Assembly (NCBI RefSeq): GCF_040744945.1 | Contig: NZ_CP160453.1 | Location: 7,626,001 to 7,690,000 of the forward strand | DNA length: 64,000 nt | Direction: 5' to 3' | DNA from: Saccharothrix sp. HUAS TT1 | GTDB lineage: Bacteria; Actinomycetota; Actinomycetes; Mycobacteriales; Pseudonocardiaceae | Part shown: one piece after another, positions 1 to 64,000 of the stretch | How the letters are laid out: each line of letters opens with the position of its first letter | How positions within the stretch are numbered: the stretch's first letter is position 1 | Position numbers and translations under genes: made by a program | Notes under the pieces: generated by a model | What the model was told of the DNA's origin: nothing | The model's database searches: none | The model's input: the letters and a program-made list of their open reading frames with translations, nothing else

Positions 1-1
1 G

Positions 2-1393
2 CGGATCACCGGTTCGGCGCAGGTCAGGCAACGGGTCTGGCTCGCCGGCCGGGCCGAGCCGCTGGTGGCCGACGTGGTCGTGCTCGCGCTGGGGCACCTG
101 GACACCGCCGTCGCGCCCGAGCACCGGCAGTTCGCCGACCACGCCGCCGCGCACGGCCTGGTGCACCTGCCGCCGGCCCACACCGCCGACGTCGACCTGA
201 GCGCGGTGCCGGCCGGTGCGGACGTCGTGGTCCGGGGCATGGGCCTGGCGTTCGTCGACCTCGCCGTGCTGCTGGGCGAGGGGCGTGGCGGGCGGTTCGC
301 CCGTCGCGGCGGCGCGTTGCGCTACCTGCCGTCGGGGCGTGAGCCCCGGCTGCACGTCGGCTCGCGACGCGGCACGCCGTACCACGCCAAGACCGGCTAC
401 CGGCTGCGCGGCGCACCGCCGGAACCCCCGCGGTTCTTCGTCGCGGCCGAGCTGCTGGCGCGCCCCGGTGGCCTGGACTTCCGGCGGAACGTGTGGCCGT
501 TGATGGCCAAGGAGGTCGCGTTCGGGCACTACCGCGAGCTGTTCACCGGGCACCCGTCGCGGGTCCGGGCGACGTGGGAGGCGTTCTCGGCGCGGTTCGC
601 CGAACTCGACTGGTACAGCGAGGACATGCGCGCGCTGGAACGCGCGGCCGTGCCCGCGGTGGCGGACCGCATCGACTTCGAGCGGCTGGACCGGCCCATC
701 GACGGCTTGGGGTTCCGGTCGTCGGAGGATTTCCAGGACTTCCTGCGCTCCCACGTCGCCGCCGACCTCGCCCGCCGCTCGGACCAGGCGTTCAGCGCCG
801 ACCTGGGCGCGTTCCTCGCGATGCTGGGCGTGTACGGCCAGTTCGGAATCCTCGCCGCGAGCGGTCGCCTGCGCGGTGAGGACGGCTGGTGGCACGGCTT
901 CTTCAGCTCCATCGCGAGCGGTCCGCCGCCGGATCGGCTGGAGGAGCTGCTGGCGCTGTCCCGGGCGGGCGTGGTCCGCTTCCTCGGTGCGGACACCTGG
1001 GTCCGCACCGAGGACGGGGTCTTCCTCGCCGGCAGCCCCAGCGTCCCGTCACACGTGGTCCGCGCGACGGGCCTGATCGAGGCCCGGCTGCCCGTCCACA
1101 CCCTCGCGCACACCGCCGACCCGCTGCTGGCGTCGATGGCGGCGGCCGGCGAGGTGACCGATGTGGACGGACTGGTCCTGGTCGACCCGGTCGATAGCCG
1201 GGTGGTCGGCGGCGACGGCACGCCGCACGCGCGACGCTTCGCCGTGGGGCCCTACACGACGCGGAAGGCGCATGCCGCCTTCGCCCGTCCCAACACCAAC
1301 GCACCGAGCTTCCGGCAGAACGACGAGGTCGCGCGCGAAGTCCTGCGCTTCCTCGCCGCCGCGGCCGACAGCGCGGACGAATCGGTGGCTTGA
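2..1393 (+). CDS. FAD/NAD(P)-binding protein, 5' end outside window
   Basis: The frame is open from the second base of the window, so the N-terminus, including the expected dinucleotide-binding glycine motif, lies outside; 463 residues are visible. The protein resembles actinobacterial FAD/NAD(P)-binding proteins (NAD_binding_9 type). I judge this from the overall pattern and from conserved-looking blocks: YLPSGREP, SRRGTPYHAKTGY and, near the end, RPNTNAPSFRQNDEVAREVL. Such genes often sit beside sulfur or amino-acid ABC importers and flavin reductases. That fits the neighbours here, a flavin-reductase remnant and an ABC importer, both on the other strand. A GTG at 65 is only an internal codon. 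The substrate cannot be told. Confidence 0.75.
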   Translation, partial: RITGSAQVRQRVWLAGRAEPLVADVVVLALGHLDTAVAPEHRQFADHAAAHGLVHLPPAHTADVDLSAVPAGADVVVRGMGLAFVDLAVLLGEGRGGRFARRGGALRYLPSGREPRLHVGSRRGTPYHAKTGYRLRGAPPEPPRFFVAAELLARPGGLDFRRNVWPLMAKEVAFGHYRELFTGHPSRVRATWEAFSARFAELDWYSEDMRALERAAVPAVADRIDFERLDRPIDGLGFRSSEDFQDFLRSHVAADLARRSDQAFSADLGAFLAMLGVYGQFGILAASGRLRGEDGWWHGFFSSIASGPPPDRLEELLALSRAGVVRFLGADTWVRTEDGVFLAGSPSVPSHVVRATGLIEARLPVHTLAHTADPLLASMAAAGEVTDVDGLVLVDPVDSRVVGGDGTPHARRFAVGPYTTRKAHAAFARPNTNAPSFRQNDEVAREVLRFLAAAADSADESVA

Positions 1394-1400
1394 GCCCCGG

Positions 1401-1683
1401 TCACCGGCACGCCCGAACGGGGACCAGCGGCGGCGCCGCCACCGGCACGTCGGCCGGCGACAGGCGTTTCCACGCTTCCCGCACCGCCCCGGCGCCCTGC
1501 TCGAACACCGGGGGGCGCGAGCCGCGCCGCGTCCACCAGGGGGCCGCCGGGCGCCACTTCGACCTCCCGCGCGGTCAGGGCGTGGCGGACCGCCTCGCGG
1601 AGGGCGAGCGCCGCGCTCGACGTGCGGGAGGCCGGGCGGGGTTGCCGATCAGGGCGCCGATGACGAGCGGGCGGGTCGTGGCC
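1401..1683 (-). pseudogene. NADPH-dependent FMN reductase remnant
   Basis: On the minus strand three frames read consecutively like the first half of an SsuE/MsuE-type flavodoxin-fold FMN reductase. The blocks are RPLVIGALIGNP, then in another frame RPASRTSSAALALREAV continuing to LVDAARLAPP, then in a third frame VFEQGAGAVREAWKRLSPAD. The frame changes fall in short G/C runs (about 1631-1648 and 1507-1519). The reading stops at 1401, well short of a normal family member of roughly 170-230 residues, and no obvious start with a ribosome site is seen. It lies directly downstream of the ABC importer operon, where a flavin reductase would make sense. Sequencing error at the G runs could explain the shifts but not the missing C-terminal half. 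Confidence 0.6.
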
Positions 1684-1737
1684 CGAGCACCCCGACGTCA
1701 CCGGCGCCGTTCGAGGTCGTCCCCCTCGCGGGATCGC

Positions 1738-2691
1738 TCAGGACCTCGGCAGACCGGGCGGGTTGACCTCGCTGCGCGGCACGGCTTCATCCGCGAGCCC
1801 CCACCGGTCCAGCACCTCGGCGTACTTGCCGGTCGCGATCAGGTGGTCGATCGCCTCGGCGACGGGTTCCGCCAGCCCGCCGCCCTTCTTCGAGGTGACC
1901 GCGATCTTGCCGGCGATCGCGCCACCGCCGGAGAACGTGCCGATCACCTCCGTGCTGCCCGAGGTGGCGGCGTGGTAGGCCGCGGTCGGGTTCGGGCCCA
2001 GGTGGGCGTCGATCCGGCCCGACTCCAGCGCCAGGTAGTAGTCCGACGTGTTCTGGAAGTACTTGATGTCCGTGGCGGGCAGGCCGCGCGCCTCGTTGGC
2101 GCGGCTCCACTCGACCAGGATCTTCTCCTGGTTCGTGCCCGAGCCCACCGAGATGACCTTCCCCGCCACGTCCTCCGGCTTGGTCACCCGCCAGGACCCG
2201 CCCTTCTTCGCCTCGAACGCGAGCGTGTCCAGCCGGTAGGTGGCGAAGTCGTACTTCTCCTTGCGCTCCTCGGTCACCGTGATGTTGGAGATGCCCACCT
2301 CGTACGCGCCGCTGTCCAGGCCGACGAACAGGTTCTCCCACGACGAGCTCTCCAGGCGGGCCTCCAGCCCCAGCACGCCGGCGACCAGCACCGCGAGATC
2401 GGTCTCGACCCCGATCGGGGTCTTGTCGTCGGTGGCGAAGAAGCGCAGCGGCGGCGCGGTGCCGACCGAGCCGCCGACGACCAGCTCACCGTCGGCGCGG
2501 ACCCGCTCGGGCACTCGGGCCGCGATGTCGTCCACCTCGGGTGCTGTGACGCGCTGCTGGTCCGGGCCGAGGTTGACGGTCTTGCCCGCCGCGACCACCC
2601 TGTCCTCGGTCGGCACGCCGTCGGCGGTGTTCCCGCACGCGACCAGGGACAGGGTGGCGGCGACCGCGGCGGCGGTCTTCAGGATGGACAA
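1738..2691 (-). CDS. Amino-acid ABC transporter substrate-binding lipoprotein
   Basis: A 317-residue family-3 solute-binding protein that would capture a polar amino acid or related compound outside the membrane and hand it to the permease encoded upstream. The chosen TTG start at 2691 has GGAG six bases upstream and gives a clean lipoprotein signal ending LSLVAC with Cys19 as the lipidated residue. The frame extends further upstream, but only with unrelated arginine-rich codons lying in the ATPase gene. The mature part has typical SBP_bac_3 features: GVETDLAVLVAGVLG, then YEVGISNITVTEERK and a C-terminal YAEVLDRWGL helix. It is the last gene of the permease-ATPase-SBP operon. The ligand is unknown; a sulfur amino acid is possible from the flavin-enzyme neighbours. 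Confidence 0.9.
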   Translation of the reverse strand: MSILKTAAAVAATLSLVACGNTADGVPTEDRVVAAGKTVNLGPDQQRVTAPEVDDIAARVPERVRADGELVVGGSVGTAPPLRFFATDDKTPIGVETDLAVLVAGVLGLEARLESSSWENLFVGLDSGAYEVGISNITVTEERKEKYDFATYRLDTLAFEAKKGGSWRVTKPEDVAGKVISVGSGTNQEKILVEWSRANEARGLPATDIKYFQNTSDYYLALESGRIDAHLGPNPTAAYHAATSGSTEVIGTFSGGGAIAGKIAVTSKKGGGLAEPVAEAIDHLIATGKYAEVLDRWGLADEAVPRSEVNPPGLPRS

Positions 2692-2710
2692 CGACTTCTC
2701 CTCACAGCTC

Positions 2711-3481
2711 TCAGAGCACTTTGGACAGGAACGCGCGAGTGCGCGGGTGTCGCGGGTCGTCCAGCACCTGCGCGGGCGGGCCCTGCTCGACCACGACACC
2801 GGCGTCCAGGAAGACCATGGTGTCGGCCACGTCCCGGGCGAACCCGATCTCGTGGGTGACCACGATCATCGTGGTGCCGCCGCGCGCCAGGTCCTTGATC
2901 ACGTCCAGCACCTCGCCCACCAGCTCCGGGTCCAGCGCGGACGTCGGTTCGTCGAACAGCAGCACCTTGGGTTCGAGCGCGAGGGCACGGGCGATGGCGA
3001 CGCGTTGCTGCTGCCCGCCGGACAGGCGCCTCGGGTACGCGCCCTCCTTGTCGGACAGCCCGACCCGGTCGAGCAGCCGGCGTGCCTGGGCACGAGCCTC
3101 GACAGCGGTCCTCCGCCGGGTCGAGACGGGCGCCTCCACGATGTTCTCCAACACCGTGAGGTGCGGGAACAAGTTGAAGTTCTGGAACACGAAACCGACG
3201 TCCGCGCGCTGTCCGAGCACTTCGCGCTCCTTCAGCTCGTACAGCTTGCCGCCGCGCCGGCGGTAGCCGATCAGGTCGCCGTCGATGCCGACCAGACCGC
3301 GATCGGCCTTCTCCAGGTGGTTGATCGTGCGCAGCAGCGTCGACTTGCCCGAGCCGGACGGCCCGAGCACGACCACCACCTCACCCACCCCCACCCGCAG
3401 GTCGACGCCCCGCAGCACTTCGTTGTCGCCGAAACTCTTGTGGACGCCGCGCACGTCCACCATCACCTCGCCCATTTCCAC
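2711..3481 (-). CDS. Polar amino-acid ABC transporter ATP-binding protein (GlnQ-like)
   Basis: A 256-residue ATPase that powers the importer. Walker A is GPSGSGKST at residues 40-48, the Q-loop is VFQNFNLFPHLTV, the ABC signature LSGGQQQR begins at 153, and Walker B with its adjoining motif is LLFDEPTSALDP (about 174-185), followed by an H-loop in VVTHEIGF. Length and motif order match the GlnQ/HisP family. A short insertion (YRRRGGKLYELKER) before the Q-loop is typical of polar amino-acid ATPases. The start overlaps the 3' end of the permease gene by about 19 bases, so translation is probably coupled; ATG 3475 is an alternative start. The SBP gene follows after 19 bases. Confidence 0.95.
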   Translation of the reverse strand: MEMGEVMVDVRGVHKSFGDNEVLRGVDLRVGVGEVVVVLGPSGSGKSTLLRTINHLEKADRGLVGIDGDLIGYRRRGGKLYELKEREVLGQRADVGFVFQNFNLFPHLTVLENIVEAPVSTRRRTAVEARAQARRLLDRVGLSDKEGAYPRRLSGGQQQRVAIARALALEPKVLLFDEPTSALDPELVGEVLDVIKDLARGGTTMIVVTHEIGFARDVADTMVFLDAGVVVEQGPPAQVLDDPRHPRTRAFLSKVL

Positions 3482-4359
3482 CCGTCCTCACCCCTGGTCG
3501 TGCCCTTGGCGTAGCGCTTCTCGACGTAGTGCTGGACGATCGACAGCAAGGTGGTCAGCGCGACGTACCAGGCGGTGGCCACCATGAGCAGCGCGACCAC
3601 CCGCGCGTTGCGGCCGTAGATCACCTGCACCTGGTAGAAGAGCTCGCCGATCGCCACCACCGATACCACCGAAGTGCCCTTGAAGAGGCTGATGACCTCA
3701 TTGGTGGCGTTCGGCAGGATCGAGCGCATCGCCTGCGGCAGCACGATCCTGCGCAGCTGGCGCGACCTGGGGATGCCCAGCGCGGCGGCGGCTTCGAGCT
3801 GGCCGTGGTCCACGGAGATGACCCCGGAACGCACGATCTCCGCCGCGTACGCCGCCTGGTGCAGGGCGAGACCCAGCACCGCCGCGCCCATGGGGCTGAT
3901 CAGGTCCTTGGTCTGGAAGCCGAAGAACGTCGGGCCGAACGGGATGCCGAAGCGCAGTTCCTCGTAGAGGTAGGAGATGTTGAACCAGAACAGGAGCTGC
4001 ACGATCAGCGGGATCGAGCGGAAAGCCCAGACGTAGGTCCAGCTCACCGCTTCCAGGAACCTGCTCCGCGACAACCTCATCAGGGCGAGCACGATGCCGA
4101 GCGCGAAGCCGAGGACTGTGCCGTAGAGCGTCAGCTCCAGGGTCACCAGCACGGCTTTCAGGATCGAGTCCGCGGTGATGAAGCGGGAGAACGTGGCCCA
4201 GTCCCAGCCGGGATTGGTCACCAGGCCGCTGACGAACTGGGCGGAGAGCACCAGCACGACGACGATGCCCACCCACCGCCACGGGTGGCGGGCGGCTACG
4301 ACCTTCGGCGGCGCCGGTTCGTCGAGAGCACGTGGGCGCGGTCGTGCGGACACGCTCAT
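3463..4359 (-). CDS. Amino-acid ABC transporter permease (HisM/GlnP type)
   Basis: A 298-residue membrane subunit of the importer. After a hydrophilic N-terminus of about 30 residues come several membrane segments (WVGIVVVLVLSAQFVSGLV, then ILKAVLVTLELTLYGTVLG and others). A BPD_transp_1 domain carries the ATPase-contact EAA loop EAAAALGIPRSRQLRRIVLP. The start at ATG 4359 is preceded by GGAAGGA at good spacing. Upstream in-frame codons lack family resemblance. It is the first gene of the operon permease, ATPase, SBP, and the transcript probably starts in the repeat-rich region just upstream. Confidence 0.93.
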   Translation of the reverse strand: MSVSARPRPRALDEPAPPKVVAARHPWRWVGIVVVLVLSAQFVSGLVTNPGWDWATFSRFITADSILKAVLVTLELTLYGTVLGFALGIVLALMRLSRSRFLEAVSWTYVWAFRSIPLIVQLLFWFNISYLYEELRFGIPFGPTFFGFQTKDLISPMGAAVLGLALHQAAYAAEIVRSGVISVDHGQLEAAAALGIPRSRQLRRIVLPQAMRSILPNATNEVISLFKGTSVVSVVAIGELFYQVQVIYGRNARVVALLMVATAWYVALTTLLSIVQHYVEKRYAKGTTRGEDGWKWAR

Positions 4360-4460
4360 GGCGAGGGTCCTTCCGGGTGGTGGCTCGGGGGCGACGCTCG
4401 GGCCGGTGAGCCGGGCTGCGGCGAAACCTGCCACTTCGCCCGCGCACGAACAATCGTGCC

Positions 4461-4526
4461 CACCTGCTGGACCACTGCGGTCAGGTGGTTGACAAGGCGG
4501 AACGGTCCACTGCGGAATGGTCCACT
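4461..4526. promoter_or_regulatory. Repeat-rich upstream region of the ABC importer
   Basis: About 100 bases before the permease start there is a tandem 15-bp direct repeat, GCGGAAYGGTCCACT, at 4497-4511 and 4512-4526. Beside it lies an inverted repeat CCACCTG (4461-4467) with CAGGTGG (4482-4488), whose loop carries a further GGACCAC-like copy. Such clustered repeats suggest operator sites. No regulator gene for them is visible nearby. The rest of 4360-4623 holds no convincing gene. Confidence 0.4.
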
Positions 4527-4623
4527 GAGGAGTGTCGGGGACCGAGGTTCCCACCGGCCGGCAGGACGGTCCGGCGGCACGCACCGGTCGGGTTCCGGGC
4601 TCAGCCGGCCCGGCCCGCCGGTC

Positions 4624-5802
4624 TCACGCGTCCGGTGTCGTGGACCGGTCGGCGGGCGGGAACAGGCGGGCCAGGCCCGGCGGCGGGGTGAACGGGCGCC
4701 AGCGGTTGCGGCGTTGGGCGAGGCGGTCGGCGATCACCCAGAGGACGGCGGCGTTGTAGCCGTAGGCGAGGTGGCTGGAGGCGACCGCGACGTTCTCCCA
4801 CCGCTCACCGGGGGTGGAGATGCACGTCTGCCAGGCCACGATGCCGTCCGACTTCGAGTACAGCGAGGTCGACGGCACCGGGAACGGCGGCCGGGTGTGC
4901 TCGGGCGGCGGCATGTCGGCGCCGGAGACGTAGAACCTGGCCAGCAGGCGGTACACCGGGTTCACCCGGGTCTGTCGGAGGTCGGTCATCGCGTACGGGC
5001 TGCCGAGGGTGATGACCTGGCGGACCATGCCGGGGTGGTCGCGGGCCAGTTCGCGGGCGAAGATGCCGCCCAGCGACCAGCCGACGAGGCTGACCTTGCC
5101 GCCGACGGCGAGTTCCCGCAGCAACTCCCGCATGCCCCGCACGACTGAGACAGAAGGTCCGATGTTCAGCCCCAAGCCCCAACCGTGGACGTCGTAGCCC
5201 AGGCCGGTGAGGAACTTGCGCAGCGGAGCGGTCGCCGCGTCGGTCGCGCCGAGGCCGGGGAGCACGAGGACGGTGTGCCCGTCACCGCTGGGCGCGCCGC
5301 GCAGGAGGGAACGGGTGGCCGCGAACTGCCCGATGCCCAGGGCGGCCCTGGTCGGCTCGGTGAGGTACCAGAGCAGGCCGGGCGCGGGCCCAGTCGGTGA
5401 GTCCGGCACGCTCGCGGGTTCGGCGATCGGCACGTGATCGACACCGGAGCTGCTAGCACTTCTAGTGTCGACAGGAGTGCTAGCAGCGCTAGAAACCGGG
5501 TCCCGCGCGACGCGCGGGCCAGCGATCGGAGCAGTGCCGGGCGGGCGGCCTGGCGCGAGAGCTGGTGGGGCGCCTGTCACGCGGGCCGGTGAGGCGGCAG
5601 CGGTGAGGTTCGCGGTGGTGGTCGGATCGGTGGGCGAGGCCGAGTCCGGCGGTGTTCTCGGAGCCGGTGCCGAGGCTGAATCGGGAGCGGGAGCTGCGGC
5701 AGGGCTTCGAGTCGACGCCGAGCCCGCAGGCAGCGCTGGACCTGGAGCCAGGTTCGAGGGCGGGGCCGAGTGGAGTGGTGGGACGTCCGGCAGTGTCGAC
5801 AT
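4624..5802 (-). CDS. Alpha/beta hydrolase with long Pro/Ala-rich N-terminal extension
   Basis: A 392-residue esterase/lipase-like protein. Residues 1 to about 140 are low-complexity Pro/Ala/Ser/Thr with no signal peptide. The hydrolase fold begins near HTVLVLPGLGATDAAT (about 176), with the nucleophile elbow GWSLGG and Ser243. Probable acid and base residues lie in YSKSDGIVAW and VASSHLAYG. The start is well supported: ATG 5802 is preceded by GGGGGAG at five bases. The extension is therefore probably translated rather than a misplaced start. It contains an unusual CTAG-rich inverted repeat (see separate entry). The substrate is unknown; the family includes lipases and polyhydroxyalkanoate-related hydrolases. 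Confidence 0.8.
   Translation of the reverse strand: MSTLPDVPPLHSAPPSNLAPGPALPAGSASTRSPAAAPAPDSASAPAPRTPPDSASPTDPTTTANLTAAASPARVTGAPPALAPGRPPGTAPIAGPRVARDPVSSAASTPVDTRSASSSGVDHVPIAEPASVPDSPTGPAPGLLWYLTEPTRAALGIGQFAATRSLLRGAPSGDGHTVLVLPGLGATDAATAPLRKFLTGLGYDVHGWGLGLNIGPSVSVVRGMRELLRELAVGGKVSLVGWSLGGIFARELARDHPGMVRQVITLGSPYAMTDLRQTRVNPVYRLLARFYVSGADMPPPEHTRPPFPVPSTSLYSKSDGIVAWQTCISTPGERWENVAVASSHLAYGYNAAVLWVIADRLAQRRNRWRPFTPPPGLARLFPPADRSTTPDA
5450..5486. repeat. CTAG-rich 11-bp inverted repeat inside the hydrolase gene
   Basis: CTGCTAGCACT at 5450-5460 is matched by its exact reverse complement AGTGCTAGCAG at 5476-5486 across a 15-base loop. Two further CTAG tetramers lie in the loop and just beyond. 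CTAG is normally scarce, so four in about 40 bases of high-GC DNA is unusual. It falls in the segment coding for the Ser-rich end of the N-terminal extension. It could be an operator for an internal promoter of the hydrolase domain or a structured mRNA element; the function is unknown. Confidence 0.5.
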
Positions 5803-5898
5803 GGTTGCTCCCCCCGCTCCGCATCGAGCGTGCCCCGGATCACCATGATGTTGGTTGCCGGTTCATTCCGCCAGTACCGACGAGTCTCGATGCTTGCG

Positions 5899-6120
5899 CT
5901 ACCCCCGCGACCCGCTTCGCCGATCGGCCGCCACCGCACCCGCCAACTCGACCGCCTCGGCCGCCGCCTCACTGATCTTGGTCAACGCCTGTGGATCGAC
6001 GTACAGCTCCACGTCCTGACCGATCTTGAACACCACCGCGCCCCCTCCCGGCTCGATCTCGTAGTTGATCCACACATCACTCGGCACCTGCGCCCACAGG
6101 TGAACCTGCGCCCGCCCCAT
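5899..6120 (-). CDS. Small protein divergent from XRE/DUF5753 regulator
   Basis: A 73-residue protein starting at ATG 6120 with a strong GGGAGG site five bases upstream. It begins MGRAQVHLWAQVPSDVWINY, has a beta-rich first half, and ends in an Ala/Glu-rich helix followed by an arginine-containing tail. I recognise no named domain. It is divergently transcribed from the XRE regulator at 6206 across 85 bases. Small genes in this position recur in actinobacterial whiJ/abaA-like loci, so it may belong to the same regulatory module. That role is inferred from position only. Confidence 0.75.
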   Translation of the reverse strand: MGRAQVHLWAQVPSDVWINYEIEPGGGAVVFKIGQDVELYVDPQALTKISEAAAEAVELAGAVAADRRSGSRG

Positions 6121-6205
6121 ATCCGCCTCCCATCCAACATTCGCTGCTACTATGATGACCGCTGCTGGTGATATCAGCAAGAGACATCACTCGATCGGGA
6201 GCACC

Positions 6206-7072
6206 ATGGCATCGGTATCGCCCACTGTCGCCGGCTGGGAACTCGGGCTGCGGCTGCGAGAGCGGCGTGAACTCATGGACATCACGGCGGCCTCTGCGGC
6301 GAAGGCGATCCACACCGGGCAGTCGTTCGTGTCGGGTGTCGAGACCGGCCGGGTCAAGATCAATGCCCGCAAGCTGGCCGAACTCGCCGCCGTCCTCGAC
6401 TTCGATGAGCTGGAACTGGAAGAACTGCAGGAACTCCGCGAGGCAGCGGGCAGGCGCGCCTGGTGGAGCCCCTACTCGGCCATGTTCAGCGCCGATGTGT
6501 TGCGCTACTTCGGCTTCGAGCACGGCGCGGAGGGCATCCGCGCCTACAACGCCGGTCTGATCAGCGGATTGCTGCAGACCCAGGCGTACGCCCTGGCGGT
6601 CATGCACGGCGGCGGTCCGAGCATCCGGCTCGCCGAGGCGAACCGACGGGTCGAGGTGCGGATGAAGCGGCAGGAGCGGCTTGACGACCAGGACGACCCG
6701 CTCCGGCTCACCGCGCTGATCACCGAGTCCGCGCTGAGGCAGCGGGTCGGCGGGCGCGAGGTGATGGTCGGGCAGCTCCGCCACCTGGCGGACAAGATCC
6801 ACCAACTGCCGGACACGGTGGACGTGCGGATCATCCCGTTCACCGCCGACTACTACAACGCGCTGGGTGGTTCGAGCTTCTACATCTTCGGCTTCGCCAG
6901 CAGCCGACTGCCCGAGGTGGTGTGGCAGGAGACCATCACGTCGACCGATCTGATCGATCAACCGATGCGGATGCGCGAGTACAGTCTCGCTCACGACCAG
7001 GCCCTGGGTTACGCCCTCGGCCGAGCGGAATCGCTTGACCTGATCGGGCAGATACGCAGGGAGCTTGAGTGA
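6206..7072 (+). CDS. XRE-family regulator with DUF5753 domain
   Basis: A 288-residue DNA-binding protein of the WhiJ-like class common in filamentous actinobacteria. Residues about 10-65 form a helix-turn-helix (LRERRELMDITAASAAKAIH, then TGQSFVSGVETGR). Residues about 95-285 are a DUF5753 domain, with typical text YNAGLISGLLQTQAYALAVM and VDVRIIPFTADYYNALGGSS. The start ATG 6206 has GGGAG four bases upstream; an earlier in-frame ATG at 6152 lacks this. The stop overlaps the start of the DUF397 gene by four bases. In related loci the two products cooperate to control development or antibiotic production; here that role is inferred. Confidence 0.92.
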   Translation: MASVSPTVAGWELGLRLRERRELMDITAASAAKAIHTGQSFVSGVETGRVKINARKLAELAAVLDFDELELEELQELREAAGRRAWWSPYSAMFSADVLRYFGFEHGAEGIRAYNAGLISGLLQTQAYALAVMHGGGPSIRLAEANRRVEVRMKRQERLDDQDDPLRLTALITESALRQRVGGREVMVGQLRHLADKIHQLPDTVDVRIIPFTADYYNALGGSSFYIFGFASSRLPEVVWQETITSTDLIDQPMRMREYSLAHDQALGYALGRAESLDLIGQIRRELE

Positions 7073-7257
7073 AGGAGCGCACCGGCCGGAGCGGCTGGTT
7101 CAAGTCGAGCCGCAGTGCCGACAACCCGGCCTGCGTCGAGGTCCGGTTCGCACCCCCGACCATCGACGTCCGCGACTCCAAGCACCCCGCCGGCCCGGTG
7201 CTGTCCTTCCCCCGCACCGCGTGGGCGCAGTTCACCCGCGCGGCAGCCACTCCTTGA
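7069..7257 (+). CDS. DUF397 small regulatory partner
   Basis: A 62-residue DUF397 protein starting with GTG in a GTGA overlap with the stop of the XRE/DUF5753 gene. It shows the family hallmarks WFKSSRS, CVEVRF, then VRDSKHPAGPVLSFPRTAW. DUF397 proteins are usually encoded next to XRE/DUF5753 regulators and are thought to modulate them. Its 3' end overlaps the convergent hydrolase gene by 26 bases, so expression of one may interfere with the other. Confidence 0.92.
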   Translation: MKERTGRSGWFKSSRSADNPACVEVRFAPPTIDVRDSKHPAGPVLSFPRTAWAQFTRAAATP

Positions 7258-8122
7258 TCTTCGAGGCCACCAGCTCGGGCACCTCCAGCTGCGGCACGTG
7301 GCCGACGCCCTCCAGCACGTCGAACCGCCACGACGGGTTGCGCCGGGCCGCCGCGCGGGCCGATGCCAGGGGCACCAGGCGGTCCGCCTCCCCCGCCATC
7401 AGGTACACCGGCGCCCGCACCCGGCTCATCGCCGTGTAGTACCGGCGGCTGGTCGCGCCCGTCCACACCACCGACCGGGCCGCCGCCAGGAACGCCTCGT
7501 CCAACCCCGGCACCTCGGCGCGCTGCTCCAGCAACGACATCGACGCCAGGACCATCTCCTCCGGCACCGACTTCGCGTTGGCGCACACCAGGTTGAGCAC
7601 CCGCTTGACCTGCCTGCGCGTCGACACCCCGGCCCGCGACTTCGCCAGGAACCACTGCCCCAGCCCCGGCACGGCGTACATCGCGAACGACGCCGCCACC
7701 TGCGGGTCCAGCCGGGCGCCGAGCGGCAGCGGCAGGGCCGGGTCGAGCAGGACCAGCGCGTCCACCGACGCCGGGCGGCGGGCGGCGTGCAGGATCGAGA
7801 CCATTCCGCCCATCGAGTTGCCGACGAGCACCACCGGCTCGCCGACGACCTCGGCCAGGAACCGGTCCAGCAGCCGGGCGTTCGCGGGCACCGTCGTGGC
7901 GCGCCCCTCCGGGTGGGTGAGCCCGAACCCGGCCAGGTCGACGGCCAGCACGCGGTGCCGGTCGACCAGGTGCGGCGCGAGCAGGCACCAGTTGAGGTGC
8001 GACCCGCCCAGACCGTGCACGAGCACCACGGGAGGCCCGTCGCCGCCGAAGTCGACGTAGTGCACCGGGCCGTCGAGGTCGACGTGCCGGCTCGTCCCGC
8101 CCCAGTGGTCGAGTGTGGTCAT
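7232..8122 (-). CDS. Alpha/beta hydrolase
   Basis: A 296-residue alpha/beta-hydrolase-fold enzyme. It has the oxyanion-hole strand [14 protein letters not shown], the nucleophile elbow VGNSMGG (Ser about 103), an acid candidate in [10 protein letters not shown] and the catalytic His in VGHVPQLE. The chosen start is ATG 8122 (MTTLDHWGG), because upstream in-frame codons lack family similarity. No clear ribosome site is seen, so the mRNA may be leaderless. It overlaps the DUF397 gene tail to tail. It could be an esterase, epoxide hydrolase or haloperoxidase-like enzyme; the substrate is not evident. Confidence 0.88.
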
Positions 8123-8455
8123 ACCGGTCAGTATGTCGCGGCTCGACGCCCGCGCGGACCGGGGGTCCTCCACCTCCGCCACCCGCTCGGCGCCCACCCG
8201 GACCTGCGCTCACCGCGCTGGACCACCCCGGGTGGAGGTCGAGAGCCGACCCGGTGCCGGGTGACGAGCCGCAGCCGGCCACCCCCGCGTCCGGTGGACT
8301 CATTCCGGGCGGGGGCCGGGTCCGGTCCGCAAGAGGTTCCCGCGGCTTCCCACATCCTGAGCCCCCTTGGCCGGAGCGGAGCCGGGTGCCGGCATCGAGT
8401 CCACATCGGACGCCGCCACCGACCGGGAGTGACGCGACGACCAGTGACGCGATGA
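8123..8455. other. Gene-free stretch between hydrolase and flavin-reductase remnant
   Basis: No convincing coding region, RNA gene or repeat is seen here. Open frames exist on both strands but read as low-complexity Pro/Arg text without family resemblance. The promoter of the hydrolase and the lost 5' end of the neighbouring flavin reductase gene probably lie here. Confidence 0.5.
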
Positions 8456-8905
8456 TCGGGGAAGCGCGCGAGGGCGGAATGGGCGCGACGGCGTTCCGCC
8501 GGGTTCACCGCCACCTCCCTGACGTCGGTGTGCGCCGAACCGCCGCTGGTCTCGTTCGGCATCTCCACCGGCTCCTCCTGCTGGCCGCACGTGCGCGAGG
8601 CCCGCGGCGTCGTGGTGAACTTCCTGGGCGCGCACCAGGAAGACCTCGCCCGGCGCTTCGCCACGAGCGGCCTGGACCGGTTCGCCGCGCCGACCGGGTG
8701 GCGGCGGCTGCCGGGCGGCGAGCCCGTCCTGGACCACGTCGCCGGGTGGCTGCGGGCGGAGGTCGAGGCGCTGATCCCGATCGGCGACCACCACCTCGTG
8801 CGCGCCCGCGTGCTGGAGGCCGACCTGCGCCAGGACGCGCCGCCACTGCTCTACCACGACGGCCGGTACCACTCCATCGAGGTCTTGACGTCCGATCACG
8901 GCTAG
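8456..8905 (+). pseudogene. Flavin reductase (FMN-binding split barrel), N-terminus lost
   Basis: From 8492 the frame reads like the core and C-terminus of a flavin reductase domain protein: [20 protein letters not shown], then [20 protein letters not shown] and [16 protein letters not shown]. The about 30 residues expected before GFTATS are absent. A neighbouring frame reads GRDGVP just before, where DGVPxGFTA would be expected, which suggests a frameshift near 8495-8502. The frame is closed upstream by a stop at 8453 and has no good start; a GTG at 8528 would make a 125-residue protein without the N-terminal part of the flavin site. It is most likely a decayed gene, the second broken flavin reductase in this window. 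Confidence 0.6.
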
Positions 8906-8967
8906 AGCGCCGTGCCTGGGCCGGGGTGCCCGGACGTGGTCGGGCGGGCAGGGCACAATGGCTCGCT

Positions 8968-11307
<2,340 letters not shown>

Positions 11308-11323
11308 GGGTACCCGGCTGGCC

Positions 11324-12343
11324 ATGAGGGTCGTCGTCACGGGTGCCAGCGGCAACGTGGGGACGGCCCTGCGCCGCGTGCTCACCGACCACACCGTGGT
11401 CGGTGTCGCGCGGCGGGTCCCGCCGGGCGCGACCGGGTGGGTGAGCTGCGACATCGGCGCGCCGGCCGCCGAGGACGTGCTCGCGCGGGCGTTCGAGGGC
11501 GCGGACGCGGTGGTGCACCTGGCGTGGGCCATCCAGCCCACGTCGGGTGAGCCGGACATGCGGCGCACGAACATCACCGGCAGCGCACACGTGCTGCGCG
11601 CGGCGGAACGCGCGGGTGTGCGGCACGTCGTGGTGGCGTCGTCGGTGGCGGCCTACACGCCCTCGGCCCGGCCGGTGGACGAGTCGTGGCCGTGCGGCGG
11701 GGTGAGCGGCAGCGCGTACAGCCTGCAGAAGGCCGAGCTGGAGCGGCTGCTGGTCGGTCGGGACGGGATCGCGGTGGTGCGGCCGTGCGCGGTCGTGCAG
11801 CCGGACGCGGGCGGTGAGATCGGCCGGTGGGTGCTGAGCCCGTTCGTGCCCGCCTCGCTGGTCGGGCGGCCGTGGCTGCCGGTGCCGCTGTGGCCGGGGC
11901 TGCGGGCGCAGGTCGTGCACTCGCAGGACGTGGCGCGGGCGATCCGGCTGATCCTGGAGCGGCGCGCGGTCGGCGCGTTCAACGTCGCCGCCGACCCGGT
12001 GCTGCCCGCCCGCGAACTGGCGTCGGTGCTCGGCGGGTTCAGGGCGCCGGTGCCGCTGGCGGCGTTGCGGGCGCTGGCCTGGCCGACGTGGCGGCTCGGG
12101 CTCCAGCCGATGCACCCCGGCTGGTTGCGGTTGGCGGACCGGGCGGCGCTGATGGACTGCGGTCGGCTGCGCGCGTTGGGGTGGGAGCCGGAGCACGAGC
12201 CCCGGGCGGCGTTGGCCGCGTTCGCGGCGGCGGTCGCCGAAGGGCGTGGGACGTGGGGGCCGCTCGCGCCCCTGCGGGTGGAGCGGTGGCGCCGAGCGGG
12301 TTTCGGCCGGCCGGCGCATCAGAGCCAGGGAGACGTGCGTTGA
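11324..12343 (+). CDS. NAD-dependent epimerase/dehydratase (extended SDR)
   Basis: A 339-residue extended short-chain dehydrogenase. The Rossmann motif GASGNVG is at residues 7-13, an Asp follows in the adenine pocket region (SCDIGAP), VVVASSVAAY carries the Ser, and SAYSLQKAELE supplies the Tyr-x3-Lys pair. A long C-terminal half is typical of epimerases. The start ATG 11324 follows tex by 16 bases. The stop overlaps the TTG start of the next gene, so the epimerase and the oxidoreductase are probably co-translated. The substrate is unknown; sugar nucleotides or sterol/terpenoid-like compounds are possible. Confidence 0.88.
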   Translation: MRVVVTGASGNVGTALRRVLTDHTVVGVARRVPPGATGWVSCDIGAPAAEDVLARAFEGADAVVHLAWAIQPTSGEPDMRRTNITGSAHVLRAAERAGVRHVVVASSVAAYTPSARPVDESWPCGGVSGSAYSLQKAELERLLVGRDGIAVVRPCAVVQPDAGGEIGRWVLSPFVPASLVGRPWLPVPLWPGLRAQVVHSQDVARAIRLILERRAVGAFNVAADPVLPARELASVLGGFRAPVPLAALRALAWPTWRLGLQPMHPGWLRLADRAALMDCGRLRALGWEPEHEPRAALAAFAAAVAEGRGTWGPLAPLRVERWRRAGFGRPAHQSQGDVR

Positions 12344-13917
12344 GCGATGTCGTGGACGCGGTGGTCATCGGATCGGGCCCCAACGGGTTGGTCGCGGCGA
12401 ACGTGCTGGCCGACGCCGGGTGGGACGTGCTGGTGCTGGAGGCCGCCGACGAGCCCGGCGGCGCGGTGCGGACGGCGGAGCTGACCGAGCCCGGGTTCCA
12501 CCACGACCTGTACAGCGCGTTCTACCCGCTGGGCGCGGCGTCGCCGGTGATGACCGGGTTGGGCCTGGAGCGGCACGGGCTGGTGTGGCGGCGGGCGCCG
12601 GACGTGCTGGCGCACGTGCTGCCGGACGACCGGGCGGTCGTGCTGTCGCAGGACCTCGACCGGACGGCGGCGTCGGTGGAGTCGTTCGGGGCGGGTGACG
12701 GTGACGCCTGGCGGGCGGAGTACGCGCGGTGGGAGCGGATCCGGGGGCCGTTGATCGAGGCGCTGATGCGGCCGTTCCCGCCGGTGCGGGCCGGCGCCGG
12801 GTTGTTGGGCGCGCTGGGGCCGGGTGAGGCGTTGCGGTTCGCGCGGTCGTTCGTGCAGTCGGTGCGGGCGTTCGGGGACGAGCGGTTCGCGGGCGAGGGC
12901 GCGCCGATGTTGTTGGCGGGCAACGCGATGCACACCGACCTCGGGCCGGACCAGGCGGGCGGGGCGGCGTTCGGGTGGCTGCTGTCGATGCTGGGGCAGG
13001 ACGTCGGCTACCCGGTGCCCGAGGGCGGGGCCGGTGCGCTGACGCGGGCGTTGGTGCGGCGGCTGGGCGGTGTGGTGGAGTGCGGTCGGGCGGTGTCGCA
13101 GGTCGTGGTGGCCGGTGGGCGGGCGCTGGGGGTCCGTGACGCGGCGGGCGGGTTCGTGCGGGCGCGGAAGGCGGTGCTGGCGGACGTGCCCGCGCCGACG
13201 TTGTACCTCGGGCTGGTGGGGCCGGAGCACCTGCCCGCGCGGCTGGTGTCGGACCTGGCGGCGTTCGAGTGGGACGACGCGACGATCAAGGTGGACTGGG
13301 CGTTGGACGGGCCGGTTCCGTGGACGGCGGAGGGGGTCCGGGGTGCGGGGACCGTCCACTTGGGAGGTGACTTCAACGGGTTGGCCATGGCCAGCACGGA
13401 GATCGCCTGCGGCCGGGTGCCGCGCACGCCGTTCGTGATCATGGGGCAGATGACGACGACGGACCCGACCCGGTCGCCGGCGGGGACGGAGACGGCTTGG
13501 GCCTACACGCACGTGCCCCGGGGTGAGCGCTGGTCGGCGGACCGGGTGCGGCGGCGCGCGGACCGGGTGGAGCAGCAGGTCGAGCAGCACGCGCCGGGGT
13601 TCCGCGACCTGATCCGGGCGCGCGTCGTGCACGGTCCGGCGGACCTGGAGGCCGGCAACCGCAGCCTGATCGGCGGTTCGATCAACTCGGGCACCGCCGC
13701 CATCCACCAGCAGCTGGTCTTCCGCCCGGTCCCCGGCCTGGCCCGCGCCGACACCCCCGTCGACCGGCTGTACCTGACCTCGGCCTCCGCCCACCCCGGC
13801 GGTGGCGTCCACGGCGCCGCCGGCGCGAACGCCGCCCGTGCCGCCCTGTCCCGCAACGCCCTGACCGGCGACGCCTACCGCCTCCTCCTCCGCTCCCTCC
13901 ACCGCTCCCTCTACTGA
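12340..13917 (+). CDS. FAD-dependent phytoene-desaturase-like oxidoreductase
   Basis: A 525-residue NAD(P)/FAD oxidoreductase of the carotenoid-desaturase superfamily. It opens with VVIGSGPNGLVAANVLADAG and EAADEPGGAVRTAEL (FAD-binding). It has VPEGGAGALTRALVRRLGG in mid-protein and closes with LYLTSASAHPGGGVHGAAG, the C-terminal FAD-contact motif of Crt-type enzymes. The TTG start at 12340 overlaps the upstream stop by four bases and has AGGGAG seven bases before it. No other carotenoid gene is present, so this belongs to the broad actinobacterial group of uncharacterised homologues rather than a pigment cluster. Confidence 0.9.
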   Translation: MSDVVDAVVIGSGPNGLVAANVLADAGWDVLVLEAADEPGGAVRTAELTEPGFHHDLYSAFYPLGAASPVMTGLGLERHGLVWRRAPDVLAHVLPDDRAVVLSQDLDRTAASVESFGAGDGDAWRAEYARWERIRGPLIEALMRPFPPVRAGAGLLGALGPGEALRFARSFVQSVRAFGDERFAGEGAPMLLAGNAMHTDLGPDQAGGAAFGWLLSMLGQDVGYPVPEGGAGALTRALVRRLGGVVECGRAVSQVVVAGGRALGVRDAAGGFVRARKAVLADVPAPTLYLGLVGPEHLPARLVSDLAAFEWDDATIKVDWALDGPVPWTAEGVRGAGTVHLGGDFNGLAMASTEIACGRVPRTPFVIMGQMTTTDPTRSPAGTETAWAYTHVPRGERWSADRVRRRADRVEQQVEQHAPGFRDLIRARVVHGPADLEAGNRSLIGGSINSGTAAIHQQLVFRPVPGLARADTPVDRLYLTSASAHPGGGVHGAAGANAARAALSRNALTGDAYRLLLRSLHRSLY

Positions 13918-13920
13918 CCC

Positions 13921-13963
13921 CCGCGAGTCGAACGCTCGCGGGACGCGGAGGTTCGACTCGCGG
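13921..13963. terminator. Bidirectional hairpin between convergent genes
   Basis: CCGCGAGTCGAAC at 13921-13933 is the exact reverse complement of GTTCGACTCGCGG at 13951-13963, with a 17-base loop. It exactly fills the gap between the oxidoreductase stop and the SRPBCC stop, so it probably terminates both transcripts. No T tract follows, as is usual in actinobacteria. Confidence 0.7.
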
Positions 13964-14401
13964 TTATTTGCGGGTGGAGAGGGCGGCGAGGCGGTGGAGG
14001 GTTTCGCGGTTGCGGGGGGTGAGGAAGAGGGTCTGGGCCGCTTCGGGGAGGAGGGCGAGCGGGCCCTTGGTGGCTTCCTCGCGCATGGTGACCTCGCAGC
14101 CCTCGGGGGTGGGGGCCAGGTCGAAGCGGATGCGGGCGGCGCCCAACGGCCACAGGCGGGCTTCGAGCTCCAGCGTGTTCGGCGGGTCGACGTTCAGGAC
14201 CGTGGTGACGTCCTGCACCGCCACCGGCCACGCGCCGACGCTGTGGTGGATCCGGGTGCCGCTGCCCGGCCAGCCGGGGTCGACCTCGCGGATGTGCGCC
14301 GCCCCCACCACCCAACCCGCGTAGGACCAGCCGTCCGCCAGCACCGCGAACACTCGCTCCACCGACGTGGGAATCGCCAACCGCACCTCGATCATGCGCA
14401 C
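13964..14401 (-). CDS. SRPBCC (START-like) family protein
   Basis: A 145-residue polyketide-cyclase/START-fold protein. The pattern is classical for the family: a beta strand with IPTSVERVFAVLADGWSYAGW, central strands with GSGTRIHHSVGAWP and a long amphipathic C-terminal helix ending RETLHRLAALSTRK. These proteins bind hydrophobic ligands in a helix-grip pocket. ATG 14401 or ATG 14395 could be the start; neither has a strong ribosome site. It is convergent with the oxidoreductase and 27 bases upstream of the next minus-strand stop. The ligand is unknown. Confidence 0.85.
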   Translation of the reverse strand: MRMIEVRLAIPTSVERVFAVLADGWSYAGWVVGAAHIREVDPGWPGSGTRIHHSVGAWPVAVQDVTTVLNVDPPNTLELEARLWPLGAARIRFDLAPTPEGCEVTMREEATKGPLALLPEAAQTLFLTPRNRETLHRLAALSTRK

Positions 14402-14428
14402 CGGATTCCCCGCGCCGGGAAGCGGAAA

Positions 14429-15658
14429 CTACCTGGCGCGGGTGCCCTTGAGCTTGACCAGCTCCGACTCGAACAGGTTGGCGACGACGGCCAGCCCGCC
14501 GGGCGTCGACGGGTCCGGCACGGCGATGTAGGACTGCGTCGCCGACGGTCGCCCGACCAGGGAGAACCGCAGCTTCCCGGTCAGGCTGCCGGTGTCGACC
14601 TCGTTGGTGTCCTGGAACGCCCGCAGCACGCCGTCACGGGTCAGGTCGCGCTCGGCGCACGCCTTCTCCAGCACCGCCGCGAACGCCACCCCGATCACGT
14701 AGCCGTGGTCCACCGAACCGGTCGGCTCCAGGTCCGGGTACTTCCGGCTGAACGCCTCGGCCACCGCGCGCGGCCCCGGCAGGTCGGTGGCGAACGGCGC
14801 GATCGGCGACACCACCCGCACCCGCTCCACCACGGCCGCCGCCGCGGGCGACTCCAGGATCAGCGGGTCGTACGCGACCGCGTTGACCAGGAACGGCACG
14901 TCCCAGCCCAGCCGCTCGGCGGTGGCGACGGCGATGGCTGTCTGCTGCGGGGACGTGCTGAGGAACACCGCCTTCGCGCCCGCCGCCTTCAGCTCGCCCA
15001 CCTGCGCGGCCACGTCGGCGGTCTCCGGCACGGCCTTCGCGACCAGCCGCATCCCCCACTGCTCGGCGGCGAACGTGCTGCCCTCCAGGGCGTTGAGGCC
15101 GTAGTCGCTGTCGACGTGGACGTGCCCGATGGTGTCGCCCGCACCGATCACACCGGACCGCTTGAGGTGGTCCAGGCCGTTGATCACGTCGAGGTCGTAC
15201 GTGGTGCCGACGACCATCATGTGCGGGTTGCCGAGCAGCGCCGCCGACCAGGACGCGGGCGCGGCGATGGCCCGGGTCTGCATCAGGTCCGGCTCGATGG
15301 CCTCGGTCATCGGCGCGCCGGTGACGTCCATGAACCCGAGCACCCGCGGTTCCAGGTCGAAGTACGCCTGCAGCGCCCGGTCGACGTCGTAGCCGTGGTC
15401 GGCCTGCTCCAGCTCGACCTTGCGCCCGCAGATGCCGCCGCGCTCGTTCAGCTCGCTCAGGAACAGCTCGTAGCCCTTGATCCGGATCAGCGACGTCGCC
15501 GAGAACGGGCCGGTCATGTCGGTCAGCACGCCGAGCGAGATCGTGTCGTCGGTGACGCCGGGGCCCGTCCTGACCGGCGCCCGCTCCTCCGCGCCGCAGC
15601 CGGCCGCGACCAAGCCGAACGCGGCGAGCAAGGCGGTTCCGACGAAGAACTCGCGCAT
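14429..15658 (-). CDS. Branched-chain-type ABC substrate-binding lipoprotein
   Basis: A 409-residue Peripla_BP_6 protein. The signal MREFFVGTALLAAFGLVAAGC places the lipidated Cys at 21. The mature part reads like LivK/urea-type binding proteins (ISLGVLTDMTGPFSATSLIR, GYELFLSELNERGGICGRKV and DSDYGLNALEGSTFAAEQWG). ATG 15658 is chosen because GGAG lies eight bases upstream; the preceding TTG is unlikely. No permease or ATPase partner is encoded nearby, so it is an orphan binding protein. It is divergent from the LAL regulator, and a TACCG/CGGTA-type operator lies 25-36 bases before its start. Confidence 0.9.
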   Translation of the reverse strand: MREFFVGTALLAAFGLVAAGCGAEERAPVRTGPGVTDDTISLGVLTDMTGPFSATSLIRIKGYELFLSELNERGGICGRKVELEQADHGYDVDRALQAYFDLEPRVLGFMDVTGAPMTEAIEPDLMQTRAIAAPASWSAALLGNPHMMVVGTTYDLDVINGLDHLKRSGVIGAGDTIGHVHVDSDYGLNALEGSTFAAEQWGMRLVAKAVPETADVAAQVGELKAAGAKAVFLSTSPQQTAIAVATAERLGWDVPFLVNAVAYDPLILESPAAAAVVERVRVVSPIAPFATDLPGPRAVAEAFSRKYPDLEPTGSVDHGYVIGVAFAAVLEKACAERDLTRDGVLRAFQDTNEVDTGSLTGKLRFSLVGRPSATQSYIAVPDPSTPGGLAVVANLFESELVKLKGTRAR

Positions 15659-15682
15659 CAACGGATCTCCAAACGCTCACGT

Positions 15683-15754
15683 TACCGACCGGTAAGGAGT
15701 ATTGGCAGAGGTCACCCGGATCGCCTAATCCTGTGACATACCGCACGGTCGGTA
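15683..15754. promoter_or_regulatory. Paired TACCG-CGGTA palindromes in divergent promoter
   Basis: TACCGACCGGTA at 15683-15694 has TACCG/CGGTA arms two bases apart. A second pair, TACCG (15739-15743) and CGGTA (15750-15754), has a six-base spacer. In addition GTTACCGACC (15681-15690) recurs inverted as GGTCGGTAAC (15747-15756). The first site sits 25-36 bases before the binding-protein start; the second is on the LAL side. The symmetry resembles TetR-family operators of actinobacteria, but no TetR gene is present here. Confidence 0.5.
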
Positions 15755-15890
15755 ACCTTTTTCGGTGCAGTTCCACACTCGTCCGCCGCCTTCGCCACCC
15801 GAACAGCCCCAACGCGCGGGGGTACTTTCACCGAACGATTCGGGTTCTAATACAGGGGCCGGTCGATCTCCCGGACTGCCTGGAGTGCGC

Positions 15891-18710
15891 ATGACGCCAC
15901 CGCGAACCAGTTCCCCCGTCCTGGTGGGCCGGGGCGAGGAGCTGGCCGCGTTGCTGGCCGCCGTGGCGGCCCAGCCGTCGGTGGTGCTGGTGGCGGGTGA
16001 GTCCGGGGTCGGCAAGAGCCGGTTGGTGCGCGAACTGCTCGGCAGGCCCGAGCTGGGACCGCTGCGCGTGCTCACCGGGTTCTGCCAGCCGCTGCGCGAG
16101 CCGTTCCCGTACGGCGCGGTGCTGGACGCGTTGCGCAACGTCGGCGCTTACCTGGATCGGGTGTCACTGACCCCCGTGACCGGGGTGTTGCGGCCGTTGC
16201 TGCCCGAGATCGCCGACCGCCTGCCCGACCCGCCCGAACGCCCGGACGACCCGCGGCACGAGCGGCACCACCTGTTCCGCGCGGTGCGCGAGCTGCTGTC
16301 CGTGCTCGGGCCGGTCCTGCTGGTGGTGGAGGACCTGCACTGGGCCGACGACGGCTGCCGGCACCTGCTGCGCTTCCTGATGGCCGACCCGCCGCCGAAC
16401 CTGACCACGCTGGTCACCTACCGCCGCGAGGACGCGCCCGGCGGCATGCCGCTGGGCAGCGCCTACCGCCCGCCCGCCGGGGTGGCGTCGGCGCTGGTCG
16501 AACTGGGTCCGCTGGACGTCGGCCAGGTGCACGACCTCACCGCCGCGATCCTGGACGTGGACGCGGTGCCCGCCGAGTTCGCCGCCCGGCTGCACGAGCG
16601 GACGGCGGGCATCCCGTTCGTGGTCGAGGAGGTGCTGCGGGCGCTGCGGCACCCGGACTGGCGGCTGCTGGACGAGGTCGAGGCGCCGGCCCTGCTGCGG
16701 GACGCGATGGCCGAGCGCCTGACCCGGTTGCCGGCCACCGGGCGGCGCATCGCCCAGGCCGCGGCCGTGCTCGGCGTGCCGGCCACCGAGCAGCTGCTGG
16801 CCGAGGTCGGCGCGGTCGCGCCCGAGCGGGCGAGGGCCGCGCTCACCCACGCGCTGCACAGCGGCGTGCTGCACGAGACCCCCGACGTGCGCTACGGCTT
16901 CCGCCACGCGCTGGCCCAGCAGGCCGTCTACGACACGCTCACCGGCCCCGAGCGGCAACGGCTGCACCTGCGCGCGCTCGACGTCCTCGACCACGCCGCG
17001 CCGCGGCCGTTCATGCAGCTGGCCGAGCACAGCCGGCGCGCCGGGCGGCTCGCCGACTGGCTGCGGCACGGCGAGGCCGCCGCCGACCGGGCGCTGGAGG
17101 TCGGCGACCCGTCCACCGCCACGCACCTCTACCAGCGACTGCTGGACGAGGCGTCCCTCACGCCCGCCGACGTGGACCGGCTCGCGGTGAAGCTGGGCCG
17201 GGTCGCCCGCGGCGGGCTCGACCAGCACGACCCGCGGGCCACGCTGGAACGCCTGCTCAACGACCACCGGCTGTCCACGGCCGCGCGCGGCGAGGTGCGG
17301 TTGAACCTCGGCTTCCTGCTGATCCGCCAGTTCGACGGGCCGCAGCACGGCCGGGGCGCCATCGAGCACGCCATCGCCGAGCTGGCCGAGCGCCCGGACC
17401 TGGCGATGCGCGCGCGGGCCGTGCTGGCGCAGCCGTTCGTCGGGGCCACGCCGCTGGCCGAGCACCTGCGCTGGATGCGCGAGGTGGAGGGGTTCATCGC
17501 GTCGTGCGAGGACGAGGAGGTGCGGTTCGCGCTGCTGGCCAACCAGCTGGGCACCCGGATGTGCGTCGGCGACCACACCGTGATGGCCGAGCTGGACCGG
17601 TTGCCCGACACCGCCACCGACCTGGAGGTCCGGCGGCACCTGGCGCGGGCGCACTGCAACCTGGCCGACGCGTTCGCCCTGGTCGGCCACTTCGACCTGG
17701 CCCGCGACTTCCTCGACCGGGGGCTGCGGCTCACCGTCGGCGCGGGCGTGCCGTTCACCGAGGGCACCGGCCAGTCCACCCGCATCCACCTGGACTGGCA
17801 CACCGGCGACTGGGCCTCGTTGGCCGACCGCGGCACGCGGCTGCTGGAGGAGTACCGCGAGATGCTGCCGGTCGCGGCCGAGATCAGCCTGGTGCTGGGC
17901 TGCCTGGCGGTGGCGCGGGGCGACTGGGACGCGGCCGAGCGGCACCTGGCGGAGAGCGGCGTGCGGTCGGTGGAGAACTCGATCACGCCGGTGGCGCTGG
18001 CCGGGTTCGCCGCGCTGACCAGGCTGTGGTTCGAGCGCGGCGACCCGGCGCGGGCGTGCGCCGAGGCCGATCGCGGGCTGGCGCTGGCCCGGCGCAAGGG
18101 GGTGTGGGCGTGGCTGGGCGAGCTGGCGCCCGCCGCGGTGGACGCGTTCTGCGCGGCCGGGCGGGTCGAGGACGCGGCAGAGCTGGTGGAGGAGTTCGAC
18201 GCGGGGCTGGTGGACCGGGACGCGCCGCTGGCGCACGTGGGGCTGCGGGTGTGCCGGGCGCTGATCGCGCTGCACGCCCACCGGGACGACGCCGCGCCCC
18301 TGCTGCGGGAGGCCCGGCGGGCGGCCGACGACCTCGGGTTGCGGTACTGCTCGGCGACGTTGTCCGAGCGGATCGCGCTGGTGGCGCTGGACGGCGGTGA
18401 CGAGGGCGCGGCGGTGGCGCTGGGCGAGGTCGCGGCGCGGTTCGACGCGCTGGGCGCGAGCCGGGACGCGGCGCGGTGCCGGCACCTGGTGCGCGGCGCG
18501 GGGGTGGTGACGCCGTCGCGGCGCGGGCGGCGCGGGTACGGCAACGCGTTGTCGCCGCGCGAGCAGGACGTGGCGCGGCTGCTGGCCGGGGGCCGGACGA
18601 ACCGGGAGATCGCCGACGTGCTGTTCCTGTCGCCGCGCACGGTCGAGCAGCACGTGGCGCGGGTGCTGCGCAAGCTCGGCGTGGCGTCGCGGGCCGACCT
18701 GCGGGCGTGA
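15891..18710 (+). CDS. LAL-family LuxR regulator with AAA ATPase domain
   Basis: A 939-residue Large ATP-binding LuxR regulator. Walker A is GESGVGKS (36-43), Walker B is in VLLVVEDLHWAD (about 142-153), then a long helical-repeat (TPR-like) middle. The C-terminal LuxR HTH begins LSPREQDVARLLAGGRTNRE and continues SPRTVEQHVARVLRKLGVAS. ATG 15891 follows GGAG at five bases; a longer in-frame start at 15765 has no such site. LAL proteins are typically pathway-specific activators of sugar use or natural-product genes. The divergent binding-protein gene is the obvious target candidate. Confidence 0.94.
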   Translation: MTPPRTSSPVLVGRGEELAALLAAVAAQPSVVLVAGESGVGKSRLVRELLGRPELGPLRVLTGFCQPLREPFPYGAVLDALRNVGAYLDRVSLTPVTGVLRPLLPEIADRLPDPPERPDDPRHERHHLFRAVRELLSVLGPVLLVVEDLHWADDGCRHLLRFLMADPPPNLTTLVTYRREDAPGGMPLGSAYRPPAGVASALVELGPLDVGQVHDLTAAILDVDAVPAEFAARLHERTAGIPFVVEEVLRALRHPDWRLLDEVEAPALLRDAMAERLTRLPATGRRIAQAAAVLGVPATEQLLAEVGAVAPERARAALTHALHSGVLHETPDVRYGFRHALAQQAVYDTLTGPERQRLHLRALDVLDHAAPRPFMQLAEHSRRAGRLADWLRHGEAAADRALEVGDPSTATHLYQRLLDEASLTPADVDRLAVKLGRVARGGLDQHDPRATLERLLNDHRLSTAARGEVRLNLGFLLIRQFDGPQHGRGAIEHAIAELAERPDLAMRARAVLAQPFVGATPLAEHLRWMREVEGFIASCEDEEVRFALLANQLGTRMCVGDHTVMAELDRLPDTATDLEVRRHLARAHCNLADAFALVGHFDLARDFLDRGLRLTVGAGVPFTEGTGQSTRIHLDWHTGDWASLADRGTRLLEEYREMLPVAAEISLVLGCLAVARGDWDAAERHLAESGVRSVENSITPVALAGFAALTRLWFERGDPARACAEADRGLALARRKGVWAWLGELAPAAVDAFCAAGRVEDAAELVEEFDAGLVDRDAPLAHVGLRVCRALIALHAHRDDAAPLLREARRAADDLGLRYCSATLSERIALVALDGGDEGAAVALGEVAARFDALGASRDAARCRHLVRGAGVVTPSRRGRRGYGNALSPREQDVARLLAGGRTNREIADVLFLSPRTVEQHVARVLRKLGVASRADLRA

Positions 18711-18711
18711 A

Positions 18712-18743
18712 GGCGCCGAGGGGACCGGGGTCCCCTCGGCGCC
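18712..18743. terminator. Strong bidirectional hairpin between convergent LuxR genes
   Basis: GGCGCCGAGGGGACC and GGTCCCCTCGGCGCC form a 15-bp perfect inverted repeat separated by two bases (an effective stem of 13-14 pairs). It lies two bases after the LAL stop and 22 bases before the stop of the convergent YciI-LuxR gene. Confidence 0.8.
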
Positions 18744-18765
18744 ACGTCACGACCGGTACGCGCGC

Positions 18766-19314
18766 TTACAGGTACGAGCGCTGGCCCCACGGCATCGCCG
18801 CGGCGAGCTGCGCCCGCCTGCCGATGTCGAGCTTGCGGTAGATGCGGGTGATGTGGAGCTCGACGGCCCGGGTCGACACCGAGAAGTGCTCGGCGATCTG
18901 CCGGTTCGTCATCCCCTCCAACATCATCAGCGCGATCCGGTGCTCGTGCGGCGTCAACGGCTCGCGCGAGCGCGCCTCGGCGCTCTGCCCGTCGCGCGGC
19001 CGGACGATGCCCGGCACGCGCTCACCTTCCGGCACACCCAGCAGCACGTGCCACTGGCGTATGCGCACCTCCGCGATCGACTGCGATCGCACGTACGGGT
19101 CACCGCGCACCAGGTCCCGGGCCGCGGCGTCATCGGGCACCTGAACGATGAGCAGCACACCGGAACCGTCGGCCCAGGGGCCGGTCCCGACGAGCACGCC
19201 CTGCTCGGCCAGCGGACGCCAATATTCCCGGTGCGCGAGATGAATGGATCTCCGCACCTGGCGCGCATCACGAAATGTCAACTCAACGGCGAAAGCCACT
19301 GGACTGATCCCCAT
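18766..19314 (-). CDS. YciI-like domain fused to LuxR HTH
   Basis: A 182-residue protein with an unusual architecture. Residues 1 to about 95 resemble a YCII (ferredoxin-fold) domain, with HLAHREYWRPLAEQGVLVG, a GPWADGSGVLLIVQVPDD strand and DPYVRSQSIAEVRIRQWHVL. Residues about 118-175 are a LuxR-type HTH, with LTPHEHRIALMMLEGMTNRQ then SVSTRAVELHITRIYRKLDI. It is convergent with the LAL gene. ATG 19314 is followed directly by the YciI text. The leader is relatively AT-rich. I infer that the YciI domain senses a small ligand or mediates dimerisation; it does not look like a phosphorylated receiver. Confidence 0.85.
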   Translation of the reverse strand: MGISPVAFAVELTFRDARQVRRSIHLAHREYWRPLAEQGVLVGTGPWADGSGVLLIVQVPDDAAARDLVRGDPYVRSQSIAEVRIRQWHVLLGVPEGERVPGIVRPRDGQSAEARSREPLTPHEHRIALMMLEGMTNRQIAEHFSVSTRAVELHITRIYRKLDIGRRAQLAAAMPWGQRSYL

Positions 19315-19412
19315 TTCATTCCGCGGCCGACTTTCGCCACATACTCAACTGTGACGTTTATTCAGTGTCAAGTGAGACACATCACAACAGTGATATGGGA
19401 ACCCGATGGCTC

Positions 19413-19880
19413 CTATAGCCGCTTTTCCAACCAGTGCTCCGCATAGCGGTCGTCGCTGAACGCGGGCACCTCACGGTAGCCGTGCCTGGCGTACAGCGCC
19501 CGCGCTTCGACCAGGTCAGTACGGGTGTCGAGGCGAATGGCCGCAACACCAAGTGAGACAGCGGCCTCCTCCACCGCCGCGAGCAGCGCCGCTCCCCCAC
19601 CGGTGCCGCGGGCCGCCGGCGCGACGAACACCCTCTTCAGTTCGGCCGTTCGGGGCGCGACCAGCCGGAAGCCGACGCACCCTCGCACCTCACCGCCCCA
19701 CCGGCCGACGAAGAACCGGGCCAGGTCGTCGGTCGGGTCCTCGGCGATCGCCAGGTCGATCTCCGCCCGGGTGGCCGGCCGGCCGTAGTAGCGGCCGATG
19801 ATGTCGGCCAAGTAGGTGCGGACGATGGCTGCCGCGACCGGGCTGTCAAGGCGTTCGGGCTGAACGGACCAGGAACTCAT
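19413..19880 (-). CDS. GNAT-family N-acetyltransferase
   Basis: A 155-residue GNAT acetyltransferase. Motif A is LKRVFVAPAARGTGGGAALL (acetyl-CoA pyrophosphate loop ARGTGGG), then LGVAAIRLDTRTDLVEARAL and YARHGYREVPAF (motif B). ATG 19880 (MSSWSVQPERL) fits the family length; the frame continues upstream only as antisense of the enoyl-CoA hydratase gene. It is divergent from that gene, with 76 bases between the starts. The substrate is unknown. Confidence 0.88.
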   Translation of the reverse strand: MSSWSVQPERLDSPVAAAIVRTYLADIIGRYYGRPATRAEIDLAIAEDPTDDLARFFVGRWGGEVRGCVGFRLVAPRTAELKRVFVAPAARGTGGGAALLAAVEEAAVSLGVAAIRLDTRTDLVEARALYARHGYREVPAFSDDRYAEHWLEKRL

Positions 19881-19956
19881 TGGCGGATTCTCACCCGCAC
19901 TGGGCCATTCGGACACGCCGTTTTCGCCATTCCGGACGCGTGTAAAGTCCCGGCCC

Positions 19957-20742
19957 GTGGCTGAGCAACAGGTGCGCCTCGAGCGGGACGCGGTCGGGTT
20001 GGCCGTGCTCACCGTCGACGCTCCCCCGTTGAACCTCTTCACCGCCGAGCTGCAGGACCTGCTGGAGGCGGCGGTCGAGGACCTGGAGGACAGACCGGCG
20101 CGGGCCCTGCTGGTCCGCTTCGAGGGCAAGGTGGTCAGCGGCGGGGTCGACGTGGGGCTGTTCGCCGCGCAGAAGACGCCCGCGCAGGCCAAGGCGCTGT
20201 TCGACCAGATGCTGGAGCTGCCCGAGCGGCTGGCCGCGCTGCCGTTCCCGACCGTGTTCGCCGCCCACGGGCTGTGCCTGACCTGGGCGTTCGAGGTGGC
20301 GGTCGCGTGCGACATCGTGCTGGCGGCGCGGCGGGCGACGTTCGGCCTGGTGGAGAAGGTCGTCGGGCTGACCCCGACCATGGGCGGCACGCAGCGGCTG
20401 GCCGCGCGGGCGGGCGTGGGCCGGGCCAAGGAGCTCGTGATGACCGGCGAGCGCTACGACGCGGCCACCCTGGAGCGGTGGGGCGTGGTGAACCGGGTGC
20501 TGCCGGACGAGGGCTTCGACGACGCGGCGCTGGAGTTCACGCTCGCGCTGGCGGCCGGGCCGACGGTGGCGCACGCGGCGACCAAGCGGGTGCTGGCGCA
20601 CTACGAGAGCGGCGGCGTGGCCGAGGCGAACGCGCACATCACCACGATCGCCGCCGGGCTGTTCGAGACCGAGGACCTGCGCGGCGCGGTGAAGTCGTTC
20701 CTGACCGACGGGCCGGGCCGGGCGACGTTCAGCGGTCGCTGA
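19957..20742 (+). CDS. Enoyl-CoA hydratase/isomerase family protein
   Basis: A 261-residue crotonase-fold protein starting with GTG 19957. It has the first oxyanion-hole region LLVRFEGKVVSGGVDVGLFA, the second CDIVLAARRATFGLVEKVVG and the following TMGGTQRLAARAGVGRAKEL, typical of the family. Crotonase members hydrate or isomerise CoA thioesters. The glycine-rich GGG stretch usual before the second motif is replaced by HGLCLTWAFEVA, so the exact reaction is uncertain. It ends four bases before the stop of the convergent kinase gene. Confidence 0.88.
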   Translation: MAEQQVRLERDAVGLAVLTVDAPPLNLFTAELQDLLEAAVEDLEDRPARALLVRFEGKVVSGGVDVGLFAAQKTPAQAKALFDQMLELPERLAALPFPTVFAAHGLCLTWAFEVAVACDIVLAARRATFGLVEKVVGLTPTMGGTQRLAARAGVGRAKELVMTGERYDAATLERWGVVNRVLPDEGFDDAALEFTLALAAGPTVAHAATKRVLAHYESGGVAEANAHITTIAAGLFETEDLRGAVKSFLTDGPGRATFSGR

Positions 20743-20746
20743 CCGC

Positions 20747-22309
20747 TCAGCGCGGGTCGTAGGCGGCGGAGCCGTACCAGGCGAGGGCGGAGCGCAGCTC
20801 GACCACGTCGCGGTCGCGGCGCTTGCGGTAGCGCTCGTGCGAGATCGGGTAGACGCGCAGGCCGCCCTTGTGCTGGGTGAAGCTGCCGCGGCCCAGGGTC
20901 TTCGGCGGCTTGGCCGCGCCGACGAGCCACACCACGAGCCACGGGCGGGCGTGGTGCGCCTCGACCTTGACCCGGGCGATCGCGTACCACGGCAGGCGGC
21001 TCGACTCGGCGCCGTTGGACAGCGTGATGCCGTCCGGGCCGACGTCGAGGGTGAGCACCGGGCGGGCGACCCCGATGAGCAGCCGGACCGCGGCCACCGC
21101 GAACGCCAGGAACGCGATGAACGCGGCCAGCCGGACCGCGCCGGGCGCGCCCAGCTGCTGATCGGCCAGCGGGCCGGTGACCAGGGCGGCGAGCACGTTC
21201 GCGCCGGCCCAGCCCAGGCCGACGGCGCGGGAGTTGCGGAACCGGACGCCGGTCGGGCGGATGTCCTTGCGCTGGGGGTCGGCCCGGACGGCCACCGGCG
21301 CGGGCGTGGGTGTGGGAGTGGGCGCAGGTGCGGGTGCGGGTGCGATGCGCGTCGGCGACTTCTTGGGCGGCGGGTCGTCCACCATGACCCTGGTCGGCGG
21401 CTTGGCGGGCAGCTTGCTCAGCTCGGTGTGCCGCTGCTCGACCATCGTGCGCACGCCCGCGGGCAGCCAGGACGGCTCGGCGGACGGCGGGCCGATCAGC
21501 TCCAGCAGCCGGCCGGGCGTCGGCCGGTTCGCCGGTTCCCGGACCAGGAGCGGCACGATCAGCGGCACCAGGCCCGGCGGGACCCGGGACAGGTCCGGCT
21601 CCTGGTGGACCACGCGGTAGACCAGCGCGGACGTCGCGCCCTCGCCGAACGGACCACCGCCGGTGGCGGCGTAGACCAGCACCGAGCCGAGCGCGAACAC
21701 GTCGCTCTGGGTGGTGATCCGCTGACCGACGACCTGCTCCGGCGAGAGGTAGCCGGGGGTGCCGAACACGATGCCCGCCTCGGTCAGCGCCGAGTGCTCC
21801 AGCGCGCGGGCGATGCCGAAGTCGATGACCCGCGGGCCGTCGGCGGCCAGCAGCACGTTGGACGGCTTGAGGTCGCGGTGCACGAGGCCCGCGCCGTGGA
21901 TCGCGACCAGCGCCTCGGACAGCCCGCCCGCGAGGCGGCGCACGGCGCGCTCGGGCAGCGGCCCGTGGTCCTGCACGGCCTGCTGGAGGCTCGGTCCGGG
22001 GATGTACTCGGTGGCCATCCACGGCCGCTCGGCGTCCGGGTCGGCGTCGACCACGGTGGCGGTCCAGAAGCCGCCGACCGCGCGGGCCATCTCCACCTCG
22101 CGGCGGAAGCGCTCGCGGAACTCCGGGTTGTCGGCCAGCTCCGGCCGCGCCACCTTGACCGCGATCGGCCGGCCGCCGCGGGAGCGGGCCAGGTAGACCG
22201 AGCCCATCGCGCCGCGACCGAGGGCGGCGAGCAGCGTGTAGTCGCCGATCCGCGACGGGGCGTTCGGGGGCAGTGGCTGCACGACACCCACACTAGTTGG
22301 GCCGGCCAC
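20747..22309 (-). CDS. Membrane Ser/Thr protein kinase with C-terminal PH-like region
   Basis: A 520-residue Hanks-type kinase. The P-loop is GRGAMGSVYLA, the Lys in IAVKVA is about 52, the catalytic loop HRDLKPSNVLL has Asp146, DFG is at 163-165 and the activation segment ends GYLSPEQ. A Pro/Thr-rich linker leads to two close membrane segments (about 370-425). The C-terminal region of about 95 residues is cytoplasmic and PH-like, with LTLDVGPDGITLSNGAESSR and PWYAIARVKVEAHHARPW. There is no PASTA or other large external sensor. GTG 22309 is the longest start and GTG 22291 is possible. It follows the glycosyltransferase genes by 81 bases and may regulate surface polysaccharide synthesis; that is inference. 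Confidence 0.92.
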   Translation of the reverse strand: MAGPTSVGVVQPLPPNAPSRIGDYTLLAALGRGAMGSVYLARSRGGRPIAVKVARPELADNPEFRERFRREVEMARAVGGFWTATVVDADPDAERPWMATEYIPGPSLQQAVQDHGPLPERAVRRLAGGLSEALVAIHGAGLVHRDLKPSNVLLAADGPRVIDFGIARALEHSALTEAGIVFGTPGYLSPEQVVGQRITTQSDVFALGSVLVYAATGGGPFGEGATSALVYRVVHQEPDLSRVPPGLVPLIVPLLVREPANRPTPGRLLELIGPPSAEPSWLPAGVRTMVEQRHTELSKLPAKPPTRVMVDDPPPKKSPTRIAPAPAPAPTPTPTPAPVAVRADPQRKDIRPTGVRFRNSRAVGLGWAGANVLAALVTGPLADQQLGAPGAVRLAAFIAFLAFAVAAVRLLIGVARPVLTLDVGPDGITLSNGAESSRLPWYAIARVKVEAHHARPWLVVWLVGAAKPPKTLGRGSFTQHKGGLRVYPISHERYRKRRDRDVVELRSALAWYGSAAYDPR

Positions 22310-22390
22310 CCCGCTCGGGTCGGACGGCGGGGTTCGCGGCGCAGACCACAGCGACGCAACCTCGGCGGCGGTCGCGGATTCGAGGGCTCC

Positions 22391-24448
22391 TCAGGACCGG
22401 CGCGCGGTGGTCAGGGCCAGCAGCGTCCGGGTTCGGGCCTGCCACGAGTGGGGTTCCACAGAGGCGCGGAGGGCGCCGGCGGGCAGCAGGGGGCCGTCGG
22501 CGAGGGTGGCGCGGACGGCGTCGACGAAGGCGGCGTGGCTGGTCGCCGCGCGGACCCGGTCGGTGTAGCCGGCCAGCTCGGCGAAGTCGGTGCTGACCAC
22601 CGGGAGGCCCAGCGCCAGGTACTCCTTCAGCTTGATCGGGTTGGACCGCTTGATCCAGTCGTTGTCCTGCCAGGGCATGATCGCCACGTCGAACGCCGAG
22701 CCGTAGGCCGGGATCAGGTCGTAGGGGCGGAAGCCCAGCCAGTGCACGTTGGGGTGCTTGTCGAAGCGCTCCATCGGGTGGGTGGCGTCGCCGATCAGCA
22801 CCAGGGACGCCTCGGGCAGCTCGACGGCGACGCGTTCGAGCAGGTCGAAGTCGACCACGAAGTCGTCCAGCGCGCCGAAGAAGCCGATCCGGGGGCCGGG
22901 GATCGAGCGGACGTCGTCCGGCCACCGGTGCTCCGGCCGCGCGGTGAAGTGGTCGACGTCCACGCCGTGGTCGAGGAAGTGGGCCCGCGCGCCGGTGCGC
23001 GGCAGCTCCTCGTCCATCAGGGCGTGGCTGACGTAGACGACGTGGTCGGCGTTGGCCAGCAGCCGGTTCTCCAACGCCTCGATGGACGCGCGGTCGGCCT
23101 CGGGGAAGTCCGAGTGCCGGTCCGAGCGGTTGAACACCAGGCTCCGCCGGCGCATCGGCGCGACCACGTCCCACGCGGTCGGGATCGTCACCATGATCAC
23201 CGGGGTGCGCAGCCCGAGGAACAGCGCCACCAGCCGGACCTGGGCGCGGACCAGCACGGCGTTGACCCGGCGCAGCAGCGGCGAGCCGTAGAACGGCAGC
23301 GGCAGCGGCGACATCACGTAGAAGTCGGGCATCGGCCGGCGGACGAACTTCGCCACGCTGCGCAGCTTGCGCAGGATGCGCCGGGCGACGTGCGTGCTGT
23401 TGCCGCGGGTGGGCATCCGCATGCCGATGCTGTTGACCACGAGCACCCGGCGGTGCGCGGCCATCGACCGCATCAGCTGGAAGTCCGAGTGCGCCCGGTT
23501 GTGGTACCACCAGTCCTGGGCGGAGAAGCACACCCAGCCCGGCTCGTCGTCCCGGTCCGCGCCGGGGCGGGCGGGCCAGCGCCGCCAGCGCAGCAGGTCG
23601 CCGACGGCCCGGCGGTGCTTGGCCCCGCGCGGCGCGCGCAGCAGCTCGTTCAGCAGCACCGCCCACCACATGGCGAACGCGGCCGCCCGGCCGCCGCGCT
23701 CGCGGACCATCCGCACCCGGTTCGTGGTGGCCATCGACCACAGCACCGCCGACGTCGACTGCTCGCCGCCGATGTGCACGGCCCGCGCCCGCGGCTCGTA
23801 GCGGACGGCGTGGCCGCGCCGACCCACGCGCAGCATGTACTCGGTCTCCTCGGAGTACAGGAAGTACCGCTCCTCCAGCACGCCGGCCGCTTCGCGCGCC
23901 TCGCGGGAGATCAGCCACGCCGCGCCGGTCGCCCAGTCCGCCGTGCCCGCCGTCTCGTAGCGCAGCGGGTCGACCACCAGTTCGCCGAGCGCGGCGAACC
24001 GGCCCGCGCGGTTGCCGCCGAGCAGCGCTTCGCCCAGTGCCCGCAACGGGTTCGGCGCGCGCCGCAGCGACGGCTGCGGCGCGCCGTCGGCGCCGGTCAG
24101 CCGGGGCACCGCGACACCGGCGCCGGGCAGCGCCAGCGCGGCGCGCAGCAGCGAGACAGCGTCGGGGTCGAGCCGGACGTCCGGGTTGAGCACCAGCACG
24201 TCGCAGTCCGGGGCGGCGGCGAACCCGGCGTTGACGCCCGCCGCGAAGCCGTCGTTGGTCGGGCGGGCCACGATCCGGGCGTCCGGGGCCACCCTGGCGA
24301 CGATCGCCAGCGTGTCGTCGGTGGAGGCGTTGTCCACCACCACGACCCGGCTGTCCGGGATGGACCGCAGCGCGACGGCGACGGACTTGAGGCAGTCCTC
24401 GACCACGTCGGCGCTGTGGTAGGTCACGATGACGACGGCAAGCGGCAC
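22391..24448 (-). CDS. Two-domain glycosyltransferase (GT2 + GT-B fusion)
   Basis: A 685-residue fusion. Residues 1 to about 290 are a WbbL/rhamnosyltransferase-like GT2 domain: VVIVTYHSADVVEDCLKSVA, then VVVVDNASTDDTL, VLNPDVRLD as the nucleotide-binding acid motif, and WATGAAWLISREA. Residues about 330-685 are a GT-B type domain: ARAHFLDHGVDVDHFTARPE, IGFFGALDDFVVDFDLLERV, IMPWQDNDWIKRSNPIKLKE and YLALGLPVVSTDFAELAGY. The start is GTG 24448 with GGGGAG upstream, two bases after the stop of the WecG-like gene. One polypeptide could therefore add two sugars, or one domain could extend what the other started. Confidence 0.9.
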   Translation of the reverse strand: MPLAVVIVTYHSADVVEDCLKSVAVALRSIPDSRVVVVDNASTDDTLAIVARVAPDARIVARPTNDGFAAGVNAGFAAAPDCDVLVLNPDVRLDPDAVSLLRAALALPGAGVAVPRLTGADGAPQPSLRRAPNPLRALGEALLGGNRAGRFAALGELVVDPLRYETAGTADWATGAAWLISREAREAAGVLEERYFLYSEETEYMLRVGRRGHAVRYEPRARAVHIGGEQSTSAVLWSMATTNRVRMVRERGGRAAAFAMWWAVLLNELLRAPRGAKHRRAVGDLLRWRRWPARPGADRDDEPGWVCFSAQDWWYHNRAHSDFQLMRSMAAHRRVLVVNSIGMRMPTRGNSTHVARRILRKLRSVAKFVRRPMPDFYVMSPLPLPFYGSPLLRRVNAVLVRAQVRLVALFLGLRTPVIMVTIPTAWDVVAPMRRRSLVFNRSDRHSDFPEADRASIEALENRLLANADHVVYVSHALMDEELPRTGARAHFLDHGVDVDHFTARPEHRWPDDVRSIPGPRIGFFGALDDFVVDFDLLERVAVELPEASLVLIGDATHPMERFDKHPNVHWLGFRPYDLIPAYGSAFDVAIMPWQDNDWIKRSNPIKLKEYLALGLPVVSTDFAELAGYTDRVRAATSHAAFVDAVRATLADGPLLPAGALRASVEPHSWQARTRTLLALTTARRS

Positions 24449-24450
24449 TT

Positions 24451-25260
24451 CTACTCCCCGGTCTGGTTGCCGACGCCGTCGGCGGTCGGGCGGCGGAACC
24501 GGGTGCGCAGCGCGCCCCCGAGCAGTCGGAACGCGAACGGCAGGTCGTCGCGCAGGTAGCGCTTGGCCAGTCGGCGCGGTTCGAGCGCGAGGCGGTGCAG
24601 CCACTCGGCGCCCAGCTTCTGCACCACGCCGGAGGCGCGCTTGAACTCGCCCGCGGCCATCGGGATGCCGGCGCCGCAGCCGAGGAACCAGGTCTGCGGC
24701 AGTTCCGCGCGCAGCAGCCGGATCAGCCGCTCCTGCTTGGGGAAGCCGAGGCCGACCAGGACCAGGTCCGGCTTGGCCTCCACCACCCTGGCCACGGTCT
24801 CGGCGGTCGCGTCGGCGGAGGCGTCGAACCCGAACGGCGGCGAGTCCGTGCCCGCGACCCGCAGGCCGGGGTAGGTGTCGGACAGCACCCCGGCGGCCTT
24901 CTCCGGCACGCCCGGGTCGCCGCCGAGCAGGTAGACCGAGCGGTCCTCGCGCGCCGCCGCGGCGGCGAGGGTGAACACCAGCGACGAGCCGGTGACCCGT
25001 TCGGGGACCGGGACGCCCGCGAGCCGACCCGCCCAGACGACCGGCATCCCGTCGGCGACGACCAGTTCGGACTCGGCGATCAGCGCGGCGAGGCCGGGGT
25101 CGCGGGTCGCGGCGCGGACGATGTCCACGTTGGCCGTGACGATCGCACCGCCCTCGCCCCGGCGCCACGCCCGGGTGACGTGGTCGGCGACGCCGGACTC
25201 GCGGACGGCTTGCACGTCGACAGCGCCCACGCGGACGCGGGCCAACGGGATCTCGGGCAT
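24451..25260 (-). CDS. WecG/TagA/CpsF-family glycosyltransferase
   Basis: A 269-residue GT26-type enzyme that adds a sugar to an undecaprenyl-diphosphate-linked intermediate in surface polymer synthesis. Family blocks are visible: IVTANVDIV near residue 41, LVVADGMPVVWAGRL, VYLLGGDPGVPEKAAGVL, LVLVGLGFPKQERLIR and WFLGCGAGIPMAAGEFKR. ATG 25260 is the start; no strong ribosome site is seen. It is the first gene of a minus-strand group with the fused glycosyltransferase and possibly the kinase. A GTAAC-type operator cluster lies 31-64 bases upstream, shared with the divergent MFS gene. Confidence 0.93.
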   Translation of the reverse strand: MPEIPLARVRVGAVDVQAVRESGVADHVTRAWRRGEGGAIVTANVDIVRAATRDPGLAALIAESELVVADGMPVVWAGRLAGVPVPERVTGSSLVFTLAAAAAREDRSVYLLGGDPGVPEKAAGVLSDTYPGLRVAGTDSPPFGFDASADATAETVARVVEAKPDLVLVGLGFPKQERLIRLLRAELPQTWFLGCGAGIPMAAGEFKRASGVVQKLGAEWLHRLALEPRRLAKRYLRDDLPFAFRLLGGALRTRFRRPTADGVGNQTGE

Positions 25261-25290
25261 ACCCGCGTCATCGAGTTCGGAGTGGTCCCC

Positions 25291-25324
25291 GTTACGAGGT
25301 AACCCGTAAGTGGTAACGGTTACC
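25291..25324. promoter_or_regulatory. GTAAC/GTTAC palindrome cluster in divergent promoter
   Basis: GTTAC (25291-25295) with GTAAC (25299-25303) makes one inverted repeat. GGTAAC-G-GTTACC (25312-25324) makes a second, larger one. Both lie between the WecG-like gene (starts 25260, minus) and the MFS gene (starts 25329, plus). The second palindrome ends only four bases before the GTG start at 25329, which suits a repressor site. An alternative start, ATG 25347, would place it in the 5' leader. Confidence 0.55.
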
Positions 25325-25328
25325 CCGT

Positions 25329-26579
25329 GTGACCGATATCGGGGGCATGTACGTAGCGTCCGTCCGGCCCGGCGAGCGGGTCCGGGGCAAGGTCCCCGGC
25401 ACGGTGGTCGCGCTGGGCGCGGTGAGCCTGCTGACCGACGTGTCGGCCGAGATGGTCACCGCGTTCATGCCGGTCTACCTGCTGTTCACGCTCAACATGG
25501 GCTACGCGCAGTTCGGCGTGCTGGACGGGCTGTACACCGGGGCGACGGCGGTGCTGCGACTGGTCGGCGGGCACGTCTCGGACCGGACGCGCCGGCACAA
25601 GGCGGTGGCCGCGGTCGGTTACGGGCTGTCGGCGGTGACCAAGCTCATCTTCCCGGTGGTCGGCGCGTCGGCGTTCGGCATCGGCGCGGCCATGGCGGCC
25701 GACCGCGCGGGAAAGGGCCTGCGCACCGCGCCGCGCGACGCGCTGATCTCGCTGGCCACGCCGCCGGACCGGCTGGGCGCGGCGTTCGGGGTGCACCGCG
25801 GCATGGACACGGTGGGCGCGCTGCTCGGGCCGCTGGTGACGTTCCTGCTGCTGTACAACATCGGCACGGTCGCCGGTCCGGTGTTCGTGGTCAGCGCGTG
25901 CTTCGCGGCGGTGGGGCTGATCGTGCTGGTGGCGTTCGTGCGGGAGAACCGCGGGCCGGCGCCTGCCGGGCCGCGCCCGTCGGTGAAGGCGGGGTTGGCG
26001 CTGCTGCGGGAGGCCGGCTACCGGCGGTTGGCCGTGGGCGCGGCGGTGCTGGGGCTGGCGACGCTGTCGGACGCGTTCGTGTTCATCCTGGTGCAGAAGG
26101 CGACCGACGCGCCGCTGCACCTGCTGCCGCTGCTGCCGCTGGGCACGGCGCTGGTGTTCCTGGTGGGCGCCGCGCCGGTGGGTCGGCTGGCCGACCGGGT
26201 CGGCCGGTGGCCGGTGTTCCTGGGCGGGCACGTGGTGCTGCTCGGGGTGTACGTGCTGCTGCTCGCGCCCGGGACGGGGTACGTCGGCGTCGGGGCCGCG
26301 CTGCTGCTGCACGGCTTGTTCTACGCCGCGACGGACGGCGTGCTGTCCGCGCGGGTGAGCGCCCTCGTGCCGGAGTCGCTGCGGGCGTCCGGGCTGGCGG
26401 TGGTGCAGACGGGGCAGGCGTTGGCGCGGCTGGTGTCGTCGGTGGCGTTCGGCCTGCTGCTCCAGTTCGCCGCCTTCGGCACGGCGGTGACCGCGGCGAT
26501 CGGGTCGCTGGTGGTCGCGGTCGCGGTGGCCTGGTGGCTCAACGGCCGCGGCGCCCCCGGCGAGCTCCCCCCGCGTTGA
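25329..26579 (+). CDS. MFS transporter
   Basis: A 416-residue major-facilitator protein with about twelve membrane segments. The family loop between TM2 and TM3 is visible as GGHVSDRTRRHKAVAAVGYG, and its counterpart in the second half is GRLADRVGRWPVFLGGHVVL. A RAGKGLRTAPRDALISLATP motif follows TM4, characteristic of a group of actinobacterial MFS efflux proteins. The start is GTG 25329 or ATG 25347. It is convergent with the YVTN gene and separated from it by a strong hairpin. The substrate is unknown; its position suggests a link with the polysaccharide locus, but that is not shown. Confidence 0.9.
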   Translation: MTDIGGMYVASVRPGERVRGKVPGTVVALGAVSLLTDVSAEMVTAFMPVYLLFTLNMGYAQFGVLDGLYTGATAVLRLVGGHVSDRTRRHKAVAAVGYGLSAVTKLIFPVVGASAFGIGAAMAADRAGKGLRTAPRDALISLATPPDRLGAAFGVHRGMDTVGALLGPLVTFLLLYNIGTVAGPVFVVSACFAAVGLIVLVAFVRENRGPAPAGPRPSVKAGLALLREAGYRRLAVGAAVLGLATLSDAFVFILVQKATDAPLHLLPLLPLGTALVFLVGAAPVGRLADRVGRWPVFLGGHVVLLGVYVLLLAPGTGYVGVGAALLLHGLFYAATDGVLSARVSALVPESLRASGLAVVQTGQALARLVSSVAFGLLLQFAAFGTAVTAAIGSLVVAVAVAWWLNGRGAPGELPPR

Positions 26580-26587
26580 CGACCGAG

Positions 26588-26628
26588 CCGGACGGCCCGT
26601 GCGGTGTGGCCGCGCACGGGCCGTCCGG
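26588..26628. terminator. 16-bp stem hairpin between MFS and YVTN genes
   Basis: CCGGACGGCCCGTGCG (26588-26603) pairs exactly with CGCACGGGCCGTCCGG (26613-26628) across a nine-base loop. It lies between two convergent stops and probably ends both transcripts. Confidence 0.85.
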
Positions 26629-26634
26629 CGGTGG

Positions 26635-27957
26635 TCAGAGCAGGCCGAGGCTGCTCCGGCCGTGCGCCACCGAACGGCCGTGCGCCGTGTCGCCCGCGTA
26701 GCTCGCCGTGTAGCCCTGGAGCAGGGTGGCCAGGCCCACCAGCAGCGGCACGTTCGCGTCGCACTGCGCCTTGCCGAGCGAGTTCGTGGTGGCGGTGCAC
26801 AGGGGGTGGCCCTTGATCGTGCGGAACTCGACCGCCTTGCCCACCACCGGCTTGCCCGTGTGCCGCTCCGTGAGCGTGGCGTCCAGGCTCCGCGCGGCGA
26901 ACCCGAGCAGGCGCAGCTGCAGCTGGGCGTGGCCCGCGACCAGCTCGGTCGACGCCGGCGGCACGGCGTGGATGGCGATGCCGACCGGGTCGACGCCCAC
27001 CGGCACGGTGTCGACCACCGCCAGCGACGCCGTGTCCACGACGGACACCGTGCCGCTGGTGAAGTTCGTCACGTACGCCTTCGCGCCGTCCGGGGTGAGC
27101 GCGACGCTGATCGGCCGGTTGCCGACCGGGATCCGCGCGACCGGCGCCAGCGCGGGGATGTCCACCACGGACAGGCTGTGGCCCTCGCTGTTGGTGACGT
27201 AGGCGCGCTCGCCGTCCGGCGAGATCGCCACGCCGTGCGGGATGAAGCTCACCGGCACGGCGCCGATCACGGCGTTGGTCGCGGTGTCGACCACGGCCAC
27301 GTTGTTGGAGAACTTGTTGACCACCACGAGCTTCGCGCCGTCCGGCGTCACCGCCACGGCGGTCGGCGTGCTGCCGGTCGGGATGTTCGCGACCTCGGTG
27401 TTCGTCGCGGTGTCCACCACCGAGACGGTGCCCGCGCCGACCACGTCGTGCGCCACGTACACCCGCGCGCCGTCCGGGCTGATCGCGATGCCGTCCGCGT
27501 TCGCGCCGACCGGGATGGTCTCGGTCGTGGTCAACGTCGCCGCGTCCACCACCGACACCGTGCCCGCCGCGTAGTTCGACACGTACACGTGCCCGCCGGA
27601 CGGCGAGACCACGACACCGGCGGGCCCGTCGCCGACCGGCACCGCCGCGTCCACGGTGTTGGTCGGCGTGTCGATGACCGTCAGCGTGTCGTCGCGGACG
27701 TTCGTCACGTACCCGCGCGTGCCGTCGAACGCGACGCCGACGCCGTAGGGCGAGTCGCCGGTCGAGTCGATGAGCGTGGTGGTGACCGCGTTCGTGGCGG
27801 TGTCCAGCACGGACACCCCGCCGCCGTTGTTGGCGACGTACCCGAGCACGCGCAGGGGCTCGGCGACCGCCGTCCCCGACGGCACGAGCACCAGCGCCGC
27901 CCCTAACGCGACCGCGCCGCACAACGCCGGCGCCTTCCGGATGTGGCTCAGCAGCAC
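26635..27957 (-). CDS. Secreted YVTN beta-propeller protein with C-terminal Ig-like domain
   Basis: A 440-residue protein starting at GTG 27957 with GGAGG six bases upstream. The signal peptide is about 32 residues (ends GTAVAEP). About seven YVTN repeats follow, each with a TVSVVDTAT-like strand, an IPVG turn and an ISPDG turn (for example RAYVTNSEGHSLSVVDIPAL). The last about 90 residues form an Ig-like domain (TERHTGKPVVGKAVEFRTIK) that contains the Cys pair in PLCTATTNSLGKAQC. Such propellers are surface binding or scaffolding proteins. It follows the glycosidase-like lipoprotein gene by 74 bases on the same strand, so the two may be co-transcribed. Confidence 0.9.
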   Translation of the reverse strand: MLLSHIRKAPALCGAVALGAALVLVPSGTAVAEPLRVLGYVANNGGGVSVLDTATNAVTTTLIDSTGDSPYGVGVAFDGTRGYVTNVRDDTLTVIDTPTNTVDAAVPVGDGPAGVVVSPSGGHVYVSNYAAGTVSVVDAATLTTTETIPVGANADGIAISPDGARVYVAHDVVGAGTVSVVDTATNTEVANIPTGSTPTAVAVTPDGAKLVVVNKFSNNVAVVDTATNAVIGAVPVSFIPHGVAISPDGERAYVTNSEGHSLSVVDIPALAPVARIPVGNRPISVALTPDGAKAYVTNFTSGTVSVVDTASLAVVDTVPVGVDPVGIAIHAVPPASTELVAGHAQLQLRLLGFAARSLDATLTERHTGKPVVGKAVEFRTIKGHPLCTATTNSLGKAQCDANVPLLVGLATLLQGYTASYAGDTAHGRSVAHGRSSLGLL

Positions 27958-28031
27958 GATCGGCCTCCGTGGGTTCGACTACCGCACTGGCCCATCGCGC
28001 CGCGCGGGCCGGCCGTTAGCCCGCGGGCCGC

Positions 28032-29282
28032 TCAGAAGCGGTAGACGTGCACCCCGTAGGGCCCGAAGTCGTCCACGATCTTCCCGTCCACGATCGGCAC
28101 GGTCCGGTCCTCGTCCACCACGACCGCCGTGCCCGAGGCCACCGGCACGGTGATCTCGACCTTCGCGGCCAGGCTGCGCGGGTGCTGCTTGGTGCCGTCG
28201 GTCTGCGCCAGCACCCAGCGGGCGTCCGGCATGGCCTTGTGCAGCACCGCGACCGGGATGCCGTTGTCGCTGCGCGCCGTCACGCCCGGCGCGTTCGGCG
28301 CGTTCAGCACCGTCGCCAGCGACTTCAGCCTGGCGTTGACGGCGACGACCCTGGCGGTGATCTCCGGCCTGGTCAGCACGCTGGAGTACTCGCCGCGCCC
28401 CTCGGTGTAGAAGCTGTGCGCGAAGTAGTTGATGCCGGTCGCGCCGTGCAGGACGGTGTTCCAGACGGCCGACTCCAGCTGGTCGGCGTCGATGATCTCG
28501 CCGTGCGTGTGCGGGTGCCCGGTCTCCACGAACCCGTACAGCGGCTTGTCCGGGCCGCACCACTTGCGCATGGTGTCGATGACCTGCCCGTAGCTGTACG
28601 CGCCGACCGTGTCACCCCGGTCCGGGTGCGTCCAGCCGTAGTAGTCGGCCGACGCGATGTCCGCCGCCGAGCAGTACGTCCGCATGTCCTCTTCGTAGGA
28701 CTTCTCGACGTAGCCGTAACCGATCTCGCCGGTCGGCGTGCCCATCCACGGGCTGAAGTTCAGGTACGTCGGCCGCGTCGGGTCCTTGGCGCGCACCGCG
28801 TCGGACGCCTTGAGGATCGCCGAGGGCTGCATGTCCGGGTTGAACACGTCGCCGTAGACCTTGTTCATGTCCGGCTCGTCGGCGATCAGGTAGCCGACGT
28901 AGTTGCGGGCGTGCTGGACGTCCTCCAACACCGTGTCAACGCGAGTGCCGTCCACGTAGACCCGCCAGTCGGTCTCGTGCAGGCCCTCCTGGCGGAGGTA
29001 CCACCACTCGTCCTCCCAGAGCCCGATCCCGAAGTCGATGCCGATCTTCGGGTAGGCCAGGCCCAGCTTCTCGCCGTTCTCCACCCCGGACGGGTCCTGC
29101 ATCCAGACGTTGATCGGGAACACGGCCGGGTCGCCGGTGGGGTTGGGGCCGTTCGCCCACTTCTTGTAGTAGTCGACCGACGGCACGACGACGGCCGCGG
29201 GCGCCGACCCCGACTGCGGCACCGCCCCGGCCGTGCAGGCCGTCAGGGCGAGGACCGCCAGCAACGCACCGGCACGCGCCAT
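28032..29282 (-). CDS. Glycoside-hydrolase-like lipoprotein (TIM barrel)
   Basis: A 416-residue exported protein. ATG 29282 has AGGAG eight bases upstream; the signal ends LAVLALTAC with Cys16 lipidated. The rest looks like a clan GH-A type TIM barrel: GIGLWEDEWWYLRQEG, then YLIADEPDM with Glu about 136 as acid/base candidate, ADYYGWTHPDRGD, and LYGFVETGH with Glu about 253 as nucleophile candidate. A small beta domain follows (TVPVASGTAVVVDEDRTVPI). I cannot assign a GH family. It is 14 bases downstream of a glycosyltransferase gene. It could trim or remodel the polymer made by this locus, or set its release. Confidence 0.75.
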   Translation of the reverse strand: MARAGALLAVLALTACTAGAVPQSGSAPAAVVVPSVDYYKKWANGPNPTGDPAVFPINVWMQDPSGVENGEKLGLAYPKIGIDFGIGLWEDEWWYLRQEGLHETDWRVYVDGTRVDTVLEDVQHARNYVGYLIADEPDMNKVYGDVFNPDMQPSAILKASDAVRAKDPTRPTYLNFSPWMGTPTGEIGYGYVEKSYEEDMRTYCSAADIASADYYGWTHPDRGDTVGAYSYGQVIDTMRKWCGPDKPLYGFVETGHPHTHGEIIDADQLESAVWNTVLHGATGINYFAHSFYTEGRGEYSSVLTRPEITARVVAVNARLKSLATVLNAPNAPGVTARSDNGIPVAVLHKAMPDARWVLAQTDGTKQHPRSLAAKVEITVPVASGTAVVVDEDRTVPIVDGKIVDDFGPYGVHVYRF

Positions 29283-29296
29283 GGTCGCGCTCCTGT

Positions 29297-30157
29297 TCAC
29301 CTGGGCGTCCGGACGCGCCCGCGCGCGGCCAGCACCTGCTTCGCCTTCTCGAAGCCACCCGGCCCGAGCAGCCGCAGCGCCGTCGTCTTGGCCAAGTATC
29401 TGGCCCCGTCCCGGGCCGACCGCAAGGGATGTCCCACGAACCGGTCACGGGCGAGCACCCCGCCGGCGGGCTGGGGCACGTCGTCCAGCGCCGCGCCGAA
29501 CAGCGGCCGGTAGGGCGCGGGCGCGACCAGCCTGCCGCGCGTGCGGTTGCTCACGTTCCCGCCGTGCACGACCTGCAACCAGGCGGGCGGGCCGCCCAGC
29601 GACACCACCTCGGCGTGCCGGTGCAGCCGGTTGTGCCAGTCGGCCCAGCACGTCACCGGCGCGTCCCAGCTCTCCCGCATCGAGGCGAACGCGTTGTCCC
29701 GGTCGTGGTGGAAGAACAGCCCCGTCGGGCTCTTGACCAGGCCGTTCGCCAGGTAGAGGGCGGTCCGGCGGCCGGTCGGGCGGTCGGCCTGCAGCCGCGC
29801 GACGAAGTCCGCCGCCAGGCCGTCGTCGTTGTCGAGGTTGGTGGTGATCAGCGCCTCGCCCCGGACCGGGAAGAGGGCGCCGATGTCCTCGACCAGCTCC
29901 TCGCGGCTGACCTGGGTGCGGAAGACCGGCGTGTAGGCGTCGCCGTGCGCCTCGATGCGGTCCTTGAGCCACTGCGGGCTCTCCGGGTCGAAGTAGATGA
30001 GCCACCGGAAGTTCGCCGAGGTCTGCGCCGCCACCGAGGGCAGGCAGTACCGCTCGAACAGCGCGACGCGTTCGGTCAACCACCCCTCCCGCGCCCGCAC
30101 GACGCTCTCCGCGCCGACGGACGGCAGGTTGAATCGCGTCAGCACGACGTGGTCCAT
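29297..30157 (-). CDS. Putative rhamnosyltransferase-type glycosyltransferase
   Basis: A 286-residue protein resembling the putative rhamnosyl transferase family: MDHVVLTRFNLPSVGAES, then RFALFERYCLPSV-like text (RVALFERYCLPSV), NFRWLIYFDPESPQWLKDRI, and the acid motif ITTNLDNDDGLAADFVARLQ. ATG 30157 is preceded by GGAAGGGG at four bases. It leads a minus-strand group with the glycosidase-like lipoprotein and the YVTN protein, and is divergent from the next glycosyltransferase gene at 30239. The sugar specificity is inferred from the family name only. Confidence 0.82.
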   Translation of the reverse strand: MDHVVLTRFNLPSVGAESVVRAREGWLTERVALFERYCLPSVAAQTSANFRWLIYFDPESPQWLKDRIEAHGDAYTPVFRTQVSREELVEDIGALFPVRGEALITTNLDNDDGLAADFVARLQADRPTGRRTALYLANGLVKSPTGLFFHHDRDNAFASMRESWDAPVTCWADWHNRLHRHAEVVSLGGPPAWLQVVHGGNVSNRTRGRLVAPAPYRPLFGAALDDVPQPAGGVLARDRFVGHPLRSARDGARYLAKTTALRLLGPGGFEKAKQVLAARGRVRTPR

Positions 30158-30238
30158 GGAACCCCTTCCCGTATGTCCCGTACATCGGGATCCGGGCCGC
30201 GCCGTTAACGATCGGCCGCCGGACACGATGAGTAGTTC

Positions 30239-31288
30239 GTGACAGAGCCCCCGCCGCTACCGACGGTCGACGTCGTCATCCCCTGCTACAACTACGCACG
30301 GTTCCTGCGCGCGTGCGTCAAGAGCGTGCTCGACCAACCCGGCGTGGACGTGCGGGTGCTGATCATCGACGACACGTCGAGCGACGAGACGCCCGAGGTG
30401 GTCGCCGAGCTGACCCGGGACCCGAGGGTCGAGGGCCGCAGGCACGAGGTCAACCAGGGGCACATCGCCACCTACAACGAGGGCCTGCTGGAGTGGGCCA
30501 AGGCCGACTACACCGTGCTGCTGTCCGCCGACGACCTGCTGGCGCCGGGCTCGCTGGCCCGTGCCGCCGAGGTCTTCGAGGCGAACCCGGACGTCGGCAT
30601 GGTCTACGGACGTGTCGTTTATTACACCGACCACGACGACCTGCCGTCGGTGGTCGCACCGCCGGCCGGGCACACCGTGTGGTCCGGTGTGGACTGGATC
30701 GAGGCGCGCTGCCGGACCGGGCAGAACGTGCTGTCCTCGCCCGAGGCCGTGGTGCGCACGTCCGTGCAGCAGCGGGTGGGCGGCTACCGGCCGGACCTGC
30801 CGCACGCGGGCGACCTGGAGATGTGGATGCGGATCGCCGCGGTGTCCGACATCGGCTACGTGCGCGGCAAGCCCGCCGCGTACTACCGGGTGCACCAGCA
30901 GAGCATGATGCGGACCCGGTTCTCGTCGCTGTTCGCCGACCTGGAGCAGCGGCAGGCGGTGTTCGACCGGTTCTTCGCCGAGCACCCCGACCTGCCGCCG
31001 CGGCTGCGGGCGCTGGCCAACCGGTCGATCGCCAAGGACGCGCTGTGGCGGGCGGTGCGCGCCTACGACCGCGACCAGCTGGCCGAGATCCCGGTGGACG
31101 AGCTGGTGGCCTTCGCCCGGGAGGTGTTCCCCGCCACCGAGCGGCTGCCCGAGTACCGGGCGCTGCGGCGGCGGCGGGCGCTGGGCGCGCGGCTGTGCAG
31201 CCGGACGCAGGTGTTCGTCGGCAGCCACCTGGCCAAGCGCGGCGCCGGCCTGGTCGGCAAGCAGGTCTGGAAGTGGCGGGGCCAGTGA
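30239..31288 (+). CDS. GT2 family glycosyltransferase
   Basis: A 349-residue GT-A enzyme of family 2. It opens VDVVIPCYNYARFLRACVKS, has VLIIDDTSSDETPEVVAEL, an acidic nucleotide-sugar motif in VLLSADDLLAPGSLARAAE, and a catalytic-region DLEMWMRIAAVSDIGYVRGK. No membrane segment is obvious, so it is cytoplasmic or peripheral. The start is GTG 30239. The stop overlaps the flippase start by four bases. It is the first gene of a tightly coupled trio: GT2, flippase, WsaF-like transferase. Confidence 0.92.
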   Translation: MTEPPPLPTVDVVIPCYNYARFLRACVKSVLDQPGVDVRVLIIDDTSSDETPEVVAELTRDPRVEGRRHEVNQGHIATYNEGLLEWAKADYTVLLSADDLLAPGSLARAAEVFEANPDVGMVYGRVVYYTDHDDLPSVVAPPAGHTVWSGVDWIEARCRTGQNVLSSPEAVVRTSVQQRVGGYRPDLPHAGDLEMWMRIAAVSDIGYVRGKPAAYYRVHQQSMMRTRFSSLFADLEQRQAVFDRFFAEHPDLPPRLRALANRSIAKDALWRAVRAYDRDQLAEIPVDELVAFAREVFPATERLPEYRALRRRRALGARLCSRTQVFVGSHLAKRGAGLVGKQVWKWRGQ

Positions 31289-32748
31289 CCGCCGACGTGG
31301 AGCCCGGCTCCGGGGCGCGGCCGGGGCTGGAGCGCAAGGTCACCTCGGCGATCCGCTGGAGCGCGGTCAACAGCCTGGTGCAGCGGCTGAGCCAGGTGGG
31401 CGTGGGCGTGCTGCTCGCCCGGCTCATCGCGCCCGAGCAGTTCGGCGTGTTCGCGGTCGCGCTGGTGGTGCTCAACATCGTCCTGAGCGTCAGCGAGATG
31501 GGCGTCAGCGTCGCCCTGGTGCGCACCGACCGGCCGGTCGCCGAGCTGGCGCCGACCGTGACGACGCTGTCGATCGCGTCCGGCGTCCTGCTGACCGTCG
31601 TCTGCGTGGTCGGCGCGCCGTGGTTCGCCGAGGCGATGGACACGCCGCAGGCGACCGGCGTGATCCAGCTGATGTCGTTGTCCCTGGTCGTCGCGGGCGC
31701 GTCGGCGGTGCCTGGCGCGTTGTTGCAGCGCGAGTTCCGGCAGGACCACAAGTTCGTCGCGGACACGTCGGCGTTCGTCGTCGGCACGGCCGTCGTGGTG
31801 GTGCTCGCGCTGCTCGGCTTCGGCGCGTGGAGCCTGGCGTGGTCGCGGATCGCCACCAACGTGGTCGCCGCTGTGGTGATGTTCGCCTACACCGAGCAGC
31901 GCTACCGGCCCGGCTTCGACCCGGCGCAGGCACGGGGGCTGCTGGCGTTCGGGCTGCCGCTGGCGGGCGCGAGCCTGCTGGTGTTCGGGGTGCTCAACGT
32001 CGACTACATCATCGTCGGCAGCGTGCTGGGCACCGTGCCGCTCGGCTTCTACCTGCTCGCGTTCAACCTGGCGAACTGGCCGGTCGGCGCGTTCTCGCAG
32101 CCGGTGCGCAGCGTGTCGCTGGCGGCGTTCTCGCAGGTCAGGGACGATCCGGAGCTGTTCTCGCGGACGTTCGCGCGGGCACTGCGGCTGCTCGCGCTGG
32201 TGACCGTGCCCGCGTGCGTGCTGCTGGCGGCGCTGGCCGACCCGCTGGTGCGCACGGTCTACGGCGAGCGGTGGGCGCCCGCCGCGCAGGCGTTGGCCCT
32301 GCTGGTGCTGCTGGGCGCGCTGCGGGTGGCCCTGGAGCTGGGCTACGACTACCTGGCCAGCGCCGGTCGGTCGCGGGCGATCCTGGTCATCCACCTGGTG
32401 TGGTTGGTCGCGCTGGTCCCGCTGCTGGCGCTGGGCGCGCACCTGGACGGCATCCGGGGTGTCGCGCTGGCGCAGAGCGTGGTCGTGCTCGTGGTGATCG
32501 TGCCCGCGTACCTGATCGCGTTCCGGCCCTACGGGCTGCGCGCGCGGGCGCTGGGCGCCGCGGTCGCGCGACCGGTGCTCGGCGGGCTCGTGATGGTCCT
32601 GGTGGCGTCGGCCGTGCAGTGGCTGGTCGACGGCGCCCTGCTGCGGTTGCTGGTGGGCGGTGCGCTGGCGTCGCTGGCGTACGCGGCCGTGGTGTTCCCC
32701 CTGCGCCACGAGGTGCTGGGGCTGCTGCGTCGAAGGGGTAGCGCGTGA
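31285..32748 (+). CDS. Wzx-type polysaccharide flippase
   Basis: A 487-residue polytopic protein of the MOP/PST superfamily that would carry lipid-linked oligosaccharide across the membrane. Diagnostic text includes AIRWSAVNSLVQRLSQVGVG, ARLIAPEQFGVFAVALVVLN, the loop PGALLQREFRQDHKFVADTS, LVFGVLNVDYIIVGSVLGTV and FYLLAFNLANWPVGAFSQPV. About twelve to fourteen hydrophobic segments are visible. GTG 31285 lies in a GTGA overlap with the previous stop, and its own stop overlaps the next start the same way. Confidence 0.93.
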   Translation: MTADVEPGSGARPGLERKVTSAIRWSAVNSLVQRLSQVGVGVLLARLIAPEQFGVFAVALVVLNIVLSVSEMGVSVALVRTDRPVAELAPTVTTLSIASGVLLTVVCVVGAPWFAEAMDTPQATGVIQLMSLSLVVAGASAVPGALLQREFRQDHKFVADTSAFVVGTAVVVVLALLGFGAWSLAWSRIATNVVAAVVMFAYTEQRYRPGFDPAQARGLLAFGLPLAGASLLVFGVLNVDYIIVGSVLGTVPLGFYLLAFNLANWPVGAFSQPVRSVSLAAFSQVRDDPELFSRTFARALRLLALVTVPACVLLAALADPLVRTVYGERWAPAAQALALLVLLGALRVALELGYDYLASAGRSRAILVIHLVWLVALVPLLALGAHLDGIRGVALAQSVVVLVVIVPAYLIAFRPYGLRARALGAAVARPVLGGLVMVLVASAVQWLVDGALLRLLVGGALASLAYAAVVFPLRHEVLGLLRRRGSA

Positions 32749-33962
32749 AGGTCGTCCAGCAGGTGCGGCGGCGGACGCACCAGGTTTCGCGCATCGTGCG
32801 CGAGGAGGGCGTGAGCCGGCTCGCGGCCCGTGCGCTCGGCCGGGCCGCGCGGCGGTTCGGCGCGGACGCCGAGGTGTTCCCGGTGCGGCTGGCGGACGTG
32901 CGCGCGGCGGACATCGGCGTCCGGCGACCGGTCGTCGTGCCGCCCGTGCCCGCCGACGGGCGGCTCACCGTGAACTGGGTCAGCACGCCGCCCGCGCCCG
33001 GCTCCGGCGGGCACACCACGATGTTCCGGCTGATCGAGCACCTGCAGTCGGTCGGCCACACCTGCCGGCTGTACCTGTACGACGTGTACGGCAGCCGCGC
33101 GGCCGACCACGAGCAGGCGATCCGCGCGGCGTACCCCGGCTTCCGCGGCACGGTGCACGACGTCACCGAGGGCATGGCCGACGCGCACGCCGTGTTCGCC
33201 ACCGCGTGGATGACGGCCTACCCGGCGTTCAACGACCCGTGCGCCGGCAGGCGGTTCTACCTCGTGCAGGACTACGAGCCGTGGTTCTTCCCGGTCGGCG
33301 GGCTGTCCGCGCTGGCCGAGAACACCTACCGGATGGGGTTCCACGGCTTCACCGCCGGCCGGTTCCTGGCCGACAAGCTGCGGACCGACACGGGCATGCC
33401 GGCCGACTCCTTCGACTTCGGCTGCGACACCGACCGCTACCACCTGCGCGAGGGCGCGCGGCGCGACGGCGTCGTGTTCTACGCGCGCCGGCTGGCGCCC
33501 CGGCGGGCGATCGAGGTCGGGCTGCTGGCGCTGGAGGTGTTCGCCGAGAAGCACCCCGACGTCGTGATCCACACGTACGGCGAGAAGATCGGCAGGATCG
33601 GTCCCCGGCACGTCGACCACGGACTGGTGACCCCCGACCGGCTGAACGAGATCTACAACCGGTGCTTCGCGGGCCTGACGCTGTCGATGACGAACGTCTC
33701 GCTCGTGCCGCACGAGATGCTGGCCGCGGGCTGCGTGCCGGTCGTCAACGACGCCGAGCACAACCGGGTCGTGCTGGACAACGACCACGTCCGGTACGCC
33801 CCGGCGACGCCGCACGACCTGGCCCGCGCGCTGTCCGACGTGGTGACGCTGCCGGACTTCGGCGCGGTCGCCCGGGCCGGGTCGGCCAGCGTGTCGGGCC
33901 GGTCGTGGGACGCGGCCGGGCACGAGCTGGAGAAGGTGCTCAGGCGGGAGCTGTCGGTCTGA
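32745..33962 (+). CDS. WsaF-like GT-B glycosyltransferase
   Basis: A 405-residue glycosyltransferase resembling the rhamnan-synthesis protein WsaF. The N-terminal domain has NWVSTPPAPGSGGHTTMFRL and RFYLVQDYEPWFFPVGGLSA. The C-terminal domain has FDFGCDTDRYHLREGARRDG, VVFYARRLAPRRAIEVGLLA, and the donor-site stretch LSMTNVSLVPHEMLAAGCVP. It starts at GTG 32745 within the flippase stop. A Gly-rich PGSGGH loop replaces a classical GT4 glycine motif. It is convergent with the next gene, five bases apart, with no terminator hairpin. Confidence 0.88.
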   Translation: MKVVQQVRRRTHQVSRIVREEGVSRLAARALGRAARRFGADAEVFPVRLADVRAADIGVRRPVVVPPVPADGRLTVNWVSTPPAPGSGGHTTMFRLIEHLQSVGHTCRLYLYDVYGSRAADHEQAIRAAYPGFRGTVHDVTEGMADAHAVFATAWMTAYPAFNDPCAGRRFYLVQDYEPWFFPVGGLSALAENTYRMGFHGFTAGRFLADKLRTDTGMPADSFDFGCDTDRYHLREGARRDGVVFYARRLAPRRAIEVGLLALEVFAEKHPDVVIHTYGEKIGRIGPRHVDHGLVTPDRLNEIYNRCFAGLTLSMTNVSLVPHEMLAAGCVPVVNDAEHNRVVLDNDHVRYAPATPHDLARALSDVVTLPDFGAVARAGSASVSGRSWDAAGHELEKVLRRELSV

Positions 33963-33967
33963 ACGGC

Positions 33968-34927
33968 TCAGACGGGCGACGGCGAGGACGCGTCGGGGAT
34001 GAGGAGCGCAGCGGCGGCCGAACCGTCGGCGGGCACCACGTGGATCGACGCGAGCTGGGCGTCCTTCGGCACGGCGGCGAACGCGAGCCGGTCGTCGTCC
34101 AACCAGGTGGCCTGGTCGTCGACGCCGGCCGTGCCGGGCAGCCTGCGCTCCTCGCCGGTCGCCAGGTCCAGCACGGCCAGCTCCCACGGGCCCAGCCGGC
34201 CGATGCGCTTCTTGTAGGCGACCTTCGTGCCGTCCGGCGAGAGCGACGGGCACTCGGCGTCGCGCCGCAGCGACTCCACCCGGCGCTCCACCAGGTCGCC
34301 CTTCACCAGCCAGGTGTACCCGCCCGAGGCCAGGGTCGCGTAGAACGTGCGGTCGTCGGCGGCCACGGTCAGGCCCCAGTAGTTCACGTCCTGCGCGGTG
34401 TGCGGCCGGCCCTCCACGGTCGCCGTGAAGTGCTCCAGGGACTCCACGGCTTCACCGGTGCGCAGGTCCAGGAAGCCGGTGCGGGTGGAGAACCCGCCGG
34501 GCACCGAGTAGGAGTCGCCGGTGACGAAAGACGTCCAGCCGACCACCTGGCCGGAGGCCGACACCTTGGCCCGGCTCGGCACGCCGGGCAGCGGCACGGA
34601 CTTCAGCACCGCGCCGTCGCGGGACACCTCGGCGGCGTACGTCGGACCCGGGCCGGACAGCCGCAGGCACACCGTCGTGCCGCCCGCCCGGTACACCCGC
34701 TGGCACTCCAGCGGGGTCGCGCTGCGGGCCGCCGGATCGGCCAGCCGGACCTGCTCGACCCGGCCGCGGCCGTCGGCCAGCTCCACGAACATCAGGTCAC
34801 CGTCGACCGAAGCGACCGGGACGGGTGATGGGTCGCGCGCTACCGACGCCACGTACACCACCGCGGCTCCGACGACCAGTACGATGGCCGCGACGGCGAA
34901 CACCACGCGCCGGAAGCCCAAGTCCAT
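33968..34927 (-). CDS. Membrane-anchored TolB/WD-like protein
   Basis: A 319-residue protein with one N-terminal membrane anchor (VVFAVAAIVLVVGAAVVYVA) and an external beta-propeller-like domain. TolB-type strands are seen near CPSLSPDGTKVAYKKRIGRL, GPWELAVLDLATGEERRLPG and DDQATWLDDDRLAFAAVPKD. ATG 34927 has AGG nearby; GTG codons lie just upstream. It is divergent from the Wzz-like gene, with 93 bases between starts. A binding or structural surface role is likely, but no substrate can be named. Confidence 0.75.
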   Translation of the reverse strand: MDLGFRRVVFAVAAIVLVVGAAVVYVASVARDPSPVPVASVDGDLMFVELADGRGRVEQVRLADPAARSATPLECQRVYRAGGTTVCLRLSGPGPTYAAEVSRDGAVLKSVPLPGVPSRAKVSASGQVVGWTSFVTGDSYSVPGGFSTRTGFLDLRTGEAVESLEHFTATVEGRPHTAQDVNYWGLTVAADDRTFYATLASGGYTWLVKGDLVERRVESLRRDAECPSLSPDGTKVAYKKRIGRLGPWELAVLDLATGEERRLPGTAGVDDQATWLDDDRLAFAAVPKDAQLASIHVVPADGSAAAALLIPDASSPSPV

Positions 34928-35020
34928 CACCACCTGTAACGACTAGGCGCGAGTCGGCCGATTTCAGAGTAACAAGACCCTGCGCGCACGCACGCGGGGT
35001 AAACGTGGATCGGGGAGCGG

Positions 35021-35959
35021 ATGGACTTCTGGGGCGCCGTGCGAACGCTGCGCAGGCGGTGGTACATCGCCCTGCCCGCGGCGGTCACGGCGGTCGCCGT
35101 CGCCGCCGGTGTGTTCCTGTCCATCCCGACGCGCTACCAGTCGTCCGGGGTCATGGTGCTCACCTCGCCCGCGGCGGGCGGGACGTTCAAGGAGAAGGTG
35201 TCGCCGGAGGACGCGGTCCAGGTCAACCCGCTGCTGGCGTTCGACGGCAGCCTGACGACCACCGCGCAGATCCTGGCGCAGATCCTGGCCGACCCGAAGA
35301 CCCGCAAGGAGTCGCTGGGGATCGACAAGGACTCGACGGACAACTTCACCGCGGCGGGCGGCGGGATGAGCGGGCCGTTCCTGTTCGTGACCGCCGACAG
35401 CAGCACGCCGGAGGCCGCCGAGCAGATGGTCACCAAGGTGATGGAGTTCGCGACCGAGGAGCTGGACAAGCAGCAGACCGAGCTGAAGGCGCCGGAGCCG
35501 ACGTTCATCACCTCGCAGGTGATCGTGAATCCGACGGCGGCGGAGGCGCAGATCGGCGGGAAGGTCCGGTACGCGGGCGCGGCGTTCGTGCTGCTGATGC
35601 TGTTGACGACGGCGGCGACGTTCGGCGGCGACAGCATCCTGAACCACCTGCGGCGTCGGCGTGAGGGGCGCTCGGGCGCGGGTGACGGCGAGGCCGCCGC
35701 TTCCCCGGCTCCGGCGGCTCCGGCCCCGGCTCCTCAGGCCCCGGCGCCTCAGGGTGGTCCGCCGGCCCCCGTCGCCAAGCCCGCCGGCCCTCCTCCGCAG
35801 GCCGGTCCGCCGGTCAACGGCGCGCCCCGCCGCCCACCCGGCCCGCCGGTCCGGCGCCCGCAGCCGACGGCCAGCGAGCAGACGGTGAAGATCGCCGCGC
35901 CCGGCCCGCGCGGCAACTCCGGCAGGCCGGCGTGGCCGACCAATGAGGACAGACCCTGA
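35021..35959 (+). CDS. Wzz/YveK-like chain-length protein with Pro-rich tail
   Basis: A 312-residue polysaccharide co-polymerase type protein. The N-terminus FWGAVRTLRRRWYIALPAAV leads into TM1 (about 14-34). An external coiled-coil-like region follows, and TM2 is YAGAAFVLLMLLTTAATFGG (about 185-205). The C-terminal 105 residues are a Pro/Ala-rich cytoplasmic tail. There is no fused or adjacent BY-kinase; the only kinase in the locus is the Ser/Thr kinase at 20747. ATG 35021 follows GGGGAG. It is three bases upstream of the polymerase gene, so the pair probably controls polymer length together. Confidence 0.85.
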   Translation: MDFWGAVRTLRRRWYIALPAAVTAVAVAAGVFLSIPTRYQSSGVMVLTSPAAGGTFKEKVSPEDAVQVNPLLAFDGSLTTTAQILAQILADPKTRKESLGIDKDSTDNFTAAGGGMSGPFLFVTADSSTPEAAEQMVTKVMEFATEELDKQQTELKAPEPTFITSQVIVNPTAAEAQIGGKVRYAGAAFVLLMLLTTAATFGGDSILNHLRRRREGRSGAGDGEAAASPAPAAPAPAPQAPAPQGGPPAPVAKPAGPPPQAGPPVNGAPRRPPGPPVRRPQPTASEQTVKIAAPGPRGNSGRPAWPTNEDRP

Positions 35960-35961
35960 CC

Positions 35962-37284
35962 GTGGTCGAGCAGCCCGTGCGGGACCGGCCCGTGCGCCGA
36001 CGCGCGGACGGCGCCACCCTGGTGCGCTTCTTCCTGCTGGCGCTGCTGATCATCCCGGCCCGGCTGGTGCTGTCGTTCGTGCCGATGACGCTGCCGCCCG
36101 CGTTGCTGGTGGCGTTGCTGCTGGGCGTGCTGTGGGTGTCCGGGCAGATGGTGGACAACGTCGGCATGGGCAAGGGGCGCAACGTCGTGCGCACCGCCGT
36201 GGCGCTGTACCTGGCGTCGCAGCTGGCGACCTACGGCGTGGCGACCCGGCGCTGGTTGCCCACCGACGAGCTGACCGTGGCGGACAGCAGCATCATCCGG
36301 ATCACGTCGGTGATCGCGGTGGCGGTGTTCGTCTGCGACGCCGTGCGGACCAAGGAGCGGCTGGACGGCGTGCTGCGGCTGCTGCTGGGGTGCGCGGCGG
36401 TGGTGGCGTTCGTCGGCCTGGTGCAGTTCGGGCTGGGGGTGGACCTGGCCTCGTACGTGTCGCTGCCGGGGCTGCGCGTGCAGGACAACGGGTACTCGGC
36501 GATGGAGGCCAGGTCGATCTTCCGCCGGCCGACCGGCACCACGAACCACCCGATCGAGTTCGGCCTGGTGTGCGCGATGGCCGTGCCGCTGGGCGTGCAC
36601 TACGTGTTCAAGGCGATGGACGACGGCACGCCGCACGTCCGGTGGCTGGCGTGCCTGGCGCTGGTGGCGCTGGGCGCGCTGACGTCGTTGTCGCGCACGG
36701 CGATCATCGGCATGGCGGTCGGTGCGGTGATCATGGTCGTCACGCTGCCGCGGCAGCGGCGGATCACCGCCCTGGTGGTCGGCGGCGGGTTCTTCCTCGG
36801 GGCGAGCCTGGTCGTGCCGGGGCTGTTCGGGACGCTGCGCGGGATGTTCGCCAACATCGAGGACGACCCGAGCGTGAAGGCGCGCACGGCGGACTACGAG
36901 GCGGCGGCGGAGCAGATCGACCTGAACCCGTTGCTGGGGCGCGGTTTCGGCACGTACCTGCCGACGAAGTACACCATCCTGGACAACCAGTACCTGCTGA
37001 CGTTGATCGAGAACGGGTACCTGGGGCTGTTCGCGCTGATCGGGATGTTCCTGGCGGCGGCGTTCGCGGCGATCCGGGTGCGGGTGATCAGCCGGGACGA
37101 GCAGGTGCGGAGCCTGGCGAGCGCGCTGCTGGCGGGCGTGCTGGCGAGCGGGATCGGGTCGGCGACGTTCGACCTGCTGGGGTTCGGCGTCGCCACCGGG
37201 CTGGTGTTCATCATGATCGGCGTGACGGGGGCGTTGCTGCGGATCGCCCACGACGAGCGCCGCAAGGCCGCTCAGCCTTCGTAG
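35962..37284 (+). CDS. O-antigen ligase/polymerase (Wzy-like) membrane protein
   Basis: A 440-residue protein with about ten to twelve membrane segments and a Wzy_C-like core. The external loop is SLPGLRVQDNGYSAMEARSI, followed by RRPTGTTNHPIEFGLVCAMA, LTSLSRTAIIGMAVGAVIMV, a large loop with NPLLGRGFGTYLPTKYTILD and NQYLLTLIENGYLGLFALIG. This pattern is shared by O-antigen polymerases and ligases. GTG 35962 starts three bases after the Wzz-like stop. It would join the repeat units exported by the flippase. Confidence 0.88.
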   Translation: MVEQPVRDRPVRRRADGATLVRFFLLALLIIPARLVLSFVPMTLPPALLVALLLGVLWVSGQMVDNVGMGKGRNVVRTAVALYLASQLATYGVATRRWLPTDELTVADSSIIRITSVIAVAVFVCDAVRTKERLDGVLRLLLGCAAVVAFVGLVQFGLGVDLASYVSLPGLRVQDNGYSAMEARSIFRRPTGTTNHPIEFGLVCAMAVPLGVHYVFKAMDDGTPHVRWLACLALVALGALTSLSRTAIIGMAVGAVIMVVTLPRQRRITALVVGGGFFLGASLVVPGLFGTLRGMFANIEDDPSVKARTADYEAAAEQIDLNPLLGRGFGTYLPTKYTILDNQYLLTLIENGYLGLFALIGMFLAAAFAAIRVRVISRDEQVRSLASALLAGVLASGIGSATFDLLGFGVATGLVFIMIGVTGALLRIAHDERRKAAQPS

Positions 37285-37315
37285 TCCGGCAAGTCCGGCA
37301 GTCCCCGTAGTCCCC

Positions 37316-37348
37316 CTGTCCCTGAAACCCCGCTGTCCCTGAAACCCG
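37316..37348. repeat. Tandem 17-bp direct repeat after the polymerase gene
   Basis: CTGTCCCTGAAACCC(C)G occurs twice in tandem (37316-37332 and 37333-37348), next to shorter AGTCCGGCA repeats at about 37283-37300. This lies in the 243-base gap between convergent stops. There is no coding potential. Confidence 0.6.
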
Positions 37349-37385
37349 CAGGTCGCTCGTCCTGAGCGTTGAACTCGGGTGTTCC

Positions 37386-37442
37386 GAACGTAGGACACGG
37401 TGGTCGTGAACGTAGGACACGCGCGGGCTGGAGGTAGGACTC
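37386..37442. repeat. 22-bp phased GAACGTAGGACAC repeats
   Basis: GAACGTAGGACAC is at 37386-37398 and again at 37408-37420. A weaker third copy (GGAGGTAGGACTC) follows in the same 22-bp phase at 37430-37442. It sits just before the hairpin between two convergent genes. I recall similar GTGTCCTACGTTC elements as dispersed intergenic repeats in related actinobacteria, but cannot verify that here. Confidence 0.6.
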
Positions 37443-37453
37443 TCGGATGAGGG

Positions 37454-37485
37454 GGCGCCCCGTCCAGGGGGGTGGACGGGGCGCC
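37454..37485. terminator. 13-bp stem hairpin between polymerase and DUF4082 genes
   Basis: GGCGCCCCGTCCA (37454-37466) and TGGACGGGGCGCC (37473-37485) pair exactly around a six-G loop. The 3' flank is extremely G-rich on the plus strand (C-rich for the minus strand). It is a likely bidirectional terminator. Confidence 0.85.
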
Positions 37486-37527
37486 GTGGGGGGTGGGGGT
37501 TGGGGGGTGGGGGCGAAGAGGGTGGGG

Positions 37528-40500
37528 TTAGGGGGTGAAGGTGACGTCGACCCAGTAGTTGCTGCCGGCGTAGGAGGATTCGGGGAAGCCCGGGCCCGAG
37601 CGGTAGACGCCGTTGGCGACGCCCTCGCCGGTGGCCGGGGCGCTGAGCGGTGGGCTGGTCACCGAGTTGCCCGTGAAGTAGCCCGTGTCCACCGAGTAGT
37701 GGCCGTTCGGCGCGGTGTAGGAGGCGATGTAGGAGGTGCCGGCGGTGACCGGCACCGGGTTGGCGAAGGTCAGGGTCTGCCAGCCCGTCGCGGTCTCGCC
37801 GGTGAACGTGCCGGTGGCCAGCGGGTTGCCGGAGGCGTCCCACAGGGTGCCCGTGTGCGTGCCCGTGTTGCCCGCGCCCTTGTAGAACCGGACCCCGGTC
37901 ACCGACCCGTTCACCGACGGCACGAACCGCACGCCCAGCTCGTACGAGCCCGAGTCGTCGGACGCCGCCACCGTCGGCACGGTCGCCGCGCTGAACAGCG
38001 AGCACGGGCAGTTCCCGGCGGTGGTCGTGGTGAACGACCACGTCGTCGGAGCGGTCATCAGGTTCCCGTAGACGTCGGCCACCCGCAGGCTCGCCGTGTA
38101 GGTCATGCCGCCGCCCAGGGCCGCGGCCGGTGTCCACGTCACCTGCTGCTGGTTCGCCGACAGCGCCAGCGTCCCGACGACCTTCGCGCCGCCGGAGTCG
38201 GTGAGCGTGAACTGGGCCGTGCTGAGGTCGACCGGCTCGTCGAACGCCGCGGTCAGCGGCGAGGTCCGGGACACCTCGCCGGCGCCGTCGAGCGGGGTGC
38301 GCCCGTTGACGGCCGGCGGGGTGTTGTCCTCGTTGGGCAGGTACACGACGTCGACCCAGTAGTTGCCGCCCGCGTAGGAGTTCGTCGGGTAGCCCGCGCC
38401 CGACCGGAAGACGCCGTTGCCGCCGTCGCCCGACTCGGGCGCGCTCAACGGCCCGCTGATCACCGGGTGGCCGCTGAAGTACCCGGAGTCGACCGCGTAG
38501 TGGCCGGTGGTCGTCGTGTACGACGCGGTGTAGGTCAGCCCCGCCGACACGAAGACCGGCGCGGCGAACGTCAGCGTCTGCCAACCGCTCGCGGTCTCGC
38601 CGGTGAACGTGCCGGTCGCCAGCTGCTGCCCGCTCGGCGACCACAGGGTGCCGGTGTGCGTGCCGGTGTTGCCCGCGCCCTTGTAGAACTTGACGCCGGT
38701 GATCCGCCCGCCCGCGGTCGGGGTGAACCGCACGCCCAGCTCGAACGCGCCGACGTCGTCGCTGGAGGTGATGGTCGGCAGGGTCGCCGCGCTGAACAGC
38801 GAGCACGGGCAGATCACCGCCGGGCCGGTGGTGAACGACCACGCCACCGGGTCCGGCATCGGGTTGCCGTTGACGTCGGCGATCAGCACGTGCGCGGTGT
38901 AGCGGGTGTTCGGCACGAGCTTGGCGGCCGGCGTCCAGGTGACGGTCCGCTGGTCGCCGGACAGCGACACCGAACCGGTCAGCTGCGTGCCGCGCGGGTC
39001 GGTCAGCCAGACCTGCGCGCTGGCCGGGTCGACCGGCTCGCTGAACGTCGCGGTCACCGGCGCGGTGGCGACGACGTTCGTCGCGTCCGGCGCGGGCGAG
39101 CGGTTCGTCATGGTCGGCGGCGTGGTGTCGCCGTTGAGGCCGTTGCGGTAGACGACGTCGACCCAGTAGTTCGTCGCGTTGTACGACGCGGTGGGGAACC
39201 CTCCCCCGGCGCCGTAGCGGTACACGCCGTTGGCGCCGTCGACGCCGTCGGCGAGCGCCCGGATGCCCGCGTAGTTCTTGCCCGTCCCGGCGAAGTAGCC
39301 GCCGGTGACGGCGTAGCGGCCGTTCGGCGCGTGGTAGGACACGACGTAGGTGGTGTTCGCCTGCACGACGACCGGCGAGGCGAACGTCAGCTTCTGCCAG
39401 CCGCTCGCGGTCTCGTTGGTGAACGTGCCGGTGGCCAGCAGCAGGCCGGTGGACGACCACAGCGACCCGGTGTGCGTGCCGGTGTTGCCCGGTCCCTTGA
39501 AGAACCGGACGCCCAGCACCTCGCCCTTGCCGTTGAAGCGGACCTTGGTGCCGACCTCGGTCGGCGTGGTGTCGCCCGCCGCGTACACGGCCGGTCGGGC
39601 GAAGTCGTCCCAGACCGTGCACGGGCACGTCGCCGGCCGGTTCGCGCCGGTGGTGAACGACCACGTCGACTGCGGCGTCTGGTTGCCCGCCGCGTCCGCG
39701 ACGCGCAGCGCCACCGCGTACCCCGTGTTCGGGGTGAGCGCCTGGCCCGGCGTGAAGGTGACCGTCCTGTTCTCGTTCGACAGCGCCAGCGAGCCGGACA
39801 CGGCGCCGGTCGGCCCGGTCACGGTGAACTGGGCGGAGCCAGGCGCGACGGCCTCGTCGTAGGTGGCCGAGACGGCGGGGGTGAGCGCGACCGTGCCCTC
39901 GCCGTCCACCGGCGTGGTGGACACCTGGAGCGGCGCGCGCTGGTCGGGGCCGGGGTCCGGCGCCCACACCACGTCGACCCAGTAGTTGCTGCCCCAGTGG
40001 GACTGGGTCGGGAAGCCGGTGGAGCCGAACCGGAACAGCCCGTTCGTCCCGTTCGCGCCGTTCTTCAGGCCGGTGAGCGGTTCGAGGTAGCGGGGCTGCT
40101 GGAGGAAGTACTCCAGGTCGTAGGAGTAGTGGCCGTTGGGCGCGAAGTACGACGCGACGTAGGTGGTGCCCGCGGACACCTGCACCGGCATCGGGAACGT
40201 CAGCGTCTGCCAACCGCCCGCCGTCTCGTTGGTGAACGTGCCGGTGGCCATCGGGTTGCCGGCCGAGTCCCACAGCGTGCCGGTGTGCGTGCCGGTGTTG
40301 CCCGCGCCCTTGTAGAACTTGACGCCGCGCACGTAGCCGTCGCCGTTCGCGACCCACTTCACGCCGAGCTCCAGCGGCGACGCGTCACCGCTGTCGGGCA
40401 CGTCGGGGGTGTCCGCGTTGGTCCACAGGCCGCACGGGCAGGTGCGCGGGTTCACCCCGGGCGTCGCCACGACGGGCGTGGACAGGTTCACCGAGTCGTC

Positions 40501-42369
40501 CACGGCGCGCACCCGCAGGCTCGCCGGGCCGGACAGGCTCGGCGTGTAGGTGTAGCTCCACGACGCCTGGCCCGCCTGCCACGCGGCGGGGTGCCAGCGG
40601 TTGCCGCCGTCGGTGGACACCTCGACGCCGCCGACCTGGCCGCCGCCGACGTCGGCCACCGTGCCGGAGAACGTGTAGGCGGCGCCCACCGTGGACAGCG
40701 GCGGCACGGAGGTGAACGCGACGGTCGGCGGCTGGGCGTCGGTGCTCGCGGTCGCCTGCACCAGACCGATCTGCAGCGTGGTCGCCGACACGCCCATGTC
40801 GGCCAGGAAGTTGACCGTGGCCTGCTTCATCCGCACGTCGGAGGTCGGCGTGTTGGTGAGGAACGCGTGCTCGTCGTCCACCCCCCAGGCCCACTGCACC
40901 GTGCCCGCGCCGAACACCAGCGCGCCGCTCGCGTGCCGGTAGTAGGTGATGGCGTGGGTCTTGGTGTCCGGGGTGTAGAGGTCGCCGTGGTTCTGCAGCA
41001 CGTACGGGCCGTCGGGCATGGTCACGGTGGTGCGGGACAACTGCGCCACGCCCGCCGGCTGGAAGCCGTTGTCCTCGACCGAGTTCCACTCGTAGCCGAG
41101 CGTGCCGGGCTGGAAGGTGTAGGTCGAGCCCGCGGCCATGTTCTGCAACGACGTGTGCCGCCACAGCCGCATCCTGCCGTAGGCGGCCGGGACCTGGAGC
41201 GAGTCGTCGCGCCGCCCGTTGACCGTGAAGATGTTGCCCAGCAGCGCGTTCTCCGGGTTGCCGCCGTCCTGGTCGGGGTAGCGGGGGTCGCGCCAGGTGC
41301 CGGTCCAGTCGGCCAGGCCGTCGTTCTGGGTGCCCTTGGTCTCCTTGTAGCAGGCGATGGTGCGCCAGTCGGTCTGGGAGGAGTCGATGCTCTTCTCCCA
41401 CCGGTGCTTCCAGAAGATCTCGTTGCCGGTGAGGAACGCCATGTGCACGCCCGCGTCCCGGGCGGCCTCGACGTTGTCCCGCTGCTCCTCGGACCAGTAC
41501 TCGTCGTGGCCGACGGCCATGAACACCTTGTGGTTCTTGATCAGGTGGCCGCGCCGGGCCGAGTCGGCGTCCGTGGTGTAGCTCACGTCGTACCCGTTGG
41601 CCTCCAGGAAGCGCAGCATCGGGTACTCGGCGTTGAAGATGAAGTTGTCGTCGCCGTCGCCGCCGGTGTATGGGCGGTTGTAGCTGACCTTGTACGCCTG
41701 GCCGCCCTGACCGGGGCCGTCGCCGAAGTACAGGCTGTTGCCGCCGTAGCGGTTGTAGGCCACCCAGGTCGAGTCGGAGGTCTGGAACAGGATCTTCGAG
41801 GTGCTGCTGTCGTCGCGGACGACGAAGACGATCTCGTTCTCCGCGCCGGTGTCGTTGCGGTGCGTGCGCGCGTAGTAGAGGCCCGAGACAGCGGTCTGCG
41901 GCACGTTCCAGCTCAGCGACACCGCCCAGTTGCCGCAGTCGATCAACGCGCTGCCGTCCGTGCCGCGCAGGCACGGGTCCTGGTTCTGCGCGGTGTTTCG
42001 GGTGATCCGCTCCTGGAAGCGCGCGCCGACGCCGCCGTACCAGCCGAGCCGGTAGATGTCGATGTAGTAGGACGACGCGCTGGTCAGCATCTTGAAGTCG
42101 ACCCGGCCGCCGGGGGTGGCGCTGATGTCGGTGGTGTAGCCCAGGATGCTGTCGTCGCGGTAGCCCACCTGCCAGTCGGGCGTGCCCAGCTTGGTGTTCT
42201 CGCAGGCGACCTTGTTGACCACCGGGGCGTCGCACGGCGCGGCGGTGGCCTCCGGGGCGCGCAGCAGACCGACGACGGTCAGGGTGGACGCCGCCAGGGC
42301 GACCACCACCGCCAGGCGCAGCAGGGCTACCGCGAGAACGGGTCTGGCCCGCTTCTGGTCGGCGGTCAT
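37528..42369 (-). CDS. Giant secreted DUF4082/Ig-like repeat protein with DMFase-like N-domain
   Basis: A 1613-residue secreted protein. ATG 42369 (AGAGGTG upstream) gives a signal peptide ending near ATAAPC. Residues about 45-550 resemble the C-terminal domain of N,N-dimethylformamidase large subunits (for example VFMAVGHDEYWSEEQRDNVE and AFLTGNEIFWKHRWEKSID). An Ig-like segment follows. Then four DUF4082 domains begin near residues 642, 915, 1186 and 1453, each starting with a CPC motif and containing FYKGAGNTGTHTGTLW-like text. They alternate with three SbsA-type Ig domains (TPPTMTNRSPAPDATN). The family is carbohydrate-surface associated; activity of the N-domain is unproven. It lies inside the polysaccharide locus, convergent with the polymerase gene. 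Confidence 0.9.
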   Translation of the reverse strand: MTADQKRARPVLAVALLRLAVVVALAASTLTVVGLLRAPEATAAPCDAPVVNKVACENTKLGTPDWQVGYRDDSILGYTTDISATPGGRVDFKMLTSASSYYIDIYRLGWYGGVGARFQERITRNTAQNQDPCLRGTDGSALIDCGNWAVSLSWNVPQTAVSGLYYARTHRNDTGAENEIVFVVRDDSSTSKILFQTSDSTWVAYNRYGGNSLYFGDGPGQGGQAYKVSYNRPYTGGDGDDNFIFNAEYPMLRFLEANGYDVSYTTDADSARRGHLIKNHKVFMAVGHDEYWSEEQRDNVEAARDAGVHMAFLTGNEIFWKHRWEKSIDSSQTDWRTIACYKETKGTQNDGLADWTGTWRDPRYPDQDGGNPENALLGNIFTVNGRRDDSLQVPAAYGRMRLWRHTSLQNMAAGSTYTFQPGTLGYEWNSVEDNGFQPAGVAQLSRTTVTMPDGPYVLQNHGDLYTPDTKTHAITYYRHASGALVFGAGTVQWAWGVDDEHAFLTNTPTSDVRMKQATVNFLADMGVSATTLQIGLVQATASTDAQPPTVAFTSVPPLSTVGAAYTFSGTVADVGGGQVGGVEVSTDGGNRWHPAAWQAGQASWSYTYTPSLSGPASLRVRAVDDSVNLSTPVVATPGVNPRTCPCGLWTNADTPDVPDSGDASPLELGVKWVANGDGYVRGVKFYKGAGNTGTHTGTLWDSAGNPMATGTFTNETAGGWQTLTFPMPVQVSAGTTYVASYFAPNGHYSYDLEYFLQQPRYLEPLTGLKNGANGTNGLFRFGSTGFPTQSHWGSNYWVDVVWAPDPGPDQRAPLQVSTTPVDGEGTVALTPAVSATYDEAVAPGSAQFTVTGPTGAVSGSLALSNENRTVTFTPGQALTPNTGYAVALRVADAAGNQTPQSTWSFTTGANRPATCPCTVWDDFARPAVYAAGDTTPTEVGTKVRFNGKGEVLGVRFFKGPGNTGTHTGSLWSSTGLLLATGTFTNETASGWQKLTFASPVVVQANTTYVVSYHAPNGRYAVTGGYFAGTGKNYAGIRALADGVDGANGVYRYGAGGGFPTASYNATNYWVDVVYRNGLNGDTTPPTMTNRSPAPDATNVVATAPVTATFSEPVDPASAQVWLTDPRGTQLTGSVSLSGDQRTVTWTPAAKLVPNTRYTAHVLIADVNGNPMPDPVAWSFTTGPAVICPCSLFSAATLPTITSSDDVGAFELGVRFTPTAGGRITGVKFYKGAGNTGTHTGTLWSPSGQQLATGTFTGETASGWQTLTFAAPVFVSAGLTYTASYTTTTGHYAVDSGYFSGHPVISGPLSAPESGDGGNGVFRSGAGYPTNSYAGGNYWVDVVYLPNEDNTPPAVNGRTPLDGAGEVSRTSPLTAAFDEPVDLSTAQFTLTDSGGAKVVGTLALSANQQQVTWTPAAALGGGMTYTASLRVADVYGNLMTAPTTWSFTTTTAGNCPCSLFSAATVPTVAASDDSGSYELGVRFVPSVNGSVTGVRFYKGAGNTGTHTGTLWDASGNPLATGTFTGETATGWQTLTFANPVPVTAGTSYIASYTAPNGHYSVDTGYFTGNSVTSPPLSAPATGEGVANGVYRSGPGFPESSYAGSNYWVDVTFTP
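37540..40445 (-). repeat. Four tandem about 810-bp modules encoding DUF4082 + Ig-like units
   Basis: The CPC-starting modules recur at about 40443, 39625, 38812 and 38010, a spacing of 818, 813 and 802 bases. The last module lacks its Ig-like partner. Some stretches are nearly identical between copies at protein level (VKFYKGAGNTGTHTGTLW, then ATGTFTGETASGWQTLTF), which indicates duplication with ongoing homogenisation. This region is prone to copy-number change and assembly collapse. Confidence 0.8.
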
Positions 42370-42514
42370 GGGTCTATCACCTCTCGGGCAAAGCGGTGGT
42401 GACTGCGGGTGATCCGGTGCGCACTGCATCGCCCAGCGGAGTCCTGTTGCTCCGATGGTCGGGGGAACCGCACCTGGTGTTACAGCACAACGTGACCAGT
42501 TCTCGGCTGATCAC

Positions 42515-43672
42515 TCAGAGCGACGCCGGCAGCTCCCACAGCGCCGCCCCCAGCTCGTCGACCACGGTGTCCTGCTCCGCGGTCGTCATGTCGTGGTAGA
42601 GCGGGAGGATCAGCGACCGCCGGGTGAAGGACTCCGTCACCGGCAGGTCGACGCGCGGGTGGTCCGCGTAGGCGGGTTCGAGGTGGGCGGCCATGATCCC
42701 GCGCCGCGCCGACACCCCTCGCTCGGCGAGCCGGACCAGGACCTCGTCCCGCGTCACCGGCGCGTCGTCGGGCAGCACCACCCAGAACGACTGGTAGTTC
42801 GTCGTGCCGTGCTCGGGGTCGCGCACCGCGCGCGAGCCCGGCACGCCGGCGCCCCACCCGTCGGCCAGCAGCTCGTGGTAGCGGGCCGCCAGCTCGCGCC
42901 GCCGCCGCACGATCGCGTCCAGTTTGGACAGCTGGACCAGGCCGACGGCGGCCTGGACGTCGGTCATCCGGTAGTTGAACGCGGGCTCCAGGTAGCTCTC
43001 GGCCACCGAGCCGCCGCAGCTGTGCCGCTCGGCCGCGCTGACGCTCGTGCCGTGCTCGCGCAACCGCCTGGCCCGCGCCGCCCACTCCTCGCGGTTCGTG
43101 GTGAGCATCCCGCCCTCGCCGGTGGTGATCGGCTTGCGCGGGTGGAACGACCACACCGCCACCTCGGCGTCCGCGCCGACCGGCACGCCCCGGTAGGTGG
43201 AACCGGCGGCGCAGGCGGCGTCCTCCACCACCGCGACGCCGAGCGGGCGGCACAGCGCGCGGATCGGGTCGACGTCGACGGGCACCCCGGCCTGGTGCAC
43301 CGGGACCACCGCGCGGGTCCGGTCGGTGAGCACCGGTTCGACGGTCGCCGCGGCCAGGTTGCCGGTCTCCGGCTCCACGTCGGCGAACACCGGCGTCGCG
43401 CCGCACTGGCGGACCGCGTTGGCGGTGGCGATGAACGACAGCGACGGCACCACGACCTCGTCGCCCGGCCGCACGCCGAGCAGGTGCAGCGCGAGGTGCA
43501 GCGCGGTCGTGCACGAGGACGTGGCGACGGCGTGCAGCGCGGCGACCCGGCGGGCGAAGGCGTCCTCGAACGCGGCGACCTCCGGCCCCTGCGCGACCCG
43601 GCCGGCCAGCACGGCGGCGGAGGCGGCCTCGGCCTCCTCCGCGCCGAGCCACGGCCTCATCACGGGGATCAT
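42515..43672 (-). CDS. DegT/DnrJ/EryC1/StrS sugar aminotransferase
   Basis: A 385-residue PLP-dependent sugar aminotransferase. The PLP Lys is Lys180 in VWSFHPRKPITTGEGGM. Other family marks are SSCTTALHLALHLLGVRPGD, VVVPSLSFIATANAVRQCGA, VVEDAACAAGSTYRG and FNYRMTDVQAAVGLVQLSKL. ATG 43672 is close behind the stop of the Gfo/Idh/MocA gene (43690). Together the two enzymes could oxidise and then aminate a nucleotide sugar at C3, as in the WlbA/WlbC and GnnA/GnnB pairs. No N-acetyltransferase for the product is encoded in the locus. Confidence 0.93.
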   Translation of the reverse strand: MIPVMRPWLGAEEAEAASAAVLAGRVAQGPEVAAFEDAFARRVAALHAVATSSCTTALHLALHLLGVRPGDEVVVPSLSFIATANAVRQCGATPVFADVEPETGNLAAATVEPVLTDRTRAVVPVHQAGVPVDVDPIRALCRPLGVAVVEDAACAAGSTYRGVPVGADAEVAVWSFHPRKPITTGEGGMLTTNREEWAARARRLREHGTSVSAAERHSCGGSVAESYLEPAFNYRMTDVQAAVGLVQLSKLDAIVRRRRELAARYHELLADGWGAGVPGSRAVRDPEHGTTNYQSFWVVLPDDAPVTRDEVLVRLAERGVSARRGIMAAHLEPAYADHPRVDLPVTESFTRRSLILPLYHDMTTAEQDTVVDELGAALWELPASL

Positions 43673-43689
43673 CTCGGTCCGGCCACCGC

Positions 43690-44760
43690 TCAGGCGGCGT
43701 CGAACGGCCCGGGTCCGTCGACCCGCGGCACGTCGACGAACGCGCCGTCGGCGGCGAGGCTGGCGGAGGCCGCTTCGAGGGTGGCCAGCACGCGCAGGCC
43801 GGACCAGCCGTCGGTCAGCGGCGCCCGCTTCTCGGTGATCGAGGCGGCGAACTCGGCCATCATCGCGCGCAGCGCCTCCTTCTCCGGCAGCGCGGGCGCG
43901 ACGGTGGCGCCGCGCCGGTAGGAGACGATCGCCTGGCGGCGGTCCTCGTCGTCCTCGACGCGGTCCGCGCCCCGGTCGTGCACCGAGATGCGCTGCACGG
44001 TGTTCAGGTCGTCCCAGACCACCATCCGGCGGGAGCCGCCGACGATCATGGTGCGGATCTTGGTCGGCGACAGCCAGTTCACGTGCACGTGCGCCAGCAC
44101 GCCGTCGGACAGCTCCAGCGTCAGGTGGCCGACGCACGCGCGCCCCGCGCCGATCGGGTCCGAGCCGTGCGCGGACACCCTGGCCACCCGCACGCCGTCG
44201 GGCAGGATCGCGTCGAAGATGGACAGGTCGTGCGGCGCCAGGTCCCAGAACACGTCCACGTCCGGCTGCACCAGCCCGAGGTTGACCCGCACCGAGTCGA
44301 GGTACTGCACGGTCCCGACCTCGCCGCCGCGGACCAGCTCGCGCAGGTGCTGCACGGCGGGGGTGTAGGCGAAGGTGTGGTCGAGCATCAGCGTCAGCCC
44401 GCGGGCCTCGGCCTCGCGGACCAGTTCCAGCCCGTCCGCGTAGTTCGCCGCCAGGGGCTTCTCCACCAGCACGTGCTTGCCCGCCCGCAACGCCGCCAGC
44501 GCGACCGGCAGGTGGGTGGCCGCCGGGGTGGCGATGGCGACCGCGTCGACCGCCGGGTCGGCGAGCACGTCGTCCAGCGAGCCGGAGACCCGGACCGAGG
44601 AGTAGTCGCCGAGCACCCGCCGGGCCCGCTCGACGTCCAGGTCGCACAGGTAGCGCAGCTCCAGGCCGGGGGTGGCCTGCGCGTTGCGCACCAGGTTCGG
44701 GCCCCAGTAGCCGGCGCCGATGACGGCGGTGCCGATCGGCTGGTCGTTGTCCTTGCTCAT
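43690..44760 (-). CDS. Gfo/Idh/MocA-family nucleotide-sugar dehydrogenase
   Basis: A 356-residue oxidoreductase. The Rossmann motif VIGAGYWGPNLVRN is near residue 14, the EKP motif is at 100-102, DHTFAYTPAVQHLRELV follows, and the active-site region is VFWDLAPHDLSIFDAILP. Text and length match WlbA/GnnA-type UDP-N-acetylglucosamine (uronate) 3-dehydrogenases. The ATG 44760 start is one base before the priming-transferase stop (44762), so the genes are translationally linked. The 3-keto product would be the substrate of the aminotransferase downstream. The exact sugar is inferred. Confidence 0.9.
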   Translation of the reverse strand: MSKDNDQPIGTAVIGAGYWGPNLVRNAQATPGLELRYLCDLDVERARRVLGDYSSVRVSGSLDDVLADPAVDAVAIATPAATHLPVALAALRAGKHVLVEKPLAANYADGLELVREAEARGLTLMLDHTFAYTPAVQHLRELVRGGEVGTVQYLDSVRVNLGLVQPDVDVFWDLAPHDLSIFDAILPDGVRVARVSAHGSDPIGAGRACVGHLTLELSDGVLAHVHVNWLSPTKIRTMIVGGSRRMVVWDDLNTVQRISVHDRGADRVEDDEDRRQAIVSYRRGATVAPALPEKEALRAMMAEFAASITEKRAPLTDGWSGLRVLATLEAASASLAADGAFVDVPRVDGPGPFDAA

Positions 44761-44761
44761 C

Positions 44762-46240
44762 TCAATATGCCCCTTGACCGCCGAAAACGGCGCGGAAGGT
44801 CTTCCACAGGATCAACGCGTCGAGGGCGAGCGACCACTCCTCGACGTAGCGCAGGTCGAGCCGCACCGACTCGTCCCAGGACAGGTCGCTGCGGCCGGAG
44901 ACCTGCCACAGGCCGGTCAGACCGGGCTTCACCAGCAGCCGGCGGCGCATGTCCGGGCCGTACTTGGCGCTCTCCTCCGGCAGCGGCGGCCGGGGGCCGA
45001 CCAGCGACATGGTGCCGGTGAGCACGTTGAACAGCTGGGGCAGCTCGTCCATCGAGTAGCGCCGCAGGAACCGGCCCACCGCGGTGACGCGCGGGTCGTG
45101 GCGCATCTTGAACAGCACGCCCGCGCCCTCGTTCACCGCCTGGAGCTTGGCGCGCAGCGCGTCGGCGTTGGTGACCATGGTGCGGAACTTGACGATGGTG
45201 AACGGCGCGCCGTCCTTGCCGACGCGGCGCTGCCGGTAGAGCACCGGGCCCCTGGTGTCGACCATGATCGCCACCGCGACGGCCAGCAGCACCGGGCTCA
45301 GCAGCGCGAGCAGCGCCGCCGCGCCGACCTTGTCCACGGTCGCCTTGACCAGCCGGCGGAGGCCGGTGAACTTCGGCTCGCTCACCCGCAGCAGCGGCAT
45401 CCCGAGCACGCCGGTGACGTGCAGCCGCGGTCCGGCGAAGTCCATCAGGGCGGGCGCGACGACCATCTCGGCGCCGGTGCCCTCCAGGTCCCAGGCGAGC
45501 TGCTGGAGCCGGCGCGGCGTCCAGTAGGCGTCGGCGGTGACCGCGACGATCCGGTAGCCGCCGCGGCGGACCTGCTCGGCCAGTTCGCCGAACCGGCCGA
45601 CGACCGGGACGCCTTCCAGCTCGACGCCGATCTCGGCGCGACCGTCCACGGTGCACACGGCGTCCACGCGCCAGCCCAGGTGGGGCGCGCGGCGGGTCCG
45701 GCCGATCAGGTCGGTGACGGTGTCGACGTTGCCGGCGGCGAGCACCGGCAGCAGGCAGCGGCCCTCGCCGCGGGCGCGGTGCAGCGGGCGGCGGAGCAGG
45801 TAGCGGACCGGGAGGGCGACCAGCGCGACGGCCGGTCCGACCACGAACACCCACAGGCGCGCGCCGGGCAGCCCCGCCGCGAGCGCGCCGAGGCCGAGCG
45901 CGACGACGGAGCTGAACAGGCCGCGGCCGAGGCGGCGGAACTCCTCCGCGCCCTGGCCGAGCACCATGGGGTTCCAGACCCGGTTGAGGAACAGGGACCC
46001 GATGACCACCGCGACCGTGACGGCCTCCAGCGCGATCAGCGGCAGCGGCGCGAACGAGGCGTGGCGGGAGGACAGGAAGAAGCCCGCCAGCGCGACGACC
46101 ACGACCGTGCACAGGACGTCGGCCGTGATGACGCCGTAGCGGTAGGCGGGTTCCCAGCTGCCGACGGTGGGGTGGGTCGTGCGGTTGGCGCCCATCCTCG
46201 CGACCGGTCTGTGTCGCGTGGGCTGGACCTGCTCGCTCAT
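44762..46240 (-). CDS. Priming polyprenyl-phosphate sugar-phosphate transferase
   Basis: A 492-residue polyisoprenyl-phosphate hexose-1-phosphate transferase, the step that loads the first sugar onto the lipid carrier. About four to five N-terminal membrane segments lie at about 35-135. A CoA-binding-like soluble domain (about 150-270) follows. The catalytic domain has VKFRTMVTNADALRAKLQ, RRYSMDELPQLFNVLTGTMS, LVGPRPPLPEES and KPGLTGLWQVSGRSDLSWDE. ATG 46240 follows GGGGAG at seven bases; the longer in-frame reading is not family-like. It leads the minus-strand operon priming transferase, dehydrogenase, aminotransferase. Confidence 0.95.
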   Translation of the reverse strand: MSEQVQPTRHRPVARMGANRTTHPTVGSWEPAYRYGVITADVLCTVVVVALAGFFLSSRHASFAPLPLIALEAVTVAVVIGSLFLNRVWNPMVLGQGAEEFRRLGRGLFSSVVALGLGALAAGLPGARLWVFVVGPAVALVALPVRYLLRRPLHRARGEGRCLLPVLAAGNVDTVTDLIGRTRRAPHLGWRVDAVCTVDGRAEIGVELEGVPVVGRFGELAEQVRRGGYRIVAVTADAYWTPRRLQQLAWDLEGTGAEMVVAPALMDFAGPRLHVTGVLGMPLLRVSEPKFTGLRRLVKATVDKVGAAALLALLSPVLLAVAVAIMVDTRGPVLYRQRRVGKDGAPFTIVKFRTMVTNADALRAKLQAVNEGAGVLFKMRHDPRVTAVGRFLRRYSMDELPQLFNVLTGTMSLVGPRPPLPEESAKYGPDMRRRLLVKPGLTGLWQVSGRSDLSWDESVRLDLRYVEEWSLALDALILWKTFRAVFGGQGAY

Positions 46241-46939
46241 CGTGGTGCTCCCCGGGGGTTGGGCCGGTTCGGACGTGCACGTTCGCAGGGCATCCCCGAC
46301 GGACCCGCGTGGTGTACGACAAATGGTGCGGCAGGCGATTCCTCGGCCAGCCAAATGGTGATTCGTCGCACTGGCCGGATGCGTTACAAGTTCGTCGGCG
46401 ACCATTCCTCGGCGGACCGGGCGGCGCACACCCAGACGGTTCGCGAGGTGACTTCGGGTCACCGCCGAGGTGTCCGGAAAAGGCTTGCCACAGCACCGGG
46501 AGTGAGCCTCCACAGTGGTCCGGAGACCGTCGCGCAGGCGCGCGGACACGTCCATCGCGTTCGGGGCGTCCCGCGTTACAGGGGGGTTTTCGGCGGCAGC
46601 CGGAACTACGGCTTCGAATTTCTTCGAAAGTGCTCCGGAGGAGTCGGCGGCAGACCGCACCGCGGCGGGTTGCCATCACCCTTCCACAGACCGGGTAGAG
46701 CTATTCGGCGCAACGGGCCGGGCGCTTCGGGTGACCGGCGCGCGGTATTTCCGGGAACGTTCGGCCAACCGGGAGTGACGAGCGCCACTCCCCCGGTGCG
46801 AACGGGGGCGGTGGCGGTCGTGCCGGTAGACATCGGCTGGTCGGACGTCTGGAGCGCGCGGGTGCGGTGGAGCGACCTGTGGTGGACGCCACTCGCCGGA
46901 CCCGACTGCGGCAGGGCCGGCGGTGGGCTGCCGGTGGGG
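46241..46939. other. Long gene-free region upstream of the priming transferase
   Basis: About 0.7 kb without a convincing gene on either strand; the short open frames are low-complexity. It contains a repeated CAAATGGTG (about 46320 and 46352), a repeated ATTCCTCGGC, and a near-palindrome CTTCGAATTTCTTCGAAAG at 46612-46630. Its base composition is less extreme than in the flanking genes. It probably holds the promoter and regulatory leader of the priming-transferase operon, and possibly an unrecognised RNA. Confidence 0.5.
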
Positions 46940-47167
46940 TCAGCGGCCGGCGACCAGGCGTGCCTTCTCGTCGCCGACGGCGATCACGTCGCCGTCGTGC
47001 AGCTGGGCGCCGCGCCGCGTCTCCAGCCTGCCGTTCACCGTCACCTCGTCCGACTCGACCAGTTCCCGGGCGTGCGCGCCGTTGTCCGCCAGGCCCGCCA
47101 GCTTGAGGAACTGGCCCAACCTGATCATGTCGTCGGAGATCTCGACCTCGCGGATGCGCATGGCCAC
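46940..47167 (-). CDS. S4-domain RNA-binding protein
   Basis: A 75-residue YaaA/HslR-like S4 protein: FLKLAGLADNGAHARELVES, then DEVTVNGRLETRRGAQLHDG and DVIAVG. The S4 fold binds structured RNA. GTG 47167 is preferred because GGAGG lies five bases upstream; ATG 47161, two codons later, is also possible. It is divergent from the DUF742 gene. The RNA target is unknown; related proteins act in ribosome rescue or tRNA-like recognition. Confidence 0.88.
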   Translation of the reverse strand: MAMRIREVEISDDMIRLGQFLKLAGLADNGAHARELVESDEVTVNGRLETRRGAQLHDGDVIAVGDEKARLVAGR

Positions 47168-47279
47168 ATCATCCTCCAGGCACCCAGAGCCCGCGCATGT
47201 GCGGCGGTTAACGAGGATTGCACGGAGTCGAAACACGCCGGACATCATCCGGACCGGGTTCGGTCTAGGTTCCCACAGG

Positions 47280-47960
47280 GTGAGCACAGGCAGCTCTGAC
47301 CCGGAGCCGACCGGCGGCGAGCGCAGACGCCGCCGGTCCCCGCGCGGTGAGGTCGGCACGACCGGCGCCCGCTTCGGCTCCCCCGCACTGCGCCGCCACC
47401 TCGACGGGGAGCAACCGGCGCCGCCCGAGCCCGCGCGCAAGCGGCGGTCGCGCGGCGAGGTCGGCGCCACGGGCGCCCGGTTCGGCTCGGCGGCGTTGCG
47501 CCGCAGCCTGGAGGAGGTCCGCGACGACCCGCCGGCGGAGACCGCGCCGTTCCGGGCCGAGCCCCCGACCATCCCGGCCATCCCGGCCGCCCGGGAGCCC
47601 GAGCCCGCCGTCGAGGAGTTCTCCGGTCCCCTGGTCCGCCCCTACGCGTGGACCGGCGGCCGCACGGCGTCCGAGTACGACCTGAGGCTGGAGACGCTGG
47701 TCTCGCTGGAGGAGCGCGGCATCGCGGTGGCCATGCGCGACACCACGGCCGAGCAGCGGTCGATCGTGGAGGTGTGCGCCGACCCGCGGTCGGTGGCCGA
47801 GGTGTCCGCGCTGCTGGCGGTGCCGCTCGGCGTGGTGCGGGTGCTGCTCGGCGACCTCATCGGCATGGGCGTCGTCGCGGTGCACGACAACGCCGCCGCT
47901 CCCGGCGGGCCGGACCTCACCCTGCTGGAACGGGTGCTGGCCGGCCTGCGCGCCCTCTGA
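47280..47960 (+). CDS. Orphan DUF742 protein with duplicated TGARFG motif
   Basis: A 226-residue protein starting at GTG 47280. The C-terminal about 115 residues form a DUF742 domain with a winged-helix-like end: LVRPYAWTGGRTASEYDLRL, IVEVCADPRSVAEVSALLAV, VPLGVVRVLLGDLIGMGVVA. The N-terminal half is disordered and contains the motif RGEVGxTGARFGSxALRRxL twice (about residues 21 and 58). DUF742 genes usually sit in conservon operons with a sensor kinase, a roadblock protein and a GTPase; none is present here. A partner-binding role for the repeated motif is inference. Confidence 0.88.
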   Translation: MSTGSSDPEPTGGERRRRRSPRGEVGTTGARFGSPALRRHLDGEQPAPPEPARKRRSRGEVGATGARFGSAALRRSLEEVRDDPPAETAPFRAEPPTIPAIPAAREPEPAVEEFSGPLVRPYAWTGGRTASEYDLRLETLVSLEERGIAVAMRDTTAEQRSIVEVCADPRSVAEVSALLAVPLGVVRVLLGDLIGMGVVAVHDNAAAPGGPDLTLLERVLAGLRAL

Positions 47961-47984
47961 ACCGACCCCTCCAGCCCGCCCCCT

Positions 47985-48509
47985 CTAGCCCGCCCGCTCG
48001 ACCTCCGCCCGCAGCCGGCCGAACACCTCGGCCAGGTCGGCCAGCCGGTAGTGCGCGTTCAGCCCGCTCGGGTTCGGCAGCACCCACAGCCGGGCCGACG
48101 CGATCAGCTCCTCCTGCGGGCCGACCTTCGCGCCCTTGCGCCCGAACGCGGCCCGGTACGCCGTCACGCCGACGACCGCGACCACCTTCGGCCGGTGCTC
48201 GCGGGCCAGCTCGGTCAGCCGCGCGCCACCCGCCCGCAGCTCCTCGGCGGTCAGCTCGTCGGCCTTCGCCGTCGGTCGGGCGACCAGGTTCGTGATGCCC
48301 AGCCCGTAGCCCGGCAGCTCGTCCTGCTCGTCGGGGCGCAGCAGCCGCGGCGTGAAGCCGGACAGGTGCAGCGCCGGCCAGAACCGGTTGCCCGGCCGGG
48401 CGAAGTGCTGCCCCTTGGCGGCCGACATCAGACCGGGGTTGATGCCGCAGAACAACACCTCCAGCCCCGGCCCGAGCACGTCCGGCAGGGCGCCGTCCGC
48501 CGCGCTCAC
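47985..48509 (-). CDS. mug: G/U mismatch-specific uracil-DNA glycosylase
   Basis: A 174-residue Mug/TDG-type DNA repair glycosylase that removes uracil or related bases from mismatches. The active-site strand is VLFCGINPGLMSAAKGQHFA, with Asn as catalytic candidate, and the minor-groove wedge motif is LPNPSGLNAHY. Length matches the family. GTG 48509 overlaps the stop of the upstream nucleotidase gene by four bases (GTGA), so the two are probably co-translated. It is convergent with the DUF742 gene, 24 bases apart. Confidence 0.93.
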   Translation of the reverse strand: MSAADGALPDVLGPGLEVLFCGINPGLMSAAKGQHFARPGNRFWPALHLSGFTPRLLRPDEQDELPGYGLGITNLVARPTAKADELTAEELRAGGARLTELAREHRPKVVAVVGVTAYRAAFGRKGAKVGPQEELIASARLWVLPNPSGLNAHYRLADLAEVFGRLRAEVERAG

Positions 48510-50305
48510 CCGACCACCACCGGGGTGCCGCCGACGACCAGCCGCCAGTCCACCCGGTGCAGCGCCGCCGGGTCGACCTCGCCCCGCTCCCGCACCCAGT
48601 CGATGATCAGCTGCCGGATCTCCAGCTGCCGGTTGTGCAGCACCGGAGCGGTGGCGACGTGCGGGAAGTTGCCGCCGCCCGACTGCCGGTAGTTGTTGAC
48701 CGCCACCGCGAACGCCTGGTCCGCCGCCACCGGCGCGCCGTCGTAGGACAGGCCGGTGATCCGCTGCCCGACCGGCCGGGCCAGGTCGACGTCGTAGGTC
48801 AGCGGCGCGTCCAGGCCGGCCGCCACGTCGTAGAGGTAGTCGGGCGTGCCGCCCGCGTTGGTCAGCGCGTCCGGCCGGTGCGGGCCCGGCGTGGTCACCG
48901 CCTGGTAGTACGCCGCCGAGCGCTCCAGGTAGTCCTTGAGCTGCGCCCCGGTGAGGCGGACGCCGAACAGGGTGTTGTCGTAGACGTAGAGCCCGGCCAC
49001 GTCCCGCACCGACACGTCGCCCGCCGGGATCGCGGCGGCCTTGTTGAACGGCGACGCCAGCGACAGCACGGGCAGCGCCGCGCCCAGGTCGGCCTTCAGC
49101 GCCTCGCCCTGCACCCGGTTGACGAAGTCGAGCACGGCGGTGTCCTCGTAGCGGGCGGTCGCCGCCGACATCGCCGCCTTCGACGTGCCGATCCTGGAGT
49201 TGACGTAGGCGACCACCTTGTCGTGGTCGTCGCGCAGCCGGCGGACGATGACCGGGTCCTCGGGCACGGTGGTGGTGTCGAGCACCTGCGAGCGGGACGC
49301 CTCGTTGCGCCAGCCCCGCCCCGGCGTCCAGACCAGGTCGAACTCCATCAGGCTGAGCCGCTTGCCCCAGAACAGCGGCTCGGTCAGCAGCACCCGCGCG
49401 CCGGTGGCCTTGTTCGTGACGAACCGCTGCGCGATCTCGGTGTGCGCGTGGCCGACCAGGATCGCGTCGATGCCCGGCACCTCCTCGGCGACCAGGGCCG
49501 AGCAGTTCTCCGGGAACGGCAGCAGGTCGCCCAGCGACGACGACAGGTCCGCGCCGGAGTGCGCCGCCACGACGACCAGGTCCGCGCCCGCCTCGCGCAC
49601 CTTCGGCACCCACTCGCGGGCCTGCTCCAGCACGCCGGGGAACGTCATCCGGCCCTCGACGTGCGCCTTGTCCCAGATCGCGATGCCCGGGTTGGTCAGG
49701 CCGAGGACGCCGACCCGCAGCGGCGCGGCCCCGGTCCGCCACACGGTCTTGATCACGTACGGGCGGAACGCGGGCTCGCCGGTGGCCGCGTCGACCGCGT
49801 TCGCCGCGAGCAGCGGGAAGTCCAGCTGCTTCTCGAACGCGCGCAGCAGGGGGATGCCGTAGTTGAACTCGTGGTTGCCGAGCGCGGCGGCGTCGTAGCC
49901 GAGCTCGTTCATCGCGGTGGCCATCGGGTGCACGCGGCGGCGGCCGATGGGCTCGACCTTGGCGTAGTAGTACGCCAGCGGGGTGCCCTGGATGGTGTCG
50001 CCCGCGTCGATGAGCAGCGTCCGGTGCGCTCCTCGTTCCTGCCGGACGGCCTTGACCAGTGTGGACAGCTTCGCCAGGCCGACGTCGTTGTGCGCGGCGT
50101 CGTCGAACTCGCGGTCGGCGAAGTAGTCCCAGTTGAACACGTTGCCGTGCAGGTCGGTGGTGCCGAGGACGGTGAGCGTGAACCGCCGTCCCCCAGTCCG
50201 GTCTTCCGGGGCGGCCCGCGCCACCGTGTGGAACCCGGCGACGGCGAGCACGCCCGCGGCGCCGCCCGCGAGCAGGGCGCGGCGGTGCAGAGGAGATCCG
50301 GTCAT
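48506..50305 (-). CDS. Tat-exported 5'-nucleotidase/metallophosphatase
   Basis: A 599-residue bifunctional UDP-sugar hydrolase/5'-nucleotidase family protein. It starts MTGSPLHRRALLAGGAAG with twin Arg 8-9, so Tat export is likely. Metal-site motifs are TTDLHGNVFNWDYF, DAGDTIQGTPLAYYY, LGNHEFNYG and VGHAHTE. The C-terminal substrate domain has YLERSAAYYQAV and VAVNNYRQSGGGNF. It would act outside the membrane on nucleotides or cyclic nucleotides. No strong ribosome site precedes ATG 50305; ATG 50323 is an alternative. It is followed by mug. Confidence 0.93.
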   Translation of the reverse strand: MTGSPLHRRALLAGGAAGVLAVAGFHTVARAAPEDRTGGRRFTLTVLGTTDLHGNVFNWDYFADREFDDAAHNDVGLAKLSTLVKAVRQERGAHRTLLIDAGDTIQGTPLAYYYAKVEPIGRRRVHPMATAMNELGYDAAALGNHEFNYGIPLLRAFEKQLDFPLLAANAVDAATGEPAFRPYVIKTVWRTGAAPLRVGVLGLTNPGIAIWDKAHVEGRMTFPGVLEQAREWVPKVREAGADLVVVAAHSGADLSSSLGDLLPFPENCSALVAEEVPGIDAILVGHAHTEIAQRFVTNKATGARVLLTEPLFWGKRLSLMEFDLVWTPGRGWRNEASRSQVLDTTTVPEDPVIVRRLRDDHDKVVAYVNSRIGTSKAAMSAATARYEDTAVLDFVNRVQGEALKADLGAALPVLSLASPFNKAAAIPAGDVSVRDVAGLYVYDNTLFGVRLTGAQLKDYLERSAAYYQAVTTPGPHRPDALTNAGGTPDYLYDVAAGLDAPLTYDVDLARPVGQRITGLSYDGAPVAADQAFAVAVNNYRQSGGGNFPHVATAPVLHNRQLEIRQLIIDWVRERGEVDPAALHRVDWRLVVGGTPVVVG

Positions 50306-50333
50306 GCGGCAGACCGTAACCATTGACGGTTGA

Positions 50334-50996
50334 CTAGTCCGCTGCCTTTTCGGCGGTGTCGTCGCCCTTCGCACGTCGTCGCAGGCCGACGAAGACCGTG
50401 ACGGCAGCCAGCGCCGCCACGGCCGCGATCAGGACCCACACCCACAGCGGCAGGCCGCCGTCGTCGCCGGAAGAGGAGGAGGACGTGGCCGCCGGGGTGG
50501 AAGTCCCGGTGGTCGGCTCGGTGATGGTGGCCACCGACGGGGTGGTGGTCGCGGTGGCCGTCGCGGTCTCCGCCGACGTCACGGCCGGTGGCGCGCCGGG
50601 CGTGGTGACGGCCGGCGCCTGCTGCCGGGGCGGCGCGGTCAGGGTGAACGCGTACGTGCCGTCCACGAAGTCGCCGTCCAGCGACTCGACCTGCCAGGCC
50701 ACCTGGTACTGCCCGGCGGGCGAGCCGGTCTCCAGCAGCGCGACGGTCAGCGTCGCGCCGCGGGCGGTGACCTCCCCCAGCGGCCAGGCGCTGCCGTCGG
50801 GGGCCAGGACGGTGACCGTGGCGCTCTCGGCGGGCACCGGTTCGGTGAACGTCAGCGTGAGCTGCGTCGGCCGCTGCGGCAGCGACGCGCCGCTCGCCGG
50901 GTCGCTCGACACCAGCTCGGTGTGGGCGGACGCCGGGGCCGCCGCCCCGAGCAGGGCCAGGGTCGCCAGCAGCGCCGAGAGCGCCAATCGGGTCAT
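50334..50996 (-). CDS. CopC-domain copper-resistance-like protein
   Basis: A 220-residue exported protein. The signal peptide ends ASAHTEL, leaving His25 at the mature N-terminus as in CopC copper ligands. The CopC beta-sandwich follows (SDPASGASLPQRPTQLTLTF, YQVAWQVESLDGDFVDGTYA), then a Thr/Ala/Pro-rich linker and a C-terminal membrane helix (LWVWVLIAAVAALAAVTVFV) with a basic tail. No CopD gene adjoins it. It starts 10 bases after the stop of the DUF5666-like gene, with a short palindrome between them, so both may share a transcript. Confidence 0.9.
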   Translation of the reverse strand: MTRLALSALLATLALLGAAAPASAHTELVSSDPASGASLPQRPTQLTLTFTEPVPAESATVTVLAPDGSAWPLGEVTARGATLTVALLETGSPAGQYQVAWQVESLDGDFVDGTYAFTLTAPPRQQAPAVTTPGAPPAVTSAETATATATTTPSVATITEPTTGTSTPAATSSSSSGDDGGLPLWVWVLIAAVAALAAVTVFVGLRRRAKGDDTAEKAAD

Positions 50997-50997
50997 A

Positions 50998-51013
50998 CCG
51001 GTAGTTCTACCGG
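50998..51013. repeat. CCGGTAG/CTACCGG palindrome before the CopC gene
   Basis: CCGGTAG (50998-51004) and CTACCGG (51007-51013) flank two bases. The right arm overlaps the stop codon of the upstream gene, and the left arm ends one base before the CopC start. It may be a small mRNA hairpin affecting coupling, or an operator; there is no further evidence. Confidence 0.4.
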
Positions 51014-51561
51014 GTCGGAGGGGTCCCCTGCCGGCCGCCGCCCGCCCGCTGCGGGGGTCCGCCGCGCTGCACGTCGCCCTCCGTGATGCTGTCCGCGGTG
51101 GGCTCGTCGCCGGTCCCGGAGGAGGCGATGACGCTGACGACGTCGCCGACGGCGATGTCGTCCAGGTCGCCCTGGCCGCCGTTCACCCGCGTGTCGTCGT
51201 CGATCCGGTAGGTCCCGCTGAACCCGTCGGTGCTCTTCACCGTGATGGACGAGTCGCCGACCTCGGTGACCTCGCCGTTCTGGAACTCGCCGTGCTGCGC
51301 GTCGCCGAACGGCCCACCCATGATCACGAGACCGCCGCCGGGACCGCCGCGCACGCCGTAGCCGCCGGGTCCGCCCATCGCGCCCCGGGCCGCCTCGGGT
51401 TTGCTCGCCGCGTAGATGACCCCGCCGCCGACGGCGGCGATGCCCACGGCGATGGCGACCGCGGCGAGGGCCTTGCGGCCGTTCCAGCCGGGTCCCGCGG
51501 CGGCGGCCCGCGGCGGCGGTTCCTCGCCCCACGTCGGTTGCTGCTCGGTTTCGGTAGTCAT
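51007..51561 (-). CDS. Membrane-anchored Gly-rich DUF5666-like protein
   Basis: A 184-residue protein. A cytoplasmic Pro-rich start is followed by one membrane helix (ALAAVAIAVGIAAVGGGVIY, about 34-55). Next comes a Gly-rich external stretch (GGPGGYGVRGGPGGG) and a beta domain resembling DUF5666 (GEVTEVGDSSITVKSTDGF, then DLDDIAVGDVVSVIASSG). ATG 51561 is divergent from the response regulator gene at 51710. Four 11-bp phased repeats precede it, so it is probably a target of that regulator. The molecular function is unknown. Confidence 0.82.
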   Translation of the reverse strand: MTTETEQQPTWGEEPPPRAAAAGPGWNGRKALAAVAIAVGIAAVGGGVIYAASKPEAARGAMGGPGGYGVRGGPGGGLVIMGGPFGDAQHGEFQNGEVTEVGDSSITVKSTDGFSGTYRIDDDTRVNGGQGDLDDIAVGDVVSVIASSGTGDEPTADSITEGDVQRGGPPQRAGGGRQGTPPTR

Positions 51562-51583
51562 GGCGACCAACGTCCCGGTGGAG

Positions 51584-51622
51584 CCTGTGCGTGGGCTGTG
51601 CGGTCCTTGGGCGGCGGCTGTG
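51584..51622 (-). promoter_or_regulatory. Four 11-bp phased repeats before the DUF5666-like gene
   Basis: Read on the minus strand, CACAGC (51622-51617), CCCAAG (51611-51606), CACAGC (51600-51595) and CACAGG (51589-51584) recur exactly every 11 bases. The last ends 22 bases before the ATG at 51561. One-turn direct repeats are the usual layout of OmpR/PhoP-family operators. Confidence 0.7.
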
Positions 51623-51649
51623 CGTGCGCCACGAGCGGTGGCGGGCGTT

Positions 51650-51688
51650 CACAGGTGGTACACAGGATCGGCACAGGTCCGGCTCAAG
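51650..51688 (+). promoter_or_regulatory. Four 11-bp phased repeats before the response regulator gene
   Basis: CACAGG at 51650-51655, 51661-51666 and 51672-51677, then CTCAAG at 51683-51688, are exactly 11 bases apart. The array ends 21 bases before the ATG at 51710, which suggests autoregulation. It mirrors the array on the other strand of the same intergenic region. Confidence 0.75.
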
Positions 51689-51709
51689 GGCCGGGATCAC
51701 GATGGGAGC

Positions 51710-52450
51710 ATGCGCCCAGTGTCCGCTTCGGGGTCCTCCCCTGAGCTCCGCCGCCCGGACGGCAGTCCCGTGCGTGTCCTGGTGGTCGACGACGAGTCCA
51801 CCTTGGCCGAGCTGATGTCCATGGCGTTGCGGATGGAGCGGTGGGAGGTGCGCACCGCGCTGGACGGCACGTCCGCCGTGCGCACCGCGCGCGAGTTCCA
51901 GCCGGACGTGGTCGTGCTGGACGTGATGCTGCCCGACTTCGACGGGCTGGAGGTGCTGCGCCGGCTGCGCGTCGACCTGCCGGCGCTGCCCGTGCTGTTC
52001 CTGACCGCGAAGGACGCGGTGGAGGACCGGATCGCCGGGCTCACCGCGGGCGGCGACGACTACGTGACCAAGCCGTTCAGCCTGGAAGAGGTGGTGCTGC
52101 GGCTGCGCGGCCTGCTGCGCCGCACCGGCGTGACCGAGGCGCGTGCGGGCGCCGAGCTGGTGGTCGGCGACCTCGTGCTGGACGAGGAGACGCGCGAGGT
52201 GCGCCGAGGCGGCGCCCCGGTCGACCTCACCGCGACCGAGTTCGAGCTGCTGCGGTACCTGATGCGCAACCCCCGGCGGGTGCTGTCGAAGGCGCAGATC
52301 CTTGACCGGGTGTGGAACTACGACTTCGGCGGCCAGGCCAACATCGTCGAGCTGTACATCTCCTACCTGCGCAAGAAGATCGACGCGGGCCGGGCGCCGA
52401 TGATCCACACGATGCGGGGCGCCGGGTATGTCCTCAAGCCGTCGACCTGA
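51710..52450 (+). CDS. OmpR-family response regulator
   Basis: A 246-residue two-component regulator. The receiver has VRVLVVDDESTLAELM, phospho-acceptor Asp71 in VVVLDVMLPDFDG and Lys121 in YVTKPF. The C-terminal winged helix has VDLTATEFELLRYLMRNPRR, VWNYDFGGQANIVELYISYL and MIHTMRGAGYVLKP. ATG 51710 has GGGAG only one base away; GTG 51719 gives better spacing and may be the true start. It overlaps the sensor-kinase start by 23 bases. The phased repeats upstream are the proposed binding sites. Confidence 0.94.
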   Translation: MRPVSASGSSPELRRPDGSPVRVLVVDDESTLAELMSMALRMERWEVRTALDGTSAVRTAREFQPDVVVLDVMLPDFDGLEVLRRLRVDLPALPVLFLTAKDAVEDRIAGLTAGGDDYVTKPFSLEEVVLRLRGLLRRTGVTEARAGAELVVGDLVLDEETREVRRGGAPVDLTATEFELLRYLMRNPRRVLSKAQILDRVWNYDFGGQANIVELYISYLRKKIDAGRAPMIHTMRGAGYVLKPST

Positions 52451-53900
52451 CCGGCGGGCGTCGCGCGCCCGGAGCCGGCCGCTGCGGACCAAGCTGGTGG
52501 CGGCCCAGGTCGTGCTGCTGGCGGTGGTGTGCGCCATCATCGGCGTGACGACCGGGTTCGCGCTGCGGGACTCGCTGGTCGAGCAGGTGGACGGGAAGCT
52601 GTGGGAGGCGGCGGCCACGATCGGCCGCGACGTGGAGCGGGCGCCGCACACCCTGCCCGACGCGGCGCGGCCCGGCCCGCTGGGCGACGCGGGCTTCCCG
52701 CCCGGGACGCTGGCGCTGATCCGGCGCGGCGACGGCGTGGTGGACACCCAGCGGCAGCCGGTGGGCTTCGGCGACCGGGAGGGGCTGTCGGTCGACGTCA
52801 CCAGGCAGATGGAGGGCGTGCCGCCCGACGCCCGCGCCCGCACGGCGGCGCTGGAGGGGCTGGGCGACCACCGGGTCCTCTCGCTGGTCACCCGGAGCGG
52901 GGCCGTGGTGACCGTCGGGATGCCGCTGGCCGACGTGAACAGCACGGTGTGGCGGATGGGGTGGGTGCTGGCCGGGGTGGCCCTGGCCGGGGTGATCGCG
53001 GTGAGCCTGGCGGGCGCGCTGATCGTGCGCCGCACGCTGCGCCCGCTGGAGCGGGTGGCCGCGACCGCGAGCCGGGTCGCCGAGCTGCCGCTGCACCAGG
53101 GCGAGGTGGCGCTGGCCGAGCGGGTGCCCGACGAGTACGCCGACCCCGGCACCGAGGTGGGCCAGGTCGGCCTGGCGCTGAACCGGATGCTCGGGCACGT
53201 CGGCAGCGCCCTGGAGGCCAGGCACGCCAGCGAGACCCGGGTCCGGCAGTTCGTCGCCGACGCCAGCCACGAGCTGCGCACCCCGCTGGCCGCCATCCGC
53301 GGCTACGCCGAGCTGACCCGGCGCACGTCCGACGAGGTGCCGCCGCGGATCGGGCACGCGATGCGGCGGGTGGAGTCCGAGGCGGTGCGGATGACGTCGC
53401 TGGTGGAGGACCTGCTGCTGCTGGCCCGGCTGGACGCGGGCCGGCCGCTGGCGCGCGAGCCGGTCGACCTGTCGCGGCTGGTGGTCGACACCGTCAGCGA
53501 CGCCCGGATCGCCGGGCCGGACCACGAGTGGCGGCTGGCGCTGCCGCCGGACGCGGTCCAGGTGACCGGGGACGCGCACAAGCTGCACCAGGTGCTGGCG
53601 AACCTGCTGTCGAACGCGCGCACGCACACGCCGCCGGGCACGACCGTCACCACGTCGCTGTCCACTGTGGACCGGGCGGTGGAGGTGGCGGTGACCGACG
53701 ACGGTCCGGGCATCCCGCCCGAGTCGCAGCGCGAGGTGTTCGAGCGGTTCAGCCGGGGCGACACGTCGCGGTCGCGGGCGGCCGGGAGCACCGGGCTCGG
53801 GCTGTCGATCGTGGCCGCCGTCGTGGCCTCGCACCACGGGTCCGTGCGGCTGGACAGCGAGCCGGGCCGGACCGCGTTCACCGTCCGCCTGCCGCGCTGA
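52428..53900 (+). CDS. Sensor histidine kinase
   Basis: A 490-residue partner of the preceding regulator. Membrane helices at about 21-46 and 177-200 enclose an external sensor domain of about 130 residues with no recognised fold. HAMP is about 201-270. The HisKA box is FVADASHELRTPLAAIRGYA with His281. The ATPase domain has the N box HQVLANLLSNARTHTP, G1 VTDDGPGIPPES and G2 AGSTGLGLSIVAAV. ATG 52428 overlaps the regulator gene by 23 bases. What is sensed is unknown; its adjacency to the glycosylation genes suggests an envelope signal. Confidence 0.94.
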   Translation: MSSSRRPDRRASRARSRPLRTKLVAAQVVLLAVVCAIIGVTTGFALRDSLVEQVDGKLWEAAATIGRDVERAPHTLPDAARPGPLGDAGFPPGTLALIRRGDGVVDTQRQPVGFGDREGLSVDVTRQMEGVPPDARARTAALEGLGDHRVLSLVTRSGAVVTVGMPLADVNSTVWRMGWVLAGVALAGVIAVSLAGALIVRRTLRPLERVAATASRVAELPLHQGEVALAERVPDEYADPGTEVGQVGLALNRMLGHVGSALEARHASETRVRQFVADASHELRTPLAAIRGYAELTRRTSDEVPPRIGHAMRRVESEAVRMTSLVEDLLLLARLDAGRPLAREPVDLSRLVVDTVSDARIAGPDHEWRLALPPDAVQVTGDAHKLHQVLANLLSNARTHTPPGTTVTTSLSTVDRAVEVAVTDDGPGIPPESQREVFERFSRGDTSRSRAAGSTGLGLSIVAAVVASHHGSVRLDSEPGRTAFTVRLPR

Positions 53901-53935
53901 TCGCGCACGGCGGGTTCAATCGCGCACAGCGGGCT

Positions 53936-53963
53936 CACAGGCGGGGCACAAGGGCCGCCCAGG
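53936..53963 (+). promoter_or_regulatory. Three 11-bp phased repeats before the glycosylation cassette
   Basis: CACAGG (53936-53941), CACAAG (53947-53952) and CCCAGG (53958-53963) are spaced exactly 11 bases. The array ends 22 bases before the ATG at 53986. This is the same motif, phase and distance as at the response regulator and DUF5666-like genes. Confidence 0.7.
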
Positions 53964-53985
53964 GTCCGCCGACAGGCTCGACCCC

Positions 53986-55773
53986 ATGCGAGCGCGACTA
54001 CCACTGCTGGTGCTGTTGGCCGGGACGGCGGTGCTCTACCTGTGGCGCCTGGGTGACTCGGGGTGGGCCAACGCCTACTACTCCGCCGCCGCCCAGGCCG
54101 GCGCCGAGAGCTGGCACGCGTGGTTCTTCGGCGCGACCGACCCGGCGGGCTCGATCACGGTCGACAAGACACCGGCGGCGACCTGGGTGACGGGGCTGTC
54201 GGCCCGGCTGTTCGGGGTCAACGCCTGGAGCATCCTGGTACCGCAGGCGCTCATGGGCGTGGCGAGCGTGTGGCTCCTCCACGCCACCGTGCGCCGGACG
54301 GCCGGTGAGGCCGCCGGCCTGATCGCGGGCGCGGTGCTGGCGCTGACGCCGGTCGCGGTGCTGATGTTCCGGTTCAACAACCCGGACGCGCTGATGGTGC
54401 TGCTGCTCGTGGCGGGCGCGTACTGCGTGGTCCGGGCCACCGAGGGGGCGTCGGCGCGGTGGTTGGCGCTGGCCGGCGCGGCGGTGGGTTTCGCGTTCCT
54501 GGCCAAAATGCTCCAAGCGTTCCTGGTGCTGCCCGCGTTCGGGCTGACGTACCTGGTGTTCGCGCGGGCGCCGTTGCTGCGCAAGGCGCGGCACCTGGCC
54601 GTCGCGCTGGGCGCGGTCGTCGTCGCCGGCGGCTGGTGGGTGCTGGCGGTGGAGCTGACGCCCGCCGGCTCGCGGCCCCACGTCGGCGGCTCGCAGTCCG
54701 ACAGCGTGCTGGAGCTGGCGCTGGGCTACAACGGGCTCGGCAGGTTGACCGGTGACGAGGTCGGCAGCGTCGGAGGCGGGGGCGGCTGGGGCACGGCCGG
54801 GTGGAGCAGGCTGCTCGGGGACGAGATGGGCGGTCAGATCGCCTGGTTGCTGCCGACCGCGCTGGTGCTGCTGGTCGCCGGCTGGTGGGCCGGGCGGACC
54901 GCGGAACGGGCCGGTCTCGCGCTGTGGGGCGGCTGGCTGGTCGTCACCGCCGCGGTGTTCAGCTTCATGAACGGCATCATCCACGCGTACTACACGGTGG
55001 CGCTGGCCCCGGCGATCGGGGCGTTGATCGGGATCGGCGCGGTCGCCCTGTGGCGCGAGCGGCACGAGCCCGCCGCGGCGGCGGCGCTGTCCGGCGCGCT
55101 GGCCGTGACCGCGCTCCAGTGCTACCTGCTGCTGCTGGACTGGTCCACCCCGCTGGCGGTGGTCGTGCTGGTCCTCGGCCTGGTCGGCGCGGTGGGCCTG
55201 TTCCTCGCGTCGACCGCGCCCGCCGCCGTGGTCGTGCCGGTCGCCGTGGTCGGCGCCCTGCTCGGACCGGGAGCCTACTCCGTCGCCACGGCCGCGACAC
55301 CGCACTCCGGCGCGATCCCCAGCGCCGGTCCGGCGCAGGACCGGTCCGGTGGCGGACTGGTCCTGGTGGGACCGGGCGGCGCCACGCGGAACGCCGGTGG
55401 CGGCATGGGCGGTCTGCTCAACGCTCCAACACCGGGCGATGAACTGGTGGCGCTGCTGCGGGACAGCGAGGGCTTCACCTGGGCGGCGGCGACCGTCGGG
55501 TCGAACAACGCGGCCGGGTACCAGCTCGGCAGCGGCGAGCCGGTGATGGCCGTCGGCGGCTTCAACGGCACCGATCCCGCGCCCACGCTGGAGGAGTTCC
55601 AGGAGCTGGTCCGAGGCGGGCGGATCCACTACTTCCTCGGCGGAGCCGGGGTGCGCGCCGAGACCGGCAGCGACGCGGCGCGGCGGATCGCCGAGTGGGT
55701 GGCCGACGCGTTCAGCGCGACGGAGGTCGACGGCGTCACCGTCCACGACCTCACAGCGGACGCACAGCGATGA
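53986..55773 (+). CDS. GT-C glycosyltransferase (GT39/YkcB-like), copy 1
   Basis: A 595-residue polytopic protein like ArnT/PMT and Bacillus YkcB, which transfer a sugar from a polyprenyl-phosphate donor on the outer face of the membrane. The first external loop is WANAYYSAAAQAGAESWHAW, then SITVDKTPAATWVTGLSARL. PVAVLMFRFNNPDALMVLLL and FLAKMLQAFLVLPAF are shared with the second copy. A Gly-rich loop (GSVGGGGGWGTAG) is at about 262-275. The C-terminal about 150 residues, after TAATPHSGAIPSAGP, form an external domain (FTWAAATVGSNNAAGYQLGS). It is the first gene of a three-gene operon with four-base overlaps. Confidence 0.9.
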   Translation: MRARLPLLVLLAGTAVLYLWRLGDSGWANAYYSAAAQAGAESWHAWFFGATDPAGSITVDKTPAATWVTGLSARLFGVNAWSILVPQALMGVASVWLLHATVRRTAGEAAGLIAGAVLALTPVAVLMFRFNNPDALMVLLLVAGAYCVVRATEGASARWLALAGAAVGFAFLAKMLQAFLVLPAFGLTYLVFARAPLLRKARHLAVALGAVVVAGGWWVLAVELTPAGSRPHVGGSQSDSVLELALGYNGLGRLTGDEVGSVGGGGGWGTAGWSRLLGDEMGGQIAWLLPTALVLLVAGWWAGRTAERAGLALWGGWLVVTAAVFSFMNGIIHAYYTVALAPAIGALIGIGAVALWRERHEPAAAAALSGALAVTALQCYLLLLDWSTPLAVVVLVLGLVGAVGLFLASTAPAAVVVPVAVVGALLGPGAYSVATAATPHSGAIPSAGPAQDRSGGGLVLVGPGGATRNAGGGMGGLLNAPTPGDELVALLRDSEGFTWAAATVGSNNAAGYQLGSGEPVMAVGGFNGTDPAPTLEEFQELVRGGRIHYFLGGAGVRAETGSDAARRIAEWVADAFSATEVDGVTVHDLTADAQR

Positions 55774-57014
55774 CACACGAACCGCCCAGCGACGCGCCCG
55801 AGGGTGGCGTCATGACCTTCGCGACGCTCACGACGACCACCGTGCTCGACGTGGTGGTGCCGGTGCACAACGAGGAGCGCGACCTCGCGCCCTGCGTGCG
55901 CGAGCTGCACGCCGACCTCAGGCGGACGTTCCCCCACCCGTTCCGGATCACCATCGCGAACAACGCGAGCACCGACGGGACGCGCGCCGTCGCCGACGCG
56001 CTGACCCGCGAGCTGCCCGGCGTCGTCGCGGTGCACCTGGCCGAGAAGGGGCGCGGTCGGGCGCTGAAGGAGGTGTGGTCGGCGTCGGACGCCGCCGTGC
56101 TGGCGTACATGGACGTCGACCTGTCCACCGACCTGGCCGCCCTCGCGCCGCTGGTGGCGTCGTTGACCTCCGGGCACTCGGACCTGGCGATCGGCAGCCG
56201 GCTGGCGCGCGGCGCGCGGGTGGTGCGCGGACCCAAGCGCGAGTTCGTCTCCCGCTGCTACAACCTGATCCTGCGCGGCGCGCTGTCGACCCGGTTCACC
56301 GACGCGCAGTGCGGGTTCAAGGCGATCCGCGCCGACGTCGCCCGGCGGCTGCTGCCGCACGTCGAGGACACCGGCTGGTTCTTCGACACCGAGCTGCTGG
56401 TGCTCGCCGAACGGGCGGGCGCGCGCATCCACGAGGTGCCGGTGGACTGGGTGGACGACCCGGACAGCCGGGTGGACCTCGTCCCGACCGCCGTGGCCGA
56501 CCTCAAGGGCGTCGCCCGGGTGGCGCGCGGCCTGGTGACCGGGCGCATCCCGATCGGCGACCTGCGCGCCCAGCTGGGGAGGGAGCCGCTGGAGCCGCGG
56601 ACGCCGGGCGTGCCCGCCGGGCTGTTCCGGCAGCTGGTCCGGTTCGGCGCGGTCGGCGCGGTCAGCACGCTCGCCTACCTGCTGCTGTTCGTGCTGCTGC
56701 GCGACGGCCTCGGCGCGCAGGGCGCGAACCTGGTGGCGCTGCTGGTCACCGCCGTCGCCAACACCGCGGCCAACCGCCGGTTCACGTTCGGCGTGCGCGG
56801 TCGGCGCGGCGCCGGGCGGCACCAGTTCGAGGGGCTGCTCGTGTTCGGCCTCGGCCTCGGGCTGACCAGCGGCTCGCTGGCCCTGCTGCACCTGGTCGCC
56901 GCGCCCGGCGGTCCGGCCGAGCTGGCCGCCGTCGTCGGGGCCAACCTGCTCGCCACCGTGCTGCGGTTCCTGCTGCTGCGCAACTGGGTGTTCCGGCCCC
57001 GCACCAACCGATGA
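55770..57014 (+). CDS. GT2-GtrA fusion (polyprenyl-phosphate sugar synthase/flippase)
   Basis: A 414-residue fusion. Residues about 25-255 are a DPM1/CsbB-like GT2 domain: DVVVPVHNEERDLAPCVREL, ANNASTDGTRAVADALTREL, the acid motif YMDVDLSTDLAALAPLV and DAQCGFKAIRADVARRLLPH. Residues about 285-410 are a four-helix GtrA domain (RQLVRFGAVGAVSTLAYLLL, NTAANRRFTFGVRGR). The GT2 part should make a polyprenyl-phosphate sugar and GtrA should flip it. ATG 55770 overlaps the preceding stop (ATGA), and its own stop overlaps the next ATG. It sits between two GT-C genes that would use the flipped donor. Confidence 0.93.
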   Translation: MTHEPPSDAPEGGVMTFATLTTTTVLDVVVPVHNEERDLAPCVRELHADLRRTFPHPFRITIANNASTDGTRAVADALTRELPGVVAVHLAEKGRGRALKEVWSASDAAVLAYMDVDLSTDLAALAPLVASLTSGHSDLAIGSRLARGARVVRGPKREFVSRCYNLILRGALSTRFTDAQCGFKAIRADVARRLLPHVEDTGWFFDTELLVLAERAGARIHEVPVDWVDDPDSRVDLVPTAVADLKGVARVARGLVTGRIPIGDLRAQLGREPLEPRTPGVPAGLFRQLVRFGAVGAVSTLAYLLLFVLLRDGLGAQGANLVALLVTAVANTAANRRFTFGVRGRRGAGRHQFEGLLVFGLGLGLTSGSLALLHLVAAPGGPAELAAVVGANLLATVLRFLLLRNWVFRPRTNR

Positions 57015-58831
57015 CCGACTCGACCCCGGGGACACCTTCCATGATCACCATGACAGCGCCCGAGACCGCGCACACCGCGCCGCGGTCGGGCCGGAACTGG
57101 ACCACGCCCGCGCTCGTCGTGCTGCTGGCCGGGACCGCGTTGCTCTACCTGTGGGACATCACCGCGTCCGGCTGGGGCAACAGCTACTACGCGGCGGCCA
57201 CCCAGGCGGGCTCGCAGAGCTGGGTCGCGTGGCTGTTCGGCGGGTCCGACGCCGGTGGCGCGATCACCGTCGACAAGCCGCCCGCCGCGCTGTGGGTGAG
57301 CGGGTTGTTCGCGCGGGTCTTCGGGTTCTCCAGCTGGACCGCGCTCGCGCCGCAGGCCGTCGAGGGGGTGCTGGCCGTCTGGCTGCTGCACGCCACGGTG
57401 AAGCGCACGTCCGGCCCGGTGGCCGGGTTGATGGCCGGCGCGGCCCTCGCCGTGACGCCGGTCGCCGTGCTGGTGTTCCGGTTCAACCTGCCCGACGCGC
57501 TGCTGGTGCTGCTGATGGTGGCGGGCGCGTACTGCACCGTGCGGGCGTTGGAGAAGGCGTCCGGCTGGTGGCTGGCGCTGGCGGGCGTGGCGATCGGGTT
57601 CGCCTTCCTGGCCAAGATGGGCCAGGCGTTCCTGGTGCTGCCCGCGTTCACCGCGGTCTACCTGCTGGCCGCGCCGACGTCGCTCGGCAGGCGGTTGCTG
57701 CACCTGCTCGGCGCGGGGCTGGCGGTGGCGGTGTCCGCCGGGTGGTTCGTCGCGCTGGTCGAGCTGTGGCCGACCGGGTCGCGGCCCTACATCGGCGGGT
57801 CGGCGAACGACTCGCTGTGGGAGCTGGCGATCGGCTACAACGGCCTCGGCCGGATCTTCGGCGGCGGCGGCGGTGGTGACGGCGGGGGTGGCGGCAACCT
57901 CGGGTTCGGCGGCGAGACCGGCATCGGGCGGCTGTTCGGGGCGAGCATGGGCGGCGAGGTCTCCTGGCTGCTGCCCGCCGCGCTGGTCGGGCTGGTGGCC
58001 GGGCTGTGGTTCACCCGACGGCTGCCGCGCACCGACCGCACCCGCGCGGCCCTGGTCATGTGGGGTCTCTGGGTGCTGGGCAACGGGGTCGTGTTCAGCT
58101 TCATGAGCGGCATCACGCACCCGTACTACACGGTCGCTGTCGCGCCGGGCGTCGCCGCGCTCGTCGCCATCGCGGGCCGTGAGCTGTGGCGGGGTCGCGG
58201 TCACCTGCCGGTGCGGGTGGCGCTCGCGGCGGTGGTCGCCGCCGCCGGGTTCTGGGGGTTCGCGCTGCTCCAGCGGTTCGGCGAGTGGCTGCCCGCGCTG
58301 CGCTGGGCGGTGGCGGTGCTGACCGTGCTGGTGGCGACGGCGATCGTGGTGGGCGTGCGCCGGGTGGCCGCGCTTGCGCTGGTCACGTCGGTGTTGTCGA
58401 CGGCGGCGTTCGGCGTGGCCACCGCCGCCACCCCGCACTCCGGTTCGATCCCGATGTCCGGGCCCGCCTCGTACGCGGGCGGGGGCGGCGTGGGCGGTGG
58501 CCGGGTGGGGACGACGTCGGACGAACTGGTCGACCTGCTCAGGGGCACGACGTCGACGTGGGCGGCGGCGACGGTGAGCGCGCAGGGCGCGGCCGAGCTG
58601 TCCCTGGACTCCGGCAAGGCCGTGATCGGCATCGGCGGCTGGAGCGGCGGCGACCCCGCGCCGACGTTGGACGAGTTCCGGCAGTACGTCGCGGACGGTC
58701 GGATCGGCTACTTCGTCACCGGTGGGACGGGCGGTGGCGGGATGCGCGGTGGCGACGAGATCGGCGAGTGGGTCGCGGCGAACCACGAGGCCGTGACGAT
58801 CGGCGGGGTGACCGTCTACGAGCTCGGCTGA
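57011..58831 (+). CDS. GT-C glycosyltransferase (GT39/YkcB-like), copy 2
   Basis: A 606-residue paralogue of the protein encoded at 53986. Matching blocks are WGNSYYAAATQAGSQSWVAW, AITVDKPPAALWVSGLFARV, PVAVLVFRFNLPDALLVLLM, FLAKMGQAFLVLPAFTAVYL and the C-terminal TAATPHSGSIPMSGP with an external domain (TWAAATVSAQGAAELSLDSG). It has a longer N-terminal tail and a Gly/Asp-rich loop (GGGGGGDGGGGGN). ATG 57011 overlaps the GT2-GtrA stop. The two copies probably arose by duplication and may glycosylate different acceptors. The last bases overlap the convergent GDSL gene by 16. Confidence 0.9.
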   Translation: MTDSTPGTPSMITMTAPETAHTAPRSGRNWTTPALVVLLAGTALLYLWDITASGWGNSYYAAATQAGSQSWVAWLFGGSDAGGAITVDKPPAALWVSGLFARVFGFSSWTALAPQAVEGVLAVWLLHATVKRTSGPVAGLMAGAALAVTPVAVLVFRFNLPDALLVLLMVAGAYCTVRALEKASGWWLALAGVAIGFAFLAKMGQAFLVLPAFTAVYLLAAPTSLGRRLLHLLGAGLAVAVSAGWFVALVELWPTGSRPYIGGSANDSLWELAIGYNGLGRIFGGGGGGDGGGGGNLGFGGETGIGRLFGASMGGEVSWLLPAALVGLVAGLWFTRRLPRTDRTRAALVMWGLWVLGNGVVFSFMSGITHPYYTVAVAPGVAALVAIAGRELWRGRGHLPVRVALAAVVAAAGFWGFALLQRFGEWLPALRWAVAVLTVLVATAIVVGVRRVAALALVTSVLSTAAFGVATAATPHSGSIPMSGPASYAGGGGVGGGRVGTTSDELVDLLRGTTSTWAAATVSAQGAAELSLDSGKAVIGIGGWSGGDPAPTLDEFRQYVADGRIGYFVTGGTGGGGMRGGDEIGEWVAANHEAVTIGGVTVYELG

Positions 58832-59625
58832 CGGCCGGTCGCGGCAGCGGTCGGCGCGGGGTGGCCCGTCCAGGAGCGGTACACGATCGTGGCGGCGTAG
58901 GGCACCAGGTCACGCCCGCGCCGCCACAGCCACGGGATGCCCTTCACCACCAACCACGCCACGTGGTGCAGCGGCGTCACGTCGAGCCCGCCCGTGCAGA
59001 CCGGCGACACCCGGCCCGGCACCTCGCAGCCCGCCTGCGCCAACCGCCGCGCGAACGCCGCCGCCAGCCGCCGGTGCCCGACCTCGGACGGGTGCAGCCG
59101 GTCCACCGCCCAGGTGTCCACCTCGTAGGCGCCGGTCAGCAGGTCGAGGTCGACGCACTCGACGCCGTGCCGCCGCACCACGGCGTCGATGACCGCGTTC
59201 AGCTCGCCGATCCGCGCCCGCAGCGCCCGCCGCAGCGGGCCGGGCAGCCGGAACACCCGGCTGTGGTCGTGGAACCGCACGGTGACGACGGTCGACCCGG
59301 CCGACACCAGCGCGGACACGACCGCGTCCAGGTCGGCGTGCAGGCGGCGGGCGTCGAAGTCGGACCGCAGGGTGTCGTTCATCCCGACCAGCACCACGGC
59401 CGCGTCCGGGCTCGTGGCAAGCGCCCGTGGCAGCTGCTCGTGCCGCACGGACGACACCCGGGCGCCGGTGAACGAGGCGTTCAGGTACCGCGCGTCCGGG
59501 AACGCGGCCGCGAGGAGCGCGCCGACACCGCGCCAGCCGCCGGGCACGGGATCGCCCACGCCGACCGTCGTCGAGTCGCCCAGGACCACCAGGCTGCGCA
59601 CCGTCTTGGCCACACCGGAGACCAT
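58816..59625 (-). CDS. SGNH/GDSL hydrolase
   Basis: A 269-residue esterase-fold protein. Block I is LVVLGDSTTVGVGDPVPGGW (nucleophile Ser in GDS), block III is VLVGMNDTLRSDF with the oxyanion Asn, and block V is VDRLHPSEVGHRRLA with the catalytic Asp and His. No signal peptide is seen, and the C-terminal about 55 residues are basic and hydrophobic (VAWLVVKGIPWLWRRGRDLV). The start ATG 59625 is supported only by family length. It overlaps the GT-C gene tail to tail. The substrate is unknown; deacylation of a cell-envelope glycan or lipid is possible. Confidence 0.88.
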   Translation of the reverse strand: MVSGVAKTVRSLVVLGDSTTVGVGDPVPGGWRGVGALLAAAFPDARYLNASFTGARVSSVRHEQLPRALATSPDAAVVLVGMNDTLRSDFDARRLHADLDAVVSALVSAGSTVVTVRFHDHSRVFRLPGPLRRALRARIGELNAVIDAVVRRHGVECVDLDLLTGAYEVDTWAVDRLHPSEVGHRRLAAAFARRLAQAGCEVPGRVSPVCTGGLDVTPLHHVAWLVVKGIPWLWRRGRDLVPYAATIVYRSWTGHPAPTAAATGRQPSS

Positions 59626-59747
59626 CGCGCGGCGACGTGACGGGCCGGGGACGAACCGGGAACCACGAACCGAGCGCTGGGGGAAACCGGGGGTGCGACG
59701 GCGGTCCGCGATCGGGCGCGGGCGGAAGCCCGGTGCGGCGGCCGGCC

Positions 59748-59807
59748 GTCAACCAGGCGGCTGTCGGTCAGCCGGTCGTCGGTCAGGCGGCCGTCGGCTA
59801 GCGGAAA
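59748..59807. repeat. Four-copy degenerate 15-bp tandem repeat
   Basis: GTCGGTCAGGCGGCC-like units occur in exact 15-base phase at 59748, 59763, 59778 and 59793. The middle two are nearly identical and the outer two degenerate. The array runs into the last codons of the phosphotransferase-like gene (stop at 59798-59800). The remainder of 59626-59747 holds no gene. Confidence 0.6.
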
Positions 59808-60991
59808 GCCGGGTACAGCGGCAGTTCGGCCGCCCGTGCGCCGTAGCGCGACACCAGCGCCGAGATCACGTCCTCGGCGTGCGCGGCGATGTGCTTGGCG
59901 CCCGCGGCCAGCGCGTCGGACCGCAGCCGCACCCACCGCGACGTCAGCACCACCACGCGCGGGGGCGAGTCGAGCGGGCGGTGGCCGGACGGCAGCGCCG
60001 AGTCCAGTCCGGGCAGGCCGCGCCACGTGCCCAGCCACACCCACAGCAACTGGGCCTCCAGCAACCGGGGCAGGAACACCGCGTCGTCGTCCAGGTCCGG
60101 CCACACCGACGACACCTCGGCCCGCCACGCCGCGACCATCGCCTCCGACATCCCGGCGGGCAGCCCGTACGCGCACCAGCACGACGGGAACGGCACCCGC
60201 AGGCACGCCGCGTCGAACACGATGTCCCGCACGCACCCGCCCTCGAAGTCGAGGAACCGCACGCCCTTGCTGGTCACCAGGTGGTTGTCCGGGCACGACG
60301 TGGACGGGCTGAACGCCCGCCGGCGGGACGTCACGAACCCGCGCACGGCCTGCTCGGCGAACGTGCGCACGGACTCGGGCGTGTCGACTTCCAACGATTC
60401 AACCAGCAGCTCGGGCAGCCCGGCCAGCGCCGTGTGCACGTCCACCACGATCGGGTCGGCGCAGCACTGGCTGCCCTGGCGGCGCATCAACGCGTCGAAG
60501 TCCGCGTCCCGCCCGGCGGTCGTCGCGTGCAGCCGGCCCATGGCGTGCGCCCACGACAGCAGCCCGCGCTCGGCGGCCCGCGCGTCGGAGCCGAGCAGCT
60601 TGTCCGCCAACCGCGGCGCCTTGCCCAGGTCTTCGAGCACCACCAGCCGCTTGGCGTTGTCCTGCGCGACCAGCTCGGGGGTGAGGCGTTCCTCGGACGG
60701 CAGCGCGGTGAGCAGCTTGTGGCTCACCACCTCGTGCGCGAACGGGTCGCGGTCGGCCACCGGTGACGGGTAGCGCTTGAGGACCAGCGTGCGCGGCAGC
60801 GAGAACGGGGTGTGCGCCACCCGGACGCGCGCGACCACGGACCGGCCCGCTCCCCCGAGGTCTTCGGGGTCGGCCAGTCGGACCGGTGCGCCGAACCTCC
60901 CGCTCAGCACCGACTCGGCCGCCGCCACCGCGTCGTCCAGCTCGGAGGGGGCGGCGTCGTCGATGTCCTGCGGGCCGGCGGTGATCTCCAC
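59798..60991 (-). CDS. Aminoglycoside-phosphotransferase-fold protein, degenerate catalytic loop
   Basis: A 397-residue APH/choline-kinase-fold protein. The N-lobe Lys is in LVLKRYPSP (about 72) and VVLEDLG follows. The expected catalytic HGDxHPDN loop reads PSTSCPDN (about 229-236), so the catalytic Asp and the first His are missing; the Asn and the metal motif FLDFEGG (about 247-252) remain. GTG 60991 has GGAGG eight bases upstream; ATG 60997 has it only one base away. It may be an inactive pseudokinase, or may use other residues. The substrate is unknown. Confidence 0.78.
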   Translation of the reverse strand: MEITAGPQDIDDAAPSELDDAVAAAESVLSGRFGAPVRLADPEDLGGAGRSVVARVRVAHTPFSLPRTLVLKRYPSPVADRDPFAHEVVSHKLLTALPSEERLTPELVAQDNAKRLVVLEDLGKAPRLADKLLGSDARAAERGLLSWAHAMGRLHATTAGRDADFDALMRRQGSQCCADPIVVDVHTALAGLPELLVESLEVDTPESVRTFAEQAVRGFVTSRRRAFSPSTSCPDNHLVTSKGVRFLDFEGGCVRDIVFDAACLRVPFPSCWCAYGLPAGMSEAMVAAWRAEVSSVWPDLDDDAVFLPRLLEAQLLWVWLGTWRGLPGLDSALPSGHRPLDSPPRVVVLTSRWVRLRSDALAAGAKHIAAHAEDVISALVSRYGARAAELPLYPAFR

Positions 60992-61013
60992 ACTCATCAC
61001 CTCCGACCCTACT

Positions 61014-61029
61014 CCCGGTGGCCACCGGG
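61014..61029. repeat. Perfect 16-bp palindrome before the APH-fold gene
   Basis: CCCGGTGGCCACCGGG is fully self-complementary and ends 16-23 bases before the candidate starts at 60997 and 60991. An operator is the simplest reading. The region 60998-61109 otherwise shows only a short CCACCTTTTGTGG hairpin. Confidence 0.45.
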
Positions 61030-61109
61030 CTGACAGAACCCGTCCGGGCACCGTGACGGTAGTGCTCACGGGCCGTCGGCTACCACCTTTTGTGGAAAAC
61101 GCGGCCCGG

Positions 61110-62051
61110 TCAACCGCCGGCGAGGGGTCGCCCCAGGTCACGGGCCTGGCCGCTGCGGTTGCGCAGCGCCAGGACCAGCGCCGCAGCCACCACCACGCCG
61201 CCCAGGTTCACCGCCAGCTGTGCAATCGACTGGAGGCATATGTCCCACTGGCCGAGAACGGCGGCGACCGCGGCGTAGCCCGCGGCGGGAACCGTGGTGA
61301 CCGAGATGAACACCCCGACGAGCGCCGCGGACTTGGCCGACGTCATCGACAGCATCCCGGCCGCCCCCGCGAGCAGCGCCACGATCAACGAGAACGGCCC
61401 GACCTGGAAGACGAAGTCGAGCTCGTGCCCGGCCAGGGCCAGGTCGGGGTCGAACAGCCCGGTGCGCGAGCCGACCCAGGCGCCGGCCGCGGTGAGCACC
61501 ACCGCCACCGGGAAGCCGACGACCAGCGCCAGCGCCGCCCGGCGGACCAGGTCCCAGCGCCGCAGCACCAGGCCGACGGAGATCGCGGCCAGCGGCCCGA
61601 ACTCCGGTCCGACGACCATCGCGCCGACCAGCGTGACGGGCGAGTCCGTCACCACGGCGACCGCCGTGAGCAGGCACGCGATCACCAGGAACGACAGGAA
61701 GGTGGCGTTGAGCCGGGACTCCTCGCCGGTGCGGGCCAGCAGCTCCTCCCACACCACGGCGTCCGCGCCGTCACCGGGCGCGTTCTCCTCGGCGCGGTCG
61801 GCGGCGTCGGACAGGGCGGTGTCGATCTGCTCCAGCGTGACGCCGCCGTCGTGGTCGAGGCCGAGGTCGCACAGGGAGGCCACCACCTCGTCGGTGGCCT
61901 CCCTGGCGACGTCGGCCTCGACCACGTCACCCGCGGGGTCGATCGCCGCGCCGCGCAGCAGCACGACGTGCGTGACGCCGGCGTGCTCGCGCAGCGCGGT
62001 CAGCACCGCGTCGGTGCGCTCGACCGGGCAGATGGCCCGCAGGTGCAGCAC
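61110..62051 (-). CDS. DUF389 membrane protein
   Basis: A 313-residue protein. Residues 1 to about 95 are a soluble ACT-like region (LHLRAICPVERTDAVLTALR, DVVEADVAREATDEVVASL). The rest is a DUF389 membrane domain with about six helices, with the family stretch LNATFLSFLVIACLLTAVAV, VTLVGAMVVGPEFGPLAAIS and SLIVALLAGAAGMLSMTSAK. GTG 62051 follows the aspS stop by three bases, so the gene is probably expressed with aspS. Function is unknown for the family. Confidence 0.9.
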   Translation of the reverse strand: MLHLRAICPVERTDAVLTALREHAGVTHVVLLRGAAIDPAGDVVEADVAREATDEVVASLCDLGLDHDGGVTLEQIDTALSDAADRAEENAPGDGADAVVWEELLARTGEESRLNATFLSFLVIACLLTAVAVVTDSPVTLVGAMVVGPEFGPLAAISVGLVLRRWDLVRRAALALVVGFPVAVVLTAAGAWVGSRTGLFDPDLALAGHELDFVFQVGPFSLIVALLAGAAGMLSMTSAKSAALVGVFISVTTVPAAGYAAVAAVLGQWDICLQSIAQLAVNLGGVVVAAALVLALRNRSGQARDLGRPLAGG

Positions 62052-62054
62052 GGT

Positions 62055-63863
62055 CTACTGCGCCGACTTCTCCGGGGCGGACTTCTCCTGCGCCGGCTTC
62101 TCCGGGGCGGGCTTGAAGTCCACCCCGGCTTCCTTGCGCTGCTGCGGCGTGATCGGCGCGGGCGCGGCGGTCAGCGGGTCGTAGCCGCCGCCGCTCTTCG
62201 GGAACGCGATGACCTCGCGGATCGAGTCGTACCCGCCGAGCAGCATGGCGATCCGGTCCCAGCCGAACGCGATGCCGCCGTGCGGCGGCGCGCCGTACTT
62301 GAACGCGTCCAGCAGGAAGCCGAACTTCTCCTGCGCCTCCTCGGGCGAGATGCCCATGACCTGGAACGCCCGCTGCTGCACGTCGGCGCGGTGGATACGG
62401 ATCGACCCGCCGCCGATCTCGTTGCCGTTGCACACGATGTCGTAGGCGTAGGCCAGGGCGTTGCCCGGGTCCTCCTCGAACCGGTCGATCCACTCCGGCG
62501 TCGGCGAGGTGAACGCGTGGTGCAGCGCGGTCCACTTGCCGCTGCCGACCGCGACGTCGTCGCCGATCTTGTCGACCGCCTCGAACATGGGGAAGTCGAC
62601 CACCCAGACGAACGACCAGGCGTTCTCGTCGACCAGGCCGACCCGGTGCGCGATCTCCACCCGGGCCGCGCCGAGCAGCGCCCGCGCGCCGTCCGGGTCG
62701 CCCGCGCCGAAGAACACGCAGTCGCCGGGGTTCGCGCCGACGGCCTTGGCCAGGCCGTCGCGCTCGGCGTCGGACAGGTTCTTGGCGACCGGGCCGCCGA
62801 GCGTGCCGTCCTCCTGGACCAGCACGTACGCCAAGCCCTTGGCGCCGCGCTGCTTGGCCCACTCCTGCCACGCGTCGAGCGTGCGGCGGGGCTGGGACGC
62901 GCCGCCGGGCATGACGACCGCGCCCACGTACGCCGCCTGGAACACCCGGAACGGGGTGTCCTTGAAGTACTCGGTCAGCTCGGTCAGTTCGAGGTCGAAG
63001 CGCAGGTCCGGCTTGTCGGTGCCGTACTTGGCCATCGCCTCGGCGTAGGAGATGCGGCGGAACGGCCGGGCGATCTCGTGGTCGGCCAGCCCCTGCCACA
63101 GCGCGGAGACGATCTTCTCGCCGAGCGCGATCACGTCGTCCTGCTCGACGAAGCTCATCTCGATGTCGAGCTGGGTGAACTCGGGCTGCCGGTCGGCGCG
63201 GAAGTCCTCGTCCCGGTAGCAGCGGGCGATCTGGTAGTACCGCTCCAGGCCGCCGACCATGAGCAGCTGCTTGAACAGCTGCGGCGACTGCGGCAGCGCG
63301 TACCAGGAGCCGGGGCGCAACCGCGCGGGCACCAGGAAGTCGCGCGCGCCCTCGGGCGTGGAGCGGGTCAGCGTGGGGGTCTCGACCTCGACGAAGTCCT
63401 CGGCGTGCAGCACGTCGCGGGCGATCCGGTTGGCCTCGCTGCGCAGCCGCATGGCCTTGGCCGGGCCGCTGCGGCGCAGGTCGAGGTAGCGGTGGCGCAG
63501 CCGCGCCTCCTCGCCGACCTCCAGGTGCTCGTCCAGCTGGAACGGCAGCGGCGCGGCCTCGTTGAGGACTTCCAGCTCGCTGGCGTAGACCTCGACGTCG
63601 CCGGTGGGCAGGTCGGGGTTCTCGCTGCCCTCGGGGCGGCGGGTCACGTCGCCGACGACCTTGACCACGAACTCCGAGCGCAGCTTGTGCGCGCGCTCGG
63701 CCATCTCGCCCTCGCGGAAGACGACCTGCGCCACCCCCGAGGCGTCCCGGAAGTCGATGAAGATCACGCCACCGTGATCGCGCCTGCGGGCCACCCACCC
63801 GGTCAGGGTGACGGACTGCCCGGCGTGCTCGGCGCGGAGCTTCCCGGCCTCGTGCGTGCGCAT
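62055..63863 (-). CDS. aspS: Aspartyl-tRNA synthetase
   Basis: A 602-residue class II bacterial-type AspRS. It has the OB-fold anticodon domain ([20 protein letters not shown]), then the catalytic core with motif 2 ([20 protein letters not shown]), the GAD-type insertion of bacterial enzymes and motif 3 ([20 protein letters not shown]). The C-terminus carries a short repeated tail ([17 protein letters not shown]) that is not part of the core enzyme. ATG 63863 fits the family N-terminus [18 protein letters not shown] and has GGAGAG upstream. Bases 63864-64000 hold its leader and no other gene. Confidence 0.97.
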
Positions 63864-64000
63864 CACGGGAACTGCTCTCCTTGGGGGGTAGCTCGACTGA
63901 CGACTGGTCATCAAGGCTAGCCAACGGCCCCGTGGTCGACGCCACCAGGTTTGCCCCGGCAGCGGGGGTGGGCGCGGCGGCGCCGGGCGAACGTCGGGGA

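Follow-up and report, generated by a model that had tools for sequence, protein, structure and literature searches.

Control of a GT-C transferase by a PhoP-type system is known from Salmonella and E. coli, in which PhoP-PmrA controls arnT, and PhoP of M. tuberculosis governs a broad regulon. In PhoB-type class II activation, a repeat adjoins the -10 element and the bound regulator acts in place of a -35. The box of M. tuberculosis PhoP was described as TCACAGC-N4-TCACAGC; the protein binds such tandem repeats cooperatively, up to tetramers with proper repeats, and its Tyr217 and Tyr220 touch the first C of the half-site (PMC4832192). In B. subtilis, ykcBC was placed in the YclJ and YrkP regulons (PMC5836110, PMC10128005), and the flippase of YkcBC is given as unknown in a review (PMC8035078). 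The leaderless signal of actinobacteria was reported as TAnnnT approximately 12 bp upstream of the start codon (PMC3160421).

The window, i.e., the whole stretch of 64,000 nucleotides analysed, comes from positions 7626001-7690000 of the 8.7-Mb genome of Saccharothrix sp. HUAS TT1. Its response regulator (51710..52450, plus strand) belongs to the OmpR/PhoB family by its receiver and winged-helix Trans_reg_C domains (97.9 and 93.4 bits in Pfam, both above the cut-offs) and was assigned to a PhoP-like subfamily by Pfam, PDB search and the regulator tree. It is followed on the same strand by a sensor histidine kinase with HAMP, HisKA and HATPase_c domains in Pfam (52428..53900), by GTC1, a GT-C glycosyltransferase with PMT_2 and YkcB_C domains in Pfam (53986..55773), by a GT2-GtrA fusion, identified as a polyprenyl-phosphate sugar synthase with a flippase-like domain from Pfam, array geometry and a PDB relative (55812..57014), and by GTC2, a second GT-C glycosyltransferase with PMT_2 and YkcB_C in Pfam and a start read from the sequence (57011..58831). 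The GT-A (GT2), GtrA and GT-C domains of these proteins all scored above the Pfam cut-offs and together make up the set of a transmembrane glycosylation system. The GT2 part is distantly akin to dolichol-phosphate mannose synthase (2.7e-9 in the PDB sequence search), and no solved relative of GTC1 was found by sequence at E 0.001. The divergent gene (51007..51561, minus strand) encodes a DUF5666-like membrane protein, which reached 21.9 bits against Pfam DUF5666 and falls outside that family by its curated cut-off of 27. The structure model of this protein has one predicted helix, a Gly-rich linker and an OB-like beta domain, with a mean pLDDT of 60.5 and blocks of 82-92 between about residues 91 and 160; Foldseek gave no match with E <=0.001 for the fold, which is described here as an OB-like beta domain only.

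Four operator-like arrays, in which CACAG-type repeats follow one another at exactly 11 bp, were located in the window by the repeat scan and the composite model, and the register alignment gave four units for each. They precede the response regulator (51650..51688, plus strand; units at 51650, 51661, 51672 and 51683), GTC1 (53925..53963, plus strand; 53925, 53936, 53947 and 53958), GT2-GtrA (55752..55790, plus strand, overlapping the end of GTC1; 55752, 55763, 55774 and 55785) and the DUF5666-like gene (51584..51622, minus strand; 51622, 51611, 51600 and 51589, the second degenerate). The fifth 11-bp step brought A and T to common positions in all four arrays, and the register alignment reads this step as a -10-like xAnnnT at offset 48: CACGAT for the response regulator (51698..51703, plus strand, 12 bp before its ATG), CAGGCT for GTC1 (53973..53978, plus strand), GAGGGT for GT2-GtrA (55800..55805, plus strand) and GACGTT for the DUF5666-like gene (51569..51574, minus strand). 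The distance from the first C of the array to the ATG was 60, 61, 60 and 61 bp, respectively. Judging from this geometry, the true start of the GT2-GtrA gene is probably ATG 55812 rather than 55770. The original prediction had described three arrays, ending 21-22 bp before the start codons. Its coordinates and gaps were right, but the GTC1 array has four units instead of three when the one at 53925 is included, and the array of GT2-GtrA, which ends 21 bp before its ATG, is a fourth that had gone unlisted.

Within the window, the hexamer C[ACT]CA[AG][GC] formed six runs of three and three runs of four at lag 11, and none when the lag was set to 8-10 or 12-14; 30 Markov-resampled windows contained no lag-11 run of three. 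The composite model, consisting of four units and the -10 and trained without the window and without L009-L011, scored the four arrays at 47.9, 44.3, 37.1 and 25.5, compared with 8.0 for the best score at any other lag (8-14) and 20.2 for the best in 120 Markov strands. A reading of the repeats as chance or compositional, or as having another role such as DNA curvature, could draw on the DUF5666-like array, which taken alone is a weak case with its degenerate second unit and an E-value of 0.12 in profile R1. Its three-unit-only score of 12.7 was lower than the best off-lag chance score of 15.3 (lag 9), which the other three arrays all exceeded (33.0, 25.5 and 19.1), and it stands out only when all four units and the -10 are scored. 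Such a reading is nevertheless extremely improbable. No comparable shuffled or off-lag composite signal was found, and relatives in several actinobacterial families keep the arrays in a fixed register; the start-codon distances and the genome co-occurrence given below also speak against such a reading, and the lag-specific scores of the relatives and the composite controls rule out chance and composition as the source of the arrays.

For the comparison with relatives, at least 597 stretches with a GTC1 relative were matched, 550 were confirmed and the best 80 were kept. The best three-unit TCACAG score, out of a possible 18, averaged 14.26 at lag 11 over 43 response regulator upstreams, the window's among them, as opposed to 9.98-11.65 when lags 7-10 and 12-15 were tried; for 43 GTC1 upstreams the average was 13.02 at lag 11 versus 9.84-11.21 at the other lags. 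Lag 11 stands out among the tested lags, and the repeats have the form of a PhoP box, with 7-bp TCACAGC-like direct repeats and a 4-bp spacer. When only the repeats were scored, 34 of the 43 response regulator upstreams and 31 of the 43 GTC1 upstreams passed the array threshold, and in these arrays, picked on repeats alone, xAnnnT was located at offset 48 in 31 of 31 for GTC1 and at 48 (24) or 47 (10) in 34 of 34 for the regulator. Below the threshold were nine and 12 upstreams, respectively; six of the 12 were from mycobacteria with GTC1 closely behind the kinase, and the regulator promoter of six Lentzea loci had only two good units.

The composite scan of the best 80 of at least 550 loci and the window gave 186 matches scoring at least 16, while the reversed sequences used as a control peaked at 18.6, with 13.0 as the 99th percentile (162 strand scans). 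The matches precede the response regulator (39), the kinase (14, in 10 loci), GTC genes (45), GT2 (47) and the DUF gene (16), and 25, the window's own four among them, had no gene assigned; a few of the 186 are one array counted twice, one unit further on. The kinase has its own array in 10 Amycolatopsis loci. Among the same loci, the start codon was at 59-61 in 150 of the 159 matches scoring at least 22; as the score includes the -10, its register is partly built into the counts from these 159 promoters, and the independent count is that of the repeats-only scoring. In an alignment of 55 promoters A50 and T54 were invariant, partly by row selection. Relatives from several actinobacterial families share the array geometry, and the 11-bp phasing, which had been singled out for checking in orthologous loci, is kept there together with the register and the start-codon distance.

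The -10 follows 9 bp after the end of the last 7-bp half-site. In 150 promoters AnnnT starts 11-13 bp ahead of the start codon, and its preceding base, the first T of a -10, was present in only 1 of 159; at least four of six matches to a -35 were seen in 6 of 159 promoters, compared with about 10% in random sequence. With the -35 missing and the -10 weak, the bound regulator would therefore replace the -35. Repression from the arrays could also be imagined: with transcription starting at the ATG, unit 4 would occupy about -27 to -22 and so extend into the -35/-10 spacer. This is unlikely, because promoters without a -35 and with the first T of the -10 in a single case leave little to repress, and a repeat next to the -10 has the spacing of PhoB-type class II activation.

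The best solved relative of the response regulator was M. tuberculosis PhoP (2e-79; PDB 3r0j, 5ed4). Among the base contacts of PhoP (N212, V213, E215, S216, Y217 and Y220), the N, the E and both Y are identical in the window regulator, with V changed to I and S to L, and the recognition helix N-[IV]-V-E-L-Y-x-S-Y is kept in all rows of at least 69% identity. In a tree of 91 regulators, 75 window-type rows formed one group (96/98), with Saccharothrix sequences nearest to the window regulator, and the Rhodococcus and Williamsia PhoP orthologs formed a separate group (100/100); the order of the deeper forks in this tree is weak, its root is a midpoint only, and the Rhodococcus and Williamsia relatives stand for M. 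tuberculosis PhoP, which is itself absent. Bit scores to M. tuberculosis PhoP were 269 for the window regulator and for the mycobacterial relative L022 versus 421 for the Williamsia ortholog. The separate supported group and the lower score rule out the window regulator as an ortholog of M. tuberculosis PhoP. The paralog group of L118 scores slightly closer to PhoP, at 292 bits, and no arrays were found in four of its members (L115-L118). In the own-genome paralog L007, V and H occur where PhoP has Tyr217 and Tyr220, a helix seen in one genus only, and the [GA]ACAG repeats of the L007 locus follow the same 11-bp phase. The Rhodococcus and Williamsia PhoP orthologs have a similar cassette a few kilobases off, with phased arrays at the regulator promoter in four of four loci and at GT2 in three of four. 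One could speculate, although we consider it doubtful, that the actinobacterial PhoP family arose as a dedicated envelope-glycosylation switch with a rigid promoter module, that the window clade keeps this role, that the virulence regulon of M. tuberculosis is a later expansion, and that the L007-type sister clade changed two base-contacting helix residues together with the first base of the half-site.

Regulator and array go together across genomes. Among the best 80 of at least 550 loci, an array (score at least 19, plus strand) was present in 46 of 48 loci with a local regulator and kinase, in all 10 kinase-only loci and still in 10 of the 22 loci with neither nearby (Fisher 4e-6, regulator-plus-kinase loci versus loci with neither); a local regulator was defined by at least 50% identity, which lets in four PhoP orthologs and L035. 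Profile R1 was built from 55 promoters, three of them the window's own, and was run at E up to 0.01 on 60 family genomes including the own genome. It matched in all 27 genomes that have a window-clade regulator, 26 of them in full and one as a fragment, and in 2 of the 33 that lack it (p 4.6e-15), and these counts became 26 of 27 and 1 of 33 when matches beside paralog loci were set aside. Such genome co-occurrence is partly trivial, because the regulator's own promoter carries the array: 23 of the 26 family orthologs of the regulator (window included) had one at their promoter, and none was found there in L093, L094 and L105.

Of the 88 R1 matches in the family genomes, 51 were no more than 20 kb away from the regulator, and the other 37 were remote from it. 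For 26 of the 37 remote matches, what lies downstream was 15 times a GT2, GT-C, GtrA or cassette kinase gene (assigned by Pfam or plain resemblance, one being a shortened GT2), three times a secreted dioxygenase-like gene (one by Pfam, two by resemblance), four times a paralog locus, once an HtrA-like gene, once a gene of no known kind and twice no clear gene. In some remote matches (e.g., L210, L211, L160) the start codon lies beyond 61 bp, and the HtrA-like genes (L212, L177) are weak candidates for targets. Ten Amycolatopsis loci have the cassette without the regulator; in six of six genomes examined the regulator, the only match at E <=1e-90, is on another contig with its own kinase and its own array, and the cassettes keep their arrays, so control there should be in trans. 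In the own genome, no strong operators were found outside the window, all R1 matches listed there (E up to 1) having E >=0.11. The window held 8 of the 18 repeat-pattern matches of this genome, for which a reversed-pattern control gave 15. No large genome-wide regulon of strong sites was thus found in the own genome by the R1 and pattern scans.

Another OmpR-family regulator, e.g., the 58%-identical paralog at G000:C1:1050085, might bind the arrays instead, or the sites might be common to both. This paralog, too, resembles PhoP (244 bits to the M. tuberculosis protein), and its locus has [GA]ACAG arrays in the same phase. However, those arrays differ at the first base, two of the three PhoP residues contacting that base are changed in its helix (V and H for two Tyr), and the R1 matches follow the window-clade regulator even without the paralog-locus matches, which makes this quite improbable, more so than repression.

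From the observed sequences, their geometry, conservation and co-occurrence, we infer with good confidence that the adjacent PhoP-type response regulator has the arrays as its operators and would activate itself, the kinase, the membrane protein and the transmembrane glycosylation system from leaderless promoters. Upon its presumed signal, the kinase would phosphorylate the regulator, which would sit head to tail on the four 11-bp units, probably as two tandem dimers like M. tuberculosis PhoP. Bound in place of a -35 next to the weak -10, it would recruit RNA polymerase, and transcription would start at or beside the start codon. The predicted targets in the own genome are regulator-kinase (autoactivation), GTC1, GT2-GtrA with GTC2, and the divergent DUF5666-like gene, the product of which may feed back on the kinase, although a role as its feedback partner is a guess. 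GT2 would charge polyprenyl phosphate with a sugar, the GtrA part would flip the charged lipid, and the two GT-C enzymes would transfer the sugar to a putative envelope acceptor. The predicted link between the regulator and the arrays thus gains support from the conserved phase, register and start-codon distance, from the genome co-occurrence and from the unlinked copies keeping the operator. The same sequence evidence favours control of the regulator itself, the DUF5666-like gene and the sugar-transfer genes, but the idea of one sugar-transfer operon under one array had to be abandoned, because a separate array precedes GT2, which GTC2 follows. Overall, this is very probably a real and widespread actinobacterial control circuit for cell-surface decoration.

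Among the titles and starts of abstracts listed in a literature search, with few subscription journals covered, none dealt with this actinobacterial circuit. The original statement that no description of such a circuit was known was nonetheless too strong, since M. tuberculosis PhoP has a box with this half-site and, in B. subtilis, a glycosyltransferase pair of the YkcB/YkcC type is known to be under two-component control. Other candidates encountered in the literature were set aside: CrsRK of Actinosynnema, the neighbourhood and motif of which are not given in the source (PMC12623338), was not equated with the window system; MSMEG_0244/0246 is a PrrAB relative and a different system (PMC7516205); the Actinoplanes gsf cluster has different genes (PMC13390465); and the PhoP of PMC11019849 and PMC9019756 is that of the phosphate system with GTTCAC-type boxes. 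With the proposed circuit, a two-component system occurring in several actinobacterial families would receive a set of targets together with an operator and a promoter architecture, and would thereby be tied to a system for surface glycosylation. Given such a regular operator, regulon members should be readable from sequence, and candidates already exist in relatives, namely stand-alone GtrA and the secreted dioxygenases. The link to PhoP would also offer a testable view of what the ancestors of that virulence regulator controlled.

The PhoP-PmrA control of arnT resembles the present case as PhoP-type regulation of a GT-C transferase and has LPS as its target. M. tuberculosis PhoP has a broad regulon, whereas here the strong operators are confined to one locus in the own genome. 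Shared with this PhoP are the receiver and winged helix, the half-site and the 11-bp repeat (PMC4832192). Both YrkP and YclJ of B. subtilis are response regulators whose regulons include a YkcB-type GT-C and a GT2, but they belong to Bacillota and are likened here by description. HexRK-hexSDF of Clostridioides difficile is likewise a two-component system adjoining and controlling a three-gene envelope glycolipid operon (PMC10128005); its enzymes differ, being the synthase HexS, the deacetylase HexD and the MprF-like flippase HexF. Multi-component transmembrane glycosylation systems as reviewed (PMC8035078) share the GT-A enzyme, the GtrA flippase and the GT-C transferase, while the window has a GT2-GtrA fusion and two GT-C enzymes. 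In actinobacterial leaderless promoters (PMC3160421) an AnnnT likewise precedes the start codon by about 12 bp, which the present elements beginning at 12-13 bp match, but those promoters read TAnnnT, unlike the xAnnnT with an activator-type array directly upstream in the present promoters. The parts are known: direct repeats of the PhoP type, systems for transmembrane glycosylation and, in B. subtilis, their control by response regulators; what the literature search did not turn up is a widespread, very rigid four-repeat and probably leaderless promoter module that ties a PhoP-like subfamily to envelope glycosylation.

In the window, the upstream ATG of the GT2-GtrA gene (position 55770) falls within the predicted operator array, and the gene probably starts at 55812 instead. 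On the minus strand, the DUF5666-like gene is followed downstream by genes for a CopC-domain protein and a 5'-nucleotidase-like protein (48506-50996).

Other genes were also found behind such 11-bp-phased arrays. Secreted dioxygenase genes lie downstream of them at four loci in two genera, assigned by the Pfam domain Dioxygenase_C in L123 and L166 and by resemblance in L122 and L160; the array in L166 is weak (E 0.11 with the promoter profile). A stand-alone GtrA gene (L164:1059-1490, minus strand), far from the regulator, has its own array, with the ATG 60 bp from the first unit. The same spacing of 60 bp was observed at HtrA-like trypsin-PDZ protease genes in L212 and L177, where the arrays are weak. 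In L208, the array is followed by a shortened GT2 remnant and then by a GT-C reading frame. Perfect three-unit arrays, kept in two genomes of the same genus, are present in L125, L126, and L129, with no clear gene downstream.

Paralogs of the PhoP-like regulator were encountered at five loci, i.e., L007 (G000:C1:1049038-1052262, in the same genome as the window), L137, L138, L203, and L207. The arrays there, also in 11-bp phase, are of the [GA]ACAG type or mix CACAG and GACAG units, and in L203 and L207 a gene for a ferric-reductase-like membrane oxidoreductase (Pfam) lies downstream.

In Amycolatopsis (L019, L020, L021, L031, L062, and L075), the glycosyltransferase cassettes retain a kinase and lack the regulator, which is located with a second kinase away from the cassette.

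The PhoP orthologs of Rhodococcus and Williamsia (L056, L061, L074, and L086) have phased CACAG arrays of their own and a GT2-GT-C cassette a few kb downstream. The GT2 arrays at these loci scored 18-27 with the composite model of four units plus the -10 element, and in L074 no GT2 array was called.
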